A DNA stretch of 64,000 nt from Sulfitobacter sp. F26204 (GTDB lineage Bacteria > Pseudomonadota > Alphaproteobacteria > Rhodobacterales > Rhodobacteraceae). Under the pieces are notes generated by a model. That model was not told where the DNA came from. It did no database searches and saw only the letters and a program-made list of their open reading frames with translations. The first letter of the stretch is position 1. Each line of letters begins with the position of its first letter. Location: positions 62,001-126,000 of the forward strand of contig NZ_JAPMLQ010000003.1 of the NCBI RefSeq assembly GCF_026410305.1, given 5' to 3'. This document shows positions 1-64,000 of the stretch, one piece after another. The translations under genes were made by a program, and so were the position numbers.

Positions 1-90
1 CTTATTGCCTTGGAACCAATGCCGAATTTGCCATGCTGGACAGATAGAGCGACACAGCATTAACTATTAACAAACAATTGTGAGCACCCC

Positions 91-531
91 ATGACCTCTA
101 TCTTGATTCTCAATGGCCCAAACCTGAACCTGCTTGGCACGCGCCAACCGGAGGTTTACGGGGCCGCGACCCTCGAAGATGTTGAAAGAATGTGCCACGA
201 CGCTGCGAAAACTCTTGGCATGACTGTAGAATGTGCGCAAAGCAATCATGAAGGAATACTTATAGATCAGATACATGCGGCGAAGAGTTCACATGCTGGT
301 ATTGTGTTGAACGCCGGTGCCTATACGCATACGTCAATTGCCTTGATGGATGCGATTGCTTCTGTGGAATTGCCGATGATCGAGGTCCATCTAAGCAATA
401 TCCATCGCCGCGAAACCTTCCGGCATAAGTCCTTTCTTGCTCAGGTTGCTCTCGGACAGATCTGTGGCTTTGGCGCATTTGGTTATGTCCTGGCGTTACA
501 GGCACTTGCAAAACACCTGACAACATCATGA
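91..531 (+). CDS. aroQ: type II 3-dehydroquinate dehydratase
   Basis: Cytosolic enzyme of the shikimate pathway that converts 3-dehydroquinate to 3-dehydroshikimate. The 146 residues match the usual length of the small dodecameric type II family. The N-terminal GPNLNLLGTRQPEVYG block carries the catalytic Tyr23. NAGAYTHTS (about 74-82) and EVHLSNIHRRE (about 98-108, with His100) form the rest of the active site. The ATG at 91 has only a weak ribosome site (gagcac). The stop codon overlaps the start of the LuxR-type gene (ATGA), so the two are probably co-translated. Function is near certain from the family motifs. Confidence 0.97.
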   Translation: MTSILILNGPNLNLLGTRQPEVYGAATLEDVERMCHDAAKTLGMTVECAQSNHEGILIDQIHAAKSSHAGIVLNAGAYTHTSIALMDAIASVELPMIEVHLSNIHRRETFRHKSFLAQVALGQICGFGAFGYVLALQALAKHLTTS

Positions 532-1283
532 GTTTAAGGGATTATCTTCATTGTATCGCCCGCTGCCCCACGATCGAAGAATTGTGGGATGCCCATACTG
601 AGAAGATGAACAGCTATGGTTTTGATCGTCTGATTTATGGTTTTACCCGTTATCGCACTTCCAAATCGCTGGGTGATCCCGAAGATTTCGTAATACTGAC
701 AAACCATAGCCGCGACTTTACCGACGAATTTCTCGGCCAGGGGTTATATACACATTCGCCCATGGTGCATTGGGCCCTGGCCAACGATGGTGCCTGTAGT
801 TGGACGGTGCTGCATGACATGGTCCGTGAAAAGGTGATCACCGCTTCAGAGCAACGTGTGCTTGATTTTAACCGGCGAATGAATGTGTTTGCTGGATATA
901 CCGTCAGTTTCAAATCAATTTCTGCCCGGTCCAAGGGTGCCATTGCACTGACTGCACGGGCGGAAATGAGCCAGGCTGAAATAGACAATGTTTGGGCGGA
1001 ACATGGCAATGATATCAAGTTAATGAACGATATTGCTCACCTAAAAATCCTGACCCTGCCCTATACGGCCCCGAACCGGACTTTGACCAACCGCCAGCGC
1101 GAAGCTTTGGAATGGGTTGGTGATGGCAAGACCACGCAGGACATCGCGGTATTGATGGGTCTCACACCTGCCACGGTAGAAAAACACCTGCGTCTTGCCC
1201 GCGAAGCGCTTGCGGTTGAGACAACAGCCCAAGCTGTGCTCAAGGCGGCGTTTGCAAACCAGATGTTTGTGATGGATGTCTGA
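528..1283 (+). CDS. LuxR-family transcriptional regulator (probable solo)
   Basis: The 251 residues divide into an N-terminal autoinducer-binding-like domain (about 1-170) and a C-terminal LuxR helix-turn-helix (about 185-245, LTNRQREALEWVGDGKTTQDIA and TPATVEKHLRLAREAL, seen as two blocks). No LuxI synthase is in the window, so this is a candidate solo regulator. In the ligand domain the usual Asp-Pro pair appears as Ser-Pro (YTHSPMVHWA). The Asp normally contacts the amide of acyl-homoserine lactones, so the ligand may differ; this alignment was made by eye. The start overlaps the aroQ stop by four bases, which suggests translational coupling. Confidence 0.88.
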   Translation: MSLRDYLHCIARCPTIEELWDAHTEKMNSYGFDRLIYGFTRYRTSKSLGDPEDFVILTNHSRDFTDEFLGQGLYTHSPMVHWALANDGACSWTVLHDMVREKVITASEQRVLDFNRRMNVFAGYTVSFKSISARSKGAIALTARAEMSQAEIDNVWAEHGNDIKLMNDIAHLKILTLPYTAPNRTLTNRQREALEWVGDGKTTQDIAVLMGLTPATVEKHLRLAREALAVETTAQAVLKAAFANQMFVMDV

Positions 1284-1466
1284 GCCCCTTCAATTCTGCT
1301 GCTTCTCTGTCTTTTTTCCCCTTGTTTTGTGCAGAAGGTAAGGAATCCCCTACTCGCATTTTTTGGTGAGTTGACCTAGGGTGAGCGAGTTGCCGGAAAA
1401 TGGGTTGCCCATGGGAACAACGGCTCATAACTCCTTGTGATTGCAAGGCTCTTATGGGCACCGGAC

Positions 1467-2378
1467 TCAGCGGAGCTTATTCTTCAGCTCTGCTGGCCGG
1501 ACCTTTTTGCCCGCATCACCATATTCAAGCCACCGACGGGTGTCAGCGCTTAGACAAGACTCCATGATTTGATCATAGCTGTCCATCTGCGCCGTATTTA
1601 GCTGGCCGTGCCATTTGCCGCTGCTGCCACTTTGGAAAAATGCGCTGTCCGACTCCATAAAGCCCGTACCGCCCCCCGGAGCATATCGCGCAGCATTGGA
1701 TTTCATATGCTCAAATCTTGCGGATTGCATCAGATCGGCCATTAGGTCAGCCGGATAAGTTACTCCCAACAACTCTGCCACTCGCGTAAATGTTCCTGTC
1801 AAATTGCGGCTCATATCTGCATAGTGAAACAGGGAGACATTGGGCTGGTCCGCCAGTGCAAGGGCTGCCTGATAATGCTGGATGATATGTGCCAGCGGCA
1901 TCGCGTCCATGTCAAACCCTTCGGCCGCACCATCCAGAAAACGCTTGAAGGTCCTGTCATCATCGCCTTCCGGGTAGAACATGTCATACAGGTTCAAGGG
2001 AATATTGCGAATATGGTTACGAAATGAAAAATGCGCATCCAGCGGGTGACGAAAAACACAGATGTACTGGGCATGTTGATCTAGCGGCAAACCATCCAAG
2101 GGAGTATGGCTTTTTAGGCAGCGCCGATGCTGCATGCCTTCGATCCGCGCCGCGACGTCTTCGATTTCACGCATTCGGATGTCAACCCAGGGCATCTTTA
2201 TCGACACATCGGTTTCGACATCTGGGTCGCCAGACATCAGCAGCGCGATGATCGTTTGCATCCATGTGGTGCCGCTCTTTGGTGGTGTGACGACAATGAC
2301 ATCATCAGGTCTGATCCGTACCATATCCCATCGTCGACTGTCGGTGAGCCCGCCAATATATCGTTTTGGGTGTGCCAT
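1467..2378 (-). CDS. sulfotransferase domain protein
   Basis: PAPS-dependent sulfotransferase of the Sulfotransfer_1 type, 303 residues. The phosphosulfate-binding loop is PKSGTTWMQ (about 33-41, Lys34). KSHTPLDGLP supplies the likely catalytic His, and FRHPLDAHFSF is the second PAPS-binding segment. The C-terminal GTGFMESDSAFFQSGSSGKW resembles the RKGxxGDWK region. There is no signal peptide, so it is probably cytosolic. The acceptor cannot be told from sequence; metabolites or surface glycans are both possible. It converges with the luxR gene and lies downstream of tsf, from which a terminator separates it. Confidence 0.88.
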   Translation of the reverse strand: MAHPKRYIGGLTDSRRWDMVRIRPDDVIVVTPPKSGTTWMQTIIALLMSGDPDVETDVSIKMPWVDIRMREIEDVAARIEGMQHRRCLKSHTPLDGLPLDQHAQYICVFRHPLDAHFSFRNHIRNIPLNLYDMFYPEGDDDRTFKRFLDGAAEGFDMDAMPLAHIIQHYQAALALADQPNVSLFHYADMSRNLTGTFTRVAELLGVTYPADLMADLMQSARFEHMKSNAARYAPGGGTGFMESDSAFFQSGSSGKWHGQLNTAQMDSYDQIMESCLSADTRRWLEYGDAGKKVRPAELKNKLR

Positions 2379-2432
2379 GTGATGCTGCCCCTACTCATTG
2401 TCGCAAAAAGGTATAGCCTTCAATCATGCAAC

Positions 2433-2465
2433 AAAAAAGGGGCGCAGCAGATGCGCGCCCCTTTT
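2433..2465 (-). terminator. rho-independent terminator after tsf
   Basis: On the minus strand GGGGCGC pairs with GCGCCCC (2439-2445 with 2455-2461), extended by four A:T pairs and followed by a run of T on that strand. It lies just past the tsf stop and so ends the rpsB-tsf transcript. Confidence 0.85.
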
Positions 2466-2488
2466 CAAAACCTTGAGATCGATTTGGC

Positions 2489-3364
2489 TTAGGCCTGACC
2501 GACTTTGGCAACTTCAGCTGCGAAGTCTTCTTTGACAACCTCGATGCCTTCGCCCACTTCAAGACGCACGAAACCTGTGATGGTTGCACCTGCTTCGGAT
2601 GCTGCGGCCGCCACGGTTACGTCTGGGTTGATCACAAACTGTTGGTTTAGCAATGTCACTTCTGACATGTACTTTTTCATGCGGCCGACAATCATCTTTT
2701 CGATCACGGCTTCCGGCTTGCCGGATTCCCGTGCAATGTCCATCTGGACCTGCTTTTCCTTCTCGACCACGGCCGCGTCCAGATCATCTTCGGACAGGGA
2801 GGCTGGGTTGGTTGCGGCGATGTGCATGGCAACCTGTTTGCCAAATGCTTCATCGCCACCAGTCATCGCGACCAGAACACCGATGTTGCCCATGCCGGGT
2901 GCTGCAGCGTTGTGCACGTAGGAAACCACAATGTCACCGTCGATGGCAGACATACGGCGGACGGACATGTTTTCGCCGATCACTGCAACAGCATCTGTTA
3001 CAGTCTGTTCAACAGATTTTCCGTTCATGTCAGCGGCTTTCAGCCCGTCGATGTCGGAAGCACCCAATGCAACCTTGGCAATACGCGCAACCATTTTCTG
3101 GAAATCTGCGTTCTTGCTGACAAAGTCGGTTTCAGAGTTCACTTCGACTGCAACACCATGGCTGCCCTCAACCTGTACCGCAACCAGACCTTCGGCTGCG
3201 GTGCGGCCGGATTTCTTCGCGGCCTTGGCCAGACCCTTGGTGCGCAGCCAATCAACCGCCGCTTCCATATCGCCGTCATTTTCGGTCAACGCCTTTTTGG
3301 CGTCCATCATGCCTGCGCCGGTGCTGTCGCGCAGCTCTTTGACCATAGATGCAGTAATCGCCAT
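2489..3364 (-). CDS. tsf: translation elongation factor Ts
   Basis: Guanine-nucleotide exchange factor for EF-Tu, 291 residues, a normal length for alphaproteobacteria. The N-terminal UBA-like domain begins [20 protein letters not shown], followed by [20 protein letters not shown]. The core has the conserved SETDFVSKN segment that contacts EF-Tu. The C-terminal RLEVGEGIE motif is present. It follows rpsB by about 70 bases in the same orientation, the usual bacterial order, and ends at a strong terminator. Confidence 0.98.
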
Positions 3365-3437
3365 CTCTTGGTTCTCCTATTTATCAGATCGGTGGAGGCA
3401 GGTTCGCCCTGCCCCCGTTATTCGTCTTCGACGCGCT

Positions 3438-4304
3438 TTAGCTATCAGCTTTGGCGACGGTCTCTTTTGTGGACTCGATGTCGAGCACGCCTTCTTTGGC
3501 AATCGCATCGTTTGACACGGTTTCCTCTGAGGCATTGCCAACTTCCGTGCCGGAAGAAAGCGCTTCTTCGGCAGGTGCTTCTTCCATCGCACCCAGATCA
3601 ACGCCTGCTGCACCCAATTGAGCAGACATGCCGTCAAGTGCTGCACGTGCTGCCAGATCACAGTACAGGCTGATGGCACGCGCCGCGTCATCATTGCCCG
3701 GAATCAGATAGTCGATGCCATCAGGAGAGCAGTTGGTGTCAACCACAGCCACAACCGGAATGCCCAGTTTGTTGGCTTCGGCAATTGCCAGCGCTTCTTT
3801 TTTCACGTCGATCACGAAGATCAGGTCGGGACGGCCGCCCATTTCACGGATGCCGCCCAAAGACGCCTGAAGCTTGCCCTGGTCACGTTCCATGCCCAGA
3901 CGCTCTTTTTTGGTCAGGCCTTCAAAGCCGCGCTCGGATTGTTCGTCGATGCTTTTCAAGCGCTGGATCGACTTGGATACGGTCTGCCAGTTGGTCAGCG
4001 TGCCGCCCAGCCAGCGGTGGTTCATGTAGTATTGTGCACATTTCTCGGCAGCTTCCGCGATCGGCGTGGCGGCCTGACGCTTGGTGCCGACGAACAGGAT
4101 GCTGCCGCCTTTTGCAACGGTGTCACGGATCAGTTTCAATGCTTCGTCCAGCATTGGAACAGTCTGTGTCAGGTCCATGATGTGAATGCCGTTACGTGCG
4201 CCGTAGATGTATGGACCCATGCGAGGGTTCCAGCGCTGCGTCTGGTGGCCAAAGTGTACGCCTGCTTCAAGCAGCTGACGCATGGAGAACTCAGGAAGAG
4301 CCAT
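3438..4304 (-). CDS. rpsB: 30S ribosomal protein S2
   Basis: S2 of the small ribosomal subunit, 288 residues from the ATG at 4304, which is preceded by GGAAAGG. A longer frame upstream lacks family similarity. [21 protein letters not shown] is followed by [16 protein letters not shown], the S2 signature. The C-terminal 50 or so residues are acidic and alanine rich ([11 protein letters not shown]), an extension often seen in alphaproteobacterial S2. It is the first gene of rpsB-tsf. Confidence 0.98.
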
Positions 4305-4426
4305 GTCGTTATACCTTTCCGGTTTAGCCTCATCGGGGGTATGACAGAAAATTCTGCCAACCGGCGGACCTTGACGGGATTTCTCCCCGTAATGGCCCAA
4401 CCCCGACTGCGGGTTTAAGTGAGCGC

Positions 4427-4455
4427 CTTCTAGGCCAGGCAGGCGACAGGTGCAA
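4427..4455 (-). promoter_or_regulatory. candidate promoter for rpsB-tsf
   Basis: On the minus strand TTGCAC (4455-4450) and TAGAAG (4432-4427) are separated by 17 bases, about 125 bases upstream of rpsB. The match is partial (TTG in the -35, four of six in the -10). The position is right for a long-leader ribosomal protein promoter. Confidence 0.4.
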
Positions 4456-4566
4456 GGCTGAATTACCCTGAATGGCTCATTGCCTTGAGAGGTTGTTCAA
4501 AATCCATGGACAGCCTTGTAAACCTCGCCCAAACTGCAGGAAAATCTGATCTTGGGAGTATTGAAA

Positions 4567-5136
4567 ATGATCAACCGTGCTGCATTGCTTTTCTGTTTTG
4601 CGCTTGCGACACCCGGCTTTGCCCAAAGCGTGACATTGACACTGGCCGATCCACAGCCCGACGACGGCGATCTGACGCCTGGATTGGCCGTATCATATGG
4701 CTTTGGCGGCGATATGCGGTCACTGGAGGATGCGGAGTCTGTGCTGCGCCGCGCCAAAGCCGGCCCTGCCCTGCGTGGATTATCCTATGACGACAATGAA
4801 GAGGGCGATAACACGCTGACTTCTACCGAGCCCACAAAGGTGGCCGCCGCGATCAGCGGCTTTATCCAGTTTGAAAAGGCCGGCACTTTCAAGGTCGAGT
4901 TTGTCAGCAATGACGGCATCCTAGCCAGCATTGGTGGTCAGCAGGTTGCGCTTTATGATGGTGTCCACGGCTGCGAACCGGCGGGCATTCAGGAAATCGT
5001 CGTGCCAGAGGCCGGATGGTATGCGCTTGAAGCGACCTATTTCCAGCGCAAAGGCACTGCCTGTCTGTTGATGGATTGGGATGTCGGTGGCCGAATGGGG
5101 CCGGTCCCCGATACGGCTTTTGCCCATACCAATTAG
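4567..5136 (+). CDS. small exported PA14-domain protein
   Basis: A protein of 189 residues from the ATG at 4567, which has GGGAG nine bases upstream; a TTG at 4552 is an alternative. MINRAALLFCFALATPGFAQ is a signal peptide ending in A-Q, so it should be exported to the periplasm. The remaining 165 residues resemble a PA14 lectin-like beta domain: SGFIQFEKAGTFKVEFVSND is followed by GILASIGGQQVALYDG and PEAGWYALEATYFQRKGTACL. The single domain makes it a stand-alone PA14 protein; carbohydrate binding is inferred only. Its stop codon overlaps that of the convergent olsA. Confidence 0.75.
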   Translation: MINRAALLFCFALATPGFAQSVTLTLADPQPDDGDLTPGLAVSYGFGGDMRSLEDAESVLRRAKAGPALRGLSYDDNEEGDNTLTSTEPTKVAAAISGFIQFEKAGTFKVEFVSNDGILASIGGQQVALYDGVHGCEPAGIQEIVVPEAGWYALEATYFQRKGTACLLMDWDVGGRMGPVPDTAFAHTN

Positions 5137-5960
5137 GTTAGCGATGCAAGATGTCCCTTGCGCACGTCGGCTTCACAGGCCAGCGCAAGAGCTTTGCGGT
5201 TGGGGTAATCGGCGACGCGCAGTGGCGGATGATAGATGACATCAACCCAGCCTTGGCGGGCTGGGGCCAGTGTAGCCAACAGATGTGCCCCGAACGAGGT
5301 ATCCCCCCACCAACCATAAAACCGCCGGTCCAGCCCCTCCGGGGCATGGTAGATAACACTTACTGGCTGAATCGCCATTTGATTCTTAATGTTTTGCGCA
5401 AAGAATGATTGAAATAACGTTGTTTTAAAAGGCAAAACCTGCAATCCATCTGTGCTGGTGCCTTCGGGAAAAAACAACAATTTGTGCCCGGCCAGCAACC
5501 TGTTTTGAAACACTTCGGTTTGTTCGCGTGCGCGGCTTGGTGCGCGCACGATAAAAACTGTACCCGTAGCGCGTGCAAGCCAGCCGATGCCGGGCCAGCT
5601 TGCTACTTCTGATTTCGAAACAAAATAGATCCGTTTGCTGGCGTTCAGAACAAAAATATCTAACCAGGAGGTGTGGTTGGCAACGATCGCGCCCTGCCCC
5701 CGCATCGGCGTTCCCTGCACATGCAACCGCAATCCTAACAGGCGCAACGCATTGCGGCATACAAATTGCGTTAAATAGGGTGTCACAGGACGCCTCACAC
5801 CGCAGAATGGTCGTTCGACCAGCCGGACCAGAAGTTTGATCAGCAAGCCACCGAAGACCAAGACAAACAAAGCAGAGATGCGCAGGAAAATGCGCAGCCA
5901 TCCGGCGATTGAAACCGGCGGGTGAACAGGCGCTATGTCACTGTCCCATCTCTGTGTCAT
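5133..5960 (-). CDS. olsA: lyso-ornithine lipid acyltransferase (PlsC-like)
   Basis: Membrane 1-acyl-glycerol-phosphate acyltransferase-type enzyme, 275 residues. One N-terminal hydrophobic helix (about 21-43) precedes the catalytic NHTSWLD motif (His96, Asp101). FPEGTSTDG is the second substrate motif. Its start overlaps the olsB stop (ATGA), and this pairing with an OlsB-like gene supports the second step of ornithine-lipid synthesis, O-acylation of lyso-ornithine lipid. By sequence alone a general PlsC role cannot be excluded. Confidence 0.85.
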   Translation of the reverse strand: MTQRWDSDIAPVHPPVSIAGWLRIFLRISALFVLVFGGLLIKLLVRLVERPFCGVRRPVTPYLTQFVCRNALRLLGLRLHVQGTPMRGQGAIVANHTSWLDIFVLNASKRIYFVSKSEVASWPGIGWLARATGTVFIVRAPSRAREQTEVFQNRLLAGHKLLFFPEGTSTDGLQVLPFKTTLFQSFFAQNIKNQMAIQPVSVIYHAPEGLDRRFYGWWGDTSFGAHLLATLAPARQGWVDVIYHPPLRVADYPNRKALALACEADVRKGHLASLT

Positions 5961-6739
5961 GTTGGTATGCCTTTGGAGGGCGCGGCCTGCCCATAGATCC
6001 GCGCCTGTCGTTGGGACAATCTATGCGTGTCCATGACCAGGAAGACGTCGGTAGTGTTAAAGGCATGATCGATGAACGCTCCGTTACCAACATGGCCGCC
6101 CAGGCGCAGGTAGGCTTTGATGAGGCTGGGAATTTGCAGCATAGCTGCCTTTCTGTCTAGATCAGCTTTGTCAACCAAGTCCATGTTTTGAAATGGTTTT
6201 CCTTTGGACCGGACGCATAGTTCCGGTGGTGCGAGGTGTCGGTGATGCAGCAATGACAAGGGCGCTGCCAGCCTATCAACATCCGTACCGGGAAAACTGG
6301 CTACGCCAAACATCAGATCAATTCTTCGTTCAGCGACATATTGCGCCAGTGCGGACCATAGATGATGCATCGCTGTGCCGCCGCGATAGGCCGGATGCAG
6401 ACAGGACCGTCCGAGTTCGAGACATCGGCGGTCCAACTTCAGCAGCGGGTCAAGATCGAATTCGGATGCGGAGTAAAAGCGACCCGCACGGGCGGCCTGT
6501 TCCATTCCCATCAACCGATACACACCAACCACTGTGCCATTCTGACGGTCGCTCAACAGCAAATGATCGCAAAAAGCATCCAGGTCATCCTGTTCAAGTT
6601 CTGCAGAATGATCGACCGAAGGTCCAGTTCCGCCCAGTTCCTTGATAAAGACTTGATAGCGCAACCGTTGCGCTGCCCGCATGTCATCAGGCGTTTCGGC
6701 CAATCTGACATCAAATTCTGAGTGATCTTTCTGAATCAT
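5957..6739 (-). CDS. olsB: L-ornithine N(alpha)-acyltransferase
   Basis: A 260-residue GNAT-fold hemolysin-like acyltransferase that attaches a 3-hydroxyacyl chain from ACP to ornithine, giving lyso-ornithine lipid. Family features are LRYQVFIKELG near the N terminus, DHLLLSD, VVGVYRLM, LELGRSCLHPAYRGG and the C-terminal PSLIKAYLRLGG. It is the first gene of olsB-olsA. I searched the 160 bases upstream for a Pho box, because ornithine-lipid genes are phosphate regulated in some relatives, and saw none. Confidence 0.9.
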   Translation of the reverse strand: MIQKDHSEFDVRLAETPDDMRAAQRLRYQVFIKELGGTGPSVDHSAELEQDDLDAFCDHLLLSDRQNGTVVGVYRLMGMEQAARAGRFYSASEFDLDPLLKLDRRCLELGRSCLHPAYRGGTAMHHLWSALAQYVAERRIDLMFGVASFPGTDVDRLAAPLSLLHHRHLAPPELCVRSKGKPFQNMDLVDKADLDRKAAMLQIPSLIKAYLRLGGHVGNGAFIDHAFNTTDVFLVMDTHRLSQRQARIYGQAAPSKGIPT

Positions 6740-6916
6740 GAGGCGGTTAAGTTCCTATGGCTGGGAGGGTGAAGCAGGGCTGATCCAGCAGTGGTGGATC
6801 AAGCAACACAGATATACATTCCTGGGTTGAGTCGGCTTGAGATTCTCTCGTTAATTATGCATATCTCGGTTGCAACAGCCGCCCCCGCGGTACCATTAAC
6901 GATTTGGCAACCAAGT

Positions 6917-7099
6917 TCAGCCATCAAAAACAGGCAACAAACCTACGCGAAAGCTGTCGATGACAATTTTACCTTCGTCGCGAAAATTCACAGTGACTTT
7001 TCCTGAAACATTACTCTGGACCTGGCCGACACCCCACTCCGGTAAATCCGGGTGTCGTACCAACATGCCGGGTGTGAAAATCGCGTTAAGATCATCCAT
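6917..7099 (-). CDS. DUF3553 family small protein
   Basis: A 60-residue protein starting MDDLNAIFTPGMLVRHPDLP, with WGVGQVQS and KVTVNFRDEGK; this matches DUF3553, a short beta-rich domain also found at the end of some UvrD-type helicases. An AAAGGA site lies before the ATG. It is divergent from chpT with overlapping 5' regions, so the two starts share a small control region. Its function is unknown. Confidence 0.8.
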   Translation of the reverse strand: MDDLNAIFTPGMLVRHPDLPEWGVGQVQSNVSGKVTVNFRDEGKIVIDSFRVGLLPVFDG

Positions 7100-7129
7100 C
7101 TGTCGTCCTTTCTACTGCGGATCACTGGC

Positions 7130-7726
7130 ATGAGTGATATGAATTCGACCCTTGCCGCTCTCGTCGGTAGCCGCATCTGTCACGACTTAGTATCGCCGAT
7201 CGGAGCCATCAACAATGGTCTGGAACTGCTCCAGATGTCGGGCAATCCTTCTGGCCCTGAAATTGGACTGATCGGAGAAAGCGTTGACAATGCCAGTGCG
7301 CGTATCCGCTTTTTTCGCGTCGCCTTTGGTGCAGCAGGTGATCAGATGGTTGGTGCCGACGAGGTCCGCGCCACCCTTGGTGACCTATACGCGTCAAGTC
7401 GCCTGTCGCCAGAATGGCTGGTTGCGAAGGCGGTGCCGCGGGCGGAGGTGCGGCTTGTCTTTCTTGCGATCCTCTGCATTGAATCGGCGTTACCTTATGG
7501 CGGGCACATTGAAATCAAGGCCCAAGGCGGCAAGTGGTCACTGACAGCAGTTGCGGATCGCATAAATGTGGATCCGCCCCTTTGGGCTTTGCTTTCAGAT
7601 CATTCCTTGACCTGCAAACTTATGCCTTCGCATGTACAATTTGCCTTGCTGCCCGCTGCCGCAAGGGATGCCGGACGTCTGATCACCTGTCAGTCAGACG
7701 AAGGCATGATCACAATCAACTTTTAG
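7130..7726 (+). CDS. chpT: histidine phosphotransferase ChpT
   Basis: Phosphotransfer protein that in Caulobacter moves phosphate from CckA to CtrA and CpdR. It has about 198 residues from the ATG at 7130; an ATG at 7139 is also possible. LAALVGSRICHDLVSPIGAI carries the phospho-acceptor His within the first helix, followed by NGLELLQ. The rest is the degenerate ATPase-like domain of the ChpT family. The CckA-ChpT-CtrA relay in Roseobacters controls motility and gene-transfer-agent genes; that role is known for relatives, not shown here. It ends 13 bases from the convergent proA. Confidence 0.9.
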   Translation: MSDMNSTLAALVGSRICHDLVSPIGAINNGLELLQMSGNPSGPEIGLIGESVDNASARIRFFRVAFGAAGDQMVGADEVRATLGDLYASSRLSPEWLVAKAVPRAEVRLVFLAILCIESALPYGGHIEIKAQGGKWSLTAVADRINVDPPLWALLSDHSLTCKLMPSHVQFALLPAAARDAGRLITCQSDEGMITINF

Positions 7727-7739
7727 TCAGTTCCGGTTT

Positions 7740-9002
7740 TCAGGCGCGGATTGTGCCGTCACCTGTGACCAGATATTTGAAACTGGTCAGTTGTTTCGCA
7801 CCCACCGGGCCACGGGCATGCATTTTTCCGGTCGCAATACCGATTTCCGCGCCCATGCCGAACTCTCCGCCATCGGCGAATTGTGTTGACGCGTTGTGCA
7901 TGAGGATCGCGGAATCCAGTTGGTTCATGAAGGTCTGAACGGTTGCCGCATCTTCGGTGATTACGCAATCGGTGTGGTTGGACCCGTATTCGCGGATATA
8001 GGCGATGGCCTCTTCTACGCAATTGACCGTTCTTGCGGAAATGATCATGTCCAGATATTCGCGGCCCCAGTCTTCCTCTGTGGCTGGGATAACGCCGTCG
8101 ATCTGCAGCAAGGATGCGCTGCCGCGCACTTCGACACCGGCGTGGATCAAGGCGCGCAGAATGCCCTGACCGATGGTTTTGATGATGTCCTCGTGAATCA
8201 ACAGACATTCGACGGCGCCGCAAATTCCCGGGCGCCGCGTCTTGGCGTTCAAGACGATCTTCAACGCTTTTTCCGGGTCGGCGAATTTATCAATGTAGAT
8301 ATGAACGATGCCTTCGAGATGGGCAAAGACGGGTACACGCGCCTCGCGCTGGACCAACCCGACCAAGCCTTTGCCGCCACGTGGCACAATAACGTCAATC
8401 GTGTCGGTCATGGTCAGCATTTCAGTCACCGCGGCGCGATCACGGGTTGGCACCAGTTGTACTGCGTCTTCGGGAAGATTTGCATCTCGCAGCCCCTGTT
8501 GCAGGCAGGCGTGGATGGCACGCGAGGAATTATAGCCCTCGGAACCACCGCGCAGGATGACGGCATTGCCAGCCTTGAGGCATAGGGCACCGGCATCTGC
8601 CGTCACGTTGGGGCGACTTTCGTAGATCACACCAATCACACCCAGGGGGGTGCGCACCCGCTTGATGTTCAATCCAGACGGCTGCTCCCAATCGTCCAAT
8701 ACTTCACCAACGGGATCGGCCTGTTCGGCAACGCTGCGCAGTCCATCGATCATGCTCTGGATGCGCTCATCGTTCAGCATCAAGCGGTCCATCATTGCTT
8801 CTGACAGTCCCTTTTCGCGTCCGTATTCGAGATCGCGAGCATTGGCAGCAAGAATATCCTCACGCGTTTTCCAGACGTTTTCAGCGGAACTGATCAATGC
8901 GGCGTGTTTGCGTTCTGCTGTCGCGCTGGCCAGTTGTGCAGCCGCGGCTTTGGCACGGGCACCGATTTCGGCCATCAACTCAGGTATGTTTATATTTGTC
9001 AT
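7740..9002 (-). CDS. proA: gamma-glutamyl phosphate reductase
   Basis: Second enzyme of proline synthesis, reducing glutamyl-5-phosphate with NADPH. The 420 residues are full length. [21 protein letters not shown] and the catalytic cysteine segment [11 protein letters not shown] are all present, as is the C-terminal [20 protein letters not shown]. It lies 31 bases downstream of proB on the same strand and closes the obg-proB-proA run. Confidence 0.98.
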
Positions 9003-9033
9003 ATGCTTCGGCCAATATTCCTGAAGGGTAATT

Positions 9034-11721
<2,688 letters not shown>

Positions 11722-11724
11722 GCG

Positions 11725-12324
11725 TTATCCTCCTGCGAACAGTACGAACAAGACCGAGGCGACGGTGAGGCCAGCCAATGTCCACATCAAGTAAGGTTCT
11801 GCCGATGTGCCGCCAACTGTTTTGGCTATCCGGTCACCTGCTAATGTCCAGATAGGGTGCAGGATGATCTGACACAACAGCAGAACTGCGGCGATAGTTG
11901 CAGTGGCCGTCAATGTGGGCGTGCCAACACCGACAAATGCGGTGAACCCGCCAACAATCATGGCCCATGCCTTGGGGTTCAGCGGATGTACGATCAGGCC
12001 TGCAGCAAAGCCGGGCGGCTGGTTTGATCCGCTACCCTGCCCCAGTCGCAAATTTGCCACCTTCCATGCCAGCCAGATGATATAGGCCGCCGAGATGTAT
12101 TTCAGCGATTGAAACAGCACAGGCATGCTATCAGCCAATTGCATAAGACCGAAACCGACAGGCCAGATGATCAACTGCTTGCCAAGGGCAACACCTGCAA
12201 CAAATGGCAAAGCGGCACGAAAACCATAGCGCGCACCAGTGGCCATCAATGCCATATTGGCGGGACCTGGGGTCCCGATCTGAGAGGCGGCAAAGATGAC
12301 AAGTGGACCCAAGGCAATGCTCAT
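11725..12324 (-). CDS. LysE/RhtB-family amino-acid exporter
   Basis: An inner-membrane exporter of 199 residues from the ATG at 12324, which overlaps the stop of the upstream GNAT gene. About six hydrophobic helices are visible. The family signature is GTPGPANMALMATGARYGFR near the N terminus, with HPLNPKAWAMIVGG in the middle. The exported amino acid cannot be predicted. It lies between two acetyltransferase genes in the same transcript. Confidence 0.88.
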   Translation of the reverse strand: MSIALGPLVIFAASQIGTPGPANMALMATGARYGFRAALPFVAGVALGKQLIIWPVGFGLMQLADSMPVLFQSLKYISAAYIIWLAWKVANLRLGQGSGSNQPPGFAAGLIVHPLNPKAWAMIVGGFTAFVGVGTPTLTATATIAAVLLLCQIILHPIWTLAGDRIAKTVGGTSAEPYLMWTLAGLTVASVLFVLFAGG

Positions 12325-12851
12325 TGTCGGGCCTGCCAAGTGGATTTTGTCAGACACATTTTCTGGACCTGCACATCCTGTTTTAATGCAAGGCTTGGGG
12401 TTCCCTCGATCTTCAGGTTGGTAAACCCGAGTTTGTTGAGTACGCCGCGTGACGCCGTGTTGCCCAGTATATAACCCGATGACACCGGCTGATCGGAACG
12501 TGAAAAGTAATGCGCAACCAGCCCGCCTGCGGCTTCGCTGGCAAATCCATTTCCCCAGTGATCCGCGCCCAGCCAATAGCCAAGCTCATCCACCAAAGAG
12601 ATGCCGCCAATCAGGTCATGCCCATGAGTAATCGCAAAAACGAGATCGTTTTGTGTGCTGTGCCTGTCAAAGAATTCAATCGCATCTGTACAGGTATAGG
12701 GGCGCGGTACACGGCTCAGCCATTTTGATACGTCCGGATGACCAAGCATGCGGACAACATCAGCTGCGTCCCCCGGCGGAAAACGGCGCAGCGTAATGCG
12801 CGACAGGTGCAAGGCCCCGTTTTCCAACGCAGACAGATTGTTTTGCGTCAT
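12321..12851 (-). CDS. GNAT family N-acetyltransferase
   Basis: A 176-residue acetyltransferase_3 type protein. LHLSRITLRRFPPGDAADVV at the N terminus and YILGNTASRGVLNKLGFTNL in the acetyl-CoA region match the family; ELGYWLGADHWGNGFASEA is the core strand and P-loop. It is the first gene after the rpmA terminator and overlaps the LysE gene by four bases. Substrate unknown. Confidence 0.87.
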   Translation of the reverse strand: MTQNNLSALENGALHLSRITLRRFPPGDAADVVRMLGHPDVSKWLSRVPRPYTCTDAIEFFDRHSTQNDLVFAITHGHDLIGGISLVDELGYWLGADHWGNGFASEAAGGLVAHYFSRSDQPVSSGYILGNTASRGVLNKLGFTNLKIEGTPSLALKQDVQVQKMCLTKSTWQARQ

Positions 12852-12892
12852 TGCACCCCTCCTTTCTGACTGGTGGGCTTTGGGAGATCACA

Positions 12893-12929
12893 CAAAAGCA
12901 AAAGGGACCGGCGTTTCCACCGATCCCTT
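12893..12929 (-). terminator. terminator after rplU-rpmA
   Basis: On the minus strand AAGGGATCGG (12929-12920) pairs with CCGGTCCCTT (12911-12902), with one G:T pair, then TTTTGCTTTTG. It lies about 30 bases beyond the rpmA stop and separates the ribosomal genes from the acetyltransferase operon. Confidence 0.85.
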
Positions 12930-12957
12930 GAATTTCTTCAAACCTTTTGGGTACGGC

Positions 12958-13227
12958 TTATTCTGCGGCTTCCGCCATCGGGAGAACAGAAATGAATGTG
13001 CGGTTTTTCAGACCTTTGTGAAAGGTCACGGCACCGTCAACAGTTGCAAAGATCGTGTGATCCTTGCCCATGCCAACGCCGTCGGCAGGCCAAAACTTGG
13101 TGCCGCGCTGACGCACGATGATGTTGCCGGGAATGACAGCTTCGCCGCCATATTTTTTCACACCAAGACGACGACCAGCTGAGTCGCGTCCGTTACGGGA
13201 TGAGCCGCCTGCTTTTTTATGTGCCAT
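12958..13227 (-). CDS. rpmA: 50S ribosomal protein L27
   Basis: L27 of the large ribosomal subunit, 89 residues. [20 protein letters not shown] is followed by [20 protein letters not shown] and [20 protein letters not shown], a textbook L27 without the cleaved N-terminal extension known in Firmicutes. It is 11 bases downstream of rplU and ends at a terminator. Confidence 0.98.
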
Positions 13228-13238
13228 TTGGTCTCTCC

Positions 13239-13973
13239 TTAACCTTTAGCCAGTTCTTTGGCCTGTGCGATCCAGTCTTCACGACCGACACGACCTTTGA
13301 ATGACAGTTTCTCTTCGATAGCGTCTACATCCGCGTCTGTCCATGCAGCAATCTGAGCAAAGGTTGTAATGCCTTCGGCGTTCAATTTACCAACAATGAC
13401 CGGACCAATGCCCGAGATTTCGGACAGATCGTCGCCGTCAGATTTCTTTGCAGCGGCTTTCTTTGGCGCTGCTTTTTTCTCTGCCTTTGGTTCTGCGTCA
13501 GCTTTTGGCGCAGCTTTCTTGGCGGCTTTGGGTGCGGCAGCTTTCTTGGCTTTCGCAGGCTTGGCAGCCTCGTCAGCGGATTTGCCCGTGATCGCGGCAA
13601 CGGCAGCGGCGGAAACGGAACCTGTACCAACGGCGGCCATCACTTTGGATTTGCCGGCACCTGTCGCCAGAATGTCACCGATCTTGACCAGCGTCAGTTT
13701 CTGACGGTGACCCTTGGTGCGCTTGGAAGAGTGCTTACGACGGCGCTTGACGAAGTTGATAACCTTCTCGCCTTTGATCTGGTCGACAACTTCGGCCTGA
13801 ACAGCGGCGTCTTCGATCAACGGGGCACCGACCTGAACCTTGTCGCCACCGAGCATCAGCACTTCATTGAATTGTACGGTTTCACCGGCATTTGCTGCAA
13901 TACGTTCCACCCGAAGCATATCGCCCGAGGCTACCTTGTATTGCTTACCGCCAGTCTTGATGACTGCGAACAT
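13239..13973 (-). CDS. rplU: 50S ribosomal protein L21 with helix-hairpin-helix tail
   Basis: L21 with 244 residues where the usual length is about 103. The L21 domain (about 1-103) runs from [20 protein letters not shown] to the [15 protein letters not shown] segment. An Ala/Lys/Pro linker (about 125-180) follows. The C-terminal 60 residues form a helix-hairpin-helix domain ([20 protein letters not shown], then [16 protein letters not shown]). Such tails are known in Rhodobacterales L21 and in some other proteins; their role is not established. A structured leader precedes the gene. Confidence 0.95.
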
Positions 13974-14001
13974 CGCGTCTTCCTTTGTCTATCCGCGTTC
14001 T

Positions 14002-14103
14002 GTGGTCCCCGTCAGGGTGTTTTGAACCAGCATCCTCGCTGTGTTCACCTCGAACAGCGCGCCCTTGGGGCGTCATTGAAAAAAGTCCCGAAACAGGGAG
14101 TCC
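14002..14103 (-). promoter_or_regulatory. structured leader of rplU-rpmA
   Basis: Reading on the minus strand from 14103 there is an imperfect hairpin around CTCCCTGTTTCGGGACTTTTTT with six T after it (terminator-like), then GCCCC-AA-GGGGC, then CGCTGTTC pairing with GAACACAGCG. Three stem-loops in about 100 bases between promoter and start suggest an attenuator or L21 autoregulation site. Inferred from pairing only. Confidence 0.4.
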
Positions 14104-14117
14104 TGTCAGGATTGGCG

Positions 14118-14147
14118 CTTATTGGGGGTAAAGACCGTGTAAGTCAA
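14118..14147 (-). promoter_or_regulatory. candidate promoter for rplU-rpmA
   Basis: On the minus strand TTGACT (14147-14142) and AATAAG (14123-14118) are 18 bases apart, about 145 bases upstream of rplU. The -35 is five of six; the -10 is weak. Confidence 0.45.
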
Positions 14148-14428
14148 GCAGCTTTGCCATGCTAATGTGACGTTTCAGGCCTCCACCAAAGCCAGGGGTC
14201 TTGTGTTTGCTGCATGACCTTGCGGCAGCGCACATTTTGACCCCCAAAACGCCCGATACCCGTCGCATTTCGCAAAGAGTGTGATCAGATCAAGTTCGTA
14301 ACGAGTAAGACGATGTCCATGCACTTTCCCGAACCGGTTTACGTCGGTGACGGAAAGTGATCAGAGCGGCAGGCGTTGCATTTGGGTTTCCTGGGAAACA
14401 ACTTATGCGACGCCGTCGCACCCTGCGC
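14148..14428. other. intergenic region with one stem-loop
   Basis: This stretch between the rplU promoter and the second DUF2059 gene shows no coding frame with family similarity. CACTTTCCCG (14322-14331) pairs with CGGAAAGTG (14351-14359) apart from one extra C, and an inner ACCG/CGGT stem is possible. GTGATCAGA occurs at both ends of this region (14281 and 14357). It may be the 3' structure of the DUF2059 transcript; no T run follows. Confidence 0.3.
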
Positions 14429-15244
14429 CTAAAGTTCCTTTGCCGTCATGTTCAAGGCTACCGTGCGCCCCAAAGCATAGGAAATGTCCTCGTAGGCTTT
14501 ACCGAACCCGTTGAACAATGCCCTGTTCAGCGCCTGTCCTGCGGGGGTCTTGGCAAATGCAATATAGGTGCGCAGATCATCATCGGTAAGCGGATGATAG
14601 GCCAGCAACAGAAAGCCATGCAGCCATTCGCTGGTGTCGCGACTGCTTTCCTCGATGTCACCTGCCGCATCTTTCAGCATTTCTTCTTCGGTCATTTCTA
14701 TGGCGTTGCCATCCACCATCCCGCGCAGGAACTGATAGTTCGAATTCAAGGCGCTGGTAACATTGCGCGTGATCATATCACCGCTTTTGACATATTCCTC
14801 GATCAACATCAGACGCGGGTCATCTTGTCCCTCAGACGAGATGAAACGGCCACGGGCCGCTGCTTCGACATCTTTGTCCTGGATTGCGCGGCGTGCGGCG
14901 TTTTCAAGCTCGACAATCTGCGTTCCCTTTTCACTGGCATAGAATGAAATCACTTCTTCCAGTTCCGCGCCTTTCAATTCCTGTTCCAGCTCTGCACGCA
15001 CAAGTTCTACCATGAGTGCGGGTTCATAAATGCGGCTGACCTGTAGGGCCCAACCCGCACCGCCCTGCCCGTTCAACATTTCGTCGTTCAGGTCTTGCGT
15101 CTGTGCGATGCCCTCTTCGCTGAGGATCTCGGCGGCCTCGTGCAGTTTCAGGACATCGACCAGGACATTCATCCGCGCGTCGGCCAGGGCACTCAAGGTG
15201 CTCAACGCCCAGAAAACCGGCCACAGCAAAAGGAACTTGCGCAT
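14429..15244 (-). CDS. exported DUF2059-domain protein (second of pair)
   Basis: A protein of 271 residues from the ATG at 15244; a GTG one codon earlier is also possible. MRKFLLLWPVFWALSTLSALA is a signal peptide, so the product should be periplasmic. The body is helical with DUF2059 features: ELVRAELEQELKGAELEEVI, SFYASEKGTQIVELENAARR, and a repeat of this unit near the C terminus (AYHPLTDDDLRTYIAFAKTP). The start touches the upstream stop (TGATG), so the pair is co-translated and probably arose by duplication. Function unknown. Confidence 0.8.
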   Translation of the reverse strand: MRKFLLLWPVFWALSTLSALADARMNVLVDVLKLHEAAEILSEEGIAQTQDLNDEMLNGQGGAGWALQVSRIYEPALMVELVRAELEQELKGAELEEVISFYASEKGTQIVELENAARRAIQDKDVEAAARGRFISSEGQDDPRLMLIEEYVKSGDMITRNVTSALNSNYQFLRGMVDGNAIEMTEEEMLKDAAGDIEESSRDTSEWLHGFLLLAYHPLTDDDLRTYIAFAKTPAGQALNRALFNGFGKAYEDISYALGRTVALNMTAKEL

Positions 15245-16089
15245 CACAAGTCCTGACTTGGTTGCATCGAAGAGAGCCGCTGGGCGACAACTTCAAAACG
15301 GTTTGCCTGGATTTCGAATTGAACGGCATTCATCAGGGCATAGACCTTTTGCATCTCGGGTTCTGCCAATGCCTCGGCGTAGGCCGCGATCTCTGCATCA
15401 GAAAACGATTGATAGGTATAGGCGGCATTGGCCAGGGCGCTGGTCTTGATGGCAGTGCGCATTTCGCTTTCCTGACTGCGCATCGCTTCGCGCAGGTCGG
15501 GTTCATCCATCTGGAGTTCAATCACCCCGGCAGCCGCAGCGGCCAACAAGAACCTGATTTGCACCTCCTGGATTGCGCGGATGGAACTGTCCGCGACATC
15601 GCTTGCCTCGTTCAACGCCGAAAGTAAGGCGACACGCGGTGAACCGATGCGTACCAAACCGTCAATGATCGACGTGCCACTTTCGGATTTCAGGCTGTCA
15701 TCCTCAAACATATGCGAGGCGTTTTCAGCCACCACCAATCGCTGTCCGAGATCAGAAGCATAGAAATCGGCCGCATGGGCCAACAGATCATCGCTGAGTG
15801 TTTCTGAGAGGATCTCAAGCGCCATGTCGTGCATGAGATCCGTTTTGAAGACTTCGCTGACCAGGCGCGACCATTCGGATCCGAAATCATCGGCGCTCAG
15901 CCCCAGCATCTGCGGCGCGGAATCCGCAGAGAGCCGGATGCTTTCCAGAGCGACATCAAATCCGGTTACTTCCAGGAAAGCCTCCAACCGTTCGGTTTCT
16001 GCGGCACGAACGGTATGGGTTTGTAATACAAGGGCAGACAGACATAACAGCGAAAGGGCCAGCAGAGGTCTGCGGAACAAGGCAAGCAT
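15244..16089 (-). CDS. exported DUF2059-domain protein (first of pair)
   Basis: A protein of 281 residues from the ATG at 16089, preceded by AAAGGA; the longer frame has no better site. The signal peptide is MLALFRRPLLALSLLCLSAL plus VLQTHTVRAAE. Two related helical units (HAADFYASDLGQRLVVAENA and YQSFSDAEIAAYAEALAEPE) match DUF2059. It is distinctly related to the downstream gene. It is divergent from the 1172-residue protein, with about 500 bases between. Function unknown. Confidence 0.78.
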   Translation of the reverse strand: MLALFRRPLLALSLLCLSALVLQTHTVRAAETERLEAFLEVTGFDVALESIRLSADSAPQMLGLSADDFGSEWSRLVSEVFKTDLMHDMALEILSETLSDDLLAHAADFYASDLGQRLVVAENASHMFEDDSLKSESGTSIIDGLVRIGSPRVALLSALNEASDVADSSIRAIQEVQIRFLLAAAAAGVIELQMDEPDLREAMRSQESEMRTAIKTSALANAAYTYQSFSDAEIAAYAEALAEPEMQKVYALMNAVQFEIQANRFEVVAQRLSSMQPSQDL

Positions 16090-16597
16090 TGAATAATCCT
16101 TTTTACTGAAGGCAATGTAGTCTGCAATTGTGGGTGATCCAAGTCGCGGCGCGATCAAATTCCAGATAGGTAGACGGGTTTGTTATTGCGGCCATCCTAT
16201 ATCGTTTTTCAGCTATGAACACTGCCCTTCGTCCTGTTGCTTTAACCAGATCAGATCGCCGTTGGCATGACCTAAAAGGCCAAACAGCGTGAAATAGCGG
16301 GCGGTGCGGACCAGCCCGGTGGCTGCATTTATACTGCCAATTTGATTTGCCACCTCGGTGCATCGACCGTGCCGGGTGATGTTTGTTCCCCCGTATTTCA
16401 CATAAATTACTTGACCAAACGGAACTGCCATTGGATGTTCGGTCTGGTATTTCGTCTTTTGTTTTACGGTTTTTTCGCCGTTTCACGATTTTGAAAAAAC
16501 TGATCCACGTCGTGCACCATATTCTGTGCATCGAAATCAGAGCTGATAATTCATTTTGCGCCGCCTTTGCGCGCTTCTTCTTTTGGAGACCTGTAAC
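16090..16597. other. divergent intergenic region
   Basis: A 508-base region upstream of both the DUF2059 pair and the large plus-strand gene. The minus-strand frame 16213-16431 (72 codons) has a plausible composition but no ribosome site and no recognised similarity, so I do not call it. A short ACGG-TTTTTTCG-CCGT stem lies near 16470. No convincing -35/-10 pair was found. Confidence 0.3.
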
Positions 16598-19500
16598 ATG
16601 TCCAAGTACGCTGTCGCCGGCCAAGACCTCAAGAAACTACTGACCAAATCCAAACAAAAGCCGGTCAATTTTGCATATGCGCCAGGCAAAACCCCTGCTG
16701 ATGACTATCTGGGCATGGACAGGATCAAAGCCAGCACAGCCATCTTGAAGGAAGCTAAAGCGGAAATGGGCGGCAAGGTCGCCTCGGGAACCGTCACTTT
16801 GGACGGGCGCGATGTGAAACTGACCTGCGAGACGTTGATCCCCAACCTTGCCAAGAAGTTCAAGAAGCACCTCAAGGTCTATAAAATCACTTTCAACGTT
16901 ATCGTGATGGACATTGATGGCACGGTTCTGGAATCTGACCTTGAAGAACAGGAAGATGATGGTCCACCACGGGAGGACCCTGTTGCGGGGCAAACCGGTG
17001 CACCCGTTCCGCCACCACCGCCGCCGCAGCTTGATAATGCCCCGGCTGAGGATGAAGTGGTTGATGACGGCCTCAAGGGCTGGTTGACGGACCGACTCAA
17101 GCGTTTGGTACCCGAAGTGAAGAAATTCGCCGCCATCAATCCGGTTGGCGGGCCACGCGTGGTCAAGGGTATGCAGGACGCTCAGAAGTTGCTGTCAAAG
17201 AACATACTGGACAAGGCCGAGCAATTGATCGGCAATCTTGAGAAACTTCTGAAGGTAACGCCTCCGCCCAAAGCCCCACCGATGCCGCAAGCCTCCGCCG
17301 AGACAGTGCCCGCTCCGCCGCCCACAGACATCGAAGCGGTACGTAGAAAGCTGCAGCAGGCCTATGATCAACTGGCAGGTGACCTTGAGCAGTTTCTCAA
17401 ACGCGCAGCCCCTTCCAAGTCTGGCAAGGCAAGCCAATTGGCGGCGGCATTCCGGCAAGAAATCACCGGAACCGACATGAAGAAAGCGGCAACTCTGGTG
17501 TCCGCCTTGAAAAAGTTCGTTGAGGGCAACCAGGCGAACTTGCCGGCTCTTTCCCAGGCGGCATTGGCAAAAGAAGCCGTCGCGGTGGCGACCGGCCCTG
17601 CCCCAGCCGAACGATATGAACAATCCGCTGGTATCATGAACAAATACCCCAAGGGAGCGAATGCCGCCCGTACTGCGATGGACGGCTTTGCCGCGATTCT
17701 GGGAGATCAGCCTGTCACCGACGATCTGATTGCCCAGGCCAAGGTTGATATCGACGCCGCACAAAAGGTATTGGATGCCGCCAAAGAGCGCCTGGCAAAG
17801 GCACAGGCGTTGCCGGACGGTGAGGCCAAGATCAAAGCCATCGCACAAGAACAGGGGGATGTCAGCGCTGCCGAAGAAAGGTTGGCGGCAACCAAATCCT
17901 TTGAGAAGGCCGCAATTTCAAAGAAGGCATTGGTCGAGGCACTGGCCTTTGGCCCACTCTCTGCAAATTCCGGTCAAAGCCTGTCGGATGAGGCTGCAGC
18001 GGCCTTGATCACCGGGTTTACCCGCGACCCATCCCTTGCCAAGGCCGCTCTCGATGCGGCATCAACCGGTGCATATCCGGATGCTGTGGCGCTGAACCTT
18101 GCCGCAGTGATCGACGCTAAAGAAACCAACTTTGCCTCGGATACAGGGCGTCACTTCACCAACCCAAAATTCAGCGATCATTATGCCAAGCAACTGTTGG
18201 AGATGGGTGCCAATACAGGGCCAGCTTTCTTTGAGCGTATGCCCGATTATGTCAATTCCGGCCGCCAGTTCAATGCCGATCCCCTGCAGGAAAACGGTAT
18301 CACCGATCCCGCCGCACGGGCGCAAATCCGATCTGTCGCGGTTGGCGCGGCCTTGCTGAACAGTTCAGGCGAGATTGATACAACTTCGCAAGCGGCAAAG
18401 GATGCGATTGGTGATTTACTGTTTAACCCGCGCTCATTGAAAAACCCAACACCTGCGATGAACGAGCATGTGATCAAGACGCTCAACACCTTTAACGATC
18501 CGACCACCGGTGCAAAAGCGAATGCTGTTCTGAGCGATATTCCCGATGAAACGCCTGCGAACTCAAAAACACTGGTGCGCCGTGCATTGCGCAAGGGGGC
18601 GACAGATACGGTTGGCAAAGCCGATGTACAAAAGGCCGTACTTGCCTCGATGCTGAAGCCACTGGATCAGGGTCCGGTTGGATCGTGCTTTTCAACAGCG
18701 CCCTGTCGACGCATGCGTGAAACCGATCCGATTTCTGCGATGGAAGCCTATGCATCAATCGCCGGAACCGGCAAATACAAACCTGCCAACGGGCCTGAAG
18801 TGCCTATCGTCACGCGTATTCCCGCCAACGAAGACCCGATCATGCGCAGTTGGGAATATTCCATGGCGACCTCAACGGCGCGTGCAGCAGGCTCGAACGA
18901 GCGCGACCGTGTCAAAGGTTTGACAAATGGAGCAATGAACAGCCTTGGCGGTGGCATCAATGATTTCCTCGTTCGTCGTGCCAAAAGCGCTGGTGGGATC
19001 AAGGGTTTTGCCAAGGGCAACCTTGAAAAGCTGCAAGCCAAAGGTCGTCTCAAGGAGTTGAAGAAAAAGGTCAGCGAAGAAGTCGATCTTGTCTACGATC
19101 CCAATTCGACGATTGTGGCCGCGTCAGACGGCAAATCTTCGACCGGTCGCTATGTGCTGCGCCGCAAGGACAATGGCAACGACATCACAACGCCGGACGC
19201 ATTTGGCGATTATATCGCTGATCAGGCTATCGAAGCTTATGGTATTGACCCCACATCACAGGAAGCGAGCGATTTACGTGACCTGTGCAAGGAACCGGCC
19301 TTCCTCGATTCGATGAAATCTGGCGATACCGCACCTTGGGCCATGTCTTCGGGCGGGCAGACCACCGCTGCAACCCAGACGCTGTTTGGCAAGGGCCTTA
19401 AGGACAAGGTCATTACAGCCAGGGGCGCAACTACGGACGACACTGCCGATCGCACAGAACAAATATTGACGGACCTTCTGGGCAGTTTTGATGGTTCCGA

Positions 19501-20116
19501 CGCAGAAATGATCACGATCAAGACCGTCGGTATTCACGGGTTCAACGCTCTGCCCAACGATCCCTCACTTGAGCCGTTGCAGCGCGGCGGGAAATCCAAA
19601 CTGGCAGAAAACATCAAACGGGAATTGATTGATCGTGCCGAAGCCATGCATGACAAAACCTACGATGTCGACAAGACCGGCTATCTTTATGACAAGATCG
19701 CAGCCCAAACAGCGGCCGAAATCGGTGATCGGACAATCCGGCGAAAACTTCGTGCGGCCCTGGTCGCCCGACGCCCGACAGTTGGTCAAACCCCCGCCGA
19801 AATAAACACTGGTATTCTCGCCGCAATTACCGATGCCAAACCGCATTTCCCGCCGACCAAGGCCGATGTTTGGGAGAGAATTCTCAAGGCGAATGCAACT
19901 GGCAAAACTCAGACTGCAATCATTCAGGACGAAGGAGCGCCCGAATTCGTGATCGCCGACAGCAATTGGGGCAGTTCTACCAGCCACACGTTTTTTGTTG
20001 TTGCTCCGGACCCGATCAGCGGGGAAATGGCAATGTTTGAAAAGACAATTCCACCCGGTTCGCTACGCCCCTCGGATCGTGACTGGACAGATGCGAAATG
20101 GGCTGCGATCAAATGA
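16598..20116 (+). CDS. 1172-residue protein with papain-like Gln-x5-Cys motif, function unknown
   Basis: I do not recognise this protein. It starts at the ATG at 16598 (GGAG nearby). There is no signal peptide or membrane helix. Residues 1-105 look like a compact domain (LTKSKQKPVNFAYAPG to FNVIVMDIDG). An acidic and proline-rich linker follows (about 115-145, with PPPPPP). About 150-480 is Ala/Lys-rich helix. DQGPVGSCFS puts Gln691 six residues before Cys697, the spacing of the papain oxyanion Gln and nucleophile. Near the C terminus ADSNWG (Asp1121, Asn1123) lies just before His1130; another His, 980, lies in GIHGFN. A cysteine peptidase-like or effector role is inference. The 188-residue gene follows after 25 bases. 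Confidence 0.85.
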   Translation: MSKYAVAGQDLKKLLTKSKQKPVNFAYAPGKTPADDYLGMDRIKASTAILKEAKAEMGGKVASGTVTLDGRDVKLTCETLIPNLAKKFKKHLKVYKITFNVIVMDIDGTVLESDLEEQEDDGPPREDPVAGQTGAPVPPPPPPQLDNAPAEDEVVDDGLKGWLTDRLKRLVPEVKKFAAINPVGGPRVVKGMQDAQKLLSKNILDKAEQLIGNLEKLLKVTPPPKAPPMPQASAETVPAPPPTDIEAVRRKLQQAYDQLAGDLEQFLKRAAPSKSGKASQLAAAFRQEITGTDMKKAATLVSALKKFVEGNQANLPALSQAALAKEAVAVATGPAPAERYEQSAGIMNKYPKGANAARTAMDGFAAILGDQPVTDDLIAQAKVDIDAAQKVLDAAKERLAKAQALPDGEAKIKAIAQEQGDVSAAEERLAATKSFEKAAISKKALVEALAFGPLSANSGQSLSDEAAAALITGFTRDPSLAKAALDAASTGAYPDAVALNLAAVIDAKETNFASDTGRHFTNPKFSDHYAKQLLEMGANTGPAFFERMPDYVNSGRQFNADPLQENGITDPAARAQIRSVAVGAALLNSSGEIDTTSQAAKDAIGDLLFNPRSLKNPTPAMNEHVIKTLNTFNDPTTGAKANAVLSDIPDETPANSKTLVRRALRKGATDTVGKADVQKAVLASMLKPLDQGPVGSCFSTAPCRRMRETDPISAMEAYASIAGTGKYKPANGPEVPIVTRIPANEDPIMRSWEYSMATSTARAAGSNERDRVKGLTNGAMNSLGGGINDFLVRRAKSAGGIKGFAKGNLEKLQAKGRLKELKKKVSEEVDLVYDPNSTIVAASDGKSSTGRYVLRRKDNGNDITTPDAFGDYIADQAIEAYGIDPTSQEASDLRDLCKEPAFLDSMKSGDTAPWAMSSGGQTTAATQTLFGKGLKDKVITARGATTDDTADRTEQILTDLLGSFDGSDAEMITIKTVGIHGFNALPNDPSLEPLQRGGKSKLAENIKRELIDRAEAMHDKTYDVDKTGYLYDKIAAQTAAEIGDRTIRRKLRAALVARRPTVGQTPAEINTGILAAITDAKPHFPPTKADVWERILKANATGKTQTAIIQDEGAPEFVIADSNWGSSTSHTFFVVAPDPISGEMAMFEKTIPPGSLRPSDRDWTDAKWAAIK

Positions 20117-20141
20117 CCAAGACTTATGAAAGGTTTCCATC

Positions 20142-20708
20142 ATGACAGATGACATTCCACAAATCATCCTGGGCCTTGGCGAGGACAGCGAATACGTTGT
20201 GATGGTTGGCGCGGAGGAGGCCGAAGCGACGACGCTGGCGACCCTGATGAAATTGGCCCCCGAATTGCGCAAACCCGAGGCGGCAGCAGAAGCCGCCCGC
20301 GCCATCAACTACCTGAGTCAGGGTGCCGCATTTCGGGTGATCGAAGATCCGGCTGCTTTTGAGGCCCAATACCGCAAGACACTCGCCTCGGAAGATCCCA
20401 ATGCCCCCTGGGCTGAAGGTGTTATCCGCCTGTCCGACTATGGCGTTCCCGATTTCACCACGATCAAGGCCCCCGGCATCACAGGGACGGTCCTTACATA
20501 TTTTGCCGTCGACGACATGCTTGGCCTGCCCTACAGGATCGAAGTTGATCTGGGGTCTTCCAACATGTCTGTCACCGATGACCAATACAAGGCGTTGGAT
20601 CTCGAACCGCTCGAGTTTGGCGACGAACAGCAAATGCCGACTCCTGTGAATCCTGAAGAAGACGATTTGTCAAAGATGATGGAGTCCGGGATTGCCGGTG
20701 ATGACTAG
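20142..20708 (+). CDS. acidic 188-residue protein, partner of the large protein
   Basis: Not recognised. It is an acidic, soluble-looking protein (MTDDIPQIILGLGEDSEYVV at the start; PVNPEEDDLSKMMESGIAGD at the end) without signal peptide. The first half is helical (about 25-75); the second half looks mixed alpha/beta (GVPDFTTIKAPGITGTVLTY). It starts 25 bases after the large gene with GAAAGG upstream, so the two are probably one operon. A chaperone, inhibitor or immunity role is possible because such small acidic partners often follow large effectors; this is inference from arrangement only. Confidence 0.75.
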   Translation: MTDDIPQIILGLGEDSEYVVMVGAEEAEATTLATLMKLAPELRKPEAAAEAARAINYLSQGAAFRVIEDPAAFEAQYRKTLASEDPNAPWAEGVIRLSDYGVPDFTTIKAPGITGTVLTYFAVDDMLGLPYRIEVDLGSSNMSVTDDQYKALDLEPLEFGDEQQMPTPVNPEEDDLSKMMESGIAGDD

Positions 20709-20742
20709 CGGCTAGCACTGCTCTGTCAGTGCCAGTTTACAT

Positions 20743-20776
20743 GGCGACGCTTGCATTTTTTGCAGCGGGCGTCGCC
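20743..20776 (+). terminator. stem-loop after the large-protein operon
   Basis: GGCGACGC (20743-20750) pairs with GCGTCGCC (20769-20776), with an inner TGCA/TGCA pairing across a T run. No T tract follows the stem, so termination is uncertain. Confidence 0.4.
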
Positions 20777-20938
20777 TGCCGCTGGACAGCCAGGTTTTGC
20801 CTGTTGCGGTAAAGGAAAGTTGATTGATTTTGGTTTGCTTATACAAAGCTGTTGATTTAGCTGGGTTTCGCTGTGAGGAAGGCCTTAATTCAACGCGAAC
20901 GGCTATGCAGGCCGGTTTTTTCATTCGGAGCCAATCAA

Positions 20939-21880
20939 TTGAGCATTGCTTATCTTGTTACCCATTCCGGCGGCTTTCATGCGGATGAGGTGCTATCTAC
21001 TGTGGTGCTCTCCCGCCTGTTTCCTGATGCAGAGCTGAAGCGCACCCGCGAGCTTGACTGGCTGACCCCTGCATCAGACAGGATCATCTATGATGTCGGT
21101 GGTGATTTTGATGCGCAAGCCAAGATCTTTGACCATCATCAACGCCCCTGTCCACTGCGCGAGGATGGTCGCCCGCTCAGTTCTTTTGGTTTGATCTGGC
21201 AGCACTACGGCCGCGGGTATTTGGCGGCTATGGAGGTGCCCGCGGCGGACATAGAAGAAATTCATCAGGCCTTTGACACAAAATTTGTTCTGCCGATTGA
21301 TCTGCTGGACAACGGTGCCCTGGAACCATCTGTTGCCGGACCGCTGTCGTCGCTGACCTTGCCCACGTTGATCGGCAGTTTGAAACCCGTATTTGATGAT
21401 CCTTCGCCCACAGCGGAAGACGAAGCGTTCAGGATAGCCTTGTCAATCGCGCGCCACTTTGTCGAAGCCTGTGTCAGAAACCTTGCCGCCAAGGCTCGTG
21501 CCCGGAGTGTTGTGGCGGCAGCGGTGGAAAACGCCGGCGATTCAGCGATCCTGGAGTTGCCTATGGGCATGCCCTACCTGTCGGTACTTGAAAGATCGGG
21601 GGCCGATCATATTCTGTTTGTCGTCAATCCACGCGGTGCAGACTGGACGTTGAATGGCATCAAACTGTCGAATGACACTTTTGATCAACGAGCCGATCTG
21701 CCTGCCAACTGGGCCGGCCTGACCGACAGCGACCTTGAGGCTGCATGTGGGGTCAAGGGGGCCAAGTTTTGTCACAACGCCCGTTTTCTTGCGGTTGCTG
21801 ACTCCCGTGATGCAATCTTGAAAATGGCTGACCTGGCAGTGAGTGAAGTGCTGCAGTCTGTTGGCGGCGATAAACTGTAG
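20939..21880 (+). CDS. MYG1/UPF0160 family protein
   Basis: A protein of 313 residues of the MYG1 family, related to DHH phosphoesterases; eukaryotic MYG1 is a 3'-5' RNA exonuclease. THSGGFHADEVLSTVVLSRL, IYDVGGDFD and FDHHQR are the metal-binding motifs. The start chosen is the TTG at 20939, because family members begin right before YLVTHSGGFHADE and GGAG lies eight bases upstream; an in-frame GTG at 20873 would add 22 residues unlike the family. The bacterial role is unknown. Confidence 0.85.
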   Translation: MSIAYLVTHSGGFHADEVLSTVVLSRLFPDAELKRTRELDWLTPASDRIIYDVGGDFDAQAKIFDHHQRPCPLREDGRPLSSFGLIWQHYGRGYLAAMEVPAADIEEIHQAFDTKFVLPIDLLDNGALEPSVAGPLSSLTLPTLIGSLKPVFDDPSPTAEDEAFRIALSIARHFVEACVRNLAAKARARSVVAAAVENAGDSAILELPMGMPYLSVLERSGADHILFVVNPRGADWTLNGIKLSNDTFDQRADLPANWAGLTDSDLEAACGVKGAKFCHNARFLAVADSRDAILKMADLAVSEVLQSVGGDKL

Positions 21881-21972
21881 ACCCACCGCCACCGTCTGGA
21901 GCAATGTAAACGCGGGTTTGCGTTCGGTACCAGCACGCCTACAATCAAGCACCATAGCTGACAGGATTGCCC

Positions 21973-22425
21973 ATGGAACTTGACACAATTACCCCCTTCA
22001 CACCGATTGCATCCCTGATCGGCGGCATTTTGATCGGGTTGAGCGCCATCATCGTGATGGCTGTTTTTGGGCGCATTGCCGGCGTTTCGGGCATCACCGG
22101 CACTGTTTTGAATGCGGTAGGAACCCCAGATCGGGGAAAAACCGACCTTGGGTGGCGTGTGGCCTTTATTGCCGGTTTGATTGCTGCCCCGCTTGGTTAT
22201 GCCGCGACCACCGGCATCGGGGTCTCCCAGACGGTGCCAGGATCGTTGATCGGGATGGCCGTGGCCGGCGGCATCGTCGGCATCGGCACATCAATTGGAT
22301 CGGGATGCACCTCGGGGCATGGCGTCTGTGGATTGGCGCGTCTGTCCCTGCGGTCCCTTGTGGCAGTGCTGATCTTTATGGCCAGCGCGATGCTGACTGT
22401 TTTTGTGCTTCGGCACGTGGTTTGA
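21973..22425 (+). CDS. YeeE/YedE-family sulfur transporter half
   Basis: A 150-residue membrane protein with about four helices. GSGCTSGHGVCGLARLS carries the two cysteines typical of the YeeE/YedE (TsuA-like) family, which moves thiosulfate or related sulfur compounds. The start is the ATG at 21973; the frame also offers a TTG at 21967. It is half the size of single-chain members and is followed 11 bases later by the second half. Confidence 0.85.
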   Translation: MELDTITPFTPIASLIGGILIGLSAIIVMAVFGRIAGVSGITGTVLNAVGTPDRGKTDLGWRVAFIAGLIAAPLGYAATTGIGVSQTVPGSLIGMAVAGGIVGIGTSIGSGCTSGHGVCGLARLSLRSLVAVLIFMASAMLTVFVLRHVV

Positions 22426-22436
22426 AGGAGATCATC

Positions 22437-22850
22437 ATGCGCATTCTGATGGGGTTGATTGCGGGTTTGGTTTTTGGCGCGGGGTTGGTTGTGTCAGGCA
22501 TGTCCGACCCGGCCAAGGTTTTGAATTTTCTGGATATTGCCGGCACATGGGACCCGTCGCTCGCATTTGTCATGGGCGGAGCTTCGATCACGGCATTTCT
22601 GGGATACCGTCTGGTGCTGCGCCTACCGGCCCCAAGGTTGGACAGGTCATTCCATCTACCCAGGACAAGGCAGATCGACAGGCGTCTGGTTCTCGGCGCG
22701 GTATTGTTTGGATTGGGCTGGGGGATTGGCGGCTTCTGTCCCGGACCGGCGTGGACCGCCCTGCTCTTGCTCGCGCCGGGAACGTTGGTTTTCATTCCGA
22801 TGATGTTGTTGGGTCTATGGCTTGGCCCAAAACTCGCGGCGCGCTTGTGA
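22437..22850 (+). CDS. DUF6691/YeeE second half
   Basis: A 137-residue membrane protein with about four helices, starting MRILMGLIAGLVFGAGLVVS. GMSDPAKVLNFLD and GGFCPGPAW are the second-half signature, with one conserved Cys. An AAGGAG site six bases before the ATG at 22437 fixes the start. With the preceding gene it should form one sulfur-compound channel. No sulfurtransferase or persulfide dioxygenase is adjacent here, so the substrate remains open. Confidence 0.85.
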   Translation: MRILMGLIAGLVFGAGLVVSGMSDPAKVLNFLDIAGTWDPSLAFVMGGASITAFLGYRLVLRLPAPRLDRSFHLPRTRQIDRRLVLGAVLFGLGWGIGGFCPGPAWTALLLLAPGTLVFIPMMLLGLWLGPKLAARL

Positions 22851-22933
22851 GTGACGCCTGATCGTCGCGACCTTGCCGCAGCCAAGCCTTATTCCCGTTG
22901 CAAAAGCGAGATTGATTCAAGAGGCGACTGATT

Positions 22934-23155
22934 ATGGAAGACATGGAAAACAAAAGGTCAGGCAAACATGACAAGATGTTTGCGCTGTTGCGCCAGGAAG
23001 ATCTTTGTGAGGAAAGACGCAAACGTGCCATCGCCACTGCGCAACGCTATCTGGACGAGGATACGGCGCATCAGTTTCTCCTGCGCGGGTTGTCGTCGCT
23101 GCGGCCATGGGTAGAGGGGCGCAAGGATGCAGAAAACAAACAGCCGAGGAAGTAA
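22934..23155 (+). CDS. hypothetical small protein
   Basis: A 73-residue charged, helical protein (MEDMENKRSGKHDKMFALLR; AQRYLDEDTAHQFLLRGLSS). Codon choice resembles neighbouring genes, but the ribosome site is weak and no family is recognised. The opposite strand also has an open frame, so the call is tentative. Confidence 0.5.
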   Translation: MEDMENKRSGKHDKMFALLRQEDLCEERRKRAIATAQRYLDEDTAHQFLLRGLSSLRPWVEGRKDAENKQPRK

Positions 23156-23179
23156 CCGCAATACCTGATCCTGCACCGA

Positions 23180-23749
23180 TTAGAAAAACGCGCTGGCATC
23201 CAGCCCAACAGTTATGGCACCCACGACCCTTCCTGTGTCCGGGTCAGTGACCGAAAAGGACACCTGCCCCTGATAGCGTTGTGTGCTTTCGTCCAGTCGG
23301 ATGTCGTCAATAAAGACCGCGCCTGAGCCTTTGGAAAATGTTTCCTGAAATTTGGTCTCATCGCCTTGCCAGTAGTCCGAGGTGACGTTGCTGACAGCAA
23401 CATTCAACCCCTTGTGATCCATCACGATCACTTCCGTGATGCGACCGTTAGAGTGTTCCAGACGTTCACGCAGAAACATGGAAAGCGGTGTATTCAGCAC
23501 GCGGTCTACAAATGGTGAAGCAGCCTGACCAATCTCGGCGCGCCAGGCCGCGTCGCGTGTGATGATTTCGGTTTCTGACAGATCGCGGGTTTGTCGGTTC
23601 TGGGCGTTGATTGCATGCACGATTTGGATGTTGTTGATCCATTTCATGAGGTCGTCGTAAATGTATTGCGACATTGCAGGGGGTATTTCCGCCGCCTGGG
23701 CCAGCGGTGCCGCAATTACCGCAAGCGTATGTAACGTATATCTGAACAT
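23180..23749 (-). CDS. exported PDC/Cache-like sensor domain protein
   Basis: A protein of 189 residues from the ATG at 23749, with AAGGA upstream. MFRYTLHTLAVIAAPLAQAA is a signal peptide. The rest resembles a single extracellular PDC/Cache domain: ITEVIVMDHKGLNVAVSNVT, SDYWQGDETKFQETFSKGSG and GQVSFSVTDPDTGRVVGAIT, elements usually seen in the sensor part of chemoreceptors and kinases. No membrane anchor or signalling domain follows, so it may be a free periplasmic ligand-binding protein. Confidence 0.75.
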   Translation of the reverse strand: MFRYTLHTLAVIAAPLAQAAEIPPAMSQYIYDDLMKWINNIQIVHAINAQNRQTRDLSETEIITRDAAWRAEIGQAASPFVDRVLNTPLSMFLRERLEHSNGRITEVIVMDHKGLNVAVSNVTSDYWQGDETKFQETFSKGSGAVFIDDIRLDESTQRYQGQVSFSVTDPDTGRVVGAITVGLDASAFF

Positions 23750-24001
23750 TGGGGTTCCTTTGGTCTGGGCCATGCAGGCGGATCAAGGTCGCTTGCGCAA
23801 CCAGATTAAGGGGGCCTGTTTTAAAAGCAGGTAAAAGGCTGATCCAGAATTCTTGTTTTATTCTTCACGTAAACATTTGAAATAAATAAATTTAGTTAAG
23901 TTTTCCGCGGGAGGACGATTGATTGACAGTGACATCCATCGCATTTGGTCATAATGCCGGGGTTTTCGACCCAAATGGGCCAAAGCGGAAGCATCCGACA
24001 A

Positions 24002-24742
24002 TCACCGGGTTTCTCCCTTGAACCCCAGGGCCACGACAAATTTTTCGGAACTGTCCGAGCGGCTGGATGGAGGTTTGATGTTGTGAACCTTGGTAAAGCG
24101 CTGTTTGAGCAGCTTTTGCAGGTCCCCTTCTGCACCACCTGCAAGCACCTTGGCAACAAAGGTGCCGCCCTCGTCCAACACGTCAAATGCGAAATAGGCT
24201 GCTGCCTCGCATAGTGCCATGATCTTGAGGTGGTCGGTCTTCTTATGTCCTGACGAAGAGGCCGCCATGTCCGACATCACTACATCCGCCTTGCCGCCCA
24301 ACAATTCCTTGACCCGCTGATCTGCATCACCTTCCATAAAGTCGATGACATGCAGTTCGCAGCCTGCGATCGGTTCCATTTCCTGTAGGTCAATGCCAAG
24401 GATCGTACCCACGGCCTTGCCTCCGCGTTCGCCTAATACGTTGGAACGTTTTACCGCGACCTGACACCAGCCTCCAGGTGCCGCACCCAAATCAACGATC
24501 CGTGCGCCCGGAACGAGGAACCTGAACTTGTCGTCCAGCTCCATGATCTTGTAGGCGGCCCGGCCACGATAGCCTTCCTTCTTGGCGCGCTGAACATAGG
24601 GGTCGTTCAATTGGCGTTGCAGCCAACGGGTTGAACTGGTGGTGCGTCCGCGTGCAGATTTGACCTTTACTTTCAATTCGCGCTGACCACGCCCGGAAGT
24701 GTTCTTGCCGGTGGGGGTCTTGCCTGTTGGTGTCTTGGCCAT
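24002..24742 (-). CDS. rlmE: 23S rRNA (uridine2552-2'-O)-methyltransferase
   Basis: RlmE/FtsJ, which methylates U2552 in the A loop of 23S rRNA using S-adenosylmethionine. It has 246 residues from the ATG at 24742. A basic N-terminal tail (about 1-35, TPTGK repeats) precedes the Rossmann domain. [14 protein letters not shown] is the SAM motif, [16 protein letters not shown] carries the catalytic Asp, and [14 protein letters not shown] the catalytic Lys. It starts two bases after the Ppx/GppA stop, so the two genes are co-transcribed. Confidence 0.96.
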
Positions 24743-24743
24743 C

Positions 24744-25865
24744 TCAGTACTTTCCTTCTTCGAGCACGCCGTCTGCCGACATTTGCGCATAGAGCAGGCC
24801 TTCGCGCAGGCCGCGGTCTGCGACACTTAACCGGTCTGTCGGCCAACAGCGCATCAATGCCTGCAGGATGGCTGCCCCTGACATGATCAGGGCTGCCCTG
24901 TCCAGTCCGATACGTGGATCTGCGCGCCGTCCTGCAGGCCCCATCGCGAGATAAGAATGGATCACCTTGTCGATCTGCGCTGATGTCATGCTCAAGCCGT
25001 CGATTTTGGTCCGGTCGTAACGGCGCAGGTTCAGATGGCTTGCTGCAACGGTTGTTACGGTACCAGAGGTGCCGACGACCTGAAACCGTTCCTGTGGTTG
25101 CGCAGATTGATAGGGGGTGAAATCTTGCAGGTTTTCCTCGAAAAACCATGACATCAAAGCAAAGCGGGCGGCATCGTCTTCAACATCAGCGAACTGGTCT
25201 CGCAGGGTGGCCACACCCAATGGCACCGAAATCCAGTCGACGACCTTGGCGCTGGGAATGTCGGTGATCCCTTGATCAAAGCCGGAATGCAGCCGCATGA
25301 TGCTCTGTGCCCGATCGCGTTTGGGCACTTTTGAAATGTCGATCCAGACCAGTTCTGTTGATCCGCCGCCAATATCCACCACCAGCAGATTCTCGGTTTT
25401 GTGATTGACCAGTGGCGCACAGGAGATCACCGCAAGCTGTGCTTCTTCCTCCGTCTTGATGATTTCAAGCTTCAGCCCAGTCTCGCGCTGGATCCGGCGC
25501 ATGAACTCTGTTCCATTTAATGCCCGGCGGCAGGCTTCGGTTGCGACCAGTCGCATGCGTTTGACTTTGTTACGGCGCAATTTTTGTTGACAGATGCGCA
25601 ATGCCTGAATAGTGCGCGCCATCGATCCGCGCGACAAGCGCCCGGTCTTCTCAAGCCCAGCCCCCAATTGGACGGACTTCGAGAAACTGTCTACCACATG
25701 AAAACCGCTGCCCCTGGGCTGGGCGATTAACATACGGCAGCTATTTGTGCCCAGATCAAGGGCTGCATATAGCTCGGACGATCTGGGCGGAACTGGCGCG
25801 GGGCTCAGAGCCGACGGTGTGTCCTTATCGAGCGCGCCCGCACCTTTGGGACGCTGTGGCGCCAT
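24744..25865 (-). CDS. Ppx/GppA-family phosphatase
   Basis: Exopolyphosphatase/guanosine pentaphosphate phosphatase family, 373 residues from the ATG at 25865. [14 protein letters not shown] (about 33-46) is the phosphate-1 loop, [14 protein letters not shown] the second, and [14 protein letters not shown] the third ATPase-fold loop. It lacks the C-terminal HD-type domain of E. coli Ppx, as do many alphaproteobacterial members. Whether polyphosphate or pppGpp is the main substrate cannot be told. Confidence 0.92.
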
Positions 25866-25954
25866 GGTGTTGCGCCTTTCATAACGAGTTGTGGATAAGG
25901 TAGTGCCGCAAGGTCTTTCGCGCAAGCAGGAAGGAGACTGATGCCGTGGTATTT

Positions 25955-26719
25955 TCAGGCGAGCGGATGCAGGGCACGGTATTGGGCGATCCAGTCAGCG
26001 TTGGTTTGATCGGCAAGTTTGCGCAGCGTTGGATTGGTACCCTGAGCAAGCCGACCTTCACAACCGATGTGGGTAAGCACCTGGGCCAAGACACCAATGG
26101 GATCCTCGGCCAATGCCTCATAGGTAAGATGCAGCGGGGTAATGCCCTGCAGATCGAACCAAACCCGCCAATGCCTGTCCAGATTGCGCAATTCCGTCAT
26201 CCGCTCTGTTATCGCATCGGGGTCAAAGCCTTCCTCGCTGCTCGGTCTCAACCTTTCCATGTCAGAGCCGTCGCTGTTTTGATGCCATAGCCCTGTTTGT
26301 TCTGCACGCAAAAGTGACACAGCCTCTGCCAGTTTGTCCTGACGGGACAGGTGAATGAATCTGAGTGGTCCGAATGCCGCTTCAAGCCTGGCAAGGTCAT
26401 CAGGGAGATCGGGGTAGCATCGGTCGAGCCATGACATGGCAAAACCCAGATCCTGGCCCATCAGCCGCATGCCAAAGACGCTTGTTCCGCCGAAACCTTC
26501 CTGACGCAATGCATCAAGATACCGCTTGTTGAACGCGGCATCGGTTACGTCAACGCGACAGTCGATGCCCCAATGTTCCGACCATTCCTGTAGGGAAGGT
26601 TCGCGCAGAAACGAATTGGGTCGCCCTGCCGCGCCGGTCTGTTCAAGTAATGTACAAAGCAAGGTCGTTCCGCTGCGCGGATTGCTGCACAAGATGAAAT
26701 TGGAGGTTCGTCGGGTCAT
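25955..26719 (-). CDS. Stf0-like sulfotransferase
   Basis: A protein of 254 residues from the ATG at 26719. LCSNPRSGTTLLCTLLEQTG is the PAPS loop of the Stf0 (trehalose 2-sulfotransferase) family; FIHLSRQDKLAEAVSLLRAE is the second PAPS segment, and QTGLWHQ and YEALAEDP fit the family. It is unrelated in detail to the sulfotransferase at 1467-2378. The acceptor is unknown; sulfated surface glycans or lipids are reasonable candidates. Confidence 0.85.
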   Translation of the reverse strand: MTRRTSNFILCSNPRSGTTLLCTLLEQTGAAGRPNSFLREPSLQEWSEHWGIDCRVDVTDAAFNKRYLDALRQEGFGGTSVFGMRLMGQDLGFAMSWLDRCYPDLPDDLARLEAAFGPLRFIHLSRQDKLAEAVSLLRAEQTGLWHQNSDGSDMERLRPSSEEGFDPDAITERMTELRNLDRHWRVWFDLQGITPLHLTYEALAEDPIGVLAQVLTHIGCEGRLAQGTNPTLRKLADQTNADWIAQYRALHPLA

Positions 26720-26949
26720 GCTCCCGCATAACAAGCCTGAACGAAGCCGCATACATCAAATCAAAACGCCTCACTAAGAATGTGAGAATTATGACGGTCC
26801 CTGCCCCTCGTGACCTGCGGCCCTATGCACTAGAACCAAGAGGGTCGCGGATGGCGCCTGCGGTGTCGAAAAACGGCGCTGCCTAAGCTGTGCAAACCAG
26901 TAGAAGTCGAAGAAATGAACGGGGAATCAGACCATGACAGAGGTGAAAC

Positions 26950-27270
26950 ATGCCTGATGTGACAATTGTTTATTGGCGCGACATCCCGGCACAGGTGATT
27001 GTGGGCAAGGGCCGTCGCGGCTCAAAACGCCCGCTGCCAGAACGGTTCGAACAGGCGATTGACCGCGTGGCGATGCGTATTGGTGCCGCTGATAGCGACG
27101 CCTATATGGCCGATTGGCGCAAGGCGGACGCCTATACGGTCGAAGGGGACGCGGATGCAATCGCAGATGCAGAGGTTCTTCGAATTGATACCGAATACGA
27201 TAAAGCGCGCCTGAAAACGCTGATTGATAATGAAGGTCGTGCAGCAAACGCACAGGCTTCCCAAGGCTAA
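26950..27270 (+). CDS. 'virulence factor' family protein (C1 operon)
   Basis: A 106-residue protein (MPDVTIVYWRDIPAQVIVGK; KRPLPERFEQAIDRVAMRIG) of the small Virulence_fact family, common in Roseobacters. The family name is historical; nothing here suggests virulence. It stands 31 bases before the MetF-like gene on the same strand, a conserved neighbourhood, and so likely acts with tetrahydrofolate and methionine metabolism. Confidence 0.8.
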   Translation: MPDVTIVYWRDIPAQVIVGKGRRGSKRPLPERFEQAIDRVAMRIGAADSDAYMADWRKADAYTVEGDADAIADAEVLRIDTEYDKARLKTLIDNEGRAANAQASQG

Positions 27271-27301
27271 GTCCGCACCTCCCATGATAAAGGATACACT
27301 C

Positions 27302-28231
27302 ATGGCTTTATTGAATTTTCGCCGTAAAGAAGTCTCTGCACCCAGTATTCACGGGAGCGAGGTTGAAGCCTTTCTGCAAGATTATTCGATCGAAGTGATG
27401 CCGCGCACGGCTGAGAAGGTTGAGGATTTTACCGCCCTGCTTCCTGCAGGCACCCGTGTATATATCGCCCATATCGAAGGCACGCCAATTGAAGAAATGG
27501 TCGCAACGGCCAAAGGGTTGAACGCGGCCGGTTACAATGTCATGCCACATTTCCCGGCACGGATCATCAAGGACAAGGCGACCCTGGCTGACTGGATCGC
27601 CCGTTATCAGGGTGAGGCGGATGTAAAACAGGCTTTGTTGCTGGCGGGGGGGCTTGCCACTCCTCAGGGAGACTACAGCGATTCAATGCAGTTGATGGAA
27701 ACGGGATTGTTTGATGCGGCGGGTTTCACCCGACTTCACGTCGCTGGCCATCCCGAAGGCAACCGGGACATTGATGCCACCGGTACGGCGGGCGTCGATG
27801 CGGCACTGAGATGGAAGAACGATTTTCAGACCCGTACGGATGCGAAAATGGCCATTGCCACACAATTCGCCTTTGAGGCCAAGCCGATCATCGCCTGGGC
27901 CGACAGTCTGGCCGAGGCTGGAATCACCCTGCCCGTTCATATCGGCATTGCTGGACCAGCCAAGCTGCAGACATTGATCAAGTTCGCCATCGCCTGCGGC
28001 GTCGGTCCATCCCTCAAGGTGTTGCAGAAACGCGCAATGGATGTGACCAAGCTGTTGCTACCCTATGAGCCGACAGAGGTTGTTACCGAACTGGCATGCC
28101 ACAAGGCCGCCAATCCCGATTGCAACATCACCAACGTGCATTTCTTTCCGCTTGGTGGCATCAAGACCAATGCCAACTGGGCAATTCAAAACGGCGGTTC
28201 TTCTGCCGTTCCTGCAAAACCTGCCGTCTAA
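27302..28231 (+). CDS. methylenetetrahydrofolate reductase-like protein
   Basis: A protein of 310 residues from the ATG at 27302, with AAAGGA upstream. The TIM-barrel MTHFR fold is suggested by VMPRTAEKVEDF, the strand/helix YNVMPHFPARIIKD, LLLAGGLATPQGDYSDSMQL and RLHVAGHPEGNRDID. This is a divergent MetF relative of the type found in Rhodobacteraceae next to methyltetrahydrofolate methyltransferase. It should make or consume 5-methyl-tetrahydrofolate. FAD binding is inferred from family membership. Confidence 0.85.
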   Translation: MALLNFRRKEVSAPSIHGSEVEAFLQDYSIEVMPRTAEKVEDFTALLPAGTRVYIAHIEGTPIEEMVATAKGLNAAGYNVMPHFPARIIKDKATLADWIARYQGEADVKQALLLAGGLATPQGDYSDSMQLMETGLFDAAGFTRLHVAGHPEGNRDIDATGTAGVDAALRWKNDFQTRTDAKMAIATQFAFEAKPIIAWADSLAEAGITLPVHIGIAGPAKLQTLIKFAIACGVGPSLKVLQKRAMDVTKLLLPYEPTEVVTELACHKAANPDCNITNVHFFPLGGIKTNANWAIQNGGSSAVPAKPAV

Positions 28232-28241
28232 GGACACCTAA

Positions 28242-29321
28242 ATGACCCGCACCATCATCGAATCCAAAACCAAAACCGCCGTCATCGGTTTTGACGAACC
28301 TTTCTGCGTTATCGGAGAGCGGATCAATCCGACAGGTCGCAAGATCCTTGCCGAAGAATTGGAACGTGATGATTTCAGTCGGGTGGAGTTTGATGCGGTC
28401 GCGCAAGCCAATGCGGGCGCCACAGTGCTGGACGTCAACTCCGGCGCAGTTTTCTCCAATCGAATGGCCGAAGATCCACGCTATGCGGACAACAATTTTG
28501 TCGAACCGATGCTGATGCCGGAAATGATCAAACGCGTGCAGGCCGTGACTGACACCCCCCTCTGCATCGACAGTTCGGTTCCCGGCGCTTTGGAAGCGGG
28601 CCTGCAAGCTTGCGAGGGACGTCCGCTGTTAAACTCTGTTACCGGTGAGGAAGAAAGGTTGGAACTGGTTCTGCCGCTGGTCAAGAAATACAATGTACCG
28701 GTTGTAGCAATCTCGAACGACGACACTGGTATTTCAGAAGACCCTGATGTGCGTTTTGCCGTGGCAAAACTGATCGTGGAACGGGCCTCGGATTTTGGCA
28801 TACCCGCACATGACATTGTGGTTGATCCGCTTGTCATGCCAATTGGCGCGATGGCGACCGCGGGCCATCAGGTCTTTACCCTTGTGCGCCGTCTGCGTGA
28901 GGAACTGGGCGTGAACACGACCTGCGGTGCTTCGAATATCTCGTTCGGTTTGCCAAACCGTCATGGGATCAACAATGCTTTCCTGCCGATGGCGATGGGA
29001 GCGGGTATGACTTCCGCTATCATGAACCCTGTTGCCCTGCCGGTAAACGCGACCAAGATCGAAGCCAAGAAGGCAGAGCTTGAGGCGCTGGGTGTGGTCC
29101 TGCCCGAAGGCATGGACGACGAAGTATTCGTTCAGCTTTTCGGGATGGGGTCGACCAAGCCGCGCCCAGGCAAGGAGATGGAAGCGATCCGGGCGGCGAA
29201 TTTCCTGTTTGATCGCGATCCGCATGGTGGCGAATGGATCAGGTTCAACAAGGTTGCACCGAAAGCAGGTCAGGAAGGGCGTGGCCGTGCCGGCCGAGTC
29301 GGCGGTCGACGTCGCGGTTGA
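28242..29321 (+). CDS. methyltetrahydrofolate:corrinoid methyltransferase
   Basis: A 359-residue pterin-binding TIM barrel. CVIGERINPTGRK (about 22-34), VLDVNSGAVFSN, CIDSSVPGALEAGLQ, NSVTGEE and SNISFGLPNRHGINNAFLPM match the methyltetrahydrofolate-binding domain of methionine synthase and acsE-type enzymes. Some Roseobacters split MetH into separate pterin, homocysteine and B12 proteins, and this would be the pterin part. The C terminus ends in an Arg/Gly-rich tail (GRGRAGRVGGRRRG). It lies ten bases after the MetF-like gene. Confidence 0.9.
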   Translation: MTRTIIESKTKTAVIGFDEPFCVIGERINPTGRKILAEELERDDFSRVEFDAVAQANAGATVLDVNSGAVFSNRMAEDPRYADNNFVEPMLMPEMIKRVQAVTDTPLCIDSSVPGALEAGLQACEGRPLLNSVTGEEERLELVLPLVKKYNVPVVAISNDDTGISEDPDVRFAVAKLIVERASDFGIPAHDIVVDPLVMPIGAMATAGHQVFTLVRRLREELGVNTTCGASNISFGLPNRHGINNAFLPMAMGAGMTSAIMNPVALPVNATKIEAKKAELEALGVVLPEGMDDEVFVQLFGMGSTKPRPGKEMEAIRAANFLFDRDPHGGEWIRFNKVAPKAGQEGRGRAGRVGGRRRG

Positions 29322-29355
29322 ATAGGCCACGTCCTGACCGTCCTGAAAATTGGCA

Positions 29356-29382
29356 AAGGCCGCGCGGCAAAGGCGCGGCCTT
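29356..29382 (+). terminator. terminator of the C1 operon
   Basis: AAGGCCGCGC (29356-29365) pairs with GCGCGGCCTT (29373-29382) around a seven-base loop. The T tract is short, but the stem is perfect and lies 35 bases beyond the stop. Confidence 0.75.
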
Positions 29383-29497
29383 ATGCGTTTCATGCTGTGT
29401 CACGAAGGTTGATGTCCTGCTCGCTGATCGGGTGGTAACGCCGAATTAACAAAACGTCCGCTAGAAACGCCTTATCCAACCAAGGAGGCGCGCTGCG

Positions 29498-29542
29498 ATG
29501 AGTCCTTTCCAATCCCTTTTTTGCGGAACGAGTGATGGCTGA
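29498..29542 (+). CDS. possible 14-codon leader peptide of the chemotaxis operon
   Basis: ATG at 29498 has the best ribosome site of the region (AAGGAGG at 29482-29488, nine bases away). The frame MSPFQSLFCGTSDG ends with TGA at 29540, just inside the STAS gene, whose own start lacks a strong site. This arrangement fits a leader that couples translation into the STAS gene. No family support is possible at this length. Confidence 0.4.
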   Translation: MSPFQSLFCGTSDG

Positions 29543-29810
29543 AACGTTTATTCCAGAGGGCAAACTGGACACGAGTGCTGCCGTGGGGTTCCATGCCGCA
29601 CTTTTGGCACATGTCGGGCAGGACATCGTCATTGATCTTCACAAAGTGACGCAAATCGGTGCGCTTTGCTGCCAACTATTTTTGGCGGCTGCTCGCACTG
29701 CGCGATCTTCGCACGCTGGCTTTTCTGTCATCAACGTCACTGATCCTGTTCTTGTTCAACTCGCCAGCATGGGGCTGACACCCGAAACACTCGCGGAGGG
29801 TAAAACATGA
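29535..29810 (+). CDS. STAS-domain protein
   Basis: A 91-residue STAS domain (MAETFIPEGKLDTSAAVGFH; IVIDLHKVTQIGALCCQLFL). The position of the phosphorylated Ser of SpoIIAA is Gly-Ala-Leu here, so switching by phosphorylation at that site is unlikely. Such proteins often head Rhodobacteraceae chemotaxis operons. The ATG at 29535 follows an in-frame GTG at 29532. The end overlaps cheY by four bases. Confidence 0.8.
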   Translation: MAETFIPEGKLDTSAAVGFHAALLAHVGQDIVIDLHKVTQIGALCCQLFLAAARTARSSHAGFSVINVTDPVLVQLASMGLTPETLAEGKT

Positions 29811-30172
29811 CCCTTGAAATACTTGCGGTAGATGACAGTCGTACCATGCGTGAGATGATAAAACTCGCTCTTCTCCCCGCGGGGTTCAGGGTGCATACGG
29901 CAGATGACGGCCTGCACGGGATCGAAGTGCTGGATGGCATCGCACCGGATGCAATAATCACCGACATCAACATGCCCCGCATGGACGGGTTCGATTTTAT
30001 CGACGCAGTGCGCAAACAGGAAAATTACCGCGTGACCCCCATTCTCGTGCTGACGACAGAGGCCGCGCCCGAACTGAAAGCCCGCGCACGCGCTGCCGGT
30101 GCAACGGGTTGGATTGTGAAACCTTTTGATCCGGTAAAATTAATCAAAGCCCTTCAAATGGTTGCCGGTTAG
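29807..30172 (+). CDS. cheY: chemotaxis response regulator CheY
   Basis: Single receiver domain, 121 residues. The acidic pair Asp9/Asp10, phospho-acceptor Asp53 (ITDINMP), the Thr of VLTTEA and the Lys of VKPFDP are all present. It should carry the signal from CheA to the flagellar motor. It is located between the STAS gene and cheA with tight spacing. Confidence 0.95.
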   Translation: MTLEILAVDDSRTMREMIKLALLPAGFRVHTADDGLHGIEVLDGIAPDAIITDINMPRMDGFDFIDAVRKQENYRVTPILVLTTEAAPELKARARAAGATGWIVKPFDPVKLIKALQMVAG

Positions 30173-30183
30173 AAAGGTGTCGT

Positions 30184-32406
30184 ATGAGCAACCACCCTGA
30201 TCAGATGGCAGACATTCGTTCTACATTTTTTGTCGAATGTGAAGACCTGCTTGAGGCCTTGCAAGACGGGCTTGAAACCATGGCAGACGGGTCGGAGCAT
30301 GCTGAAACGATCAATGTGATGTTTCGCGCCGTCCATTCGATCAAGGGGGGTGCCGGTGCCTTTGGCTTGGATCGGCTGGTGCAGTTTGCCCATCGTTTCG
30401 AAACGGTTCTGGATGACATGCGCGCAGGCCACCTAAAGGTCGGATCAAATGTGCTCAAGGTGCTTTTCCAAGCGGCTGACCACCTGTCAGATCTGGTTTG
30501 GGCCAGTCGTAGTGGGGATGATCTACCGGACAGGGAAACTGCAAATTTATTGGCGCGTTTCGACAGGTTGTCGGATGACCGGCGCGATTCTACCTGCGAA
30601 CAACCCGTTTCCTGCGTGAAAGCCCCTTCCAGTCGCCCTGCGCCTGAGGCACCGACCAGGACAGCCGCAGATGCTGCGCCCAATCGCGAAAACCTGCAGC
30701 GGCATCTTGATCCCGATGTTCCAGCCTCTCGGATCACGGGGACTTACATCATTGTTTTCACGCCACGGTCAGCATTTTTTGAAACTGGCAACGAACCGTC
30801 TTTGTTGCTGCAGGATCTGGCGCAATTAGGTGAAATCAGCGTGGCCTGCGATGCGTCGAGATTGCCGGAATTGTCCAGGTTGTCACCAGAAACACCACAT
30901 CTTAGCTGGATCGTGACCCTTTTCAGTGATGTTGATGAGGCTGAAATCAAATCGATTTTCGAATTTGTCGAAGATCTATGCGCCGTTGAGGTGTCCTATC
31001 AGCCGGGAGCGGCAGCGCTGTCAAAACCGATAGTCGAAGGGGGATGCGACAAGCTGGCCTCATCGCCGGCAGTTGATCATCCTGGTGATCTGCCGGAAGG
31101 CATAACGACGGAGCATTTGTCAAAGGATAGCGAGGCGCAGGATTGCAAGACCTCCAGAACAGAAAAGTGTCCTGACACTCTCCCCACAGCCGCAACATCC
31201 ATGGTGCGTGTCGATCTGGACAAGATCGACAAGCTGGTAAATCTGATTGGCGAACTGGTGATCAATCAGGCAATGCTTAGCCAAAGCCTTGAAAAAACAG
31301 GCCTGTCCCCGCATTCCGAAGCGATGAACGGTCTGGAGGAATTTCAGCGGCTGACACGCAACATTCAAGACAGTGTCATGATGATCCGAGCGCAGCCCGT
31401 GAAATCGCTCTTTCAACGCATGTCTCGAATTGTGCGGGAAGCATCCGCAACCCTGGACAAGGACGTGCGGTTTTTGAGCATTGGCGAAACAACTGAAGTC
31501 GACAAAACTGTTATTGAACATCTGGTCGATCCACTTACCCATATGATCCGCAATGCAATCGATCACGGGATCGAGCTGCCTGTGCAACGTCGTGCGGCTG
31601 GTAAATCCCCACAAGGCCGCGTCACCCTTTCCGCGGCACATCGGTCGGGACGCGTGGTGATCGAGGTTTCAGATGATGGTGCCGGCATTGATCGCAAAAA
31701 GGTCATGGATATTGCCCGCAGCAAGGGATTAATCCCGCTAGATGCCGAATTGAGTGATGCTGAAATCGACAATCTTTTGTTTTTGCCTGGGTTTTCCACT
31801 GCGCCATCGGTGTCAGAGCTATCCGGGCGCGGTGTTGGCATGGATGTCGTGCGCACGGCTATTCATGAATTCGGCGGTCGGATCACGATCACCTCGAATC
31901 CGGGCCAGGGCACAACATTTTCGATTTCGTTGCCTCTGACGCTTGCTGTGCTGGATGGCATGGTGATTGAAGTTGCGGGTGAAACCTTGGTTCTGCCGCT
32001 CAATCTGGTGGTGGAAACGCTGACATTGGCTGCGAAAGATGTGCAAACGGTCGGTCCGGAACACAGGGTGATTGAATTGCGCCGCAGATTTGTCCCGATG
32101 ATTGATCTGGGAGAGGCCCTTGGCTACCGTTCAATGCGTGATAACTCCGAGGGGGCTCTTGCCCTGTTTATCGCGCAGGAGGAGGACAATTGCTGCGCCC
32201 TGCTCGTCGACAGGATCATTGATCAGCGACAGGTGGTGATCAAAGGGCTTGATGAGAGTTTCCATCGCGGGCCCGGCGTTGCGGCAGCAACGATTCTGGG
32301 AAATGGGCAAATTGCTCTTATCCTTGATCCGGGCGACCTTATTGCTTCTGCCGCGACGTCGGGCACAGGTGCCTATCCTGTTCACGGGGTGAGGCTTTCT
32401 GCATGA
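30184..32406 (+). CDS. cheA: chemotaxis histidine kinase CheA
   Basis: A 740-residue kinase. The N-terminal HPt domain carries His51 (FRAVHSIKGGAGAFGLD). A long middle region (about 120-335) is poorly conserved and includes a CheY/P2-like part. The dimerisation domain starts near VRVDLDKIDKLVNLIGELVI. The ATP-binding domain shows HMIRNAIDHGIE, DDGAGID and GRGVGMDVV. A C-terminal CheW-like domain (about 605-735) ends the protein. It overlaps cheW by four bases. No chemoreceptor gene lies in the window. Confidence 0.97.
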   Translation: MSNHPDQMADIRSTFFVECEDLLEALQDGLETMADGSEHAETINVMFRAVHSIKGGAGAFGLDRLVQFAHRFETVLDDMRAGHLKVGSNVLKVLFQAADHLSDLVWASRSGDDLPDRETANLLARFDRLSDDRRDSTCEQPVSCVKAPSSRPAPEAPTRTAADAAPNRENLQRHLDPDVPASRITGTYIIVFTPRSAFFETGNEPSLLLQDLAQLGEISVACDASRLPELSRLSPETPHLSWIVTLFSDVDEAEIKSIFEFVEDLCAVEVSYQPGAAALSKPIVEGGCDKLASSPAVDHPGDLPEGITTEHLSKDSEAQDCKTSRTEKCPDTLPTAATSMVRVDLDKIDKLVNLIGELVINQAMLSQSLEKTGLSPHSEAMNGLEEFQRLTRNIQDSVMMIRAQPVKSLFQRMSRIVREASATLDKDVRFLSIGETTEVDKTVIEHLVDPLTHMIRNAIDHGIELPVQRRAAGKSPQGRVTLSAAHRSGRVVIEVSDDGAGIDRKKVMDIARSKGLIPLDAELSDAEIDNLLFLPGFSTAPSVSELSGRGVGMDVVRTAIHEFGGRITITSNPGQGTTFSISLPLTLAVLDGMVIEVAGETLVLPLNLVVETLTLAAKDVQTVGPEHRVIELRRRFVPMIDLGEALGYRSMRDNSEGALALFIAQEEDNCCALLVDRIIDQRQVVIKGLDESFHRGPGVAAATILGNGQIALILDPGDLIASAATSGTGAYPVHGVRLSA

Positions 32407-32861
32407 CCGGGACCGCAAACACCGCCTGTATCGAACTTTTGACTTTTCAGCTTGCCGATCAGGAATATGCGTTTGATATCATGTCTGTGCGTGAGATCCG
32501 TGGCTGGACCCACGCGACGCCCCTACCGCATGCACCGCCCTATACGAAAGGTGTGATCAACCTTCGCGGAACCGTTCTGCCGGTGATTGATCTTTGCTGC
32601 AGGCTGGGCTTGCCAGCGCGGGTGCAGAATGATCGGAATGTGATAATTGTAGTAAAAACCAAAGATGTGAAGACCGGGCTTCTGGTTGATGCGGTTTCTG
32701 ACATTGTGACCGTTGGTGTAGAAAACCTGCAAGCGCCCCCCCACACGGGTGCGACCCTGGCTGAGGGTGTCATCAGCGCCCTGACGCTGGTTGAAGGGCG
32801 GATGATACGTTTGCTGAACCTGCCCGCGATCTTGAATACCTCTGGAAGTGTCGCGGCGTGA
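32403..32861 (+). CDS. cheW: chemotaxis adaptor CheW
   Basis: A 152-residue CheW domain linking receptors and CheA. LLTFQLADQEYAFDIMSVRE, GVINLRGTVLPVIDL and VDAVSDIVTV are the family strands. Both ends overlap neighbours by four bases (ATGA with cheA, GTGA with cheR), showing translational coupling. Confidence 0.96.
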   Translation: MTGTANTACIELLTFQLADQEYAFDIMSVREIRGWTHATPLPHAPPYTKGVINLRGTVLPVIDLCCRLGLPARVQNDRNVIIVVKTKDVKTGLLVDAVSDIVTVGVENLQAPPHTGATLAEGVISALTLVEGRMIRLLNLPAILNTSGSVAA

Positions 32862-33709
32862 AGATCCGCACGCGCGAAACTGGCACTCTTGACCCGGATA
32901 GTTTTCGCGCCATTGCGGCATTGGCCTATCGTGAAAGCGGGCTGACGCTGGTCGAGCAGAAAATCTCGATGATACAGTCTCGCTTGCGCCACAGGTTGAG
33001 GGACTTGGGTTTGATCGATTTTGCCTCCTATTGTGCTTTGGTGCATTCAGATGCCGGGCAAGCCGAACGACAACATCTGATCTCTGCCTTGACCACAAAT
33101 GTCTCGCAATTTTTCAGGGAGGGTCACCATTTCGAGGCGCTCAAACACGAAGTGGACCGATACCTGCCCCGTTTGCGTGCAGGCAAAGAGATGCGCATCT
33201 GGTCTGCTGGCTGTGCCAATGGCCAGGAGGCCCTGTCGGTTGCGATTACCCTGGCTGAACATCTGCCGGATATCGCAAAGCTGAACCTGCGCATATTGGC
33301 AACAGATATTGATCCGCAGGTTGTGCGCTTTGCCCGTCGCGGTATTTACCCTGAGAGGTTTATGGCCGGTGTCCCCCCCTTTTTGCTCTCAAAATACTTT
33401 GTAGAAACGCGCAACTCTTCCGGGCAGACGGTCTTTGCCGTCGGCACAAAGCTCATGAACCTGATCTATTTCAACGAATTGAATCTACTTTCAACCTGGC
33501 CAATGACCAAAAAATTTGAAGTAATTTTCTGTAGAAATGTTGTGATATATTTCGATTTTGAGACGCAAGAGAAACTTTGGTCAAAATTTCACCAGGCCTT
33601 GACCCCTCAGGGGGCTTTGTTTCTGGGACATTCAGAGCGGATCAACGATCCTCGCAGACATAAATTCAGCTACACAGGTCCGACGTCTTACCGCGCTTTG
33701 ACGGGCTGA
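32858..33709 (+). CDS. cheR: chemoreceptor glutamate methyltransferase CheR
   Basis: S-adenosylmethionine-dependent methyltransferase of receptor glutamates, 283 residues, GTG start overlapping the cheW stop. The N-terminal helical domain (about 1-80) is followed by TNVSQFFREGHHFEAL, the SAM motif IWSAGCANGQEALSVA, ILATDIDPQVV and VIFCRNVVIYFD. All key segments are intact, although its partner cheB is broken nearby. Confidence 0.96.
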   Translation: MKIRTRETGTLDPDSFRAIAALAYRESGLTLVEQKISMIQSRLRHRLRDLGLIDFASYCALVHSDAGQAERQHLISALTTNVSQFFREGHHFEALKHEVDRYLPRLRAGKEMRIWSAGCANGQEALSVAITLAEHLPDIAKLNLRILATDIDPQVVRFARRGIYPERFMAGVPPFLLSKYFVETRNSSGQTVFAVGTKLMNLIYFNELNLLSTWPMTKKFEVIFCRNVVIYFDFETQEKLWSKFHQALTPQGALFLGHSERINDPRRHKFSYTGPTSYRALTG

Positions 33710-33825
33710 TCGGCCCGCCACCCAGGGATCATGAACACCAGAAAAGAGCGTTTGAAACACAATTTGAAAACGCCGCCATATACGAAGGTTTGGCGAAACC
33801 GCGTCACTACAATGGAGGGCCGGAT

Positions 33826-34191
33826 GTGAAAACTGCAGCGTCAGAGAACAAGTTCTTGCGTGATCTGTTGGGGCGTATTTCGGCCCATCTTGATGAACTG
33901 TCTGAAGAAGTAAAGGCAATCGAGCTTGCCATCGGGGATGAGGTGGGCACGATCGGTTTGCAGACTTCAGGAAGTATTAAACGCTTGCAAAGTCTGGATT
34001 TTTTGCGGCAATCTCTTGCAGATTTAGCGTTGTTGTCAAAAAACCTGTCGCAAAAGCATGATGTTGCTCTGACAGAAAATCTGAAGGATAATTTGCGGCT
34101 GGATGTGACCAGAACACTGGTCACGGGCGCACAATTTTCAACGACTCTGGACAGGTTTCAAAAACCAAATGGCGACGTCGAATTGTTTTGA
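33826..34191 (+). CDS. small helical chemotaxis-cluster protein with DxxxQ motif
   Basis: A protein of 121 residues. The start is the GTG at 33826, chosen because GGAGG lies eight bases upstream; a TTG at 33790 would add 12 residues. It is all-helical. The helix RLQSLDFLRQSLADLALL contains Asp58 and Gln62, a D-x3-Q pattern as in the active site of CheZ and of the CheT-type phosphatase of Sinorhizobium che operons. CheY-P phosphatase activity is therefore a fair hypothesis, supported by position right after cheR, but not by any recognised family. Confidence 0.7.
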   Translation: MKTAASENKFLRDLLGRISAHLDELSEEVKAIELAIGDEVGTIGLQTSGSIKRLQSLDFLRQSLADLALLSKNLSQKHDVALTENLKDNLRLDVTRTLVTGAQFSTTLDRFQKPNGDVELF

Positions 34192-34364
34192 TGGTGTTTC
34201 TGTTGGGATTGAACGGGCAAAGAGCGAAATTTGAAACTGGCGCAGTTCGCCGGGCAAAGGCATGAGGCAGAAAAGGTAAAACCATCGAAACAATCATCAC
34301 CCAATTGAATCCTGGCGTTACCTCATCTTACGGATGACAGCGGTGCATTCTCGCAATTCGTTCT

Positions 34365-34375
34365 GGGGGGGGGGG
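34365..34375. repeat. homopolymer run of eleven G
   Basis: Eleven consecutive G in the non-coding stretch between the DxxxQ gene and cheD. Runs of this length are prone to replication slippage or to sequencing error. No other function is visible in 34192-34418. Confidence 0.9.
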
Positions 34376-34418
34376 AACCAATCTGATCACCTTGCCATTT
34401 CCTGCCATTCACCCGGCC

Positions 34419-34925
34419 TTAAAACAACTCCAGATCATTTCCGTTTTCTGGTTTCGCGGAAGGGAGGGTTTCCTTTGGAATGAAGTTGGGAATTTTGACT
34501 CTGGCCGCGCCTGTGGTCGGGGTAAAAACCAGATGGCGGGCAGAGGAACCGCCTAAGGAACTGGAAATACACTCGATCCCCTCGACTGCCAGAAATTGGG
34601 TTGCGAAGGTACTGTTCGCCGGGCCAATTTCTGACAGACCATCAATCATTTGAGCCCCCCCGAACAGTTTTGCCTTGAGCCGTGCGCGATGCGCCCCGCG
34701 TTTGAGCATTTCATTGATCAACAATTCCATCGCGTTGATCCCCGCCCTGTCACATTTGACCCGGTTGCGTTGCAACGAAGCGAAGAGGATATGGTTCATA
34801 CCGCCAACGGCCACGAGGGGATCCCAGAGGCAGCAGGCAACACAGGATCCCAGCAAGGTCGAAATCGTGGTACCAACCTCACTTGAGACAAAAAACTCAC
34901 CCTGCGTGATGACGAACTGTTTCAT
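34419..34925 (-). CDS. cheD: chemoreceptor glutamine deamidase CheD
   Basis: A protein of 168 residues from the ATG at 34925. Cys28 (LLGSCVACCLWDP) and His45 (GGMNHILFA) are the catalytic pair; the conserved KLFGGAQM segment and the Thr-rich turn are present. It deamidates receptor glutamines to glutamates. The start overlaps the end of the cheB remnant (ATGA), the trace of a former cheB-cheD operon running opposite to the other che genes. Confidence 0.95.
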   Translation of the reverse strand: MKQFVITQGEFFVSSEVGTTISTLLGSCVACCLWDPLVAVGGMNHILFASLQRNRVKCDRAGINAMELLINEMLKRGAHRARLKAKLFGGAQMIDGLSEIGPANSTFATQFLAVEGIECISSSLGGSSARHLVFTPTTGAARVKIPNFIPKETLPSAKPENGNDLELF

Positions 34926-35206
34926 TGGCGCGTGGTATTGAGAGTATGGTGCCACAGCATTCGTTTGACGGGGTTGCCGTTTTTGTCGAGATGTATGAGT
35001 TTTTCAAGGAAACCCAATCTATTCATGCCCGACATTTCAATATCCAGAGTAGTTACATTAAGATTGTTGTCTTTGACGACCTGTCGGGCAACAAGGTCAG
35101 ATGCCGTCTTACCGTCCAGGCCAGGACGGTGATCCTGTTCCGGTACCTGAGGCGACCAGCCTGGAATGGTGCGGGAATCGTCCACGATGAAACCCTTTTT
35201 CTATTC
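34922..35206 (-). pseudogene. cheB: cheB remnant (receiver-domain fragment)
   Basis: Reading from about 35200, after an in-frame TAG, the sequence gives KKGFIVDDSRTI, the usual CheB beginning but without a start codon. Later come LNVTTLDIEMSGMNRLGFLE and KLIHL, the phospho-acceptor strand of the CheB receiver domain. The helix between is shortened and altered, and after about residue 70 the frame runs into 20 unrelated residues and a stop. The whole methylesterase domain (about 200 residues) is gone. Only an 87-codon frame from a GTG at 35185 remains. Confidence 0.8.
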
Positions 35207-35447
35207 ACGCAACGTTGCGACGGATTGGCAGAGACCGTTTGCGAATCTGGTATTCTACAGTGTTTGTCCCTGCTTTGGCTGGTCTGCCCTGATGCAACCA
35301 GCCACTGCGCGACCCCGTCTTGATGTGGTAAAAAGATGAATGATGAACAAAGGAATCCAAGTTGGGACAACTAAGTATTTAAAGTTGGATAGGTATCCAC
35401 TCCGAACCGATTTACCTTTGGTCCCGATCCCGATCCGGCGCAGCATG

Positions 35448-36137
35448 TCAGCCAAGGGCATAGCCCGCGCCGCGCACCGTGCGAATGGGATCATCACCCC
35501 CGCCAAGGGCCAGCGCCTTGCGCAATCGCGCGATATGTACATCCACAGTGCGGGTATCGACATATATATCACTACCCCAAACCAGATCCAGAAGCTGGTC
35601 GCGGCTAAGTACACGGCCCGGTTTTTCAAGAAAGGTCGCCAACAGACGATATTCTGTCGGACCAAGTTTGAGTTCCACCCCCGACCGGGTGACACGGTGG
35701 CGTTCGGGGTCGAGAGTAATATCAAGAAAACGCAGTGTTTCGCCGCTTGCAAGCGGTCTTGAGCGGCGCAATTGCGTACGTACGCGCGCCATCAATTCGC
35801 GTAGGGAATAGGGTTTGATGACATAGTCGTCCGCGCCGGTTTCCAGTCCACGCACGGTGTCAACTTCTTCAGAGCGTGCCGACAGCATGATGACGGGAAT
35901 GTTGCGGGTCTCTTCCTTGGTCTTGAGTTGACGGCAGACTTCGATCCCGCTCATCAGCGGCATCATCCAGTCGAGTATCACAAGATCAGGCGTTATTTCC
36001 CTGATTTGCAGCATGGCTTCTTCGCCATTGTCCGCACGGCTGACGGTGTATCCTTCGGCCTCAAGGTTATAAGCAAGAACCTCGCGTTGGGCGGGCTCGT
36101 CTTCCACAAGAAGGACGTGAGGTTGTGTGACAGACAT
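35448..36137 (-). CDS. phoB: phosphate regulon response regulator PhoB
   Basis: OmpR-class regulator, 229 residues from the ATG at 36137. The receiver domain (about 1-120) has LVEDEPAQRE, the phospho-acceptor in LVILDWMMP and VIKPYS. The winged-helix DNA-binding domain (about 130-228) shows LKLGPTEYRLLATFLEKPGR and VDVHIARLRKAL. It binds Pho boxes when phosphate is low. It follows phoU by four bases, and a Pho box lies upstream of that pair. Confidence 0.95.
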   Translation of the reverse strand: MSVTQPHVLLVEDEPAQREVLAYNLEAEGYTVSRADNGEEAMLQIREITPDLVILDWMMPLMSGIEVCRQLKTKEETRNIPVIMLSARSEEVDTVRGLETGADDYVIKPYSLRELMARVRTQLRRSRPLASGETLRFLDITLDPERHRVTRSGVELKLGPTEYRLLATFLEKPGRVLSRDQLLDLVWGSDIYVDTRTVDVHIARLRKALALGGGDDPIRTVRGAGYALG

Positions 36138-36141
36138 GAGC

Positions 36142-36849
36142 CTATCCTTTTGGTCCGACCGATGTACGGTCGGCTTTGGGACGTTCCTCTTCCGGGTGAT
36201 CACCGGTCACCAGATAGATCACCTGTTCGGCAATCGAGGTGACGTGATCCCCCATGCGTTCGGTATTCTTGGCGATGAAATGCAGATGCATGCAGGCTGT
36301 GATATTACGCGGGTCTTCCATCATGAAAGTCAGGAATTCACGGAACAGGGCGTTGTACATCTGGTCGACATCCGAATCGCGTTGGATCACGTCCAAGGCG
36401 AGATCCGCATCGCGTTGGATGTAGGCGTCCAGCGCATCCTTGAGCATGGCTTCTACCGCGCCGGCCATCCTGCGGATCGCACTTGTGCCATCATTGACCG
36501 CTGGCATGGTCGCCAGAACACCAGTGCGTTTGGCCATGTTTTTCGCATAATCCCCGATGCGTTCCAGATTTGCGCTGATCTTGATCACACTCAGGATCAG
36601 GCGCAGGTCAATTGCCGTGGGCGCACGAAGTGCGATGACACGGGCCGCATTTTCGTTGATCTCGCTTTCCAGCGCATCGATGGCCTTGTCATCACTGCGC
36701 ACCTGTTCGGCCAACTCTTCGTCGCGGGTCTCCAGAGATCTGGCGGATAGGCGGATGGATTCTTCGACAAGGCCGCCCATTTTCATGATCTGGGCCTGAA
36801 CCGCCTCAAGGTCGCGGTCAAAACCGGACAGGATGTGTTGATCCGACAT
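36142..36849 (-). CDS. phoU: phosphate signalling protein PhoU
   Basis: A 235-residue protein with two PhoU three-helix repeats. FDRDLEAVQAQIMKMGGLVE, then the metal-binding helix patterns ARVIALRAPTAIDLR and LERIGDYAKNMAKR, and in the second half HLHFIAKNTERMGDHVTSIA. PhoU restrains the Pho response, normally by acting with PhoR and the PstSCAB transporter. The transporter genes, usually directly upstream, are missing here. Confidence 0.95.
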   Translation of the reverse strand: MSDQHILSGFDRDLEAVQAQIMKMGGLVEESIRLSARSLETRDEELAEQVRSDDKAIDALESEINENAARVIALRAPTAIDLRLILSVIKISANLERIGDYAKNMAKRTGVLATMPAVNDGTSAIRRMAGAVEAMLKDALDAYIQRDADLALDVIQRDSDVDQMYNALFREFLTFMMEDPRNITACMHLHFIAKNTERMGDHVTSIAEQVIYLVTGDHPEEERPKADRTSVGPKG

Positions 36850-37087
36850 AATTTAACCGTGTGTTACTATGAAACTGTGATGCACACCGGTTTGCCGGTA
36901 ACTTGTCCAGATCCCGCCAGATCTGTTGGCCAGATCCGGTTCAACCGATTGGCACTTTCTCGCAGGGATTGCCGATGTTGTTTTTGTCAGGTCAGTCACA
37001 GATTTGAAGTCTTTCCTGGAGTACAGTTTCGTTGCGGTGCATTTTGAAGATCCTGATGCAGCTTTAGACGGATGATGCTGCAGGTGT

Positions 37088-37116
37088 GTAACAGCAAGAT
37101 TACAGTTTTATGACAG
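37088..37116 (-). promoter_or_regulatory. Pho box (PhoB-binding site)
   Basis: On the minus strand three 7-base repeats CTGTCAT, CTGTAAT and CTGTTAC follow each other with four-base spacers (11-base period), the classic Pho box pattern. The first repeat overlaps the phoR stop codon. It points at phoU-phoB, about 240 bases downstream. The 36850-37087 stretch holds no gene. Confidence 0.8.
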
Positions 37117-38196
37117 TTCAGGTTTTCCTGAAATTGATCCGGCCGGTGATTTCGTTTCGACTTGTCTGGGCAGGATCACGGAAAAGCAGGCACCCTGCCC
37201 CAGTTCCGATGTGATCTTGAGGCGGCCTCGATGTCGGTTCAGGATATGTTTCACAATGGCCAGGCCCAATCCGGTGCCGCCCAAGCTACGGCTGCGGTGG
37301 TTGTCAGCACGGTAAAAACGTTCCGTCAGCCGCGGCAGATGCATGGGATCAATACCGGGGCCATGGTCGCGCACAGTGACAAGAATTGCAGGGCCACGCA
37401 GCATGGCGTCGCGGTCCAATTCTTCTGTTGTTATGTCGACACGTTTGCCGCTGCTGCCATATTTTATTGCGTTTTCAATCAGGTTTGTAAAAACCTGCGC
37501 CAATTGGTCTGCATCTCCCAACAGCGGTATGGGCGCAGCACCAATCACGGGGAACAGGGTCACGCCCTTATCGTCAGCCAGCGGTTTAAGAGCGCGTAAC
37601 GAGGATTGCAAAATTGCTACCAGGTCGACAGAGCTTTCGGGTTTGACGCGTTCTTCTGCTTCGACCCGGCTGAGAGATAATAAATCTCCCACCAGACGAT
37701 TCATGCGCCCGGCTTCATCTGCCATGATGTTCAGGAACCGTTCGCGGGCGTTGCTGTCATCGCGTGCCGGTCCGCTCAGGGTTTCAATGAACCCGATCAG
37801 TGAGGTCAGAGGTGTGCGCAGTTCATGGCTGACATTGGCAACAAAATCGCGGCGCATTTCACCGGCCTGCGCTTCGCTTGAACTGTCCTGAAAGCTGACG
37901 ATGACAACATCAAAGGCCCCAGCCCTCTTCAGCGTCACCTCATAGCTTTTCTCGGTGCCAATGTCGGTGGCAAGAAATACCGCGTTGCGGGGACTTCCGT
38001 CTTCCAGAATCTGCTCGACCGCCGTCGCCAGTTTGGGTTGACGCAGGATGGTCATGAAATGACGCCCCGTGGCGCCCTTGCCGATCAGGTCGCTTGCAGC
38101 CGGATTGGCGGCAACAATCCTTTCATCCTTGTCAATCGCCAGCGTTGGCAAAGGCAAAGCCGAAATAAGATCAAGCAGGACAGCGACGTCTGGCAT
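37108..38196 (-). CDS. phoR: phosphate regulon sensor kinase PhoR
   Basis: A 362-residue sensor kinase: a PAS domain (about 8-105), the HisKA helix with phospho-His124 (NVSHELRTPLTSL), and an HATPase domain with NAIKYGSSG, DHGPGID and GGTGLGLAIVKH. I see no clear N-terminal membrane helix, unlike E. coli PhoR, so it may be cytosolic or anchored through a partner. It is upstream of phoU-phoB with a 258-base gap where pstSCAB often stands. Confidence 0.92.
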   Translation of the reverse strand: MPDVAVLLDLISALPLPTLAIDKDERIVAANPAASDLIGKGATGRHFMTILRQPKLATAVEQILEDGSPRNAVFLATDIGTEKSYEVTLKRAGAFDVVIVSFQDSSSEAQAGEMRRDFVANVSHELRTPLTSLIGFIETLSGPARDDSNARERFLNIMADEAGRMNRLVGDLLSLSRVEAEERVKPESSVDLVAILQSSLRALKPLADDKGVTLFPVIGAAPIPLLGDADQLAQVFTNLIENAIKYGSSGKRVDITTEELDRDAMLRGPAILVTVRDHGPGIDPMHLPRLTERFYRADNHRSRSLGGTGLGLAIVKHILNRHRGRLKITSELGQGACFSVILPRQVETKSPAGSISGKPELS

Positions 38197-38199
38197 TGT

Positions 38200-38721
38200 T
38201 CAGACCGGTTTCAGATCCCGCCGGAATCGTGCCGCGTTTTCACTATAGTGAAGCGCGGAAGCCGTAAGAGCCTGAATCGCCTTTTCGTCCAATGTGCGCA
38301 CGACCTTGCCCGGTGCACCCATGACCAGCGATCCGTCGGGTATAACCTTGTTTTCCGTGATCAAGGCACCTGCACCGATCAGGCAGTTCTTGCCGATTTT
38401 GGCACCGTTCAGCACCGTTGCGCCCATCCCGATGAGAGAATTGTCATCAATGGTACAGCCATGCAGCATCACCTTGTGGCCGATGGTACAATTCTTGCCG
38501 ATACTCAGCGGGAACCCGATGTCGGTGTGAAACACGCAGTTTTCCTGAACATTACTGCCCTGCCCGACAAAGATAGCTTCGTTGTCCCCGCGCAGGGTGG
38601 AACCGAACCAGACGGAAGTTCCCGCTTCGAGCACAACATTGCCGATCACATTGGCGTCGGGGGCGATCCAGGCGCTTTCGTTGACGGTGGGCTGGATGTC
38701 GTCCAATGCGTAAAGGGTCAT
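38200..38721 (-). CDS. gamma-carbonic anhydrase-like hexapeptide protein
   Basis: A 173-residue left-handed beta-helix protein of the YrdA/PaaY/CaiE group. [20 protein letters not shown], then [32 protein letters not shown] give the zinc-binding histidines. Carbonic anhydrase activity is known in some members; many remain untested. It overlaps gmk by four bases and precedes phoR. Confidence 0.88.
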
Positions 38722-39371
38722 GTGGTTTCCTCAAATTCTGATTGTAACTTGCGCACATGGTCCAGCAGCCGCGGCTGTTGTGCCACGCGCATCCGTTCTG
38801 CGCGAATAATGGTTTTCAGTTTCTCTTCGGTTTCCGTAAGTTCGTCGTTGATCAATACGTAATCATAACCGTCCCAATGGCTGATTTCATCCCAGCTTTT
38901 GCGCATGCGCTTGGCGATGGTTTCCGCCTTGTCCTGGTTGCGACTAATCAGGCGCCGCTTGAGTTCGGGGATCGAAGGCGGCAGAATAAAGATCGAAAGA
39001 GTATGCGAGCCAAGTATGGATTGCTGTATCTGCTGGGCCCCTTGCCAGTCGATGTCAAACAATACATCACGACCTGCATTGATCGCTTTTTCCACCGGCG
39101 CGCGCGGCGAACCGTAGTTGTTGCCAAAAACATGGGCATGTTCCAACATTTCTGAATCCATGATCCATTTACGAAACTTTTCTTCCGAAACGAAAAAATA
39201 GTCCTTTCCGTCAATCTCTCCAGGGCGCGGCGGGCGGGTGGTGGCAGAAACCGAGAACTGCAGGCTTTCGTCCCATCGCATCAGCCGGCGCGCCAGCGTG
39301 GATTTTCCCGCTCCCGAGGGCGATGACAGGATGATCAGTAATCCACGTCTTTCGGGGTTGTTGGCGGTCAT
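38718..39371 (-). CDS. gmk: guanylate kinase
   Basis: Phosphorylates GMP to GDP; 217 residues. The P-loop is [13 protein letters not shown] (about 15-27). The GMP-binding region is [14 protein letters not shown], and [10 protein letters not shown] and [12 protein letters not shown] follow. It is three bases from the YicC gene, the common yicC-gmk pairing. Confidence 0.97.
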
Positions 39372-39374
39372 ATC

Positions 39375-40304
39375 CTACTCCACATTTTGCACTTGTTCAC
39401 GCATTTGGTCGATCACCGCTTTCAGTGCCAGACCGATCTGTGTCAATTCCTTCATCTGCGCCTTGGAGCACAGGGTGTTGGCTTCACGGTTGAATTCCTG
39501 CATGAGAAAATCCAGCTTGCGCCCCACAGCTTCGCCCGACGACAAGAGAAGCCTTGCCGCCTCAACATGCGCGCCCAGGCGATCAACCTCTTCGGTGATG
39601 TCTGTCTTGACGGCGATGATCGCGAGTTCCTGTGCAATACGATCCGCATCCGCGCCATCCGCGTTTTCCAGAACACGGGCGAGGTTTTTACGCAGCGCAG
39701 CGGACATTTCGGCCTTGCGGGCCGCAAGAAGTCCTGTTGCCTGCGCGGTCAAGGTTTCGACCTCTTCCAGTTGTGCAGACAATATGGCATGCAGAGCGGC
39801 CCCTTCCTGCTGACGCATGGCATCAAAATCCCGGAGTATGATTTCGAAATCATCCAGAAGCACCTTGCAAAGGGCGGCTGCATCATCTTCGAAACCGGTC
39901 TGTTCCAATACGCCGCGCATGGTGACGATGTCGGTCGCTTTGGACGGGGCAAGGGAGACCCCCGCATCCATCGCGCGGGTTTCGATCAAGTGTAATGCGT
40001 TCAGGACATTTTCGAGCTGGCCTTCGTTCACGGCCAGTTGACCAACGGATTCATCGCGGTTCAAACGCAGGTTGCAGGTGACGTTGCCACGCGCCATGGT
40101 CGCGCCAAGCCGTTTGCGCAGGGCGATCTCCAGTCCATCAATCCAATCGGGCACACGCAGGCGCAGATCCAACCCGCGCCCGTTTACTGCACGCACTTCC
40201 CACGCCCAACTGAACGGCGCATCCGCACCGGTTGCAGCGGCAAAGCCGGTCATCGACTTGATTTGGGATCCGCCTTTGGGTGGGGTGTCTGCGGTGATAG
40301 TCAT
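39375..40304 (-). CDS. YicC/YloC family endoribonuclease
   Basis: A protein of 309 residues from the ATG at 40304, with AAGGA upstream; a longer frame has no family similarity. KSMTGFAAATG, WEVRAVNGRGLDLRLRVPDW and the C-terminal GRKLDFLMQEFNREANTLCS match the YicC/YloC family, whose E. coli member is an endoribonuclease affecting small RNA turnover. It sits directly before gmk. Confidence 0.92.
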   Translation of the reverse strand: MTITADTPPKGGSQIKSMTGFAAATGADAPFSWAWEVRAVNGRGLDLRLRVPDWIDGLEIALRKRLGATMARGNVTCNLRLNRDESVGQLAVNEGQLENVLNALHLIETRAMDAGVSLAPSKATDIVTMRGVLEQTGFEDDAAALCKVLLDDFEIILRDFDAMRQQEGAALHAILSAQLEEVETLTAQATGLLAARKAEMSAALRKNLARVLENADGADADRIAQELAIIAVKTDITEEVDRLGAHVEAARLLLSSGEAVGRKLDFLMQEFNREANTLCSKAQMKELTQIGLALKAVIDQMREQVQNVE

Positions 40305-40543
40305 GCCTGCCGTTCCTTTGGCCCAATTTCCCAACCGCAATAGGTCGAAACACCACATTGGGGCAAGCCCCTGCACTGGTCGGACGTTAACCATGCCTTA
40401 AGAAAACGCGCAAATTGCCGTTAAACCGACGTATTAGGGTTTTGATAAGTTTGCTGCCCAAGGCAGTTCAAATTGCAAGATTGGCAGGGTGACCCCAATT
40501 GGCTTTCATGCACTGCCACGTTTCAAAAGGGTGAGTAAGGCAG

Positions 40544-41257
40544 ATGGACAATTCACATCGCATTGGGCAGAATGTCTTTGCCATGACACGATTTCAGTCA
40601 GAGACAGGATACAGCGCAATTGCGCAGGTCGAAGCCTATTGGGAAGCCGTCCGTGGCACCCGTTTGCTGCCCAAACGTTCTGATATTGATCCTCGTGGAA
40701 TTGAACAGGCACTTGAATATGCTTTCATTCTTGAACGCATTGCGCCGGGTATTGCCCGGCTTCGTATTGCTGGCAACCATCTGAATGATCTGATGGGCAT
40801 GGAAGTACGCGGTATGCCGTTAACGTCGTTTTTCGCGGCGGCAGACCGCCCTGCAATTTCCGATATGTTGGAGGATGTGTTTCAAATGCCCGCGATGAGT
40901 ACGCTGAAGCTGACATCGCCGGCGGCTGGTGGCCGCCCGAAGCTGGATGCACGGATGATCCTTCTGCCGCTGAAAAGCGATCTGGGTGACGTCAGCCGTG
41001 CGCTGGGGTGTTTCGTGAGCAAGGGCGACATGGGTTTGTCCCCGCGCAGGTTTGATATTGTGACCAAGACAGTGTTGCACATAACAGCAGGTCAGCCCCC
41101 TGCACGCCCTTCGGATCCATTGCGCAATCCTGCTCTGCTTTCGATCTCAAGACGACAAGACCTGCCGACCGGGATGGCCGAGGATTCCAAGCCTTTTGAT
41201 GGCACCTCGAAAAAGCGCCGCCCGCCATATTTGAGACTGGTCAAGTCTGAAGATTAG
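40544..41257 (+). CDS. PAS domain (PAS_5) protein
   Basis: A 237-residue soluble protein with the PAS_5/DUF1457 domain in about 25-165 (LPKRSDIDPRGIEQALEYAF, then RLRIAGNHLNDLMGMEVRGM and ALGCFVSKGD). The C-terminal 60 residues are basic and low in complexity. Roseobacters carry several such single-domain proteins. The ligand and role are unknown. A start at the ATG at 40583 is also possible. Confidence 0.82.
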   Translation: MDNSHRIGQNVFAMTRFQSETGYSAIAQVEAYWEAVRGTRLLPKRSDIDPRGIEQALEYAFILERIAPGIARLRIAGNHLNDLMGMEVRGMPLTSFFAAADRPAISDMLEDVFQMPAMSTLKLTSPAAGGRPKLDARMILLPLKSDLGDVSRALGCFVSKGDMGLSPRRFDIVTKTVLHITAGQPPARPSDPLRNPALLSISRRQDLPTGMAEDSKPFDGTSKKRRPPYLRLVKSED

Positions 41258-41326
41258 TCTGGGCTGGCCAAATGCTCGGATGGGTGATGAGGCAAAAGCG
41301 CAGGGTCGCGCACACCCTTTTAGGGG

Positions 41327-41357
41327 TAAGCCGTCAAAGTTGCCTTCGACGGCTTTA
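41327..41357. terminator. stem-loop between convergent PAS and DAHP synthase genes
   Basis: TAAGCCGTC (41327-41335) pairs with GACGGCTTTA (41348-41357). It lies between two convergent genes and could end both transcripts, although T tracts are short on both strands. Confidence 0.55.
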
Positions 41358-41378
41358 CCGATCTGCTTTCGTTGCGGC

Positions 41379-42749
41379 CTAGCTTGCCGCGCGGGCGCGT
41401 TGCTGGTTGCGCCGCGTGCTGAGTTCCTCGGCCACAAGAAACGCCAGCTCCAGTGACTGGCTGGCGTTCAGGCGCGGATCACAGGCAGTGTGGTAGCGGT
41501 CTGACAGATCTTCGTCCGAGACAGCCCGCACGCCGCCGGTACATTCTGTCACGTCCTGGCCCGTCATCTCGAAGTGAACGCCACCGGGAACTGTGCCCTC
41601 GGCCGCATGTACAGCAAAGAATTCGCGCACCTCACGCAGGACGGATTCAAACGGTCGCGTTTTGTAGCCCGAAGACGATTTGATCGTATTGCCGTGCATT
41701 GCATCGCAGGTCCAGACAACATTCGCGCCCTCTTCCTGCACCGTCTTGATCAACTTTGGCAGGTGTTCACCCACGGAACCCGCACCAAAACGTGCGATCA
41801 GGGTCAGCCGCCCTTCTTCATTGTCCGGATTCAGTTTGGCCATCAGCAGTTTGAGATCTTCTGCCGTCATGCTGGGCCCGCATTTGAGACCGATGGGATT
41901 CATGATGCCAGAGGCGAATTCCACATGTGCCCCGTCAGGCTGGCGCGTGCGATCGCCGATCCAAACCATATGCCCCGACCCGGCAAGCCATTTGCCCGTC
42001 AAACTGTCCTGACGGCACAGGGCTTCTTCGTATTCGAGCAAGAGGGATTCATGACTGGTGTAGAATTCGACGGATTGAAGCGTATGCGCCGTGTCCGAAG
42101 TCACACCTGCCGCAGACATGAAATCAAGTGTATCAGAAATCCGGTTGGCTACTTCGCGATACTTGGCCGCCCGTTCCTGATCGGTAAAGCCCAGCGTCCA
42201 GCCGTGCACCTGATGCACATCGGCATAGCCGCCCGTTGAAAAAGCCCGCAACAGGTTCAGCGTTGCCGCCGCCTGTGTGTAGGCGCGCAGCATCTTTTCA
42301 GGGTTCGGAATACGGGCATCCGCAGTGAATTCTAGATCGTTGATGATGTCGCCACGGTAACTGGGCAGTTCCACGCCATCCACCGTTTCCATATTGGCTG
42401 AACGCGGTTTGGCAAATTGACCGGCCATACGCCCCAGTTTGATGACAGGTACCTTGGCCCCGTGGGTCAACACGATGGCCATCTGCAACATGACCTTGAA
42501 GGTATCGCGAATCGCGTTTGAACTGAATTGTTCAAAACTCTCGGCACAATCCCCACCCTGAAGCAGGAAGGCCTCACCGCGACCGGCTGCGGCAAGACGG
42601 TTCTTCAACCGCATCGCCTCTCCTCCGAAAACCAAGACCGGATATCGTGCAAGCTGTGCCTCAACGGCCTCTAATGCCGCTTGATCAGGGTAGTCAGGCA
42701 TCTGGATGCGCGGTTTTGCGCGCCAGCTTGATTTACTCCACGTGGTCAT
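41379..42749 (-). CDS. class II DAHP synthase
   Basis: 3-Deoxy-7-phosphoheptulonate synthase, entry enzyme of the shikimate pathway, plant-like class II, 456 residues from the ATG at 42749. [71 protein letters not shown] and [17 protein letters not shown] are the family blocks with metal ligands. With aroQ it makes two shikimate-pathway enzymes in the window. Confidence 0.96.
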
Positions 42750-42945
42750 GGTCTCTTCTCCGTTGCGAAACACCGTTTGTCAGCGCTATCATGGTTCTTT
42801 CTATACAAAATGCCGCCCCCAGTGACCAGAACCCATTTGCGACCACTTGACGCCGGGCGTGGCGCATGAGCAAGGTTTCGGTCAGGTTTGATGGCGGGCA
42901 CCGCTCTATGAGCCTTGCGCGAAACACCAACCAAAGGACGCTGCT

Positions 42946-43950
42946 ATGTCCGTATCACGCTCAGCAATCCGTATTCCTCTAGATACAGACAAACCCAAGC
43001 GCTTTGTCTTTGTATTGCTCGATCAGTTCAGTTTGATGTGTTTTGCCACAGCGATCGACAGCCTGCGTATCGCGAACCGGATGGGGGGCAAGGCTCTCTA
43101 TGTCTGGACAACCATGGGTGAAGGTGGCGACATTGTTCAATGTTCTGCCGGATCCACCTTCAAGCTGGATCATGACCTGACCGATTTGACCCGGGATGAT
43201 GTGATCATGGTTTGCGGTGGCATGGATGTGCAGGATGCCACGACTAAGAAGGTGCTGGGCTGGTTGCGCCGCGAAGCCCGCAAGGGATTGGTTGTCGGCG
43301 GGCTATGCACTGCCGCCTATACCTTGGCCAAGGCTGGATTGCTTGATGGAAAAAGGGCGACCATCCATTGGGAAAATCAGGATAGTTTCGCCGAAGAATT
43401 CGAGGAAGTTGATCTGACCAAGTCGGTTTTTGTCGTGGATGGCAACAGGTTGACGACCGCTGGTGGCACTTCATCGATTGATCTGATGCTGAAACTCATT
43501 GCCGATGATCACGGTGAAGAGCTTGCCAATGCGGTGGCGGATCAATTGATCTATTCCTCTATCCGCACCGATCAGGACACCCAACGTCTATCCGTGCCAA
43601 CCCGGATCGGGGTCCGGCACCCGAAATTGTCTCAAGTTATCCAGATGATGGAGAACAACATCGAAGAGCCGATAAGCCCATCACTTTTGGCCAAAGAAGT
43701 CGGCATGTCGACGCGTCAGCTAGAACGGCTTTTCCGACGTTACCTCAACCGTTCACCCAAGCGGTACTACATGGAATTGCGTCTGCAGAAGGCACGCAAC
43801 CTGTTGATGCAGACCGACATGAGCGTGATCAACGTGGCGTTGGCCTGCGGCTTTGCATCGCCCTCGCATTTTTCCAAATGCTATCGTGCTCACTACGAAA
43901 CGACACCCTACCGCGAACGCGGGTCACATGCGGCGCGCTTGTCGATCTAG
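42946..43950 (+). CDS. GlxA-family (DJ-1/PfpI plus AraC) transcriptional regulator
   Basis: A 334-residue regulator. An amidase-like DJ-1/PfpI domain spans about 15-200 (FVFVLLDQFSLMCFATAIDS, GGLCTAAYTLAKAGLL). The C-terminal AraC domain (about 230-325) has SPSLLAKEVGMSTRQLERLF and NVALACGFASPSHFSKCYRA. Members sense quaternary amines, carnitine or arginine. It lies 510 bases before an ABC transporter in the same direction and may regulate it; that is inference from position. Confidence 0.93.
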   Translation: MSVSRSAIRIPLDTDKPKRFVFVLLDQFSLMCFATAIDSLRIANRMGGKALYVWTTMGEGGDIVQCSAGSTFKLDHDLTDLTRDDVIMVCGGMDVQDATTKKVLGWLRREARKGLVVGGLCTAAYTLAKAGLLDGKRATIHWENQDSFAEEFEEVDLTKSVFVVDGNRLTTAGGTSSIDLMLKLIADDHGEELANAVADQLIYSSIRTDQDTQRLSVPTRIGVRHPKLSQVIQMMENNIEEPISPSLLAKEVGMSTRQLERLFRRYLNRSPKRYYMELRLQKARNLLMQTDMSVINVALACGFASPSHFSKCYRAHYETTPYRERGSHAARLSI

Positions 43951-44461
43951 CCTTCCAAAAGTGACCATCTGGTTTCATTGGACAAGATCGGGTACCCTGC
44001 TGTGCTCGTTTACACCGGCTGCGTCCGGGTGTTTGCATGATCCATTCGCTTTTGCGCCTTTGCTCTATTCCTTGCTGGGTTGGCGGTGGTGGTTCCCTGG
44101 CCTGTTGATCAACCCACGTCGTTCAAGGCGTTATGATGGCACCCCACGATAGTAAAAGCAGTCACCCCCCGCTGGTCAGGACCGTAGAGAGCAGGATTTT
44201 TACACCCATGTCAGGCCAGTTGGATACATAGACAAATCGGTGAAACGCAGGAAATTCGGTAACTAATGAGGAAAACGCATGTCTTTCTTCCCGAAATTCC
44301 ACTGTTCATCGCGCAATCGTACTTTTGCTGTGAAAATGGCAAGATTGCATCCTTGATGGGGGCGCAAGGACCAATGACGGAACGGGAAAAATGCCTTTTC
44401 TTTTGATATTTGCCCGCATAGGCTCTGGCGCGAACATCATGTTCCAACAAGGGAGATCCAC
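43951..44461. other. intergenic region between glxA-type regulator and ABC transporter
   Basis: About 510 bases with no gene I can support. It contains the terminator at 44012-44034 and a GGGTTG/CAACCC pairing around 44077-44117. It should also hold the promoter of the transporter operon, but I could not identify a clear one. Confidence 0.5.
44012..44034 (+). terminator. terminator after glxA-type regulator
   Basis: ACACCGG pairs with CCGGGTGT apart from one bulged G, followed by TTTG, about 60 bases beyond the stop. Modest strength. Confidence 0.5.
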
Positions 44462-45652
44462 ATGAAAAAGATGCTTATGGCCACAACGGCTGCGGCTCTG
44501 GTTGCAACAAGCGCATTTGCCGATGGCCACGCCAAAGAAGTGAAGCTCGGGATTCTGTTCGGTTTTACCGGTCCGATTGAATCACTGACGGGTCCAATGT
44601 CTGCAGGTGCAGAGATGGCCATGAAAGAAGTTACCGACAGCGGCATGCTGCTGGACGGTGCAAAGGTTACCTCTATTCGCGCGGATGGCGGGTGCATTGA
44701 CAATGGTATGGCAACTGCCGGTGCCGAACGTTTGCTTGCTGAAGGCATCAACGGTCTGGTTGGATCGGATTGTTCCGGTGTGACAGGCGCTGTTTTGCAG
44801 AACGTCGCCATTCCAAACGGCATGGTCATGATCTCGCCTTCTGCGACATCACCGGGCCTGACAACCATGGAAGACAACGGGCTGTTTTTCCGCACTTCTC
44901 CTTCCGATGCGCGCGAAGGTGAAGTGATGGCAGAAATTCTGCAGGAACGTGGCGTGAAATCCATTGCCCTGACCTATACCAATAACGACTATGGCAAGGG
45001 TCTGGCTGACGCGATCGAATCCTCGTTCAAGGCGATTGGTGGCGAAGTGACGATCGTTGCGGCGCATGAAGACGGCAAGGCTGACTATTCTGCCGAAGTT
45101 GGTGCCTTGGCCTCTGCCGGCGGTGACCTTCTGGTCGTTGCGGGCTACCTTGATCAGGGGGGTGCTGGCATCATCAAATCCGCGCTGGATGCAGGGGCTT
45201 GGGAAACCTTTGGTCTGCCAGGTGGTATGATCGGTGAAAACCTGCCCAAGACCATTGGTCCTGACCTTGACGGTTCTTATGGTCAGATTGCGGGTTCGCA
45301 GGGCAACGGCATCGACAAACTTGTCGAAATGGCCGGTGACGCGTTTGACGCCACCTCCCCTTACACACCTGAATCCTATGACGCAGCAGCGTTGTTCATG
45401 ATGGCGATGCAGGCCGCAAACTCTACCGATCCAGCGGACTATAAAGACAAGATCCTTGAGGTTGCCAACGCGCCGGGCGAGAAAATCTATCCTGGTGAAC
45501 TGGGCAAGGCACTTGAACTTATCAAGGCTGGCAAAGACGTGGACTATGTCGGCGCATCTGCTGTTGAACTGATCGGACCGGGCGAATCAGCGGGTACCTA
45601 TCGTATGATCGAAGTCAAAGACGGTAAAAACGAAACCATCGGTTTCAAATAA
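44462..45652 (+). CDS. branched-chain/amide ABC transporter substrate-binding protein
   Basis: A 396-residue periplasmic protein. MKKMLMATTAAALVATSAFA is a signal peptide. The type I periplasmic fold (Peripla_BP_6) is seen in KLGILFGFTGPIESLTGPMS, GLVGSDCSGVTGAVLQNVA and GVKSIALTYTNNDYGKGLAD. It has a strong AGGGAG site. Its ligand is not determined; branched-chain amino acids, amides or other small compounds fit. A stem-loop follows, so it may be made in excess over the other subunits. Confidence 0.93.
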   Translation: MKKMLMATTAAALVATSAFADGHAKEVKLGILFGFTGPIESLTGPMSAGAEMAMKEVTDSGMLLDGAKVTSIRADGGCIDNGMATAGAERLLAEGINGLVGSDCSGVTGAVLQNVAIPNGMVMISPSATSPGLTTMEDNGLFFRTSPSDAREGEVMAEILQERGVKSIALTYTNNDYGKGLADAIESSFKAIGGEVTIVAAHEDGKADYSAEVGALASAGGDLLVVAGYLDQGGAGIIKSALDAGAWETFGLPGGMIGENLPKTIGPDLDGSYGQIAGSQGNGIDKLVEMAGDAFDATSPYTPESYDAAALFMMAMQAANSTDPADYKDKILEVANAPGEKIYPGELGKALELIKAGKDVDYVGASAVELIGPGESAGTYRMIEVKDGKNETIGFK

Positions 45653-45669
45653 GCTGACGCATAAAGCTG

Positions 45670-45701
45670 AAAGCAGCCCTCACATTTCTGTGGGCTGCTT
45701 T
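45670..45701 (+). terminator. intra-operon terminator after the binding-protein gene
   Basis: AAAGCAGCCC pairs with GGGCTGCTTT (45670-45679 with 45692-45701), with inner CACA/TGTG pairing. Such hairpins between binding protein and permease genes limit read-through. Confidence 0.8.
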
Positions 45702-45759
45702 CACATATATAAGATCAAAATGATCATAGCCGCCAAAGTGTGGCAACGGGGATAGTTAT

Positions 45760-46563
45760 ATGGTGCAACGGCAAGAGCACATGATCGTCGTCGACGATCT
45801 TCACAAGCATTTCGGTGGGTTTCATGCAGTCGACGGCGCAAGCCTGACGATTGACCGTGGTTCCATAACCGGATTGATCGGGCCAAACGGAGCTGGAAAA
45901 ACCACTCTTTTCAATGTTATCGCAGGAGTTCTTCAACCGACCTCAGGCCGCGTCTATATGGATGGCGAAGACATAACAGGCGTGCCGCCGCATGATTTGT
46001 TTCACAAGGGATTGCTGCGGACCTTTCAGATCGCTCATGAGTTTCATTCGATGACTTGCCGCGAGAATCTGATGATGGTGCCGGGGGGGCAATCGGGGGA
46101 AACCCTGTGGAACACCTGGTTCGGGCGCAAGCGCATCGCGGATGAAGAACGCGCCCTGCGCGCCAAGGCCGATGAGGTGTTGGAATTTCTCACCGTTGAA
46201 CATCTGGCAGAGCAGAAGGCCGGCCAGATTTCCGGGGGGCAGAAAAAGCTGCTTGAACTGGGGCGTACCATGATGGTGGATGCCAAGATCGTGTTTCTCG
46301 ACGAAGTCGGCGCAGGTGTGAACCGCACCCTGCTCAACACGATTGGTGACGCGATCATCCGTTTGAATCAGGAGCGCGGCTATACCTTTGTGGTGATCGA
46401 ACACGACATGGATTTCATCGGCCGCCTCTGTGATCCGGTGATCTGTATGGCCGAAGGACATGTCTTGGCCGAAGGTACCCTGGCCGAGATCAAGGCGAAT
46501 GAACAGGTGATCGAGGCCTATCTCGGCACAGGCCTGAAAAACAAAACCAAGGTGGGGGCATGA
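45760..46563 (+). CDS. livG: ABC transporter ATP-binding protein (LivG type)
   Basis: A 267-residue ATPase. Walker A is GPNGAGKTT, the signature ISGGQKKLLELGRTM, Walker B VFLDEVGAGV. The D-E-V-G sequence after Walker B replaces the common D-E-P-A/T, and the usual LivG signature SYGQQR reads SGGQKK. The LivG-specific C-terminal helix ends the protein. An internal ATG at 45781 is an alternative start. It should energise transport together with the LivF-type subunit. Confidence 0.92.
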   Translation: MVQRQEHMIVVDDLHKHFGGFHAVDGASLTIDRGSITGLIGPNGAGKTTLFNVIAGVLQPTSGRVYMDGEDITGVPPHDLFHKGLLRTFQIAHEFHSMTCRENLMMVPGGQSGETLWNTWFGRKRIADEERALRAKADEVLEFLTVEHLAEQKAGQISGGQKKLLELGRTMMVDAKIVFLDEVGAGVNRTLLNTIGDAIIRLNQERGYTFVVIEHDMDFIGRLCDPVICMAEGHVLAEGTLAEIKANEQVIEAYLGTGLKNKTKVGA

Positions 46564-46612
46564 CCCATCTTCTGCATTATTCTAACGACACTCAAGAAAA
46601 GAGACGCGTAGC

Positions 46613-47431
46613 ATGAGCGATCCGTATGGTGACCGCGGCAACAAAGATCTGTCAATCGGCAATCCCAAGGGCATGGGCTCTGAAATTCCGCAACGCAGCG
46701 GTGCCAGTTTTTCCGCACCGGGAGGGCCTTTTCTGATCGGGGACTCGATGACGGCAGGCTATGGAAACGGGCCGGACATCCTGCATGATTGTACGATTGC
46801 CGTGGACAAGGGCGAAATTGCCGTGATCGTCGGTCCAAACGGTGCGGGCAAATCAACGGGTATGAAGGCCGTGTTCGGCATGCTCGATATGCGTAAGGGT
46901 CATGTGCGGCTGGACGGCGAGGACATTACCGATTTGTCACCACAAGACAGAGTGGCCAAGGGTATGGGATTTGTGCCGCAAACATCAAACATATTTACCT
47001 CGATGACTGTGGAAGAAAATCTGGAAATGGGTGCCTTCATCCGCACGGACGATTTCTCAGACACCATGGCGCAGGTTTATGACCTGTTTCCGATCCTCAA
47101 GGACAAACGCCTGCAGGCGGCGGGTGAACTTTCAGGCGGCCAGCGCCAACAAGTCGCGGTGGGGCGTGCGTTGATGACGCAACCCAAGGTGCTGATGCTG
47201 GACGAACCCACGGCAGGCGTATCTCCGATTGTGATGGATGAGTTGTTTGATCGTATCATCGAGGTCGCCCGCACGGGCATCCCGATCCTGATGGTGGAAC
47301 AGAATGCGCGGCAGGCGCTGGAGATTGCCGACAAGGGCTATGTACTGGTGCAAGGAGCGAATGCCTATTCGGGGACGGGCAAGGAACTGCTGGCCGATCC
47401 CGAAGTGCGCAAATCGTTTTTGGGGGGCTGA
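46613..47431 (+). CDS. livF: ABC transporter ATP-binding protein (LivF type)
   Basis: A 272-residue ATPase with an extra N-terminal tail of about 45 residues. Walker A is GPNGAGKST, signature LSGGQRQQVAVGRALM, Walker B VLMLDEPTAGVSP. LivF-type C terminus (EQNARQALEIADKGYVLVQG). It follows the LivG gene by 49 bases and precedes the LivH gene by three. Confidence 0.93.
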   Translation: MSDPYGDRGNKDLSIGNPKGMGSEIPQRSGASFSAPGGPFLIGDSMTAGYGNGPDILHDCTIAVDKGEIAVIVGPNGAGKSTGMKAVFGMLDMRKGHVRLDGEDITDLSPQDRVAKGMGFVPQTSNIFTSMTVEENLEMGAFIRTDDFSDTMAQVYDLFPILKDKRLQAAGELSGGQRQQVAVGRALMTQPKVLMLDEPTAGVSPIVMDELFDRIIEVARTGIPILMVEQNARQALEIADKGYVLVQGANAYSGTGKELLADPEVRKSFLGG

Positions 47432-47434
47432 TCG

Positions 47435-48445
47435 ATGGATTTTCTCAATGCAATTATCGCCTTTCTGAACTACGTCTTTATCCCCGGCGTGGCGTATGGC
47501 TCACAACTGGCGCTTGGCGCGCTTGGTGTCACGCTGGTCTATGGCATCTTGCGGTTTTCCAACTTTGCCCATGGTGACACCATGGCGCTTGGGTCGATGG
47601 CGACGGTTTTGATGACTTGGCTTTTCCAAAGCTGGGGCATTTCGCTGGGGCCGTTGCCGACTGCCCTGCTCGCCCTGCCCTTTGGTATCCTGTTTACCAT
47701 CGGACTACTGCTGTTTACCGACCGTGCCGTCTATAAGTTCTATCGTGTTAAAAAGGCCAAGCCGGTGATCCTTGTGATTGTCAGTCTGGGAATTACCTTT
47801 ATCTACAACGGCGTGACGCGGTTTATTATCGGCCCGGATGATCAGAACTTTTTTGACGGGGAGCGCTTTATCATTTCGGCGCGGGAGTTCAAGAAAGCGA
47901 CCGGGTTGGCAGAAGGATTGTCGTTCAAGACCACCCAGGGCATTACGATCGTGACAGCCGTTATCGTGGTTGTTGCCCTGTTCTGGTTCCTGAACAAGAC
48001 ACGGGCGGGCAAGTCGATGCGCGCTTATTCCGATAACGAGGATCTGGCCTTGCTTTCGGGCATTAATCCGGAACGTGTGGTCATGATTACCTGGATCATC
48101 GTCGCCTTTTTGACGACCATCGCCGGGGTACTGTACGGGCTTGATAAATCTTTCAAACCCTTCACTTATTTCCAATTGCTGCTGCCAATCTTCGCCAGTG
48201 CGATCGTCGGTGGCCTGGGAAATCCCATCGGGGCCATTGCAGGAGGCTTTGTGATTGCGTTTTCCGAGGTGACGATCACCTATGCCTGGAAAAAAATCCT
48301 GGTCTATCTGATGCCCGAAAGTTTGGAGCCGAGCGGCCTCGTCCAGCTTCTCAGTACGGACTATAAGTTCGCAGTCAGCTTTGTAATCTTGTTAATCGTG
48401 TTGTTGTTCAAACCCACGGGTCTATTCAAGGGGCAGTCGGTATGA
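47435..48445 (+). CDS. livH: ABC transporter permease (LivH type)
   Basis: A 336-residue inner-membrane permease with about eight hydrophobic helices. YGSQLALGALGVTLVYGILR near the N terminus and LGNPIGAIAGGFVIAFSEV in the C-terminal half are LivH features. It has a hydrophilic loop near 110-150. The end overlaps the LivM gene by four bases. Confidence 0.93.
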   Translation: MDFLNAIIAFLNYVFIPGVAYGSQLALGALGVTLVYGILRFSNFAHGDTMALGSMATVLMTWLFQSWGISLGPLPTALLALPFGILFTIGLLLFTDRAVYKFYRVKKAKPVILVIVSLGITFIYNGVTRFIIGPDDQNFFDGERFIISAREFKKATGLAEGLSFKTTQGITIVTAVIVVVALFWFLNKTRAGKSMRAYSDNEDLALLSGINPERVVMITWIIVAFLTTIAGVLYGLDKSFKPFTYFQLLLPIFASAIVGGLGNPIGAIAGGFVIAFSEVTITYAWKKILVYLMPESLEPSGLVQLLSTDYKFAVSFVILLIVLLFKPTGLFKGQSV

Positions 48446-49746
48446 CCGAGACACTTAAGAATACGTTATTGTTTGGTGCAATCGCACTGGTAATCGCCTT
48501 TGTCGGGTTTCAGCAAAGCTGGAACTCCGCCCTGTTGATCATTGCGATGGGACTGATTTCAAGCATCATGGCCCTGGGTGTGAACCTGCAATGGGGGTTT
48601 GCCGGATTGTTCAATGTCGGTATCATGGGGTTTGTTGCACTCGGTGGTCTGGCGGCGGTTTTGATCGGTATGCCGCCCACAGAAGGCGGCTTTGCCGCAG
48701 GTGGTCTAGGGATTATCGGCGCACTTCTATTGGGGGCGGGCACGATTGTCGCGGCCATCCAGGTCATGCGCCGGATGGCGGCAGGTCCTTTGCGAAATCT
48801 GATCGTTATCGCCGTCCTGGTTGCTGGCTTCTTTCTGTTTCGTGCATTGCTTGACCCTGCCGTTGCGCGGATCGAAGAAATCAATTCGGCAGAGACAGGG
48901 TATCTTGGCGGGCTTGGCCTGCCTGTGCTTATTGCCTGGCCTGTTGGTGGGCTTTTTGCGGCGGCTGCGGCATGGCTCATTGGCAAGACCGCACTCGGGT
49001 TGCGTTCGGATTACCTTGCCATTGCGACGCTCGGAATTGCCGAAATCATTATCGCGATCTTGAAAAACGAAGACTGGCTGACACGGGGTGTCAAGAATGT
49101 GATTGGCGTTCCTCGTCCGGTACCATTCGAGATTGATCTGCAGAACGATCCCGCTTTTGTGGAACGTGCAGCGGCTTTTGGCATGGACCCGGTTGAAGGG
49201 TCGACCTTGTATGTAAAGGTTCTGTATATTCTTCTCTTCGCTGCGGTGCTGTTGTTGTTGATGTGGATGTCGCAACGTGCATTGCACAGCCCTTGGGGCC
49301 GAATGTTGCGGGCAATCCGTGACAACGAGGTTGCCGCCGAAGCCATGGGTAAGGATGTTACCGCGCGGCATCTACAGGTTTTCATTCTCGGCTCCGCGGT
49401 CTGTGGTATCGCGGGGGCGATGATGACGACACTTGATGGACAATTGACGCCGGGCACCTACCAGCCGCTGCGCTTTACCTTTCTTGTCTGGGTCATGGTC
49501 ATCGTAGGTGGATCTGGAAATAACCTTGGTGCGGTGCTGGGCGGTTTCCTGATCTGGTTCCTTTGGGTTCAGGTGGAGCCAATGGGCCTGTGGTTGATGA
49601 ATGTTGTCACCTCCGGGATGGAAGACGGCTCGGCCTTGAAGGTACATTTGATTGAATCAGCCGCCCATATGCGGCTGTTGACGATGGGCATCGTGTTGCT
49701 GGCTGTTCTGCGCTTCAGTCCGCGCGGATTGATACCCGAGAGGTAA
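48442..49746 (+). CDS. livM: ABC transporter permease (LivM type)
   Basis: A 434-residue inner-membrane permease with about ten helices. NLQWGFAGLFNVGIMGFVAL, SDYLAIATLGIAEIIIAIL, RAIRDNEVAAEAMGKDVTAR and GGSGNNLGAVLGGF are LivM blocks. It is longer than E. coli LivM because of an insertion around 70-150. It is the last gene of the operon. Confidence 0.93.
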   Translation: MTETLKNTLLFGAIALVIAFVGFQQSWNSALLIIAMGLISSIMALGVNLQWGFAGLFNVGIMGFVALGGLAAVLIGMPPTEGGFAAGGLGIIGALLLGAGTIVAAIQVMRRMAAGPLRNLIVIAVLVAGFFLFRALLDPAVARIEEINSAETGYLGGLGLPVLIAWPVGGLFAAAAAWLIGKTALGLRSDYLAIATLGIAEIIIAILKNEDWLTRGVKNVIGVPRPVPFEIDLQNDPAFVERAAAFGMDPVEGSTLYVKVLYILLFAAVLLLLMWMSQRALHSPWGRMLRAIRDNEVAAEAMGKDVTARHLQVFILGSAVCGIAGAMMTTLDGQLTPGTYQPLRFTFLVWVMVIVGGSGNNLGAVLGGFLIWFLWVQVEPMGLWLMNVVTSGMEDGSALKVHLIESAAHMRLLTMGIVLLAVLRFSPRGLIPER

Positions 49747-49806
49747 GCGCAGCCTCAGAAGGTCAGCCGCCCGCCGGGGAATGCGGAACTGGACAAATGA
49801 AATGAA

Positions 49807-49836
49807 GGGGGAGCGCCGAGAGGCCGCCCCCTTTTT
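49807..49836 (+). terminator. terminator of the ABC transporter operon
   Basis: GGGGG (49807-49811) pairs with CCCCC (49827-49831) with a further GC/GC inner pair, followed by five T. It lies 60 bases after the LivM stop and just before the convergent HerA-like gene. Confidence 0.7.
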
Positions 49837-49849
49837 CGATTTCGACGTG

Positions 49850-51427
49850 TCAGCGGCCTTTGAACAGCCCTCCAAGGATACCACGTACAATCCGCCGCCC
49901 TGTGGTGCCTTTCAGCTCCTTGATCACAACATTGGCAACGGCGGCACCGAACCCTTCCTGGGCCTTGCGGCGCGGCGCGCGAGAGGTGGATCGGCTGACG
50001 CCCTTGCCTGCATAGCGTCGCGCATTGCTGAACTCGCGCAGGGCCGGGGTTGAGGTCTGCTCGGCTTCTTCTTCGGCCTTGGCAGCTTCGATTGCGGCTT
50101 TCTCCGCACGCGCGCGCAGAATTTCAAAGGCAGAATTCCGGTCAAGGCGCTGGTCATATTTCCCCGCCATCGCGGATTGCGCCATCAGTGCGGCGCGTTC
50201 GCCCGCGCTGATCGGGCCAAGTTGCGAAGAGGGAGGACGGATCAATGTTCGTTCGACGATACCGGGGACCCCCTTTTTTTGCAGAAACGAAGTGACCGCT
50301 TCGCCGACGCCAACTTCGCGGATGGCCTCCTCGGTGTCAAAACGCGGATTTTCGCGGTAGGTTTCGGCAGCCATGCGCAACTCCCGGCGGTCTCTTGCTG
50401 TGAAGGCCCGCAAGGCATGTTGGACACGGTTGCCCAGCTGACCGAGGATGTCTTCAGGTACGTCCGCCGGGTTCTGGGTGATAAAATAGACTCCGACACC
50501 TTTGGAACGGATCAGACGTGCGACCTGTTCAACTTTGTCAACTAGCGCCTTCGGCGCATCATCAAACAGCAAATGTGCCTCGTCGAAGAAAAACACAAGT
50601 TTTGGCTTCTCCGGGTCGCCAATTTCTGGCAGTTCCTCGAACAGTTCGGAAAGCAACCAAAGCAGGAAGGTCGCATATAGTTTAGGTGCCCCCATCAATT
50701 GATCCGCCGCGAGAATATTGATGACACCGCGCCCGTCCGCGTCCCGGCGCATAAGGTCGCTCAACGCCAACGCCGGTTCACCAAAGAGTTCGGCAGCCCC
50801 CTGGTTTTCAAGCACCAGCAAACGGCGCTGGATTGTGCCGACGGAAGAGGCCGAGACATTGCCATAGCGCAGGGCAAGTTCCTTGGCATTTTCGCCGATC
50901 CAGACCAACAAGGCTTGCAGGTCCTTGAGATCGAGCAAAGGCAAACCATCTTCATCGGCGACACGGAAGGCAATGTTGAGAATACCTTCCTGGGCTTCGG
51001 ACAGGCCAAGCAATTGCGACAAAAGAAGCGGGCCCATTTCGGAAACGGTAGTGCGTACCGGATGACCTTGTTGTCCATAAAGATCCCAGAAGGTTACGGG
51101 GAACGCATCATAGGAAAATTCGGAAAATCCAATGGTTTCAGCGCGGCTGGTAAATGCACCGTGCAGTTTGTGATCGGCACTGCCAGATTTGGCGAGGCCG
51201 GACAGATCACCTTTGACGTCGGAGAGGAACACCGGCACACCTTCTGCGGCAAATCCCTCGGCAAGGATCTGGAGTGTCACTGTTTTCCCAGTCCCCGTGG
51301 CGCCCGCAATCAACCCGTGGCGGTTGGCGTAACCGATGTTGAGAAATTGTTGAGTGGCGTAATCTGTGCCGCCTCCTCCGATAAAAATGTCTTTGGTCAC
51401 GCGCGGGTTCCTCTCAGGTGGTGCCAT
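49850..51427 (-). CDS. HerA-like/DUF853 ATPase
   Basis: A protein of 525 residues from the ATG at 51427. Walker A is [10 protein letters not shown] (about 43-52), Walker [13 protein letters not shown], and the later [13 protein letters not shown] and [14 protein letters not shown] belong to the HerA/FtsK-like fold. DUF853 proteins occur widely in Proteobacteria with unknown role; the HerA-like name reflects fold only. The C-terminal 110 residues are charged coiled coil and basic. Confidence 0.88.
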
Positions 51428-51637
51428 GGTGGTTTCTGCATGAGCATACAAAGTTAACAATTGCATGCCATAGTCATTCCTGTCGCTGGTGCATATGTCC
51501 TTTTGCACCTGCAACAAATCCTCCCTGTCAGACTGGCCGCGCCCTCGGGTGCGGTCCTTTTTACTTCGGGCGCGCGCGCTTTGCCGGTGAAGATCGCGTT
51601 TGTTGCTAAAATATTGATTTTCAAGTACTTAAATTTG

Positions 51638-51747
51638 TTGACCGACCCGCGATGCTTTCGTAACGTAACGGCATAAGTCGGCCTAGTTCGACGGGGAGAA
51701 AGATCAGGGAAGGGAACGTTAATCGTTCCCTTTCCCTTTCCCTTTTT
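51638..51747 (+). ncRNA. candidate small RNA or leader with terminator
   Basis: TTGACC (51638-51643), 17 bases, then TAACGT (51661-51666) could be a promoter. About 45 bases downstream AGGGAACG pairs with CGTTCCCT (51711-51718 with 51724-51731) around TTAAT, followed by CCCTTT-type repeats and five T. No coding gene lies between. It may be an RNA of about 70 bases or an attenuated leader of the IalB gene at 51898. The rest of 51428-51897 shows nothing else. Confidence 0.4.
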
Positions 51748-51897
51748 CTGTTTCGGAGCACGCTTTTGTTGTGCGTCTGTTGCCAAGCGGATCTTTGCCG
51801 GATCTTGAATCTGACAAGATCACATTTTTGCGGAACGTCACTGACATTGCGAGAATGGCGTGCTAGATGGCGAGAAAGCAACAAATGTGGATTTGAC

Positions 51898-52536
51898 ATG
51901 AGCAAGTTTTTCACCGCACTGCCCCTTTGCGCCGCTTTGGCGCTGATGGCCCCGCAGAATGGTATCGCCCAGACCGCGACATCTGAGACGGCAACAACCC
52001 AAGAGGCAGAACCGCAGTCGGGCGCAGCGACACAGGTTCAGGACCAATTGAGCCTTGGGGAGGATGCCACAAAGGACCCGGAGCTGGGCAAACCCTATAC
52101 ACAGGAAGTGATCGGTGCCTGGGAAATGCGCTGTATCAAGACCGAAGCAGAGAACGATCCCTGCCAGATGTACCAGCTTCTGGATGACGGTCAGGGCGCA
52201 CCGGTTGCGGAGATCTCGTTATTCCGTCTGCCCAAAGGTGGCAAGGCCGAAGCGGGCGCAACGGTTGTCGTGCCGCTTGAAACCTCCCTGCCCCAGCAAT
52301 TGACCATCGCCGTCGATGGTGGCAAGGCTCGGCGCTATCCTTATGCCTTTTGTAATCCCGTCGGCTGTTATGCCCGGTTGGGGTTGACCCCTGCAGATGT
52401 GCAAGCGTTCAAGCGGGGCAAAGCGGCAGAGATCACGATCATTCCTGCATTGGCACCGGATCAGCAGGTTAAGCTTAGCCTGTCGTTGGAAGGATTCACC
52501 GCCAGCTACAACAAGGTGTCCGTGATCGAGCAGTAA
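51898..52536 (+). CDS. invasion-associated locus B (IalB) family protein
   Basis: A protein of 212 residues from the ATG at 51898. MSKFFTALPLCAALALMAPQ plus NGIAQ is a signal peptide; a Thr/Gln/Ala-rich stretch follows. The IalB domain (about 65-212) shows GAWEMRCIKTEAENDPCQMY, ISLFRLPKGG and YAFCNPVGCYARLGLT with paired cysteines. The family is named from Bartonella, but is common in free-living alphaproteobacteria as periplasmic proteins; invasion is not implied. Confidence 0.88.
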   Translation: MSKFFTALPLCAALALMAPQNGIAQTATSETATTQEAEPQSGAATQVQDQLSLGEDATKDPELGKPYTQEVIGAWEMRCIKTEAENDPCQMYQLLDDGQGAPVAEISLFRLPKGGKAEAGATVVVPLETSLPQQLTIAVDGGKARRYPYAFCNPVGCYARLGLTPADVQAFKRGKAAEITIIPALAPDQQVKLSLSLEGFTASYNKVSVIEQ

Positions 52537-52561
52537 TTCCCCTGACTGCCAGAAATTGAAA

Positions 52562-52588
52562 GGCCGCTCCCGTCGGGGGCGGTCTTTT
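52562..52588 (+). terminator. terminator after the IalB gene
   Basis: GGCCGCTCCC (52562-52571) pairs with GGGGGCGGTC (52575-52584) around a three-base loop, followed by four T. It lies between convergent genes. Confidence 0.85.
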
Positions 52589-52592
52589 GCAA

Positions 52593-53801
52593 TCAGACCT
52601 TGCGCAGGGCAATCACGGCGTTCATCCCCCCAAAGGCAAAGGCATTGCTGAGAGCGACATTAATCTCTGCCTCACGCGCCTCGTTGGGCACTACGTCAAG
52701 CGCACATTCCGGGTCGGCTTCTTCGTAGCCGATGGTTGGGGCAATGACGCCGTCGCGCAGTGCCATGATACAGGCCAGCAGTTCCACGGCTCCGGTGCCG
52801 CCGATCAGATGGCCGTGCATGGATTTGGTCGATGAGATCATGAGCCGGTCTGCGTGCGGCCCGAAGACATCGGCGACAGCAGCACATTCCGTTTTGTCAT
52901 TTGCAGCAGTTCCAGTGCCATGGGCGTTGATATATCCCACTTCTTCGCGGTTGAGACCCGCGTCGGCCAATGCGCCCGACATCGCGCGGGCAGCGCCGGC
53001 TTTGGATGGCATAACGATGTCGCTGGCGTCCGAAGTCATGGCAAATCCCACGACCTCGCATAGAATGTCGGCGCCCCGCTTGCGGGCATGCTCCAGTTCC
53101 TCAAAAACAAAAACGCCGGCACCCTCACCCTGTACCATCCCATTGCGGTTTGCGGAAAACGGACGACATGCATCGCGGCTCATGACGCGCAGGCCTTCCC
53201 AGGCCTTCACCCCGCCAAAACACAGCATGGATTCCGATCCGCCTGTGACCATTGCGGGGGCCATGCCAGAGCGCACCAACGACAAGGCCTGTGCCATGGC
53301 GTGATTGGATGAGGCGCAGGCCGTCGAGACCGTAAAGGAGGGCCCCTTGAGGTTCCATTCCATGCTGACATGGCTGGCGGCGGCATTGTTCATCAATTTG
53401 GGCACCACAAAGGGATGAACGCGGTTTTTGCCTTCTTCATAAACCGCCCGGTAATTGTCATCCCAGGTAGAGACACCACCGCCGGCGGTGCCCAGAACGA
53501 CACCGGACCTGGCAGCAAGTTCGCCAGAGAAAATCAGGCCGGATTGTTCAATAGCTTCTTTTGCTGCTGCCAAAGTGAACTGGGTAAACCGGTCATAAAG
53601 TGACATCTGTTGGCGATTATAACGGCCTTCGGCCTCAAAGCCGCGCACCTGTCCACCGATCTGGATTTGCAGACGCTCCACATCGCGAAATTCCAACGGG
53701 CCGATACCACAGACCCCTTCGCGCATCGCTTTCAAAGTATCCGCAACTGTCTGTCCCAGCGCGTTGATCGTGCCAGCGCCAGTGATGACGACACGTTTCA
53801 T
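52593..53801 (-). CDS. beta-ketoacyl-ACP synthase (FabF type)
   Basis: A 402-residue condensing enzyme with the Cys-His-His triad: VSTACASSNHAM, NAHGTGTAANDKTE and SMHGHLIGGTGAVELL. It lies four bases after a dedicated acyl carrier protein gene and near lpxD, so it probably makes a special acyl chain, for example for lipid A, rather than serving general synthesis. That role is inferred from context. Confidence 0.92.
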   Translation of the reverse strand: MKRVVITGAGTINALGQTVADTLKAMREGVCGIGPLEFRDVERLQIQIGGQVRGFEAEGRYNRQQMSLYDRFTQFTLAAAKEAIEQSGLIFSGELAARSGVVLGTAGGGVSTWDDNYRAVYEEGKNRVHPFVVPKLMNNAAASHVSMEWNLKGPSFTVSTACASSNHAMAQALSLVRSGMAPAMVTGGSESMLCFGGVKAWEGLRVMSRDACRPFSANRNGMVQGEGAGVFVFEELEHARKRGADILCEVVGFAMTSDASDIVMPSKAGAARAMSGALADAGLNREEVGYINAHGTGTAANDKTECAAVADVFGPHADRLMISSTKSMHGHLIGGTGAVELLACIMALRDGVIAPTIGYEEADPECALDVVPNEAREAEINVALSNAFAFGGMNAVIALRKV

Positions 53802-53805
53802 CGCA

Positions 53806-54063
53806 CTATGCCTGTTCGGCCTTCAGCCGTTTGATACCCTCGATGATCCTGCCGACAGAGGAAATGTCAAAATCGGACTCGGATGGATTGTTCGCATTGA
53901 AAGGCACAGTGATGTCAAAGGCCTCCTCGATCGCGAAAATGCTTTCGACCAAACCCAGACTGTCAATGCCGAGGCTCTCCAGAGAACTGTCCAGCGTCAC
54001 GTCTTCCGGTTCCAGCACGGCCTGTTCTGCAATGATAGCGATTACTTGATCAGTGATATTCAT
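53806..54063 (-). CDS. acyl carrier protein (specialised)
   Basis: An 85-residue ACP. The phosphopantetheine Ser lies in LESLGIDSLGLVESIFAIEE. It is not the housekeeping AcpP, judging by divergent helix IV (NPSESDFDISSVGRIIEGIK). Start with AAGGA upstream. It pairs with the FabF-type gene downstream and with lpxD upstream. Confidence 0.92.
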   Translation of the reverse strand: MNITDQVIAIIAEQAVLEPEDVTLDSSLESLGIDSLGLVESIFAIEEAFDITVPFNANNPSESDFDISSVGRIIEGIKRLKAEQA

Positions 54064-54096
54064 GAAAACGTCCTTGGTGGAGGTTCGGTTAGAGAA

Positions 54097-55188
54097 TTAG
54101 CCATTCCTGTCCGATTTGAAAACCGTTTTCCGCATTTCTGCGACCTCACGAAGCAGGCGCGGCAGACGGCGCAGGGCCTTGTATTGCTCGACCTGTTTGT
54201 CCATCTGTGTTGCTGGATAGCCCAGCATCGTACGACCCGCAGGTACGTTGGACATCACTTTTGTACCCCCCCCCGCGATCACACCATCACCGAGAAAGAT
54301 GTTGTCGTTGACCCCGACTTGCCCTGCCAGAACGACATTGTTGCCAATACGGGCGGATCCGCCGATGGCGACCTGCCCGCAGATCAGACAGTTATCGCCG
54401 ATGGTCACATTATGCCCAAGATGCACCTGATTATCGAGCTTGGTATTAGTACCGATCGTGGTATCGCGGATCGTCCCGCAGTCGATGGTACAGCCCATGC
54501 CAATTTCAACATCATCGGCCAGCGTGACTGCACCAAGAGAGTGGATGCGGATCCATGGCTGGGCCACTGCCTCGCCCTGATCACCCAAGGTCTTTCGTGC
54601 CGATTCCACTGTTGAGGGTTCCGCCGTCACAAAGGAAAATCCATCGCCGCCGATCCGTGCTCCGGGCTGAATGATGCAGCGATCTCCGATTGTGACACGC
54701 GCACCGATACTGACCTGTTCGCGCAGGAATGCCTGTTCGCCAATCGTCACGTCCATGCCGATAAAGCAATGTGGTCCGATCACGGACCCCCGGGCAATGC
54801 GTGCCCCTGCCGAGATGATGGCCAGCGGTCCAACACTCACGTCTGCAGCCAGAACAGCCGATGGATCAATGATTGCCGAGGGATGGATACCCGTTGCAAA
54901 CCCCTGTCCCGGGTCAAGCATTTTGGTCATGCCGGACATTGCAAAGCGCGGTCTCGACGGGAAAATCGCGGCCTTCAGCCCCATCGCCTGCCAATCGGCT
55001 CCGGGCCAGACCATCGCTGCCTTGGCTGCTCCGGCAGAGAGGTGCTCGGCGTATTTCGGGCTCATCGCAAGCGCAAGATCAGTCGGTCCTGCGCTTTGTG
55101 GTTCGGCGGCGCGGGCTATTACCATGGCCGTGTCGCCAGCCGCCTCGGCCCCCAATGTTTTCGCAATTTCAGCAACAGTATATGACAT
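54097..55188 (-). CDS. lpxD: UDP-3-O-acylglucosamine N-acyltransferase
   Basis: Third enzyme of lipid A synthesis, adding the N-linked hydroxyacyl chain. 363 residues. The N-terminal uridine-binding domain (about 1-95) precedes a hexapeptide beta-helix (HPSAIIDPSAVLAADVSVGP to IGDNCLICGQVAIGGSARIG). The catalytic His is in LDNQVHLGHNVTIGDN. The C-terminal helix is present. It starts the lpxD-acp-fabF run. Confidence 0.95.
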   Translation of the reverse strand: MSYTVAEIAKTLGAEAAGDTAMVIARAAEPQSAGPTDLALAMSPKYAEHLSAGAAKAAMVWPGADWQAMGLKAAIFPSRPRFAMSGMTKMLDPGQGFATGIHPSAIIDPSAVLAADVSVGPLAIISAGARIARGSVIGPHCFIGMDVTIGEQAFLREQVSIGARVTIGDRCIIQPGARIGGDGFSFVTAEPSTVESARKTLGDQGEAVAQPWIRIHSLGAVTLADDVEIGMGCTIDCGTIRDTTIGTNTKLDNQVHLGHNVTIGDNCLICGQVAIGGSARIGNNVVLAGQVGVNDNIFLGDGVIAGGGTKVMSNVPAGRTMLGYPATQMDKQVEQYKALRRLPRLLREVAEMRKTVFKSDRNG

Positions 55189-55221
55189 GGGCGTTACCTT
55201 TTTGGCCGTAGGCCGTGAGAT

Positions 55222-56850
55222 TTACCCCTGAACGGCACCCAAGACCACCCCTGCACGCGACAGCGCATTCCAGATCTTGGCGTCACGCCCATAAACGTCT
55301 GCGCGATATTCCGTGTGTCCGCGCGCATTGGTCACTGCGGTTCGATAGATCAGATGGACGGGAACCGGCTCTTTCAGCATGATCTTGGATTCGCTGCCGG
55401 ATCGCAGCACTGATTGAAAATAGCCCTCTGGATCGGCCTCTTGTACCGCAAGTAGTGCATAGGCAAAGTCAAAGGGTTGGGCCAACCGGACACAGCCATG
55501 GCTAAAGGCGCGCACATCACGGGCAAAGAGGCTTTTGGCCGGGGTGTCATGCAGGTAGATATTGTATTTATTCGGGAACATGAATTTCACCAGTCCTAGG
55601 GCATTTGATCTGCTGGGAGGCTGACGCATGGAAAATGGGAAATTCCGTTCGTTGTATTGTGAAAAGTTCACGGCACCACGATTAACCTTGCGACCGCGTC
55701 GATCCGTAATCTCGATATAGCTGACAGCATTGGGATTACGTTTAAGCGCAGGAAGATATTCCTTGGTCACAATCGAGCGCGGCACATACCAGCTCGGGTT
55801 CACAACCATATGTGTCATCATATCCGAAAACTCGGGTGTCGGGCGGTCGCCCTTGTTGGCACCAATCACCGACCGGGTATAGAAGGTCAGCTTGTCATCA
55901 TCCATTATCTTGGCGGAAAAGTCGGGGAGGTTGACAAGGATATGGCGTTTGCCACGATCGGTATTGAACCAGCGTTCCCGTTCAAGCGCGACCATCACCG
56001 ATTGCAGGCGATTTTCAACGCCTACATTGATCTGGCGCATGGTGGCTGCGCCGGCCACGCCGTCATCGTTCAAACCATGTGCCATTTGAAACTGCTGGAC
56101 AGCAGCCTGTATGTCCGCGTCATATTCCCGAGTATTGGTCCGTTCCAGATACTCCATTGCAATCAATCGATTGCGCAGGGCAATGACCGCATTCCCGCTG
56201 TCTCCGGGTTTCAGCGACTTGGCGGGTACGGTTGCGCCCCAGCCTCCACTGCTCAGCAGTCGCTCCATCGCGACCTTTTCCTTGATCAACGCATTGTATT
56301 CCATGCTGGTCGGCGGCAAGGCACGAAAGAAAGCCGCAGGTTTAGCGGTGGTCAAATCCGACAGATAGCTGCCGCGATCCCGATAGGGAATTTCGCGCAC
56401 CATTGCGGGATCGATCGAACGCGGAGTCAGCATGCCCGTCTGGATGTCGCGGGCGTATTTTAAGAAGACCCGGCTCATTTCGACCTCGGCCATGCCACGG
56501 TCGCGGGCGGTGCGGACAGAGGCCAATGTGTTCATCAGACCATCGGGATCATACCGCGCTACGGGCAGGCCGTGCGCCGCTACTGACCGGATTGCCCGCA
56601 TCAGTTCGGCACGCCGGGCGCGGTCAACTTCACCGGCACCGGTCCAAATCGGCCTATAGCCGTTTTCACGATAAAATCCGGCAATGTCATCATCCTGTGC
56701 CGCAGCTTCCGCGATGGCTTGCTTGAACGCTGTGACCTGTGCAGCACCAGAACGGGGTGCCAAGGACAGCGCCGCGCCAAAGGCGATCACAAAGCCGGCC
56801 ATCAAAGCCTGTCTTCTAGAAAACTGAGTAAGGAAGGCCGTTCGCATCAT
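55222..56850 (-). CDS. L,D-transpeptidase (YkuD) with peptidoglycan-binding domain
   Basis: A protein of 542 residues from the ATG at 56850. A signal peptide (FSRRQALMAGFVIAFGAALS) with a twin-Arg stretch leads to a scaffold domain, a PG_binding_1 domain (about 220-280, LRNRLIAMEYLERTNTREYD), and the YkuD catalytic domain (about 310-480) with HDTPAKSLFARDVRAFSHGC, which includes the catalytic Cys. This is the large YcbB/LdtD-like type that makes 3-3 crosslinks in peptidoglycan. Confidence 0.92.
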   Translation of the reverse strand: MMRTAFLTQFSRRQALMAGFVIAFGAALSLAPRSGAAQVTAFKQAIAEAAAQDDDIAGFYRENGYRPIWTGAGEVDRARRAELMRAIRSVAAHGLPVARYDPDGLMNTLASVRTARDRGMAEVEMSRVFLKYARDIQTGMLTPRSIDPAMVREIPYRDRGSYLSDLTTAKPAAFFRALPPTSMEYNALIKEKVAMERLLSSGGWGATVPAKSLKPGDSGNAVIALRNRLIAMEYLERTNTREYDADIQAAVQQFQMAHGLNDDGVAGAATMRQINVGVENRLQSVMVALERERWFNTDRGKRHILVNLPDFSAKIMDDDKLTFYTRSVIGANKGDRPTPEFSDMMTHMVVNPSWYVPRSIVTKEYLPALKRNPNAVSYIEITDRRGRKVNRGAVNFSQYNERNFPFSMRQPPSRSNALGLVKFMFPNKYNIYLHDTPAKSLFARDVRAFSHGCVRLAQPFDFAYALLAVQEADPEGYFQSVLRSGSESKIMLKEPVPVHLIYRTAVTNARGHTEYRADVYGRDAKIWNALSRAGVVLGAVQG

Positions 56851-57178
56851 TGAAATCCCCAAGGTAACGCAGGCTTGTACCGTCTTGCCCGCTTTAGCCC
56901 TGATTTTCCTAATGGACGAGGCCCCTGTCCAATAACAATGGTGTAAAACAGGAACAAATTCGGGGCTGATGCCAAAAGATCACCGGTATTTCTGCAGCCT
57001 TCTGAGACGGGTCACGCTTTGAGCAGAAAATTGCCTAAAGTTGTTCCAACTTTGCAGATAGGTGATTAAAAGCTTGGTTCAAGATTTTGGCTATGACATA
57101 AAAAGGTTGCATCTGGGGACCAAGTTTTAACGCCCATGTAACATCATGGACACAGGCAGAAGACGGGACAGACGACCT
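56851..57178. other. divergent intergenic region
   Basis: About 330 bases between the L,D-transpeptidase and the DUF882 gene, both cell-wall related and transcribed away from each other. It should hold both promoters. I could not identify a convincing pair of promoter boxes or a conserved site. Confidence 0.4.
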
Positions 57179-57748
57179 ATGACTGGAACAAGCTCAACGG
57201 GGATGACCCGGCGCGCCCTTCTTGGGGCATTTGCAGCAACCGCAGTGGCAGCAGCGCCGACCTATTCAAATGCAGCAGGTTTCTTGAGGGGGGGTGGCGA
57301 TATTCGCCGCATCAAGATGTATTCAGGCCGTACCGGCGAACGCATCGATATGATCTACTGGATCGAAGGAAATTACATCAAAGAAGCAGTGCAGGAATTG
57401 AACTACTTCATGCGTGACTGGCGCACGGATGGGGTAAAGACAATTGATTTGCGTACTGTCGATATCATGGCTGCTGCGCATAATTTGCTGGATGCTCCCG
57501 ACCCCTACATGTTGTTGTCCGGCTATCGAAGCCCCAAGACCAACGCGATGTTGCGCGCCCGATCGGGCGGTGTCGCCAAAAACTCGCTACACATGCAGGG
57601 CAAAGCTGCGGATCTGCGGTTGGCTACCCGCTCGGTCAATCAGATTGCGCGTGCCGCTATCTCCTGTCGCAGCGGTGGCGTCGGCCGGTATTCAGGGTCC
57701 AATTTTGTGCATATGGATTGCGGCGTTGTCCGTAACTGGGGCGGCTGA
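57179..57748 (+). CDS. DUF882/peptidase M15-like exported protein
   Basis: A protein of 189 residues from the ATG at 57179; starts at 57146 or 57203 are possible, all with weak ribosome sites. TRRALLGAFAATAVAAAPTY is a Tat-type signal. The M15_2 (YcbK-like) domain has YMLLSGYRSPKTNAMLRARS, NSLHMQGKAADLRL and NFVHMDCGVVRNWG, with the zinc-binding His/Asp/His set. It probably trims peptidoglycan crosslinks or peptides, in line with the neighbouring L,D-transpeptidase. Confidence 0.88.
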   Translation: MTGTSSTGMTRRALLGAFAATAVAAAPTYSNAAGFLRGGGDIRRIKMYSGRTGERIDMIYWIEGNYIKEAVQELNYFMRDWRTDGVKTIDLRTVDIMAAAHNLLDAPDPYMLLSGYRSPKTNAMLRARSGGVAKNSLHMQGKAADLRLATRSVNQIARAAISCRSGGVGRYSGSNFVHMDCGVVRNWGG

Positions 57749-57811
57749 AGATCCGCAGCACTATCTCCGAAACCTTCCTGTCTCCCTTGCATATTTGCTG
57801 CAGGATTTGAT

Positions 57812-58903
57812 CTAATGTCGAAAATCTTGTGGTGACAATCCCGCTGCCGGCATCTTCAGTATCCTTGGTGTCGGTTTCGCTTCGCTCAACTGCCAGGCTG
57901 GGTCGCTCAATGTTTCCCAACGCCAACTGGATTGGCACATATCCCACAAATTGCGCTCCGCACGAAAATCCAGAAGATCAGCTGCCATGCTCGGATCTGC
58001 AAAACTCGCGGCGACATCGCCAGCGCGCCGGTCTTGAAACCGGTATGGGATCGTCTGCCCGCTGACCTTTTCATAGGTCTTGACCAGATCCAGTACTGAA
58101 TGTCCCTCGCCTTTCCCCAAATTGACAGTATGGGACTGTCGATGACGCAATAGCTTCTCAAGGGATTGAACATGTCCCTTCGCCAGATCACAGACATGGA
58201 TGTAATCGCGGATTCCTGTGCCATCAGGTGTGCCATAGTTCTGTCCAAAGATTGTGAGAAAGGGCAGTTCTTTCTTGGCGACCCGCGCCAGAAGCGGCAT
58301 CAGATTGCCACCATTACTCAGCGGGGCCTCGCCGATTAGACCGGAGACATGAGCGCCAGCAGGATTGAAATACCGTAAAACTCCCACGTCCCACCCTTGC
58401 GGTTGGCGTATTTTCTGATTCAGAAATTGCTCGCCCAGCAATTTGGATAACCCGTAGGGATTTGTGTAACGCAATGGAGCGTGTTCCGGGATCGGCAGGG
58501 ATTCCGGTGCACCATAGACCGTCGCACTGGAAGAATAGACCATCCTGTTCACGCCGTGGCGTTCCATTGCGCGCATCAGCGTCAACAAGGATACAATGTT
58601 GGCATTAAAAAACCGCTGGGGATTGGCAAGCGATTGCGGCACGGATTTCTTGGCGGCGAAATGTACCACCGCGTCGATTGCATATGTTTCAAACACCGCA
58701 TCAAGGGCAAGCGAATCCCCCGCATCAACGTCATGGGCGATAACAGCATGGCCTGTGATCTGTGCCAGCCTCTCTGGTACATCCCGTGCCGCGTTCGAAA
58801 AGTTATCCAGGATCACAACTTGGTATCCTGCTTCGACCAGTGCGACATAGGTATGCGAACCGATGAAACCGGCACCACCGGTCAACAGAATTGTCGCAGG
58901 CAT
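57812..58903 (-). CDS. galE: UDP-glucose 4-epimerase
   Basis: A protein of 363 residues from the ATG at 58903. The NAD-binding motif is LLTGGAGFIGSHTYVAL, the catalytic pair lies in VYSSSATVYG and NPYGLSKLLGE, and GIRDYIHVCDLAKGH and TVNLGKGEGHSVLDLV are typical GalE. The C terminus is about 25 residues longer than E. coli GalE. It supplies UDP-galactose to surface polysaccharide made with the sugar transferase and aminotransferase on the other side of the insertion element. Confidence 0.95.
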   Translation of the reverse strand: MPATILLTGGAGFIGSHTYVALVEAGYQVVILDNFSNAARDVPERLAQITGHAVIAHDVDAGDSLALDAVFETYAIDAVVHFAAKKSVPQSLANPQRFFNANIVSLLTLMRAMERHGVNRMVYSSSATVYGAPESLPIPEHAPLRYTNPYGLSKLLGEQFLNQKIRQPQGWDVGVLRYFNPAGAHVSGLIGEAPLSNGGNLMPLLARVAKKELPFLTIFGQNYGTPDGTGIRDYIHVCDLAKGHVQSLEKLLRHRQSHTVNLGKGEGHSVLDLVKTYEKVSGQTIPYRFQDRRAGDVAASFADPSMAADLLDFRAERNLWDMCQSSWRWETLSDPAWQLSEAKPTPRILKMPAAGLSPQDFRH

Positions 58904-59001
58904 ATTCGACCAACTTTCAACGCAATGGTACTTTGCCAAGTTTTATAGTCGGGTGAGCCAAGGATTCGGTTAAGTCGGTTCAGGCTATCAGGCGCTGACC
59001 C

Positions 59002-59009
59002 TATTTTTT
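59002..59009. repeat. 8-bp target-site direct repeat, left copy
   Basis: TATTTTTT directly outside the left inverted repeat, identical to 62229-62236. Eight-base AT-rich duplications are typical of IS1595 insertions. Confidence 0.9.
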
Positions 59010-59033
59010 GGTGATTGTATATTTGACAAACCC
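59010..59033 (+). repeat. left terminal inverted repeat of the IS
   Basis: Begins GGTGATTGTATATTTG and ends ACAAACCC; exact reverse complement of 62205-62228 over all 24 bases. Confidence 0.95.
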
Positions 59034-59079
59034 GTAACGTAAGTGCAGGCTCGGACTCCACTTTAAGGAGATTCGAGAT

Positions 59080-59331
59080 ATGTTTGGCACAACAATTTGC
59101 GGCCACTGCGGAAAGACTGGCACCAAAGCCCAAGAGATTTCCCCATCTGGGGCCAACTTCAAACAAGTCGCAATCTGCTGCTCCTCCTGCAGCGCAATTC
59201 TTGGGGTAACTGGATTTTTCGATGTCGGGGCGGTGGTTAAGGTTCAGGAGAAGAAGATAGATGCAATGACTCACCAGATTGGGGATTTAACTCGGGCGGT
59301 TGAAGATTTGCAGCGACAACTGCGTCAGTAA
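59080..59331 (+). CDS. zinc-ribbon-like passenger protein
   Basis: An 83-residue protein. Two Cys pairs (TTICGHCGKTG and AICCSSCSAILG) resemble a zinc ribbon; a C-terminal coiled coil follows (KVQEKKIDAMTHQIGDLTRA). AAGGAG nine bases before the ATG supports the start. It lies inside the insertion element near its left end, pointing away from that end and opposite to the other cargo. Function unknown; DNA or RNA binding or a regulatory role are possibilities. Confidence 0.75.
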   Translation: MFGTTICGHCGKTGTKAQEISPSGANFKQVAICCSSCSAILGVTGFFDVGAVVKVQEKKIDAMTHQIGDLTRAVEDLQRQLRQ

Positions 59332-59418
59332 GGGTGCGGCAGGACTGAAAGTGGCTCCGCTCGCGCCATGCTCGCTCGGTGACATTCTCTGGCTTTTTCA
59401 TGGTAATGTAATACCCCC

Positions 59419-59469
59419 AATGAGGTACTCATGATACCATGTTACGTGAAGGTATCATAGTACCTCATT
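59419..59469 (+). terminator. long hairpin, probable terminator inside the IS
   Basis: AATGAGGTACTCATGATACC (59419-59438) pairs with GGTATCATAGTACCTCATT (59451-59469) with one bulged base. CGAC and six T follow on the plus strand, so it can terminate the zinc-ribbon transcript. It also covers the stop codon of the minus-strand 45-codon gene. Confidence 0.65.
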
Positions 59470-59602
59470 CGACTTTTTTCTCGCCCGGCTTCTGCTTAAC
59501 GATCTTCTTGAGCTGTTCCTCAAACCGTTCATCGTCGTCGTCCGTCTCTAGCTGGCGGGCGGCTTCTTTGAACTTGTCAAGTTGGGATTTATCTTTAGTC
59601 AT
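59465..59602 (-). CDS. 45-residue passenger protein
   Basis: MTKDKSQLDKFKEAARQLET, then DDDDERFEEQLKKIVKQKPG and EKKVE. It is a charged, helical small protein of a kind I associate loosely with many alphaproteobacterial accessory regions. The ATG at 59602 lies inside the last codons of the ATP-binding protein gene (8-base overlap), which suggests translational coupling. Codon use looks genuine. No function known. Confidence 0.7.
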   Translation of the reverse strand: MTKDKSQLDKFKEAARQLETDDDDERFEEQLKKIVKQKPGEKKVE

Positions 59603-61163
59603 TGCGACTTACTAACCTGTAATGTGAATGTGCATCGCGCGGTTTCCCGCTGGTGACGTAGTCAAGTAGGCCGCGCTTCTCCATCTCGACAAGCATATCG
59701 CGAGCCGTGTGCCATCTGGTTGTTGTAAGTATCCTCAGTGCACCGCTGACGTTGATCTTTCCGTGCTCCATCAAATAATTGACAATCTTCCGCTCTTCTG
59801 GCGTCAAGCTAAACGCTACGGCCCGTCCAAGGCTCTTGTACGCATCGCTATCCAAAGAGTTTGACCTATCGCGGACGTTGTTCCTTAAGGTGCATACGAC
59901 ACTGAGGTTGTCAGTTCGCTTTTGCTTAAACTCTGGCGGTGGCAGGTTTGCAGCAGTCATCTCTGCAACCATTCGTCTAGTGCCTTCGCTTATGCACCTG
60001 ACTTCACCAAACTCTCTTAAACTGCGCATTACAAAAGGGTTTCGCGGGCGATGAGTGCCGACAATTGTCTCTGGAGTGATCTGAGGCATAAATCCCCCCG
60101 GGCTTTCAACCTCAATTCGATCATCAAACATGCGCACGAAAACAGGGGCATTCCGAATGTTAAAAGACCGGTGAACACAGGCGTTGACCAACATCTCATA
60201 CCATGCATCGCGCGGATACTCTGGTACGGTAAAAAACTTACCATCACGAAATTCTGTGAACTCCCGCACACTTGAGTCAATCAAGTTGGCGGCTTCTTTG
60301 ATCACTTCGACAATGGTTCCAGAAACCATTCGATCTTTGACGACGTTATACTGCTTGCCAGAAAGAGCTTCGGTCCCCTCATAGCGGAGGAAATGCACCA
60401 GAAGGCCTGGGAATACAGTCACAGGGTCTTGCGCAAATAGGACAGCGCAAGCGTTGTTGCACACAAAAGCACCGGAGCGCTCTCTGCCTAAGTGATATGC
60501 CTTGAGGATATCAGTTCGCGAATACTGGAGGTCAGTTGATACGTTATCCGTTACAAGCTTTGCAAACCTTGCTATGGCGTTTTCGTCAAAATCGTCGGGA
60601 TAAACTAGGCCGCAAGGCTCTTGCTCAAACGAGCGCTCACCTTTGTCGATCCTGATCTCTTGTTTTTTTGAGTCGCTAAGTTTTTTGCACTCATCGCCAA
60701 GGCGCTCGTAAGCCTCTCCATTTGCAAGCTCAACAAGTTTGCCCTCAACATAGCGAATGCGCGCCAAAACGATGAAATCTTCACCCCCAGATACGTTTTT
60801 TGCTAAAACGCGCTTGGTTTCAAAGCGTCCATCTGGGCAGGCGTTTTCCCCAAGACGTTCGATCTTTGAGAGACCGTCTTGGTCCAGATGCGCGCAACCA
60901 GAAACCGTCCCATCGTTTTCAACCCCAACCGCTAAGACGCCTCCATCGACACTTGGCCCGTTTCCGAACGCTGAGAGGTACTTTGCCAACTCCTTTGGCT
61001 GTGTTCGGGCGGATTTCCGATCAAAGCGATGATCCTCAGTCAACCTAGAGAATAGCGTAACATCATCGCTGTCGTAGATTTGGTCTGGCGAGTAGAGCGC
61101 CTCTATTGGAGGCTTCTCCAGTAGATCAAGTAGTGAAAGTTGGTCGTTTTGTGGGTCTGCCAT
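59595..61163 (-). CDS. Schlafen AlbA_2/HATPase_c_4 type ATP-binding protein (passenger)
   Basis: A protein of 522 residues from the ATG at 61163; a GTG at 61175 is possible. The N-terminal AlbA_2 domain (about 40-165) has FDRKSARTQPKELAKYLSAF and GGVLAVGVENDGTVSGC. A middle region carries ERSGAFVCNNACAVLFAQDP. The C-terminal HATPase_c_4-like part (about 300-430) has EMLVNACVHRSFNIRNAPVF, DDRIEVESPGGFMPQ and RNPFVMRSL, followed by a winged helix (EERKIVNYLMEHGKINVSGA). Such proteins are usually called transcriptional regulators or RNA-binding ATPases. Its use to the element is unknown. Confidence 0.85.
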   Translation of the reverse strand: MADPQNDQLSLLDLLEKPPIEALYSPDQIYDSDDVTLFSRLTEDHRFDRKSARTQPKELAKYLSAFGNGPSVDGGVLAVGVENDGTVSGCAHLDQDGLSKIERLGENACPDGRFETKRVLAKNVSGGEDFIVLARIRYVEGKLVELANGEAYERLGDECKKLSDSKKQEIRIDKGERSFEQEPCGLVYPDDFDENAIARFAKLVTDNVSTDLQYSRTDILKAYHLGRERSGAFVCNNACAVLFAQDPVTVFPGLLVHFLRYEGTEALSGKQYNVVKDRMVSGTIVEVIKEAANLIDSSVREFTEFRDGKFFTVPEYPRDAWYEMLVNACVHRSFNIRNAPVFVRMFDDRIEVESPGGFMPQITPETIVGTHRPRNPFVMRSLREFGEVRCISEGTRRMVAEMTAANLPPPEFKQKRTDNLSVVCTLRNNVRDRSNSLDSDAYKSLGRAVAFSLTPEERKIVNYLMEHGKINVSGALRILTTTRWHTARDMLVEMEKRGLLDYVTSGKPRDAHSHYRLVSRND

Positions 61164-61196
61164 GTTACTCGACACTTACTCGACGCTTACTCGACA
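61164..61196. repeat. three tandem 11-bp repeats before the ATP-binding protein gene
   Basis: On the minus strand the unit (T/C)GTCGAGTAA(G/C) occurs three times between the transposase stop and the next ATG. The transposase stop TGA overlaps an ATG (TGATG) that opens a 10-codon frame ending just before the ATP-binding protein start. Confidence 0.85.
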
Positions 61197-62159
61197 TCAG
61201 ATTTCTTGGTTAGGCGATTTATAGGTTAGGCGCTTGCCGACGACCGCTTCCAGCGCAACTTGAGAACGCTGAGCATCATCAAAGCCATTGGCAACGCGAT
61301 TGTTGTAGCGGAAGTCGAACTCTGCCGCATAGCGGTGCAGGTGCTGCTTGCCACAGTGCTGGTACACGCCTTTCATGCCGCGCTTGAAGATACTGTAGAA
61401 GCCTTCGACGGTGTTGGTGTGAACCTGCGGCTTCTCGCGCTTCACGTATTCGCCCTTGCTGTGCGTGGTGAAGTCGTGACCAGCGAAATCGTCAGCCAGT
61501 TTCGTATACTGTTTGGCTTCGTCGGTGTAGATCACGGCCTCCTTGGCGATGTTCTCGCGCAGGATCGGAACCAGTGTGTCCTTCTTGATATCGTCAACAA
61601 CGATGGACTTGGCTTGCTTGGTGTCGCGGTCCACAAGGGTCAGCATGGCATTCTTGTGAGCAAAGCCACGAGCGGTTTTGCTTTTCTTGTGCTTTGCGCC
61701 GATGAATGTTTCGTCAACTTCTACAGTGCCGCCATTGCCGCCGAACGGAGCAAGCGCACCGTCACGCATACACTCGCGGATGCGGTGCGTCAGAAACCAT
61801 GCGGATTTGTAGGTGATTTCCAGAACACGGTGAAGCTGGTGGCTGCTGATGCCCTTCTTGCTGGACACCATCAGGTGAATGGCTTGCAGCCACTTGTGCA
61901 TTTCGATGTGGCTTTCCTCGAAGATCGTACCTTTGCGCACCGTGAACTGCTTGCGGCACTCGCGGCACTTCCAGAGGCCGTGACGCTCTTTGCCCTCAGG
62001 GTTCTTCTTGCTTGCCTTAGTGCGGACGCCCTCCAGCTTGTAAGCTCGATCCACAACGCCACAGTGTGGGCAAACCGTTCCGTCGGCCCAGATGATGCTT
62101 TCAACGTGCGCAAAAGCAGCGGCTTCGTCGTGCATGTAGGCTTTGGACAGAACGGACAT
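61197..62159 (-). CDS. IS1595-family transposase
   Basis: A 320-residue transposase. An N-terminal zinc ribbon (CPHCGVVDRAY and WKCRECRKQFTVRKGT) precedes the ISXO2-like DDE domain: GGTVEVDETFIGAKHKK, AVIYTDEAKQY and HTNTVEGFYSIFKRGMKG hold the acidic triad. It is full length with no frameshift. Its start is 45 bases inside the right inverted repeat, as expected for the element's own transposase. Confidence 0.95.
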   Translation of the reverse strand: MSVLSKAYMHDEAAAFAHVESIIWADGTVCPHCGVVDRAYKLEGVRTKASKKNPEGKERHGLWKCRECRKQFTVRKGTIFEESHIEMHKWLQAIHLMVSSKKGISSHQLHRVLEITYKSAWFLTHRIRECMRDGALAPFGGNGGTVEVDETFIGAKHKKSKTARGFAHKNAMLTLVDRDTKQAKSIVVDDIKKDTLVPILRENIAKEAVIYTDEAKQYTKLADDFAGHDFTTHSKGEYVKREKPQVHTNTVEGFYSIFKRGMKGVYQHCGKQHLHRYAAEFDFRYNNRVANGFDDAQRSQVALEAVVGKRLTYKSPNQEI

Positions 62160-62204
62160 TGGGTTAACCTCTAACTTGTTGAGATTAAACTACGCATTCA
62201 CCTT

Positions 62205-62228
62205 GGGTTTGTCAAATATACAATCACC
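62205..62228 (-). repeat. right terminal inverted repeat of the IS
   Basis: Exact 24-base reverse complement of 59010-59033, ending ...CAATCACC. Confidence 0.95.
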
Positions 62229-62236
62229 TATTTTTT
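62229..62236. repeat. 8-bp target-site direct repeat, right copy
   Basis: TATTTTTT directly outside the right inverted repeat, identical to 59002-59009. Confidence 0.9.
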
Positions 62237-62306
62237 CGTGGGCCGTTCAAAGCGCGACCTGCGATAAAATTGCGTGAATCAACGCCATTCTCATCTTTAC
62301 CCGTCA

Positions 62307-62906
62307 CTAGATCGCCCCGTGGCCAGTAAACACTGTGACCAGCGTGCGCCAGAAAACATAGGTTTCCATGCGAAAACCCGATTTGGTGATGTAGCGCAGG
62401 TCCAGTTCCAGTTTGACCTGCGTTGCCTGTATGTCGCTGGTATAGCCTTGCACCACTTGGGACAGGCCGCTCAGCCCGGGGCGCACAATGTGACGGTTAG
62501 CGTAATCTGGCAACTGGTGGCGATATTGCCAGGCAAATTCAGGTTGTTCAGGCCGCGGGCCGATAAGGCTCATCTCTCCGCGCAGAACATTGAGGATCTG
62601 AGGTAATTCGTCGATACGGAACCTGCGTAATATCGCCCCAAAACGCATGATCCTGTGGCCTTCTGCATCGGCGAATTTTGCCTTGCCTACCTGAGGCCGC
62701 ATGGTGCGGAATTTGAGCATGACAAAAATACGGTCGTGCTGACCAACACGTTTCTGAAAGTAGAATAACGGCCCTGGATTCAGCCAGGGATTCACCACTG
62801 CCAAGACAAGCGCGAGCGCCACCAGAACCGGTAGCAAGGCCAAAGAAAGACCTACGTCACTTAGCCGTTTGGCGCACCAAAACAGCCGCGTTCCCCCTAC
62901 CCGCAC
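62307..62906 (-). CDS. sugar transferase (undecaprenyl-phosphate phosphosugar transferase type)
   Basis: A 199-residue bacterial sugar transferase (PF02397 type). One N-terminal hydrophobic segment (about 16-38), then LFYFQKRVGQHDRIFVMLKF, RIDELPQILNVLRGEMSLIG, PRPE and RPGLSGLSQV, the catalytic core. It transfers a sugar phosphate to the lipid carrier to start a surface polysaccharide repeat. It lies upstream of the IS and downstream of the DegT-type gene, all on the minus strand with galE. Confidence 0.93.
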   Translation of the reverse strand: MRVGGTRLFWCAKRLSDVGLSLALLPVLVALALVLAVVNPWLNPGPLFYFQKRVGQHDRIFVMLKFRTMRPQVGKAKFADAEGHRIMRFGAILRRFRIDELPQILNVLRGEMSLIGPRPEQPEFAWQYRHQLPDYANRHIVRPGLSGLSQVVQGYTSDIQATQVKLELDLRYITKSGFRMETYVFWRTLVTVFTGHGAI

Positions 62907-63035
62907 GAGTTTGCCCTCCCATCACCTGCACTGGCACACAGGTGAAGATTGCGCGGAAAAAATTAACAAAGCGTTTCGGTTTTTCAGCAGATTTCGTATT
63001 GAAACCCCAATGCAGCGGATAATTTCCAGTGCTGG

Positions 63036-64000
63036 TTAGGCAACGCGCGCGGTCATCGTAACGGTCAGTGCATTCAGGATCGTCCCGGCGACGGCTTCAC
63101 ATTCCTTCAACGTAAGTCGCGTAGGAAGACGTACATCACAGGCCCGACTTAACATCGCTCGGGTTTTCGGCAATTCCTGGTTGTTTTTCAAAAACTTCCA
63201 GTTCCAGAATGCACGCGCATTATCGGCAGAGCGTCCAAAGACTTCTGTTTTCAATCCAAGCGATGCGGCCTGGTCTACAAAACAATCAACCTGCGTATCG
63301 GTCATATTGTCCAGATTGAATTGGATCGAATCTGGTGCGCGGGATTCGGCCGGCAAGGCAGTGGGAACATCAATCCATGGGCAGCCATCGAGAATTCGTG
63401 CCACATGATCATGATTGCGGCGCCCGCGTTTCACGCGTTGTGTCAATGCGTCAAGCTGCGGCCTGATCAATGCGGCCGAAAGGGTATTGAGGCGCATGTT
63501 GTACAAGGGAAGCCGGTTTTGCCATTTGGTAAAAACCTTGCCCAGAACAGGGTGTTTCTTCCAGTTATGCTCGTAAGCACCCGACATGATGACGGCCTGT
63601 GCAATCAGGTCTTCGTCATTGGTAATCAGAATCCCTCCCTCGCCTGAATTCAGCATTTTGTAAGATTGAAAACTGAAACAGCCGATCTTGCCAATTGTAC
63701 CAATGTTGCGCCCCGCCCATGTTGTGCCAAGGCTGTGGGCGGCATCCTCGATCACGGGCACATTGGCAGCATTGGCCATTGTCATGATCGCATCCATATC
63801 CGAGGTATGGCCTCGCATGTGACTAATGATGACGGCGTCGCAATCTGGCAGCTTTTGCGCGAAATCATCAAGATCAATGCGATAGTTACTGCCGCATTCG
63901 CACAGCACGGGAACGCAATCCGCATGAACGACTGCTGATGGTACAGCGGCGAAGGTAAAAGCAGGCAGCAGAACTTTTGCATCGCGTGGCAGACCAAGCG
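63036..64000 (-). CDS. DegT/DnrJ/EryC1/StrS aminotransferase (5' part cut by window end)
   Basis: PLP-dependent sugar aminotransferase, at least 320 residues; the frame stays open to the window edge, so the true start is outside. LLPAFTFAAVPSAVVHADC lies near the edge. VIEDAAHSLGTTWAG and FSFQSYKMLNSGEGG carry the PLP contacts, with the Lys that forms the Schiff base. The second half is less conserved. It likely makes an amino sugar for the polysaccharide started by the neighbouring sugar transferase. Confidence 0.9.
   Translation of the reverse strand, partial: LGLPRDAKVLLPAFTFAAVPSAVVHADCVPVLCECGSNYRIDLDDFAQKLPDCDAVIISHMRGHTSDMDAIMTMANAANVPVIEDAAHSLGTTWAGRNIGTIGKIGCFSFQSYKMLNSGEGGILITNDEDLIAQAVIMSGAYEHNWKKHPVLGKVFTKWQNRLPLYNMRLNTLSAALIRPQLDALTQRVKRGRRNHDHVARILDGCPWIDVPTALPAESRAPDSIQFNLDNMTDTQVDCFVDQAASLGLKTEVFGRSADNARAFWNWKFLKNNQELPKTRAMLSRACDVRLPTRLTLKECEAVAGTILNALTVTMTARVA

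Follow-up and report, generated by a model that had tools for sequence, protein, structure and literature searches.

A 3219-bp element at positions 59010–62228 of the window (the 64,000-nucleotide stretch of Sulfitobacter sp. F26204 DNA analysed here) is probably a complete alphaproteobacterial member of the IS1595 type, in which a fixed chassis of two ends, a transposase gene and a small second gene, here called c1, surrounds two variable slots; the cargo modules, which may be of toxin-antitoxin (TA) or defence type, would be swapped by homologous recombination.

Structure of the window element

The element is bounded by terminal inverted repeats at 59010–59033 (+ strand; far from the transposase, and thus the right end in transposase orientation) and 62205–62228 (− strand; transposase side), which are complementary at 24 of 24 positions. 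Directly outside them are identical copies of the target duplication TATTTTTT, at 59002–59009 and 62229–62236, an exact repeat of the 8-bp length found in the IS1595 family. Perfect 24-bp ends with such a repeat adjoining them are far beyond chance. The initial annotation had described these features as delimiting an intact IS1595-type element of 3219 bp, some 2 kb of it outside the transposase gene, and recomputation of the ends, the duplication and the transposase reading frame upheld this description, as it did the separation of galE from a sugar transferase gene by the element; the insertion point lies between these two genes and both open reading frames are unbroken. With up to three mismatches allowed, the end sequence occurs once per strand across the whole host genome, so the element is single-copy there; at the same tolerance the end sequence is present in 28 of 394 family genomes (host counted). 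An empty site with joined flanks was absent from the 21 genomes searched (13 of the genus, host included), and in the non-host genomes the flanks gave one match to the transferase side only and one 40-base match. Rfam gave nothing in 58900–62400 at E values up to 1.

The transposase gene (61197–62159, − strand) encodes 320 amino acids with a DDE_Tnp_IS1595 catalytic domain and an N-terminal zinc ribbon (Pfam E values of 1.4e-33 and 1.7e-12), the combination that defines membership of the family; the DDE residues are D149, D213 and E252 by motif position, and the protein scores 195 bits against NCBIfam NF033547 (cut-off 75). Neither a Tn3-type transposase nor a resolvase was found by Pfam or NCBIfam among the element's four proteins. 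The element would move as a DDE transposon, inserting at AT-rich target sites of 8 bp.

The initial annotation counted three passenger genes, and three further open reading frames do exist, but only two of them, the 526- and 83-codon frames that make this a passenger-carrying IS (tIS), are cargo; the third is the conserved partner c1. The slot 1 cargo gene (59595–61175, − strand) encodes a 526-amino-acid Schlafen-type protein with SLFN_AlbA_2 and HATPase_c_4 domains (E values of 3.5e-9 and 2.6e-17). Its end is overlapped by 8 nt by the start of c1 (59465–59602, − strand; 45 amino acids), and a 21-bp gap parts it from the transposase gene, so that slot 1 may be co-read with both. The slot 2 gene (59080–59331, + strand) is convergent to c1; its 83-amino-acid product has a zinc-ribbon-like CxxC..CxxC pattern (Pfam below threshold, E 0.014), and a search of the plasmid collection with a cut-off of E 0.01 gave no match to it.

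A hairpin with twin palindromes (GGTAC..ATACC and GGTAT..GTACC) occupies 59419–59469, from the c1 stop codon on (fold of 59395–59480: z −4.9, 0/200 shuffles). It was considered as an integron-like exchange site and rejected in that role: it begins at the c1 stop, outside slot 1, and the twin pattern follows c1 in just 10 of the 34 elements with a slot 2 and is unmatched in the other 24. We therefore read it as an operator or terminator.

A clade of cargo-carrying elements

Paired ends were found at 52 of 80 loci of transposase relatives, the pairs being chosen by end similarity alone without use of the duplication; of the 28 loci that at first had no pair, a freer search gave seven a pair with an exact duplication. 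In total there are 53 distinct elements, the window element and a deletion relic included. All but the relic are 1855–3829 bp long and have at least 0.8 kb besides the transposase gene, and 46 of the 53 have a perfect 8-bp duplication (one could not be tested; the duplications are 83% AT). Thus, the passenger load, which had been taken for an exception among mostly short IS1595 elements, is the rule in this clade (52/53), and ends around the transposase only, an arrangement the initial annotation named as contrary to its reading, were found in none of the 53. Between the two ends come, in order, the transposase gene, the variable slot 1, c1 and, where present, slot 2. The strict DDE-residue motif matched 41 of 50 transposases, a figure that is not a tally of intact enzymes, and one other genome has two identical 2532-bp copies of its element.

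Where the cargo can be recognised, most of it resembles TA or defence genes (DUF3800, PIN, DUF1828, Panacea, Schlafen, GmrSD and RelA/SpoT), and many cargo frames matched no Pfam family. One module includes a tRNA with an ochre anticodon; tRNA-like T-arms suspected by eye in two other elements (L087 and L117) were given as tRNAs by neither ARAGORN nor Rfam. Slot 1 of one element (L140) has an open reading frame of only 38–39 amino acids, and that of a plasmid element (L189) has none of 55 or more. Less surely than the movement itself, the modules may be TA systems or serve in phage defence, benefiting the host or exacting a price for their loss.

The slot 1 cargo of the window element is not unique to it. 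A 40% relative occupies the same slot of a Methylobacterium element with perfect 20-nt ends and a duplication, and a 41% relative that of an Azospirillum remnant. The other outcome that the initial annotation named as contrary was the presence of the cargo genes outside such ends; relatives of the cargo protein do occur elsewhere, yet they are distant: the best-scoring match other than the gene itself is 31% identical among 394 family genomes, Azospirillum argentinense has a 37% relative without c1, and at E 1e-40 the 376 class genomes gave two matches to the gene, its own and one fragment, with neither transposase nor c1 within that fragment's 1952-base stretch.

These comparisons bear on the simplest alternative, that this is an ordinary passenger-carrying IS1595 element which captured neighbouring genes once and whose cargo is incidental. 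Passenger-carrying elements of this type are on record (MTnSag1/tISSag10 and tISCpe8; PMC5704250), and the element is single-copy in its host; but the at least 0.8 kb of extra DNA in 52 of 53 relatives, the recurrence of the same cargo families in distant clades (with the window's own cargo again in Methylobacterium and Azospirillum) and the bounding of the slot by a conserved second gene make a single incidental capture very improbable.

The Schlafen-type protein itself could be a nucleic-acid-binding or RNA-cutting defence protein of the abortive type, although here we are less sure. The same slot of other elements holds TA- or defence-like modules, and a PADLOC model named pAgo matches residues 31–447 (E 6.4e-45), a label rather than a test that covers only positions 28–451 of the 1121 in the profile. 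A regulator of the transposon or the host is an appreciable possibility, if not the one we favour: the annotations of plasmid-borne relatives name ATP-binding, RNA-binding-domain, helix-turn-helix or RecG-like proteins, there is a weak C-terminal helix-turn-helix signal (E 0.073, far below the cut-off), and the single solved relative, 3lmm, is uncharacterised. The predicted structure has a mean pLDDT of 41.8 from an alignment of two rows and was set aside. The window cargo is a single gene, and relatives carry PIN- or Panacea-containing pairs.

Conservation of c1 and exchange of slot 1

The transposase and c1 are both conserved and have evolved in step, whereas the content of slot 1 is one of a large number of unrelated modules. 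The c1 profile matches 46 of the 53 elements, always on the transposase strand; of the seven without a match, five are distant, one has a broken transposase and the last is the deletion relic. Transposase and c1 divergence are correlated (Mantel rho 0.40; 0/999 permutations as high, 42 elements), and in the same 42 elements c1 identity is 0.578 for pairs with the same cargo and 0.582 for pairs with different cargo. Since c1 follows the transposase and not the cargo, it is unlikely to be a dedicated antitoxin of the cargo, and that role is disfavoured; it is most likely a transposition helper or regulator. Its predicted structure is two helices at low confidence (mean pLDDT 69). Five of 13 fetched stretches have c1 without a transposase; on a Paracoccus plasmid it adjoins an IS6 transposase, and in L131 a weak c1 match stands before, not after, the RelA/SpoT gene.

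Along the transposase tree, changes of cargo type are as frequent as chance would give. With BLAST clusters as cargo labels there are 24 changes against a shuffled mean of 25.4 (64 of 300 shuffles as low), and with coarse labels, in which all PIN-type, all DUF3800 and all Panacea cargo are merged, 25 against 26.0 (89/300; 42 rows); placing the first-unlabelled L083 in the tRNA/c11 group left the outcome unchanged. Among 115 transposase pairs at least 85% alike, the cargo is the same in 3 (5.5 expected at random), or in 14 with coarse labels (13.2 expected), and the whole transposase is not associated with cargo (permutation share 0.42). The ten residues following GKR at the transposase end, on the other hand, are 0.61 identical for the same cargo and 0.33 for different cargo (49 of 50 transposases; 0/5000 permutations as high, these permutations ignoring kinship). 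These final residues are the sole part of the transposase to follow the cargo, which places the exchange junction there. One boundary of the switch lies in the last transposase codons and the other near the start of c1. For example, the transposases of the window element and L062 are 96% alike, and DNA similarity between the two elements is confined to 1–1007, c1 and the right end; conversely, L075 and L093 share a DUF1828 cargo protein at 95% and transposases at 80%.

We propose that cargo would be replaced by homologous recombination between elements meeting in one cell, with the transposase gene and c1 as the probable anchors. Of 53 pairs with the same cargo, 41 have cargo that exceeds the transposase in divergence by over five points (the reverse holds in 3), so most exchanges are old or draw on a wide outside pool. 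An active cassette mechanism, whether site-specific or through aberrant transposition, could instead be indicated by the abrupt edges at the transposase tail and the start of c1, by the twin palindromes after c1 in 10 of 34 slot-2 elements, and by a divergence in most such pairs that is too great for a recent swap. We think this unlikely: a Pfam tally of 115 cargo frames held no recombinase family, the palindromes stand after c1 rather than at slot 1, and possible anchors already exist in the transposase gene and c1.

Relation to known transposons

MTnSag1 carries lincomycin resistance. The window element has the zinc ribbon and DDE_Tnp_IS1595 transposase, GG..CC ends and 8-bp duplication of the IS1595 family. 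Named members met as annotations were ISRm32, IS1595, ISKpn3, ISEc69, ISH4, ISBbi1 and ISAcra1, and among the 40 of 368 plasmid records that were listed such members are 23–35% identical to the window transposase. One copy of ISRm32 is 1191 bp long and lacks c1, whereas the 53 elements examined have extra DNA, the deletion relic excepted, and mostly c1. Like the window element, tISSag10/MTnSag1 and tISCpe8 have an IS1595 transposase, an 8-bp duplication and a passenger gene (lincomycin resistance in tISCpe8), with 25-bp ends; unlike it they are mobilised by conjugation, and the part of that account used here mentions neither c1 nor an exchangeable slot (PMC5704250). TA modules of Tn3-family transposons likewise have a set position within the transposition module and are exchanged between transposons by recombination, but exchange is proposed there at res sites beside the resolvase (from the portion of PMC7157771 drawn on here); the clade of the window element showed no resolvase, and its anchors would be c1 and the 3' end of the transposase gene. 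Tn7-like transposons are alike in that 96% have cargo, with PIN, ImmA, RelA/SpoT and defence genes recurring, and differ in using several transposition proteins (TnsA, TnsB and others; PMC8649781, in part), where this clade has one transposase and a total of 2–4 kb.

Passenger-carrying IS1595 elements were thus already known, and the conserved second gene and exchangeable slots appear to be new; the titles and abstracts searched gave no account of IS1595 elements whose TA or defence cargo can be exchanged. In a family described with a single transposase gene (in the part of PMC8101967 used), c1 is a second conserved gene. If our reading is correct, elements of insertion-sequence size would routinely bear TA- and defence-like genes that can be exchanged, the signature of IS1595 transposase, module and c1 would list new candidate modules across the Alphaproteobacteria, and cargo swapping would occur in a transposon without a resolvase, its junction marked by the transposase tail. 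More tentatively, and with some doubt, these may be small-transposon vehicles dedicated to innate-immunity modules, with a transposase and c1 chassis, a built-in exchange slot, c1 as a new transposition co-factor, and modules exchanged in one piece together with the tail of the transposase; such elements would then be a place to look for new TA and defence genes, among them the Schlafen-type gene and the module with the ochre-anticodon tRNA.

The element and its relatives

The transposon at 59010–62228 (3219 bp) has perfect 24-bp ends with TATTTTTT on either side, and lies between galE (57812–58939, minus strand) and a sugar transferase gene (62307–62906, minus strand). Its minus strand encodes, in order, a 320-amino acid transposase of the IS1595 family (Pfam and NCBIfam), after a 21-bp gap a 526-amino acid protein (59595–61175) with SLFN_AlbA_2 and HATPase_c_4 matches (Pfam), and a 45-amino acid protein (59465–59602) whose gene start overlaps the end of the preceding gene by 8 nt; these three genes may be jointly transcribed. 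A zinc-ribbon-like ORF of 83 amino acids (59080–59331, plus strand) opposes these three, and the 45- and 83-amino acid proteins gave sub-threshold matches only in Pfam and NCBIfam. Each strand of the element's own 4.24-Mb genome has a single occurrence of the end sequence, and, with up to 3 mismatches allowed, 28 of 394 family genomes (own genome counted) contain it. The positions of the DDE motif in the transposase, together with the duplications, suggest that the element is mobile.

A scan of genome contigs yielded 80 transposase relatives, mostly from Rhodobacterales and other Alphaproteobacteria; a few whose records carry other names, such as Acidimicrobiales or Verrucomicrobia, may come from misbinning. 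Paired ends (searched for at each locus with at most 7 mismatches per end) were found for 52 of the 80, and these, the window element and one further locus make up 53 distinct elements after identical sequences are merged. An exact 8-bp duplication flanks 46 of the 53 (one is not testable), and the duplications are 83% A+T. One of the 53, L016, is an 888-bp deletion relic with related ends, an exact duplication and transposase fragments only; the other 52 range from 1855 to 3829 bp, and none of them is a transposase-only element. A freer search of the 28 unpaired loci, in which the duplication was itself a search criterion, gave ends with exact duplication at 7. Two identical 2532-bp copies (L073/L074) are present in one genome, with unequal flanking octamers at the testable copy; recombination between copies might yield such an arrangement. 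A stretch of a Bradyrhizobium plasmid (L194, 3462–7193) with a 43% identical transposase has paired ends and an exact duplication spanning 3732 bp; it contains an IS256 transposase and hypothetical genes, and c1 (below) is absent.

A conserved second gene and its flanking slots

Clustering of the ORFs showed a transposase, a variable segment (slot 1) and a recurrent 45–71-amino acid ORF, c1, which is the 45-amino acid gene of the window element. The c1 profile matches 46 of 53 elements, always on the transposase strand; the match is weaker in L131, L117 and L111, and in L131 it sits directly after the transposase, before a RelA/SpoT gene. The gene order is the same in L179, L182, L183 and L185, whose end sequence differs. 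Of 394 family genomes (own genome counted), 26 contain c1, and no transposase relative turned up in 5 of the 13 regions retrieved around these matches; on a Paracoccus plasmid c1 lies near an IS6 transposase and is likely a remnant. We infer that c1 is a helper.

In 12 elements c1 terminates 63–70 bp from the element end, and 34 have a slot 2, defined as at least 100 nt beyond the c1 stop (maximum 1173). Among the elements listed, this often holds a small convergent gene and elsewhere an ORF oriented like the transposase gene. Directly 3' of the c1 stop, 10 of the 34 (window positions 59419–59469; also L062, L066, L081, L084, L088, L092, L103, L104 and L106) have twin palindromes of the type GGTATnnnnATACC, in several cases followed immediately by an ORF of at least 33 amino acids. 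Slot-2 genes of 80–91 amino acids at the right ends of L066, L081, L062, L104, L074 and L084 resemble, by eye, those for Cas2/VapD-type small proteins; the two that were scanned had no Pfam match. Several share the leader CTCGAATC upstream of the start codon.

Cargo content

A Pfam scan of 115 non-transposase ORFs (E 0.001) gave DUF3800 (12), PIN (10), DUF1828 (6), SocA_Panacea (5) and SLFN_AlbA_2 (3), with GmrSD, RelA_SpoT, Peptidase_M78, FRG, PIN_10, DUF4411, DUF433 and GIY-YIG found once each; many of the 115 had no match at this threshold. Among ten proteins scanned with PADLOC, a DUF1828, a RelA/SpoT, an FRG and an M78 protein matched models and the other six matched none. The cargo tally includes defence-labelled models such as HEC-06, names that are library labels rather than functional tests; the cargo may have a toxin-antitoxin (TA) or defence role.

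The 526-amino acid Schlafen-type protein shares 40% identity (498 aligned positions) with that of L114, a Methylobacterium element whose 20-nt ends are perfect and which has a duplication, and 41% (515 positions) with that of L187 (Azospirillum brasilense), which is flanked by a transposase 3' fragment and c1; between the L114 and L187 proteins the identity is 51%. On the other hand, relatives occur in 21 of 394 family genomes (own genome counted), the best-scoring besides the window gene being 31% identical. Another genome carries a fragment in a 1952-base stretch that lacks both transposase and c1, and a 37% identical Azospirillum argentinense relative lacks c1. Because SLFN13 is reported to be a tRNA/rRNA-targeting RNase (PMC5862951), we favour, with modest confidence, an RNA-targeting or nucleic-acid-binding abortive role.

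Slot 1 of four related elements carries an 86-nt, by eye leucine-like, tRNA gene on the minus strand (L062, 6737–6822; L102, 6752–6837; L134, 6744–6829; L083, 6740–6825). The anticodon is UUU in L083 and in the others UUA, which would read the UAA stop codon; an ochre-suppressor-like tRNA would be unusual on a transposon. About 16 nt past it are an ORF of about 130–145 amino acids and a conserved one of 38–39.

Proposed exchange of cargo between elements

Cargo and transposase are decoupled. When the cargo types that occur two or more times (35 rows, 10 types) are mapped on a 50-transposase tree, they require 24 changes against a shuffled mean of 25.4 (64 of 300 shuffles as few); with PIN-type, DUF3800 and Panacea each merged (42 rows, 8 types) the values are 25 and 26.0 (89 of 300). 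Transposase pairs at least 85% identical (115, or 116 if identities are rounded beforehand) share cargo in 3 cases (random expectation 5.5), or in 14 under the merged labels (13.2 expected); among the 22 pairs with 90% identity or more, 1 shares cargo (1.1 expected), or 4 when merged (2.5 expected). Among 42 elements, c1 similarity tracks transposase similarity (rho 0.40, 0 of 999 permutations) and is 0.578 for equal versus 0.582 for different cargo. The window and L062 transposases are 96% alike, and DNA similarity between the two elements is limited to element positions 1–1007, the right end, and c1 (start codon onward).

In the ten residues that follow GKR at the end of the transposase, identity is 0.61 among elements with the same cargo versus 0.33 with different cargo (49 of 50 transposases; 0 of 5000 permutations, which ignore kinship). 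The whole transposase has no link with cargo (permutation share 0.42) and so serves as a control for those kinship-blind permutations. A tail of RDSLGA is found in seven elements with PIN-type cargo on different tree branches; other PIN-type elements have other tails. Since the tail follows the cargo, the exchanged unit starts inside the last codons of the transposase gene, and its other boundary is close to the start of c1. The simplest account is homologous recombination between elements, for which L075/L093 is the clearest case (cargo proteins 95% and transposases 80% identical). In 41 of 53 same-cargo pairs the cargo is more diverged than the transposase, so most exchanges are old or come from a wider pool.

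IS1595 elements with passengers are already known (PMC5704250), as are TA pairs exchanged by recombination in Tn3 transposons (PMC7157771) and defence cargo in Tn7-like transposons (PMC8649781). The literature searched (ISfinder and the original IS1595 paper were outside its scope) yielded no account of an IS1595 chassis that has two genes and exchangeable modules, and as far as that literature goes this arrangement is apparently new.
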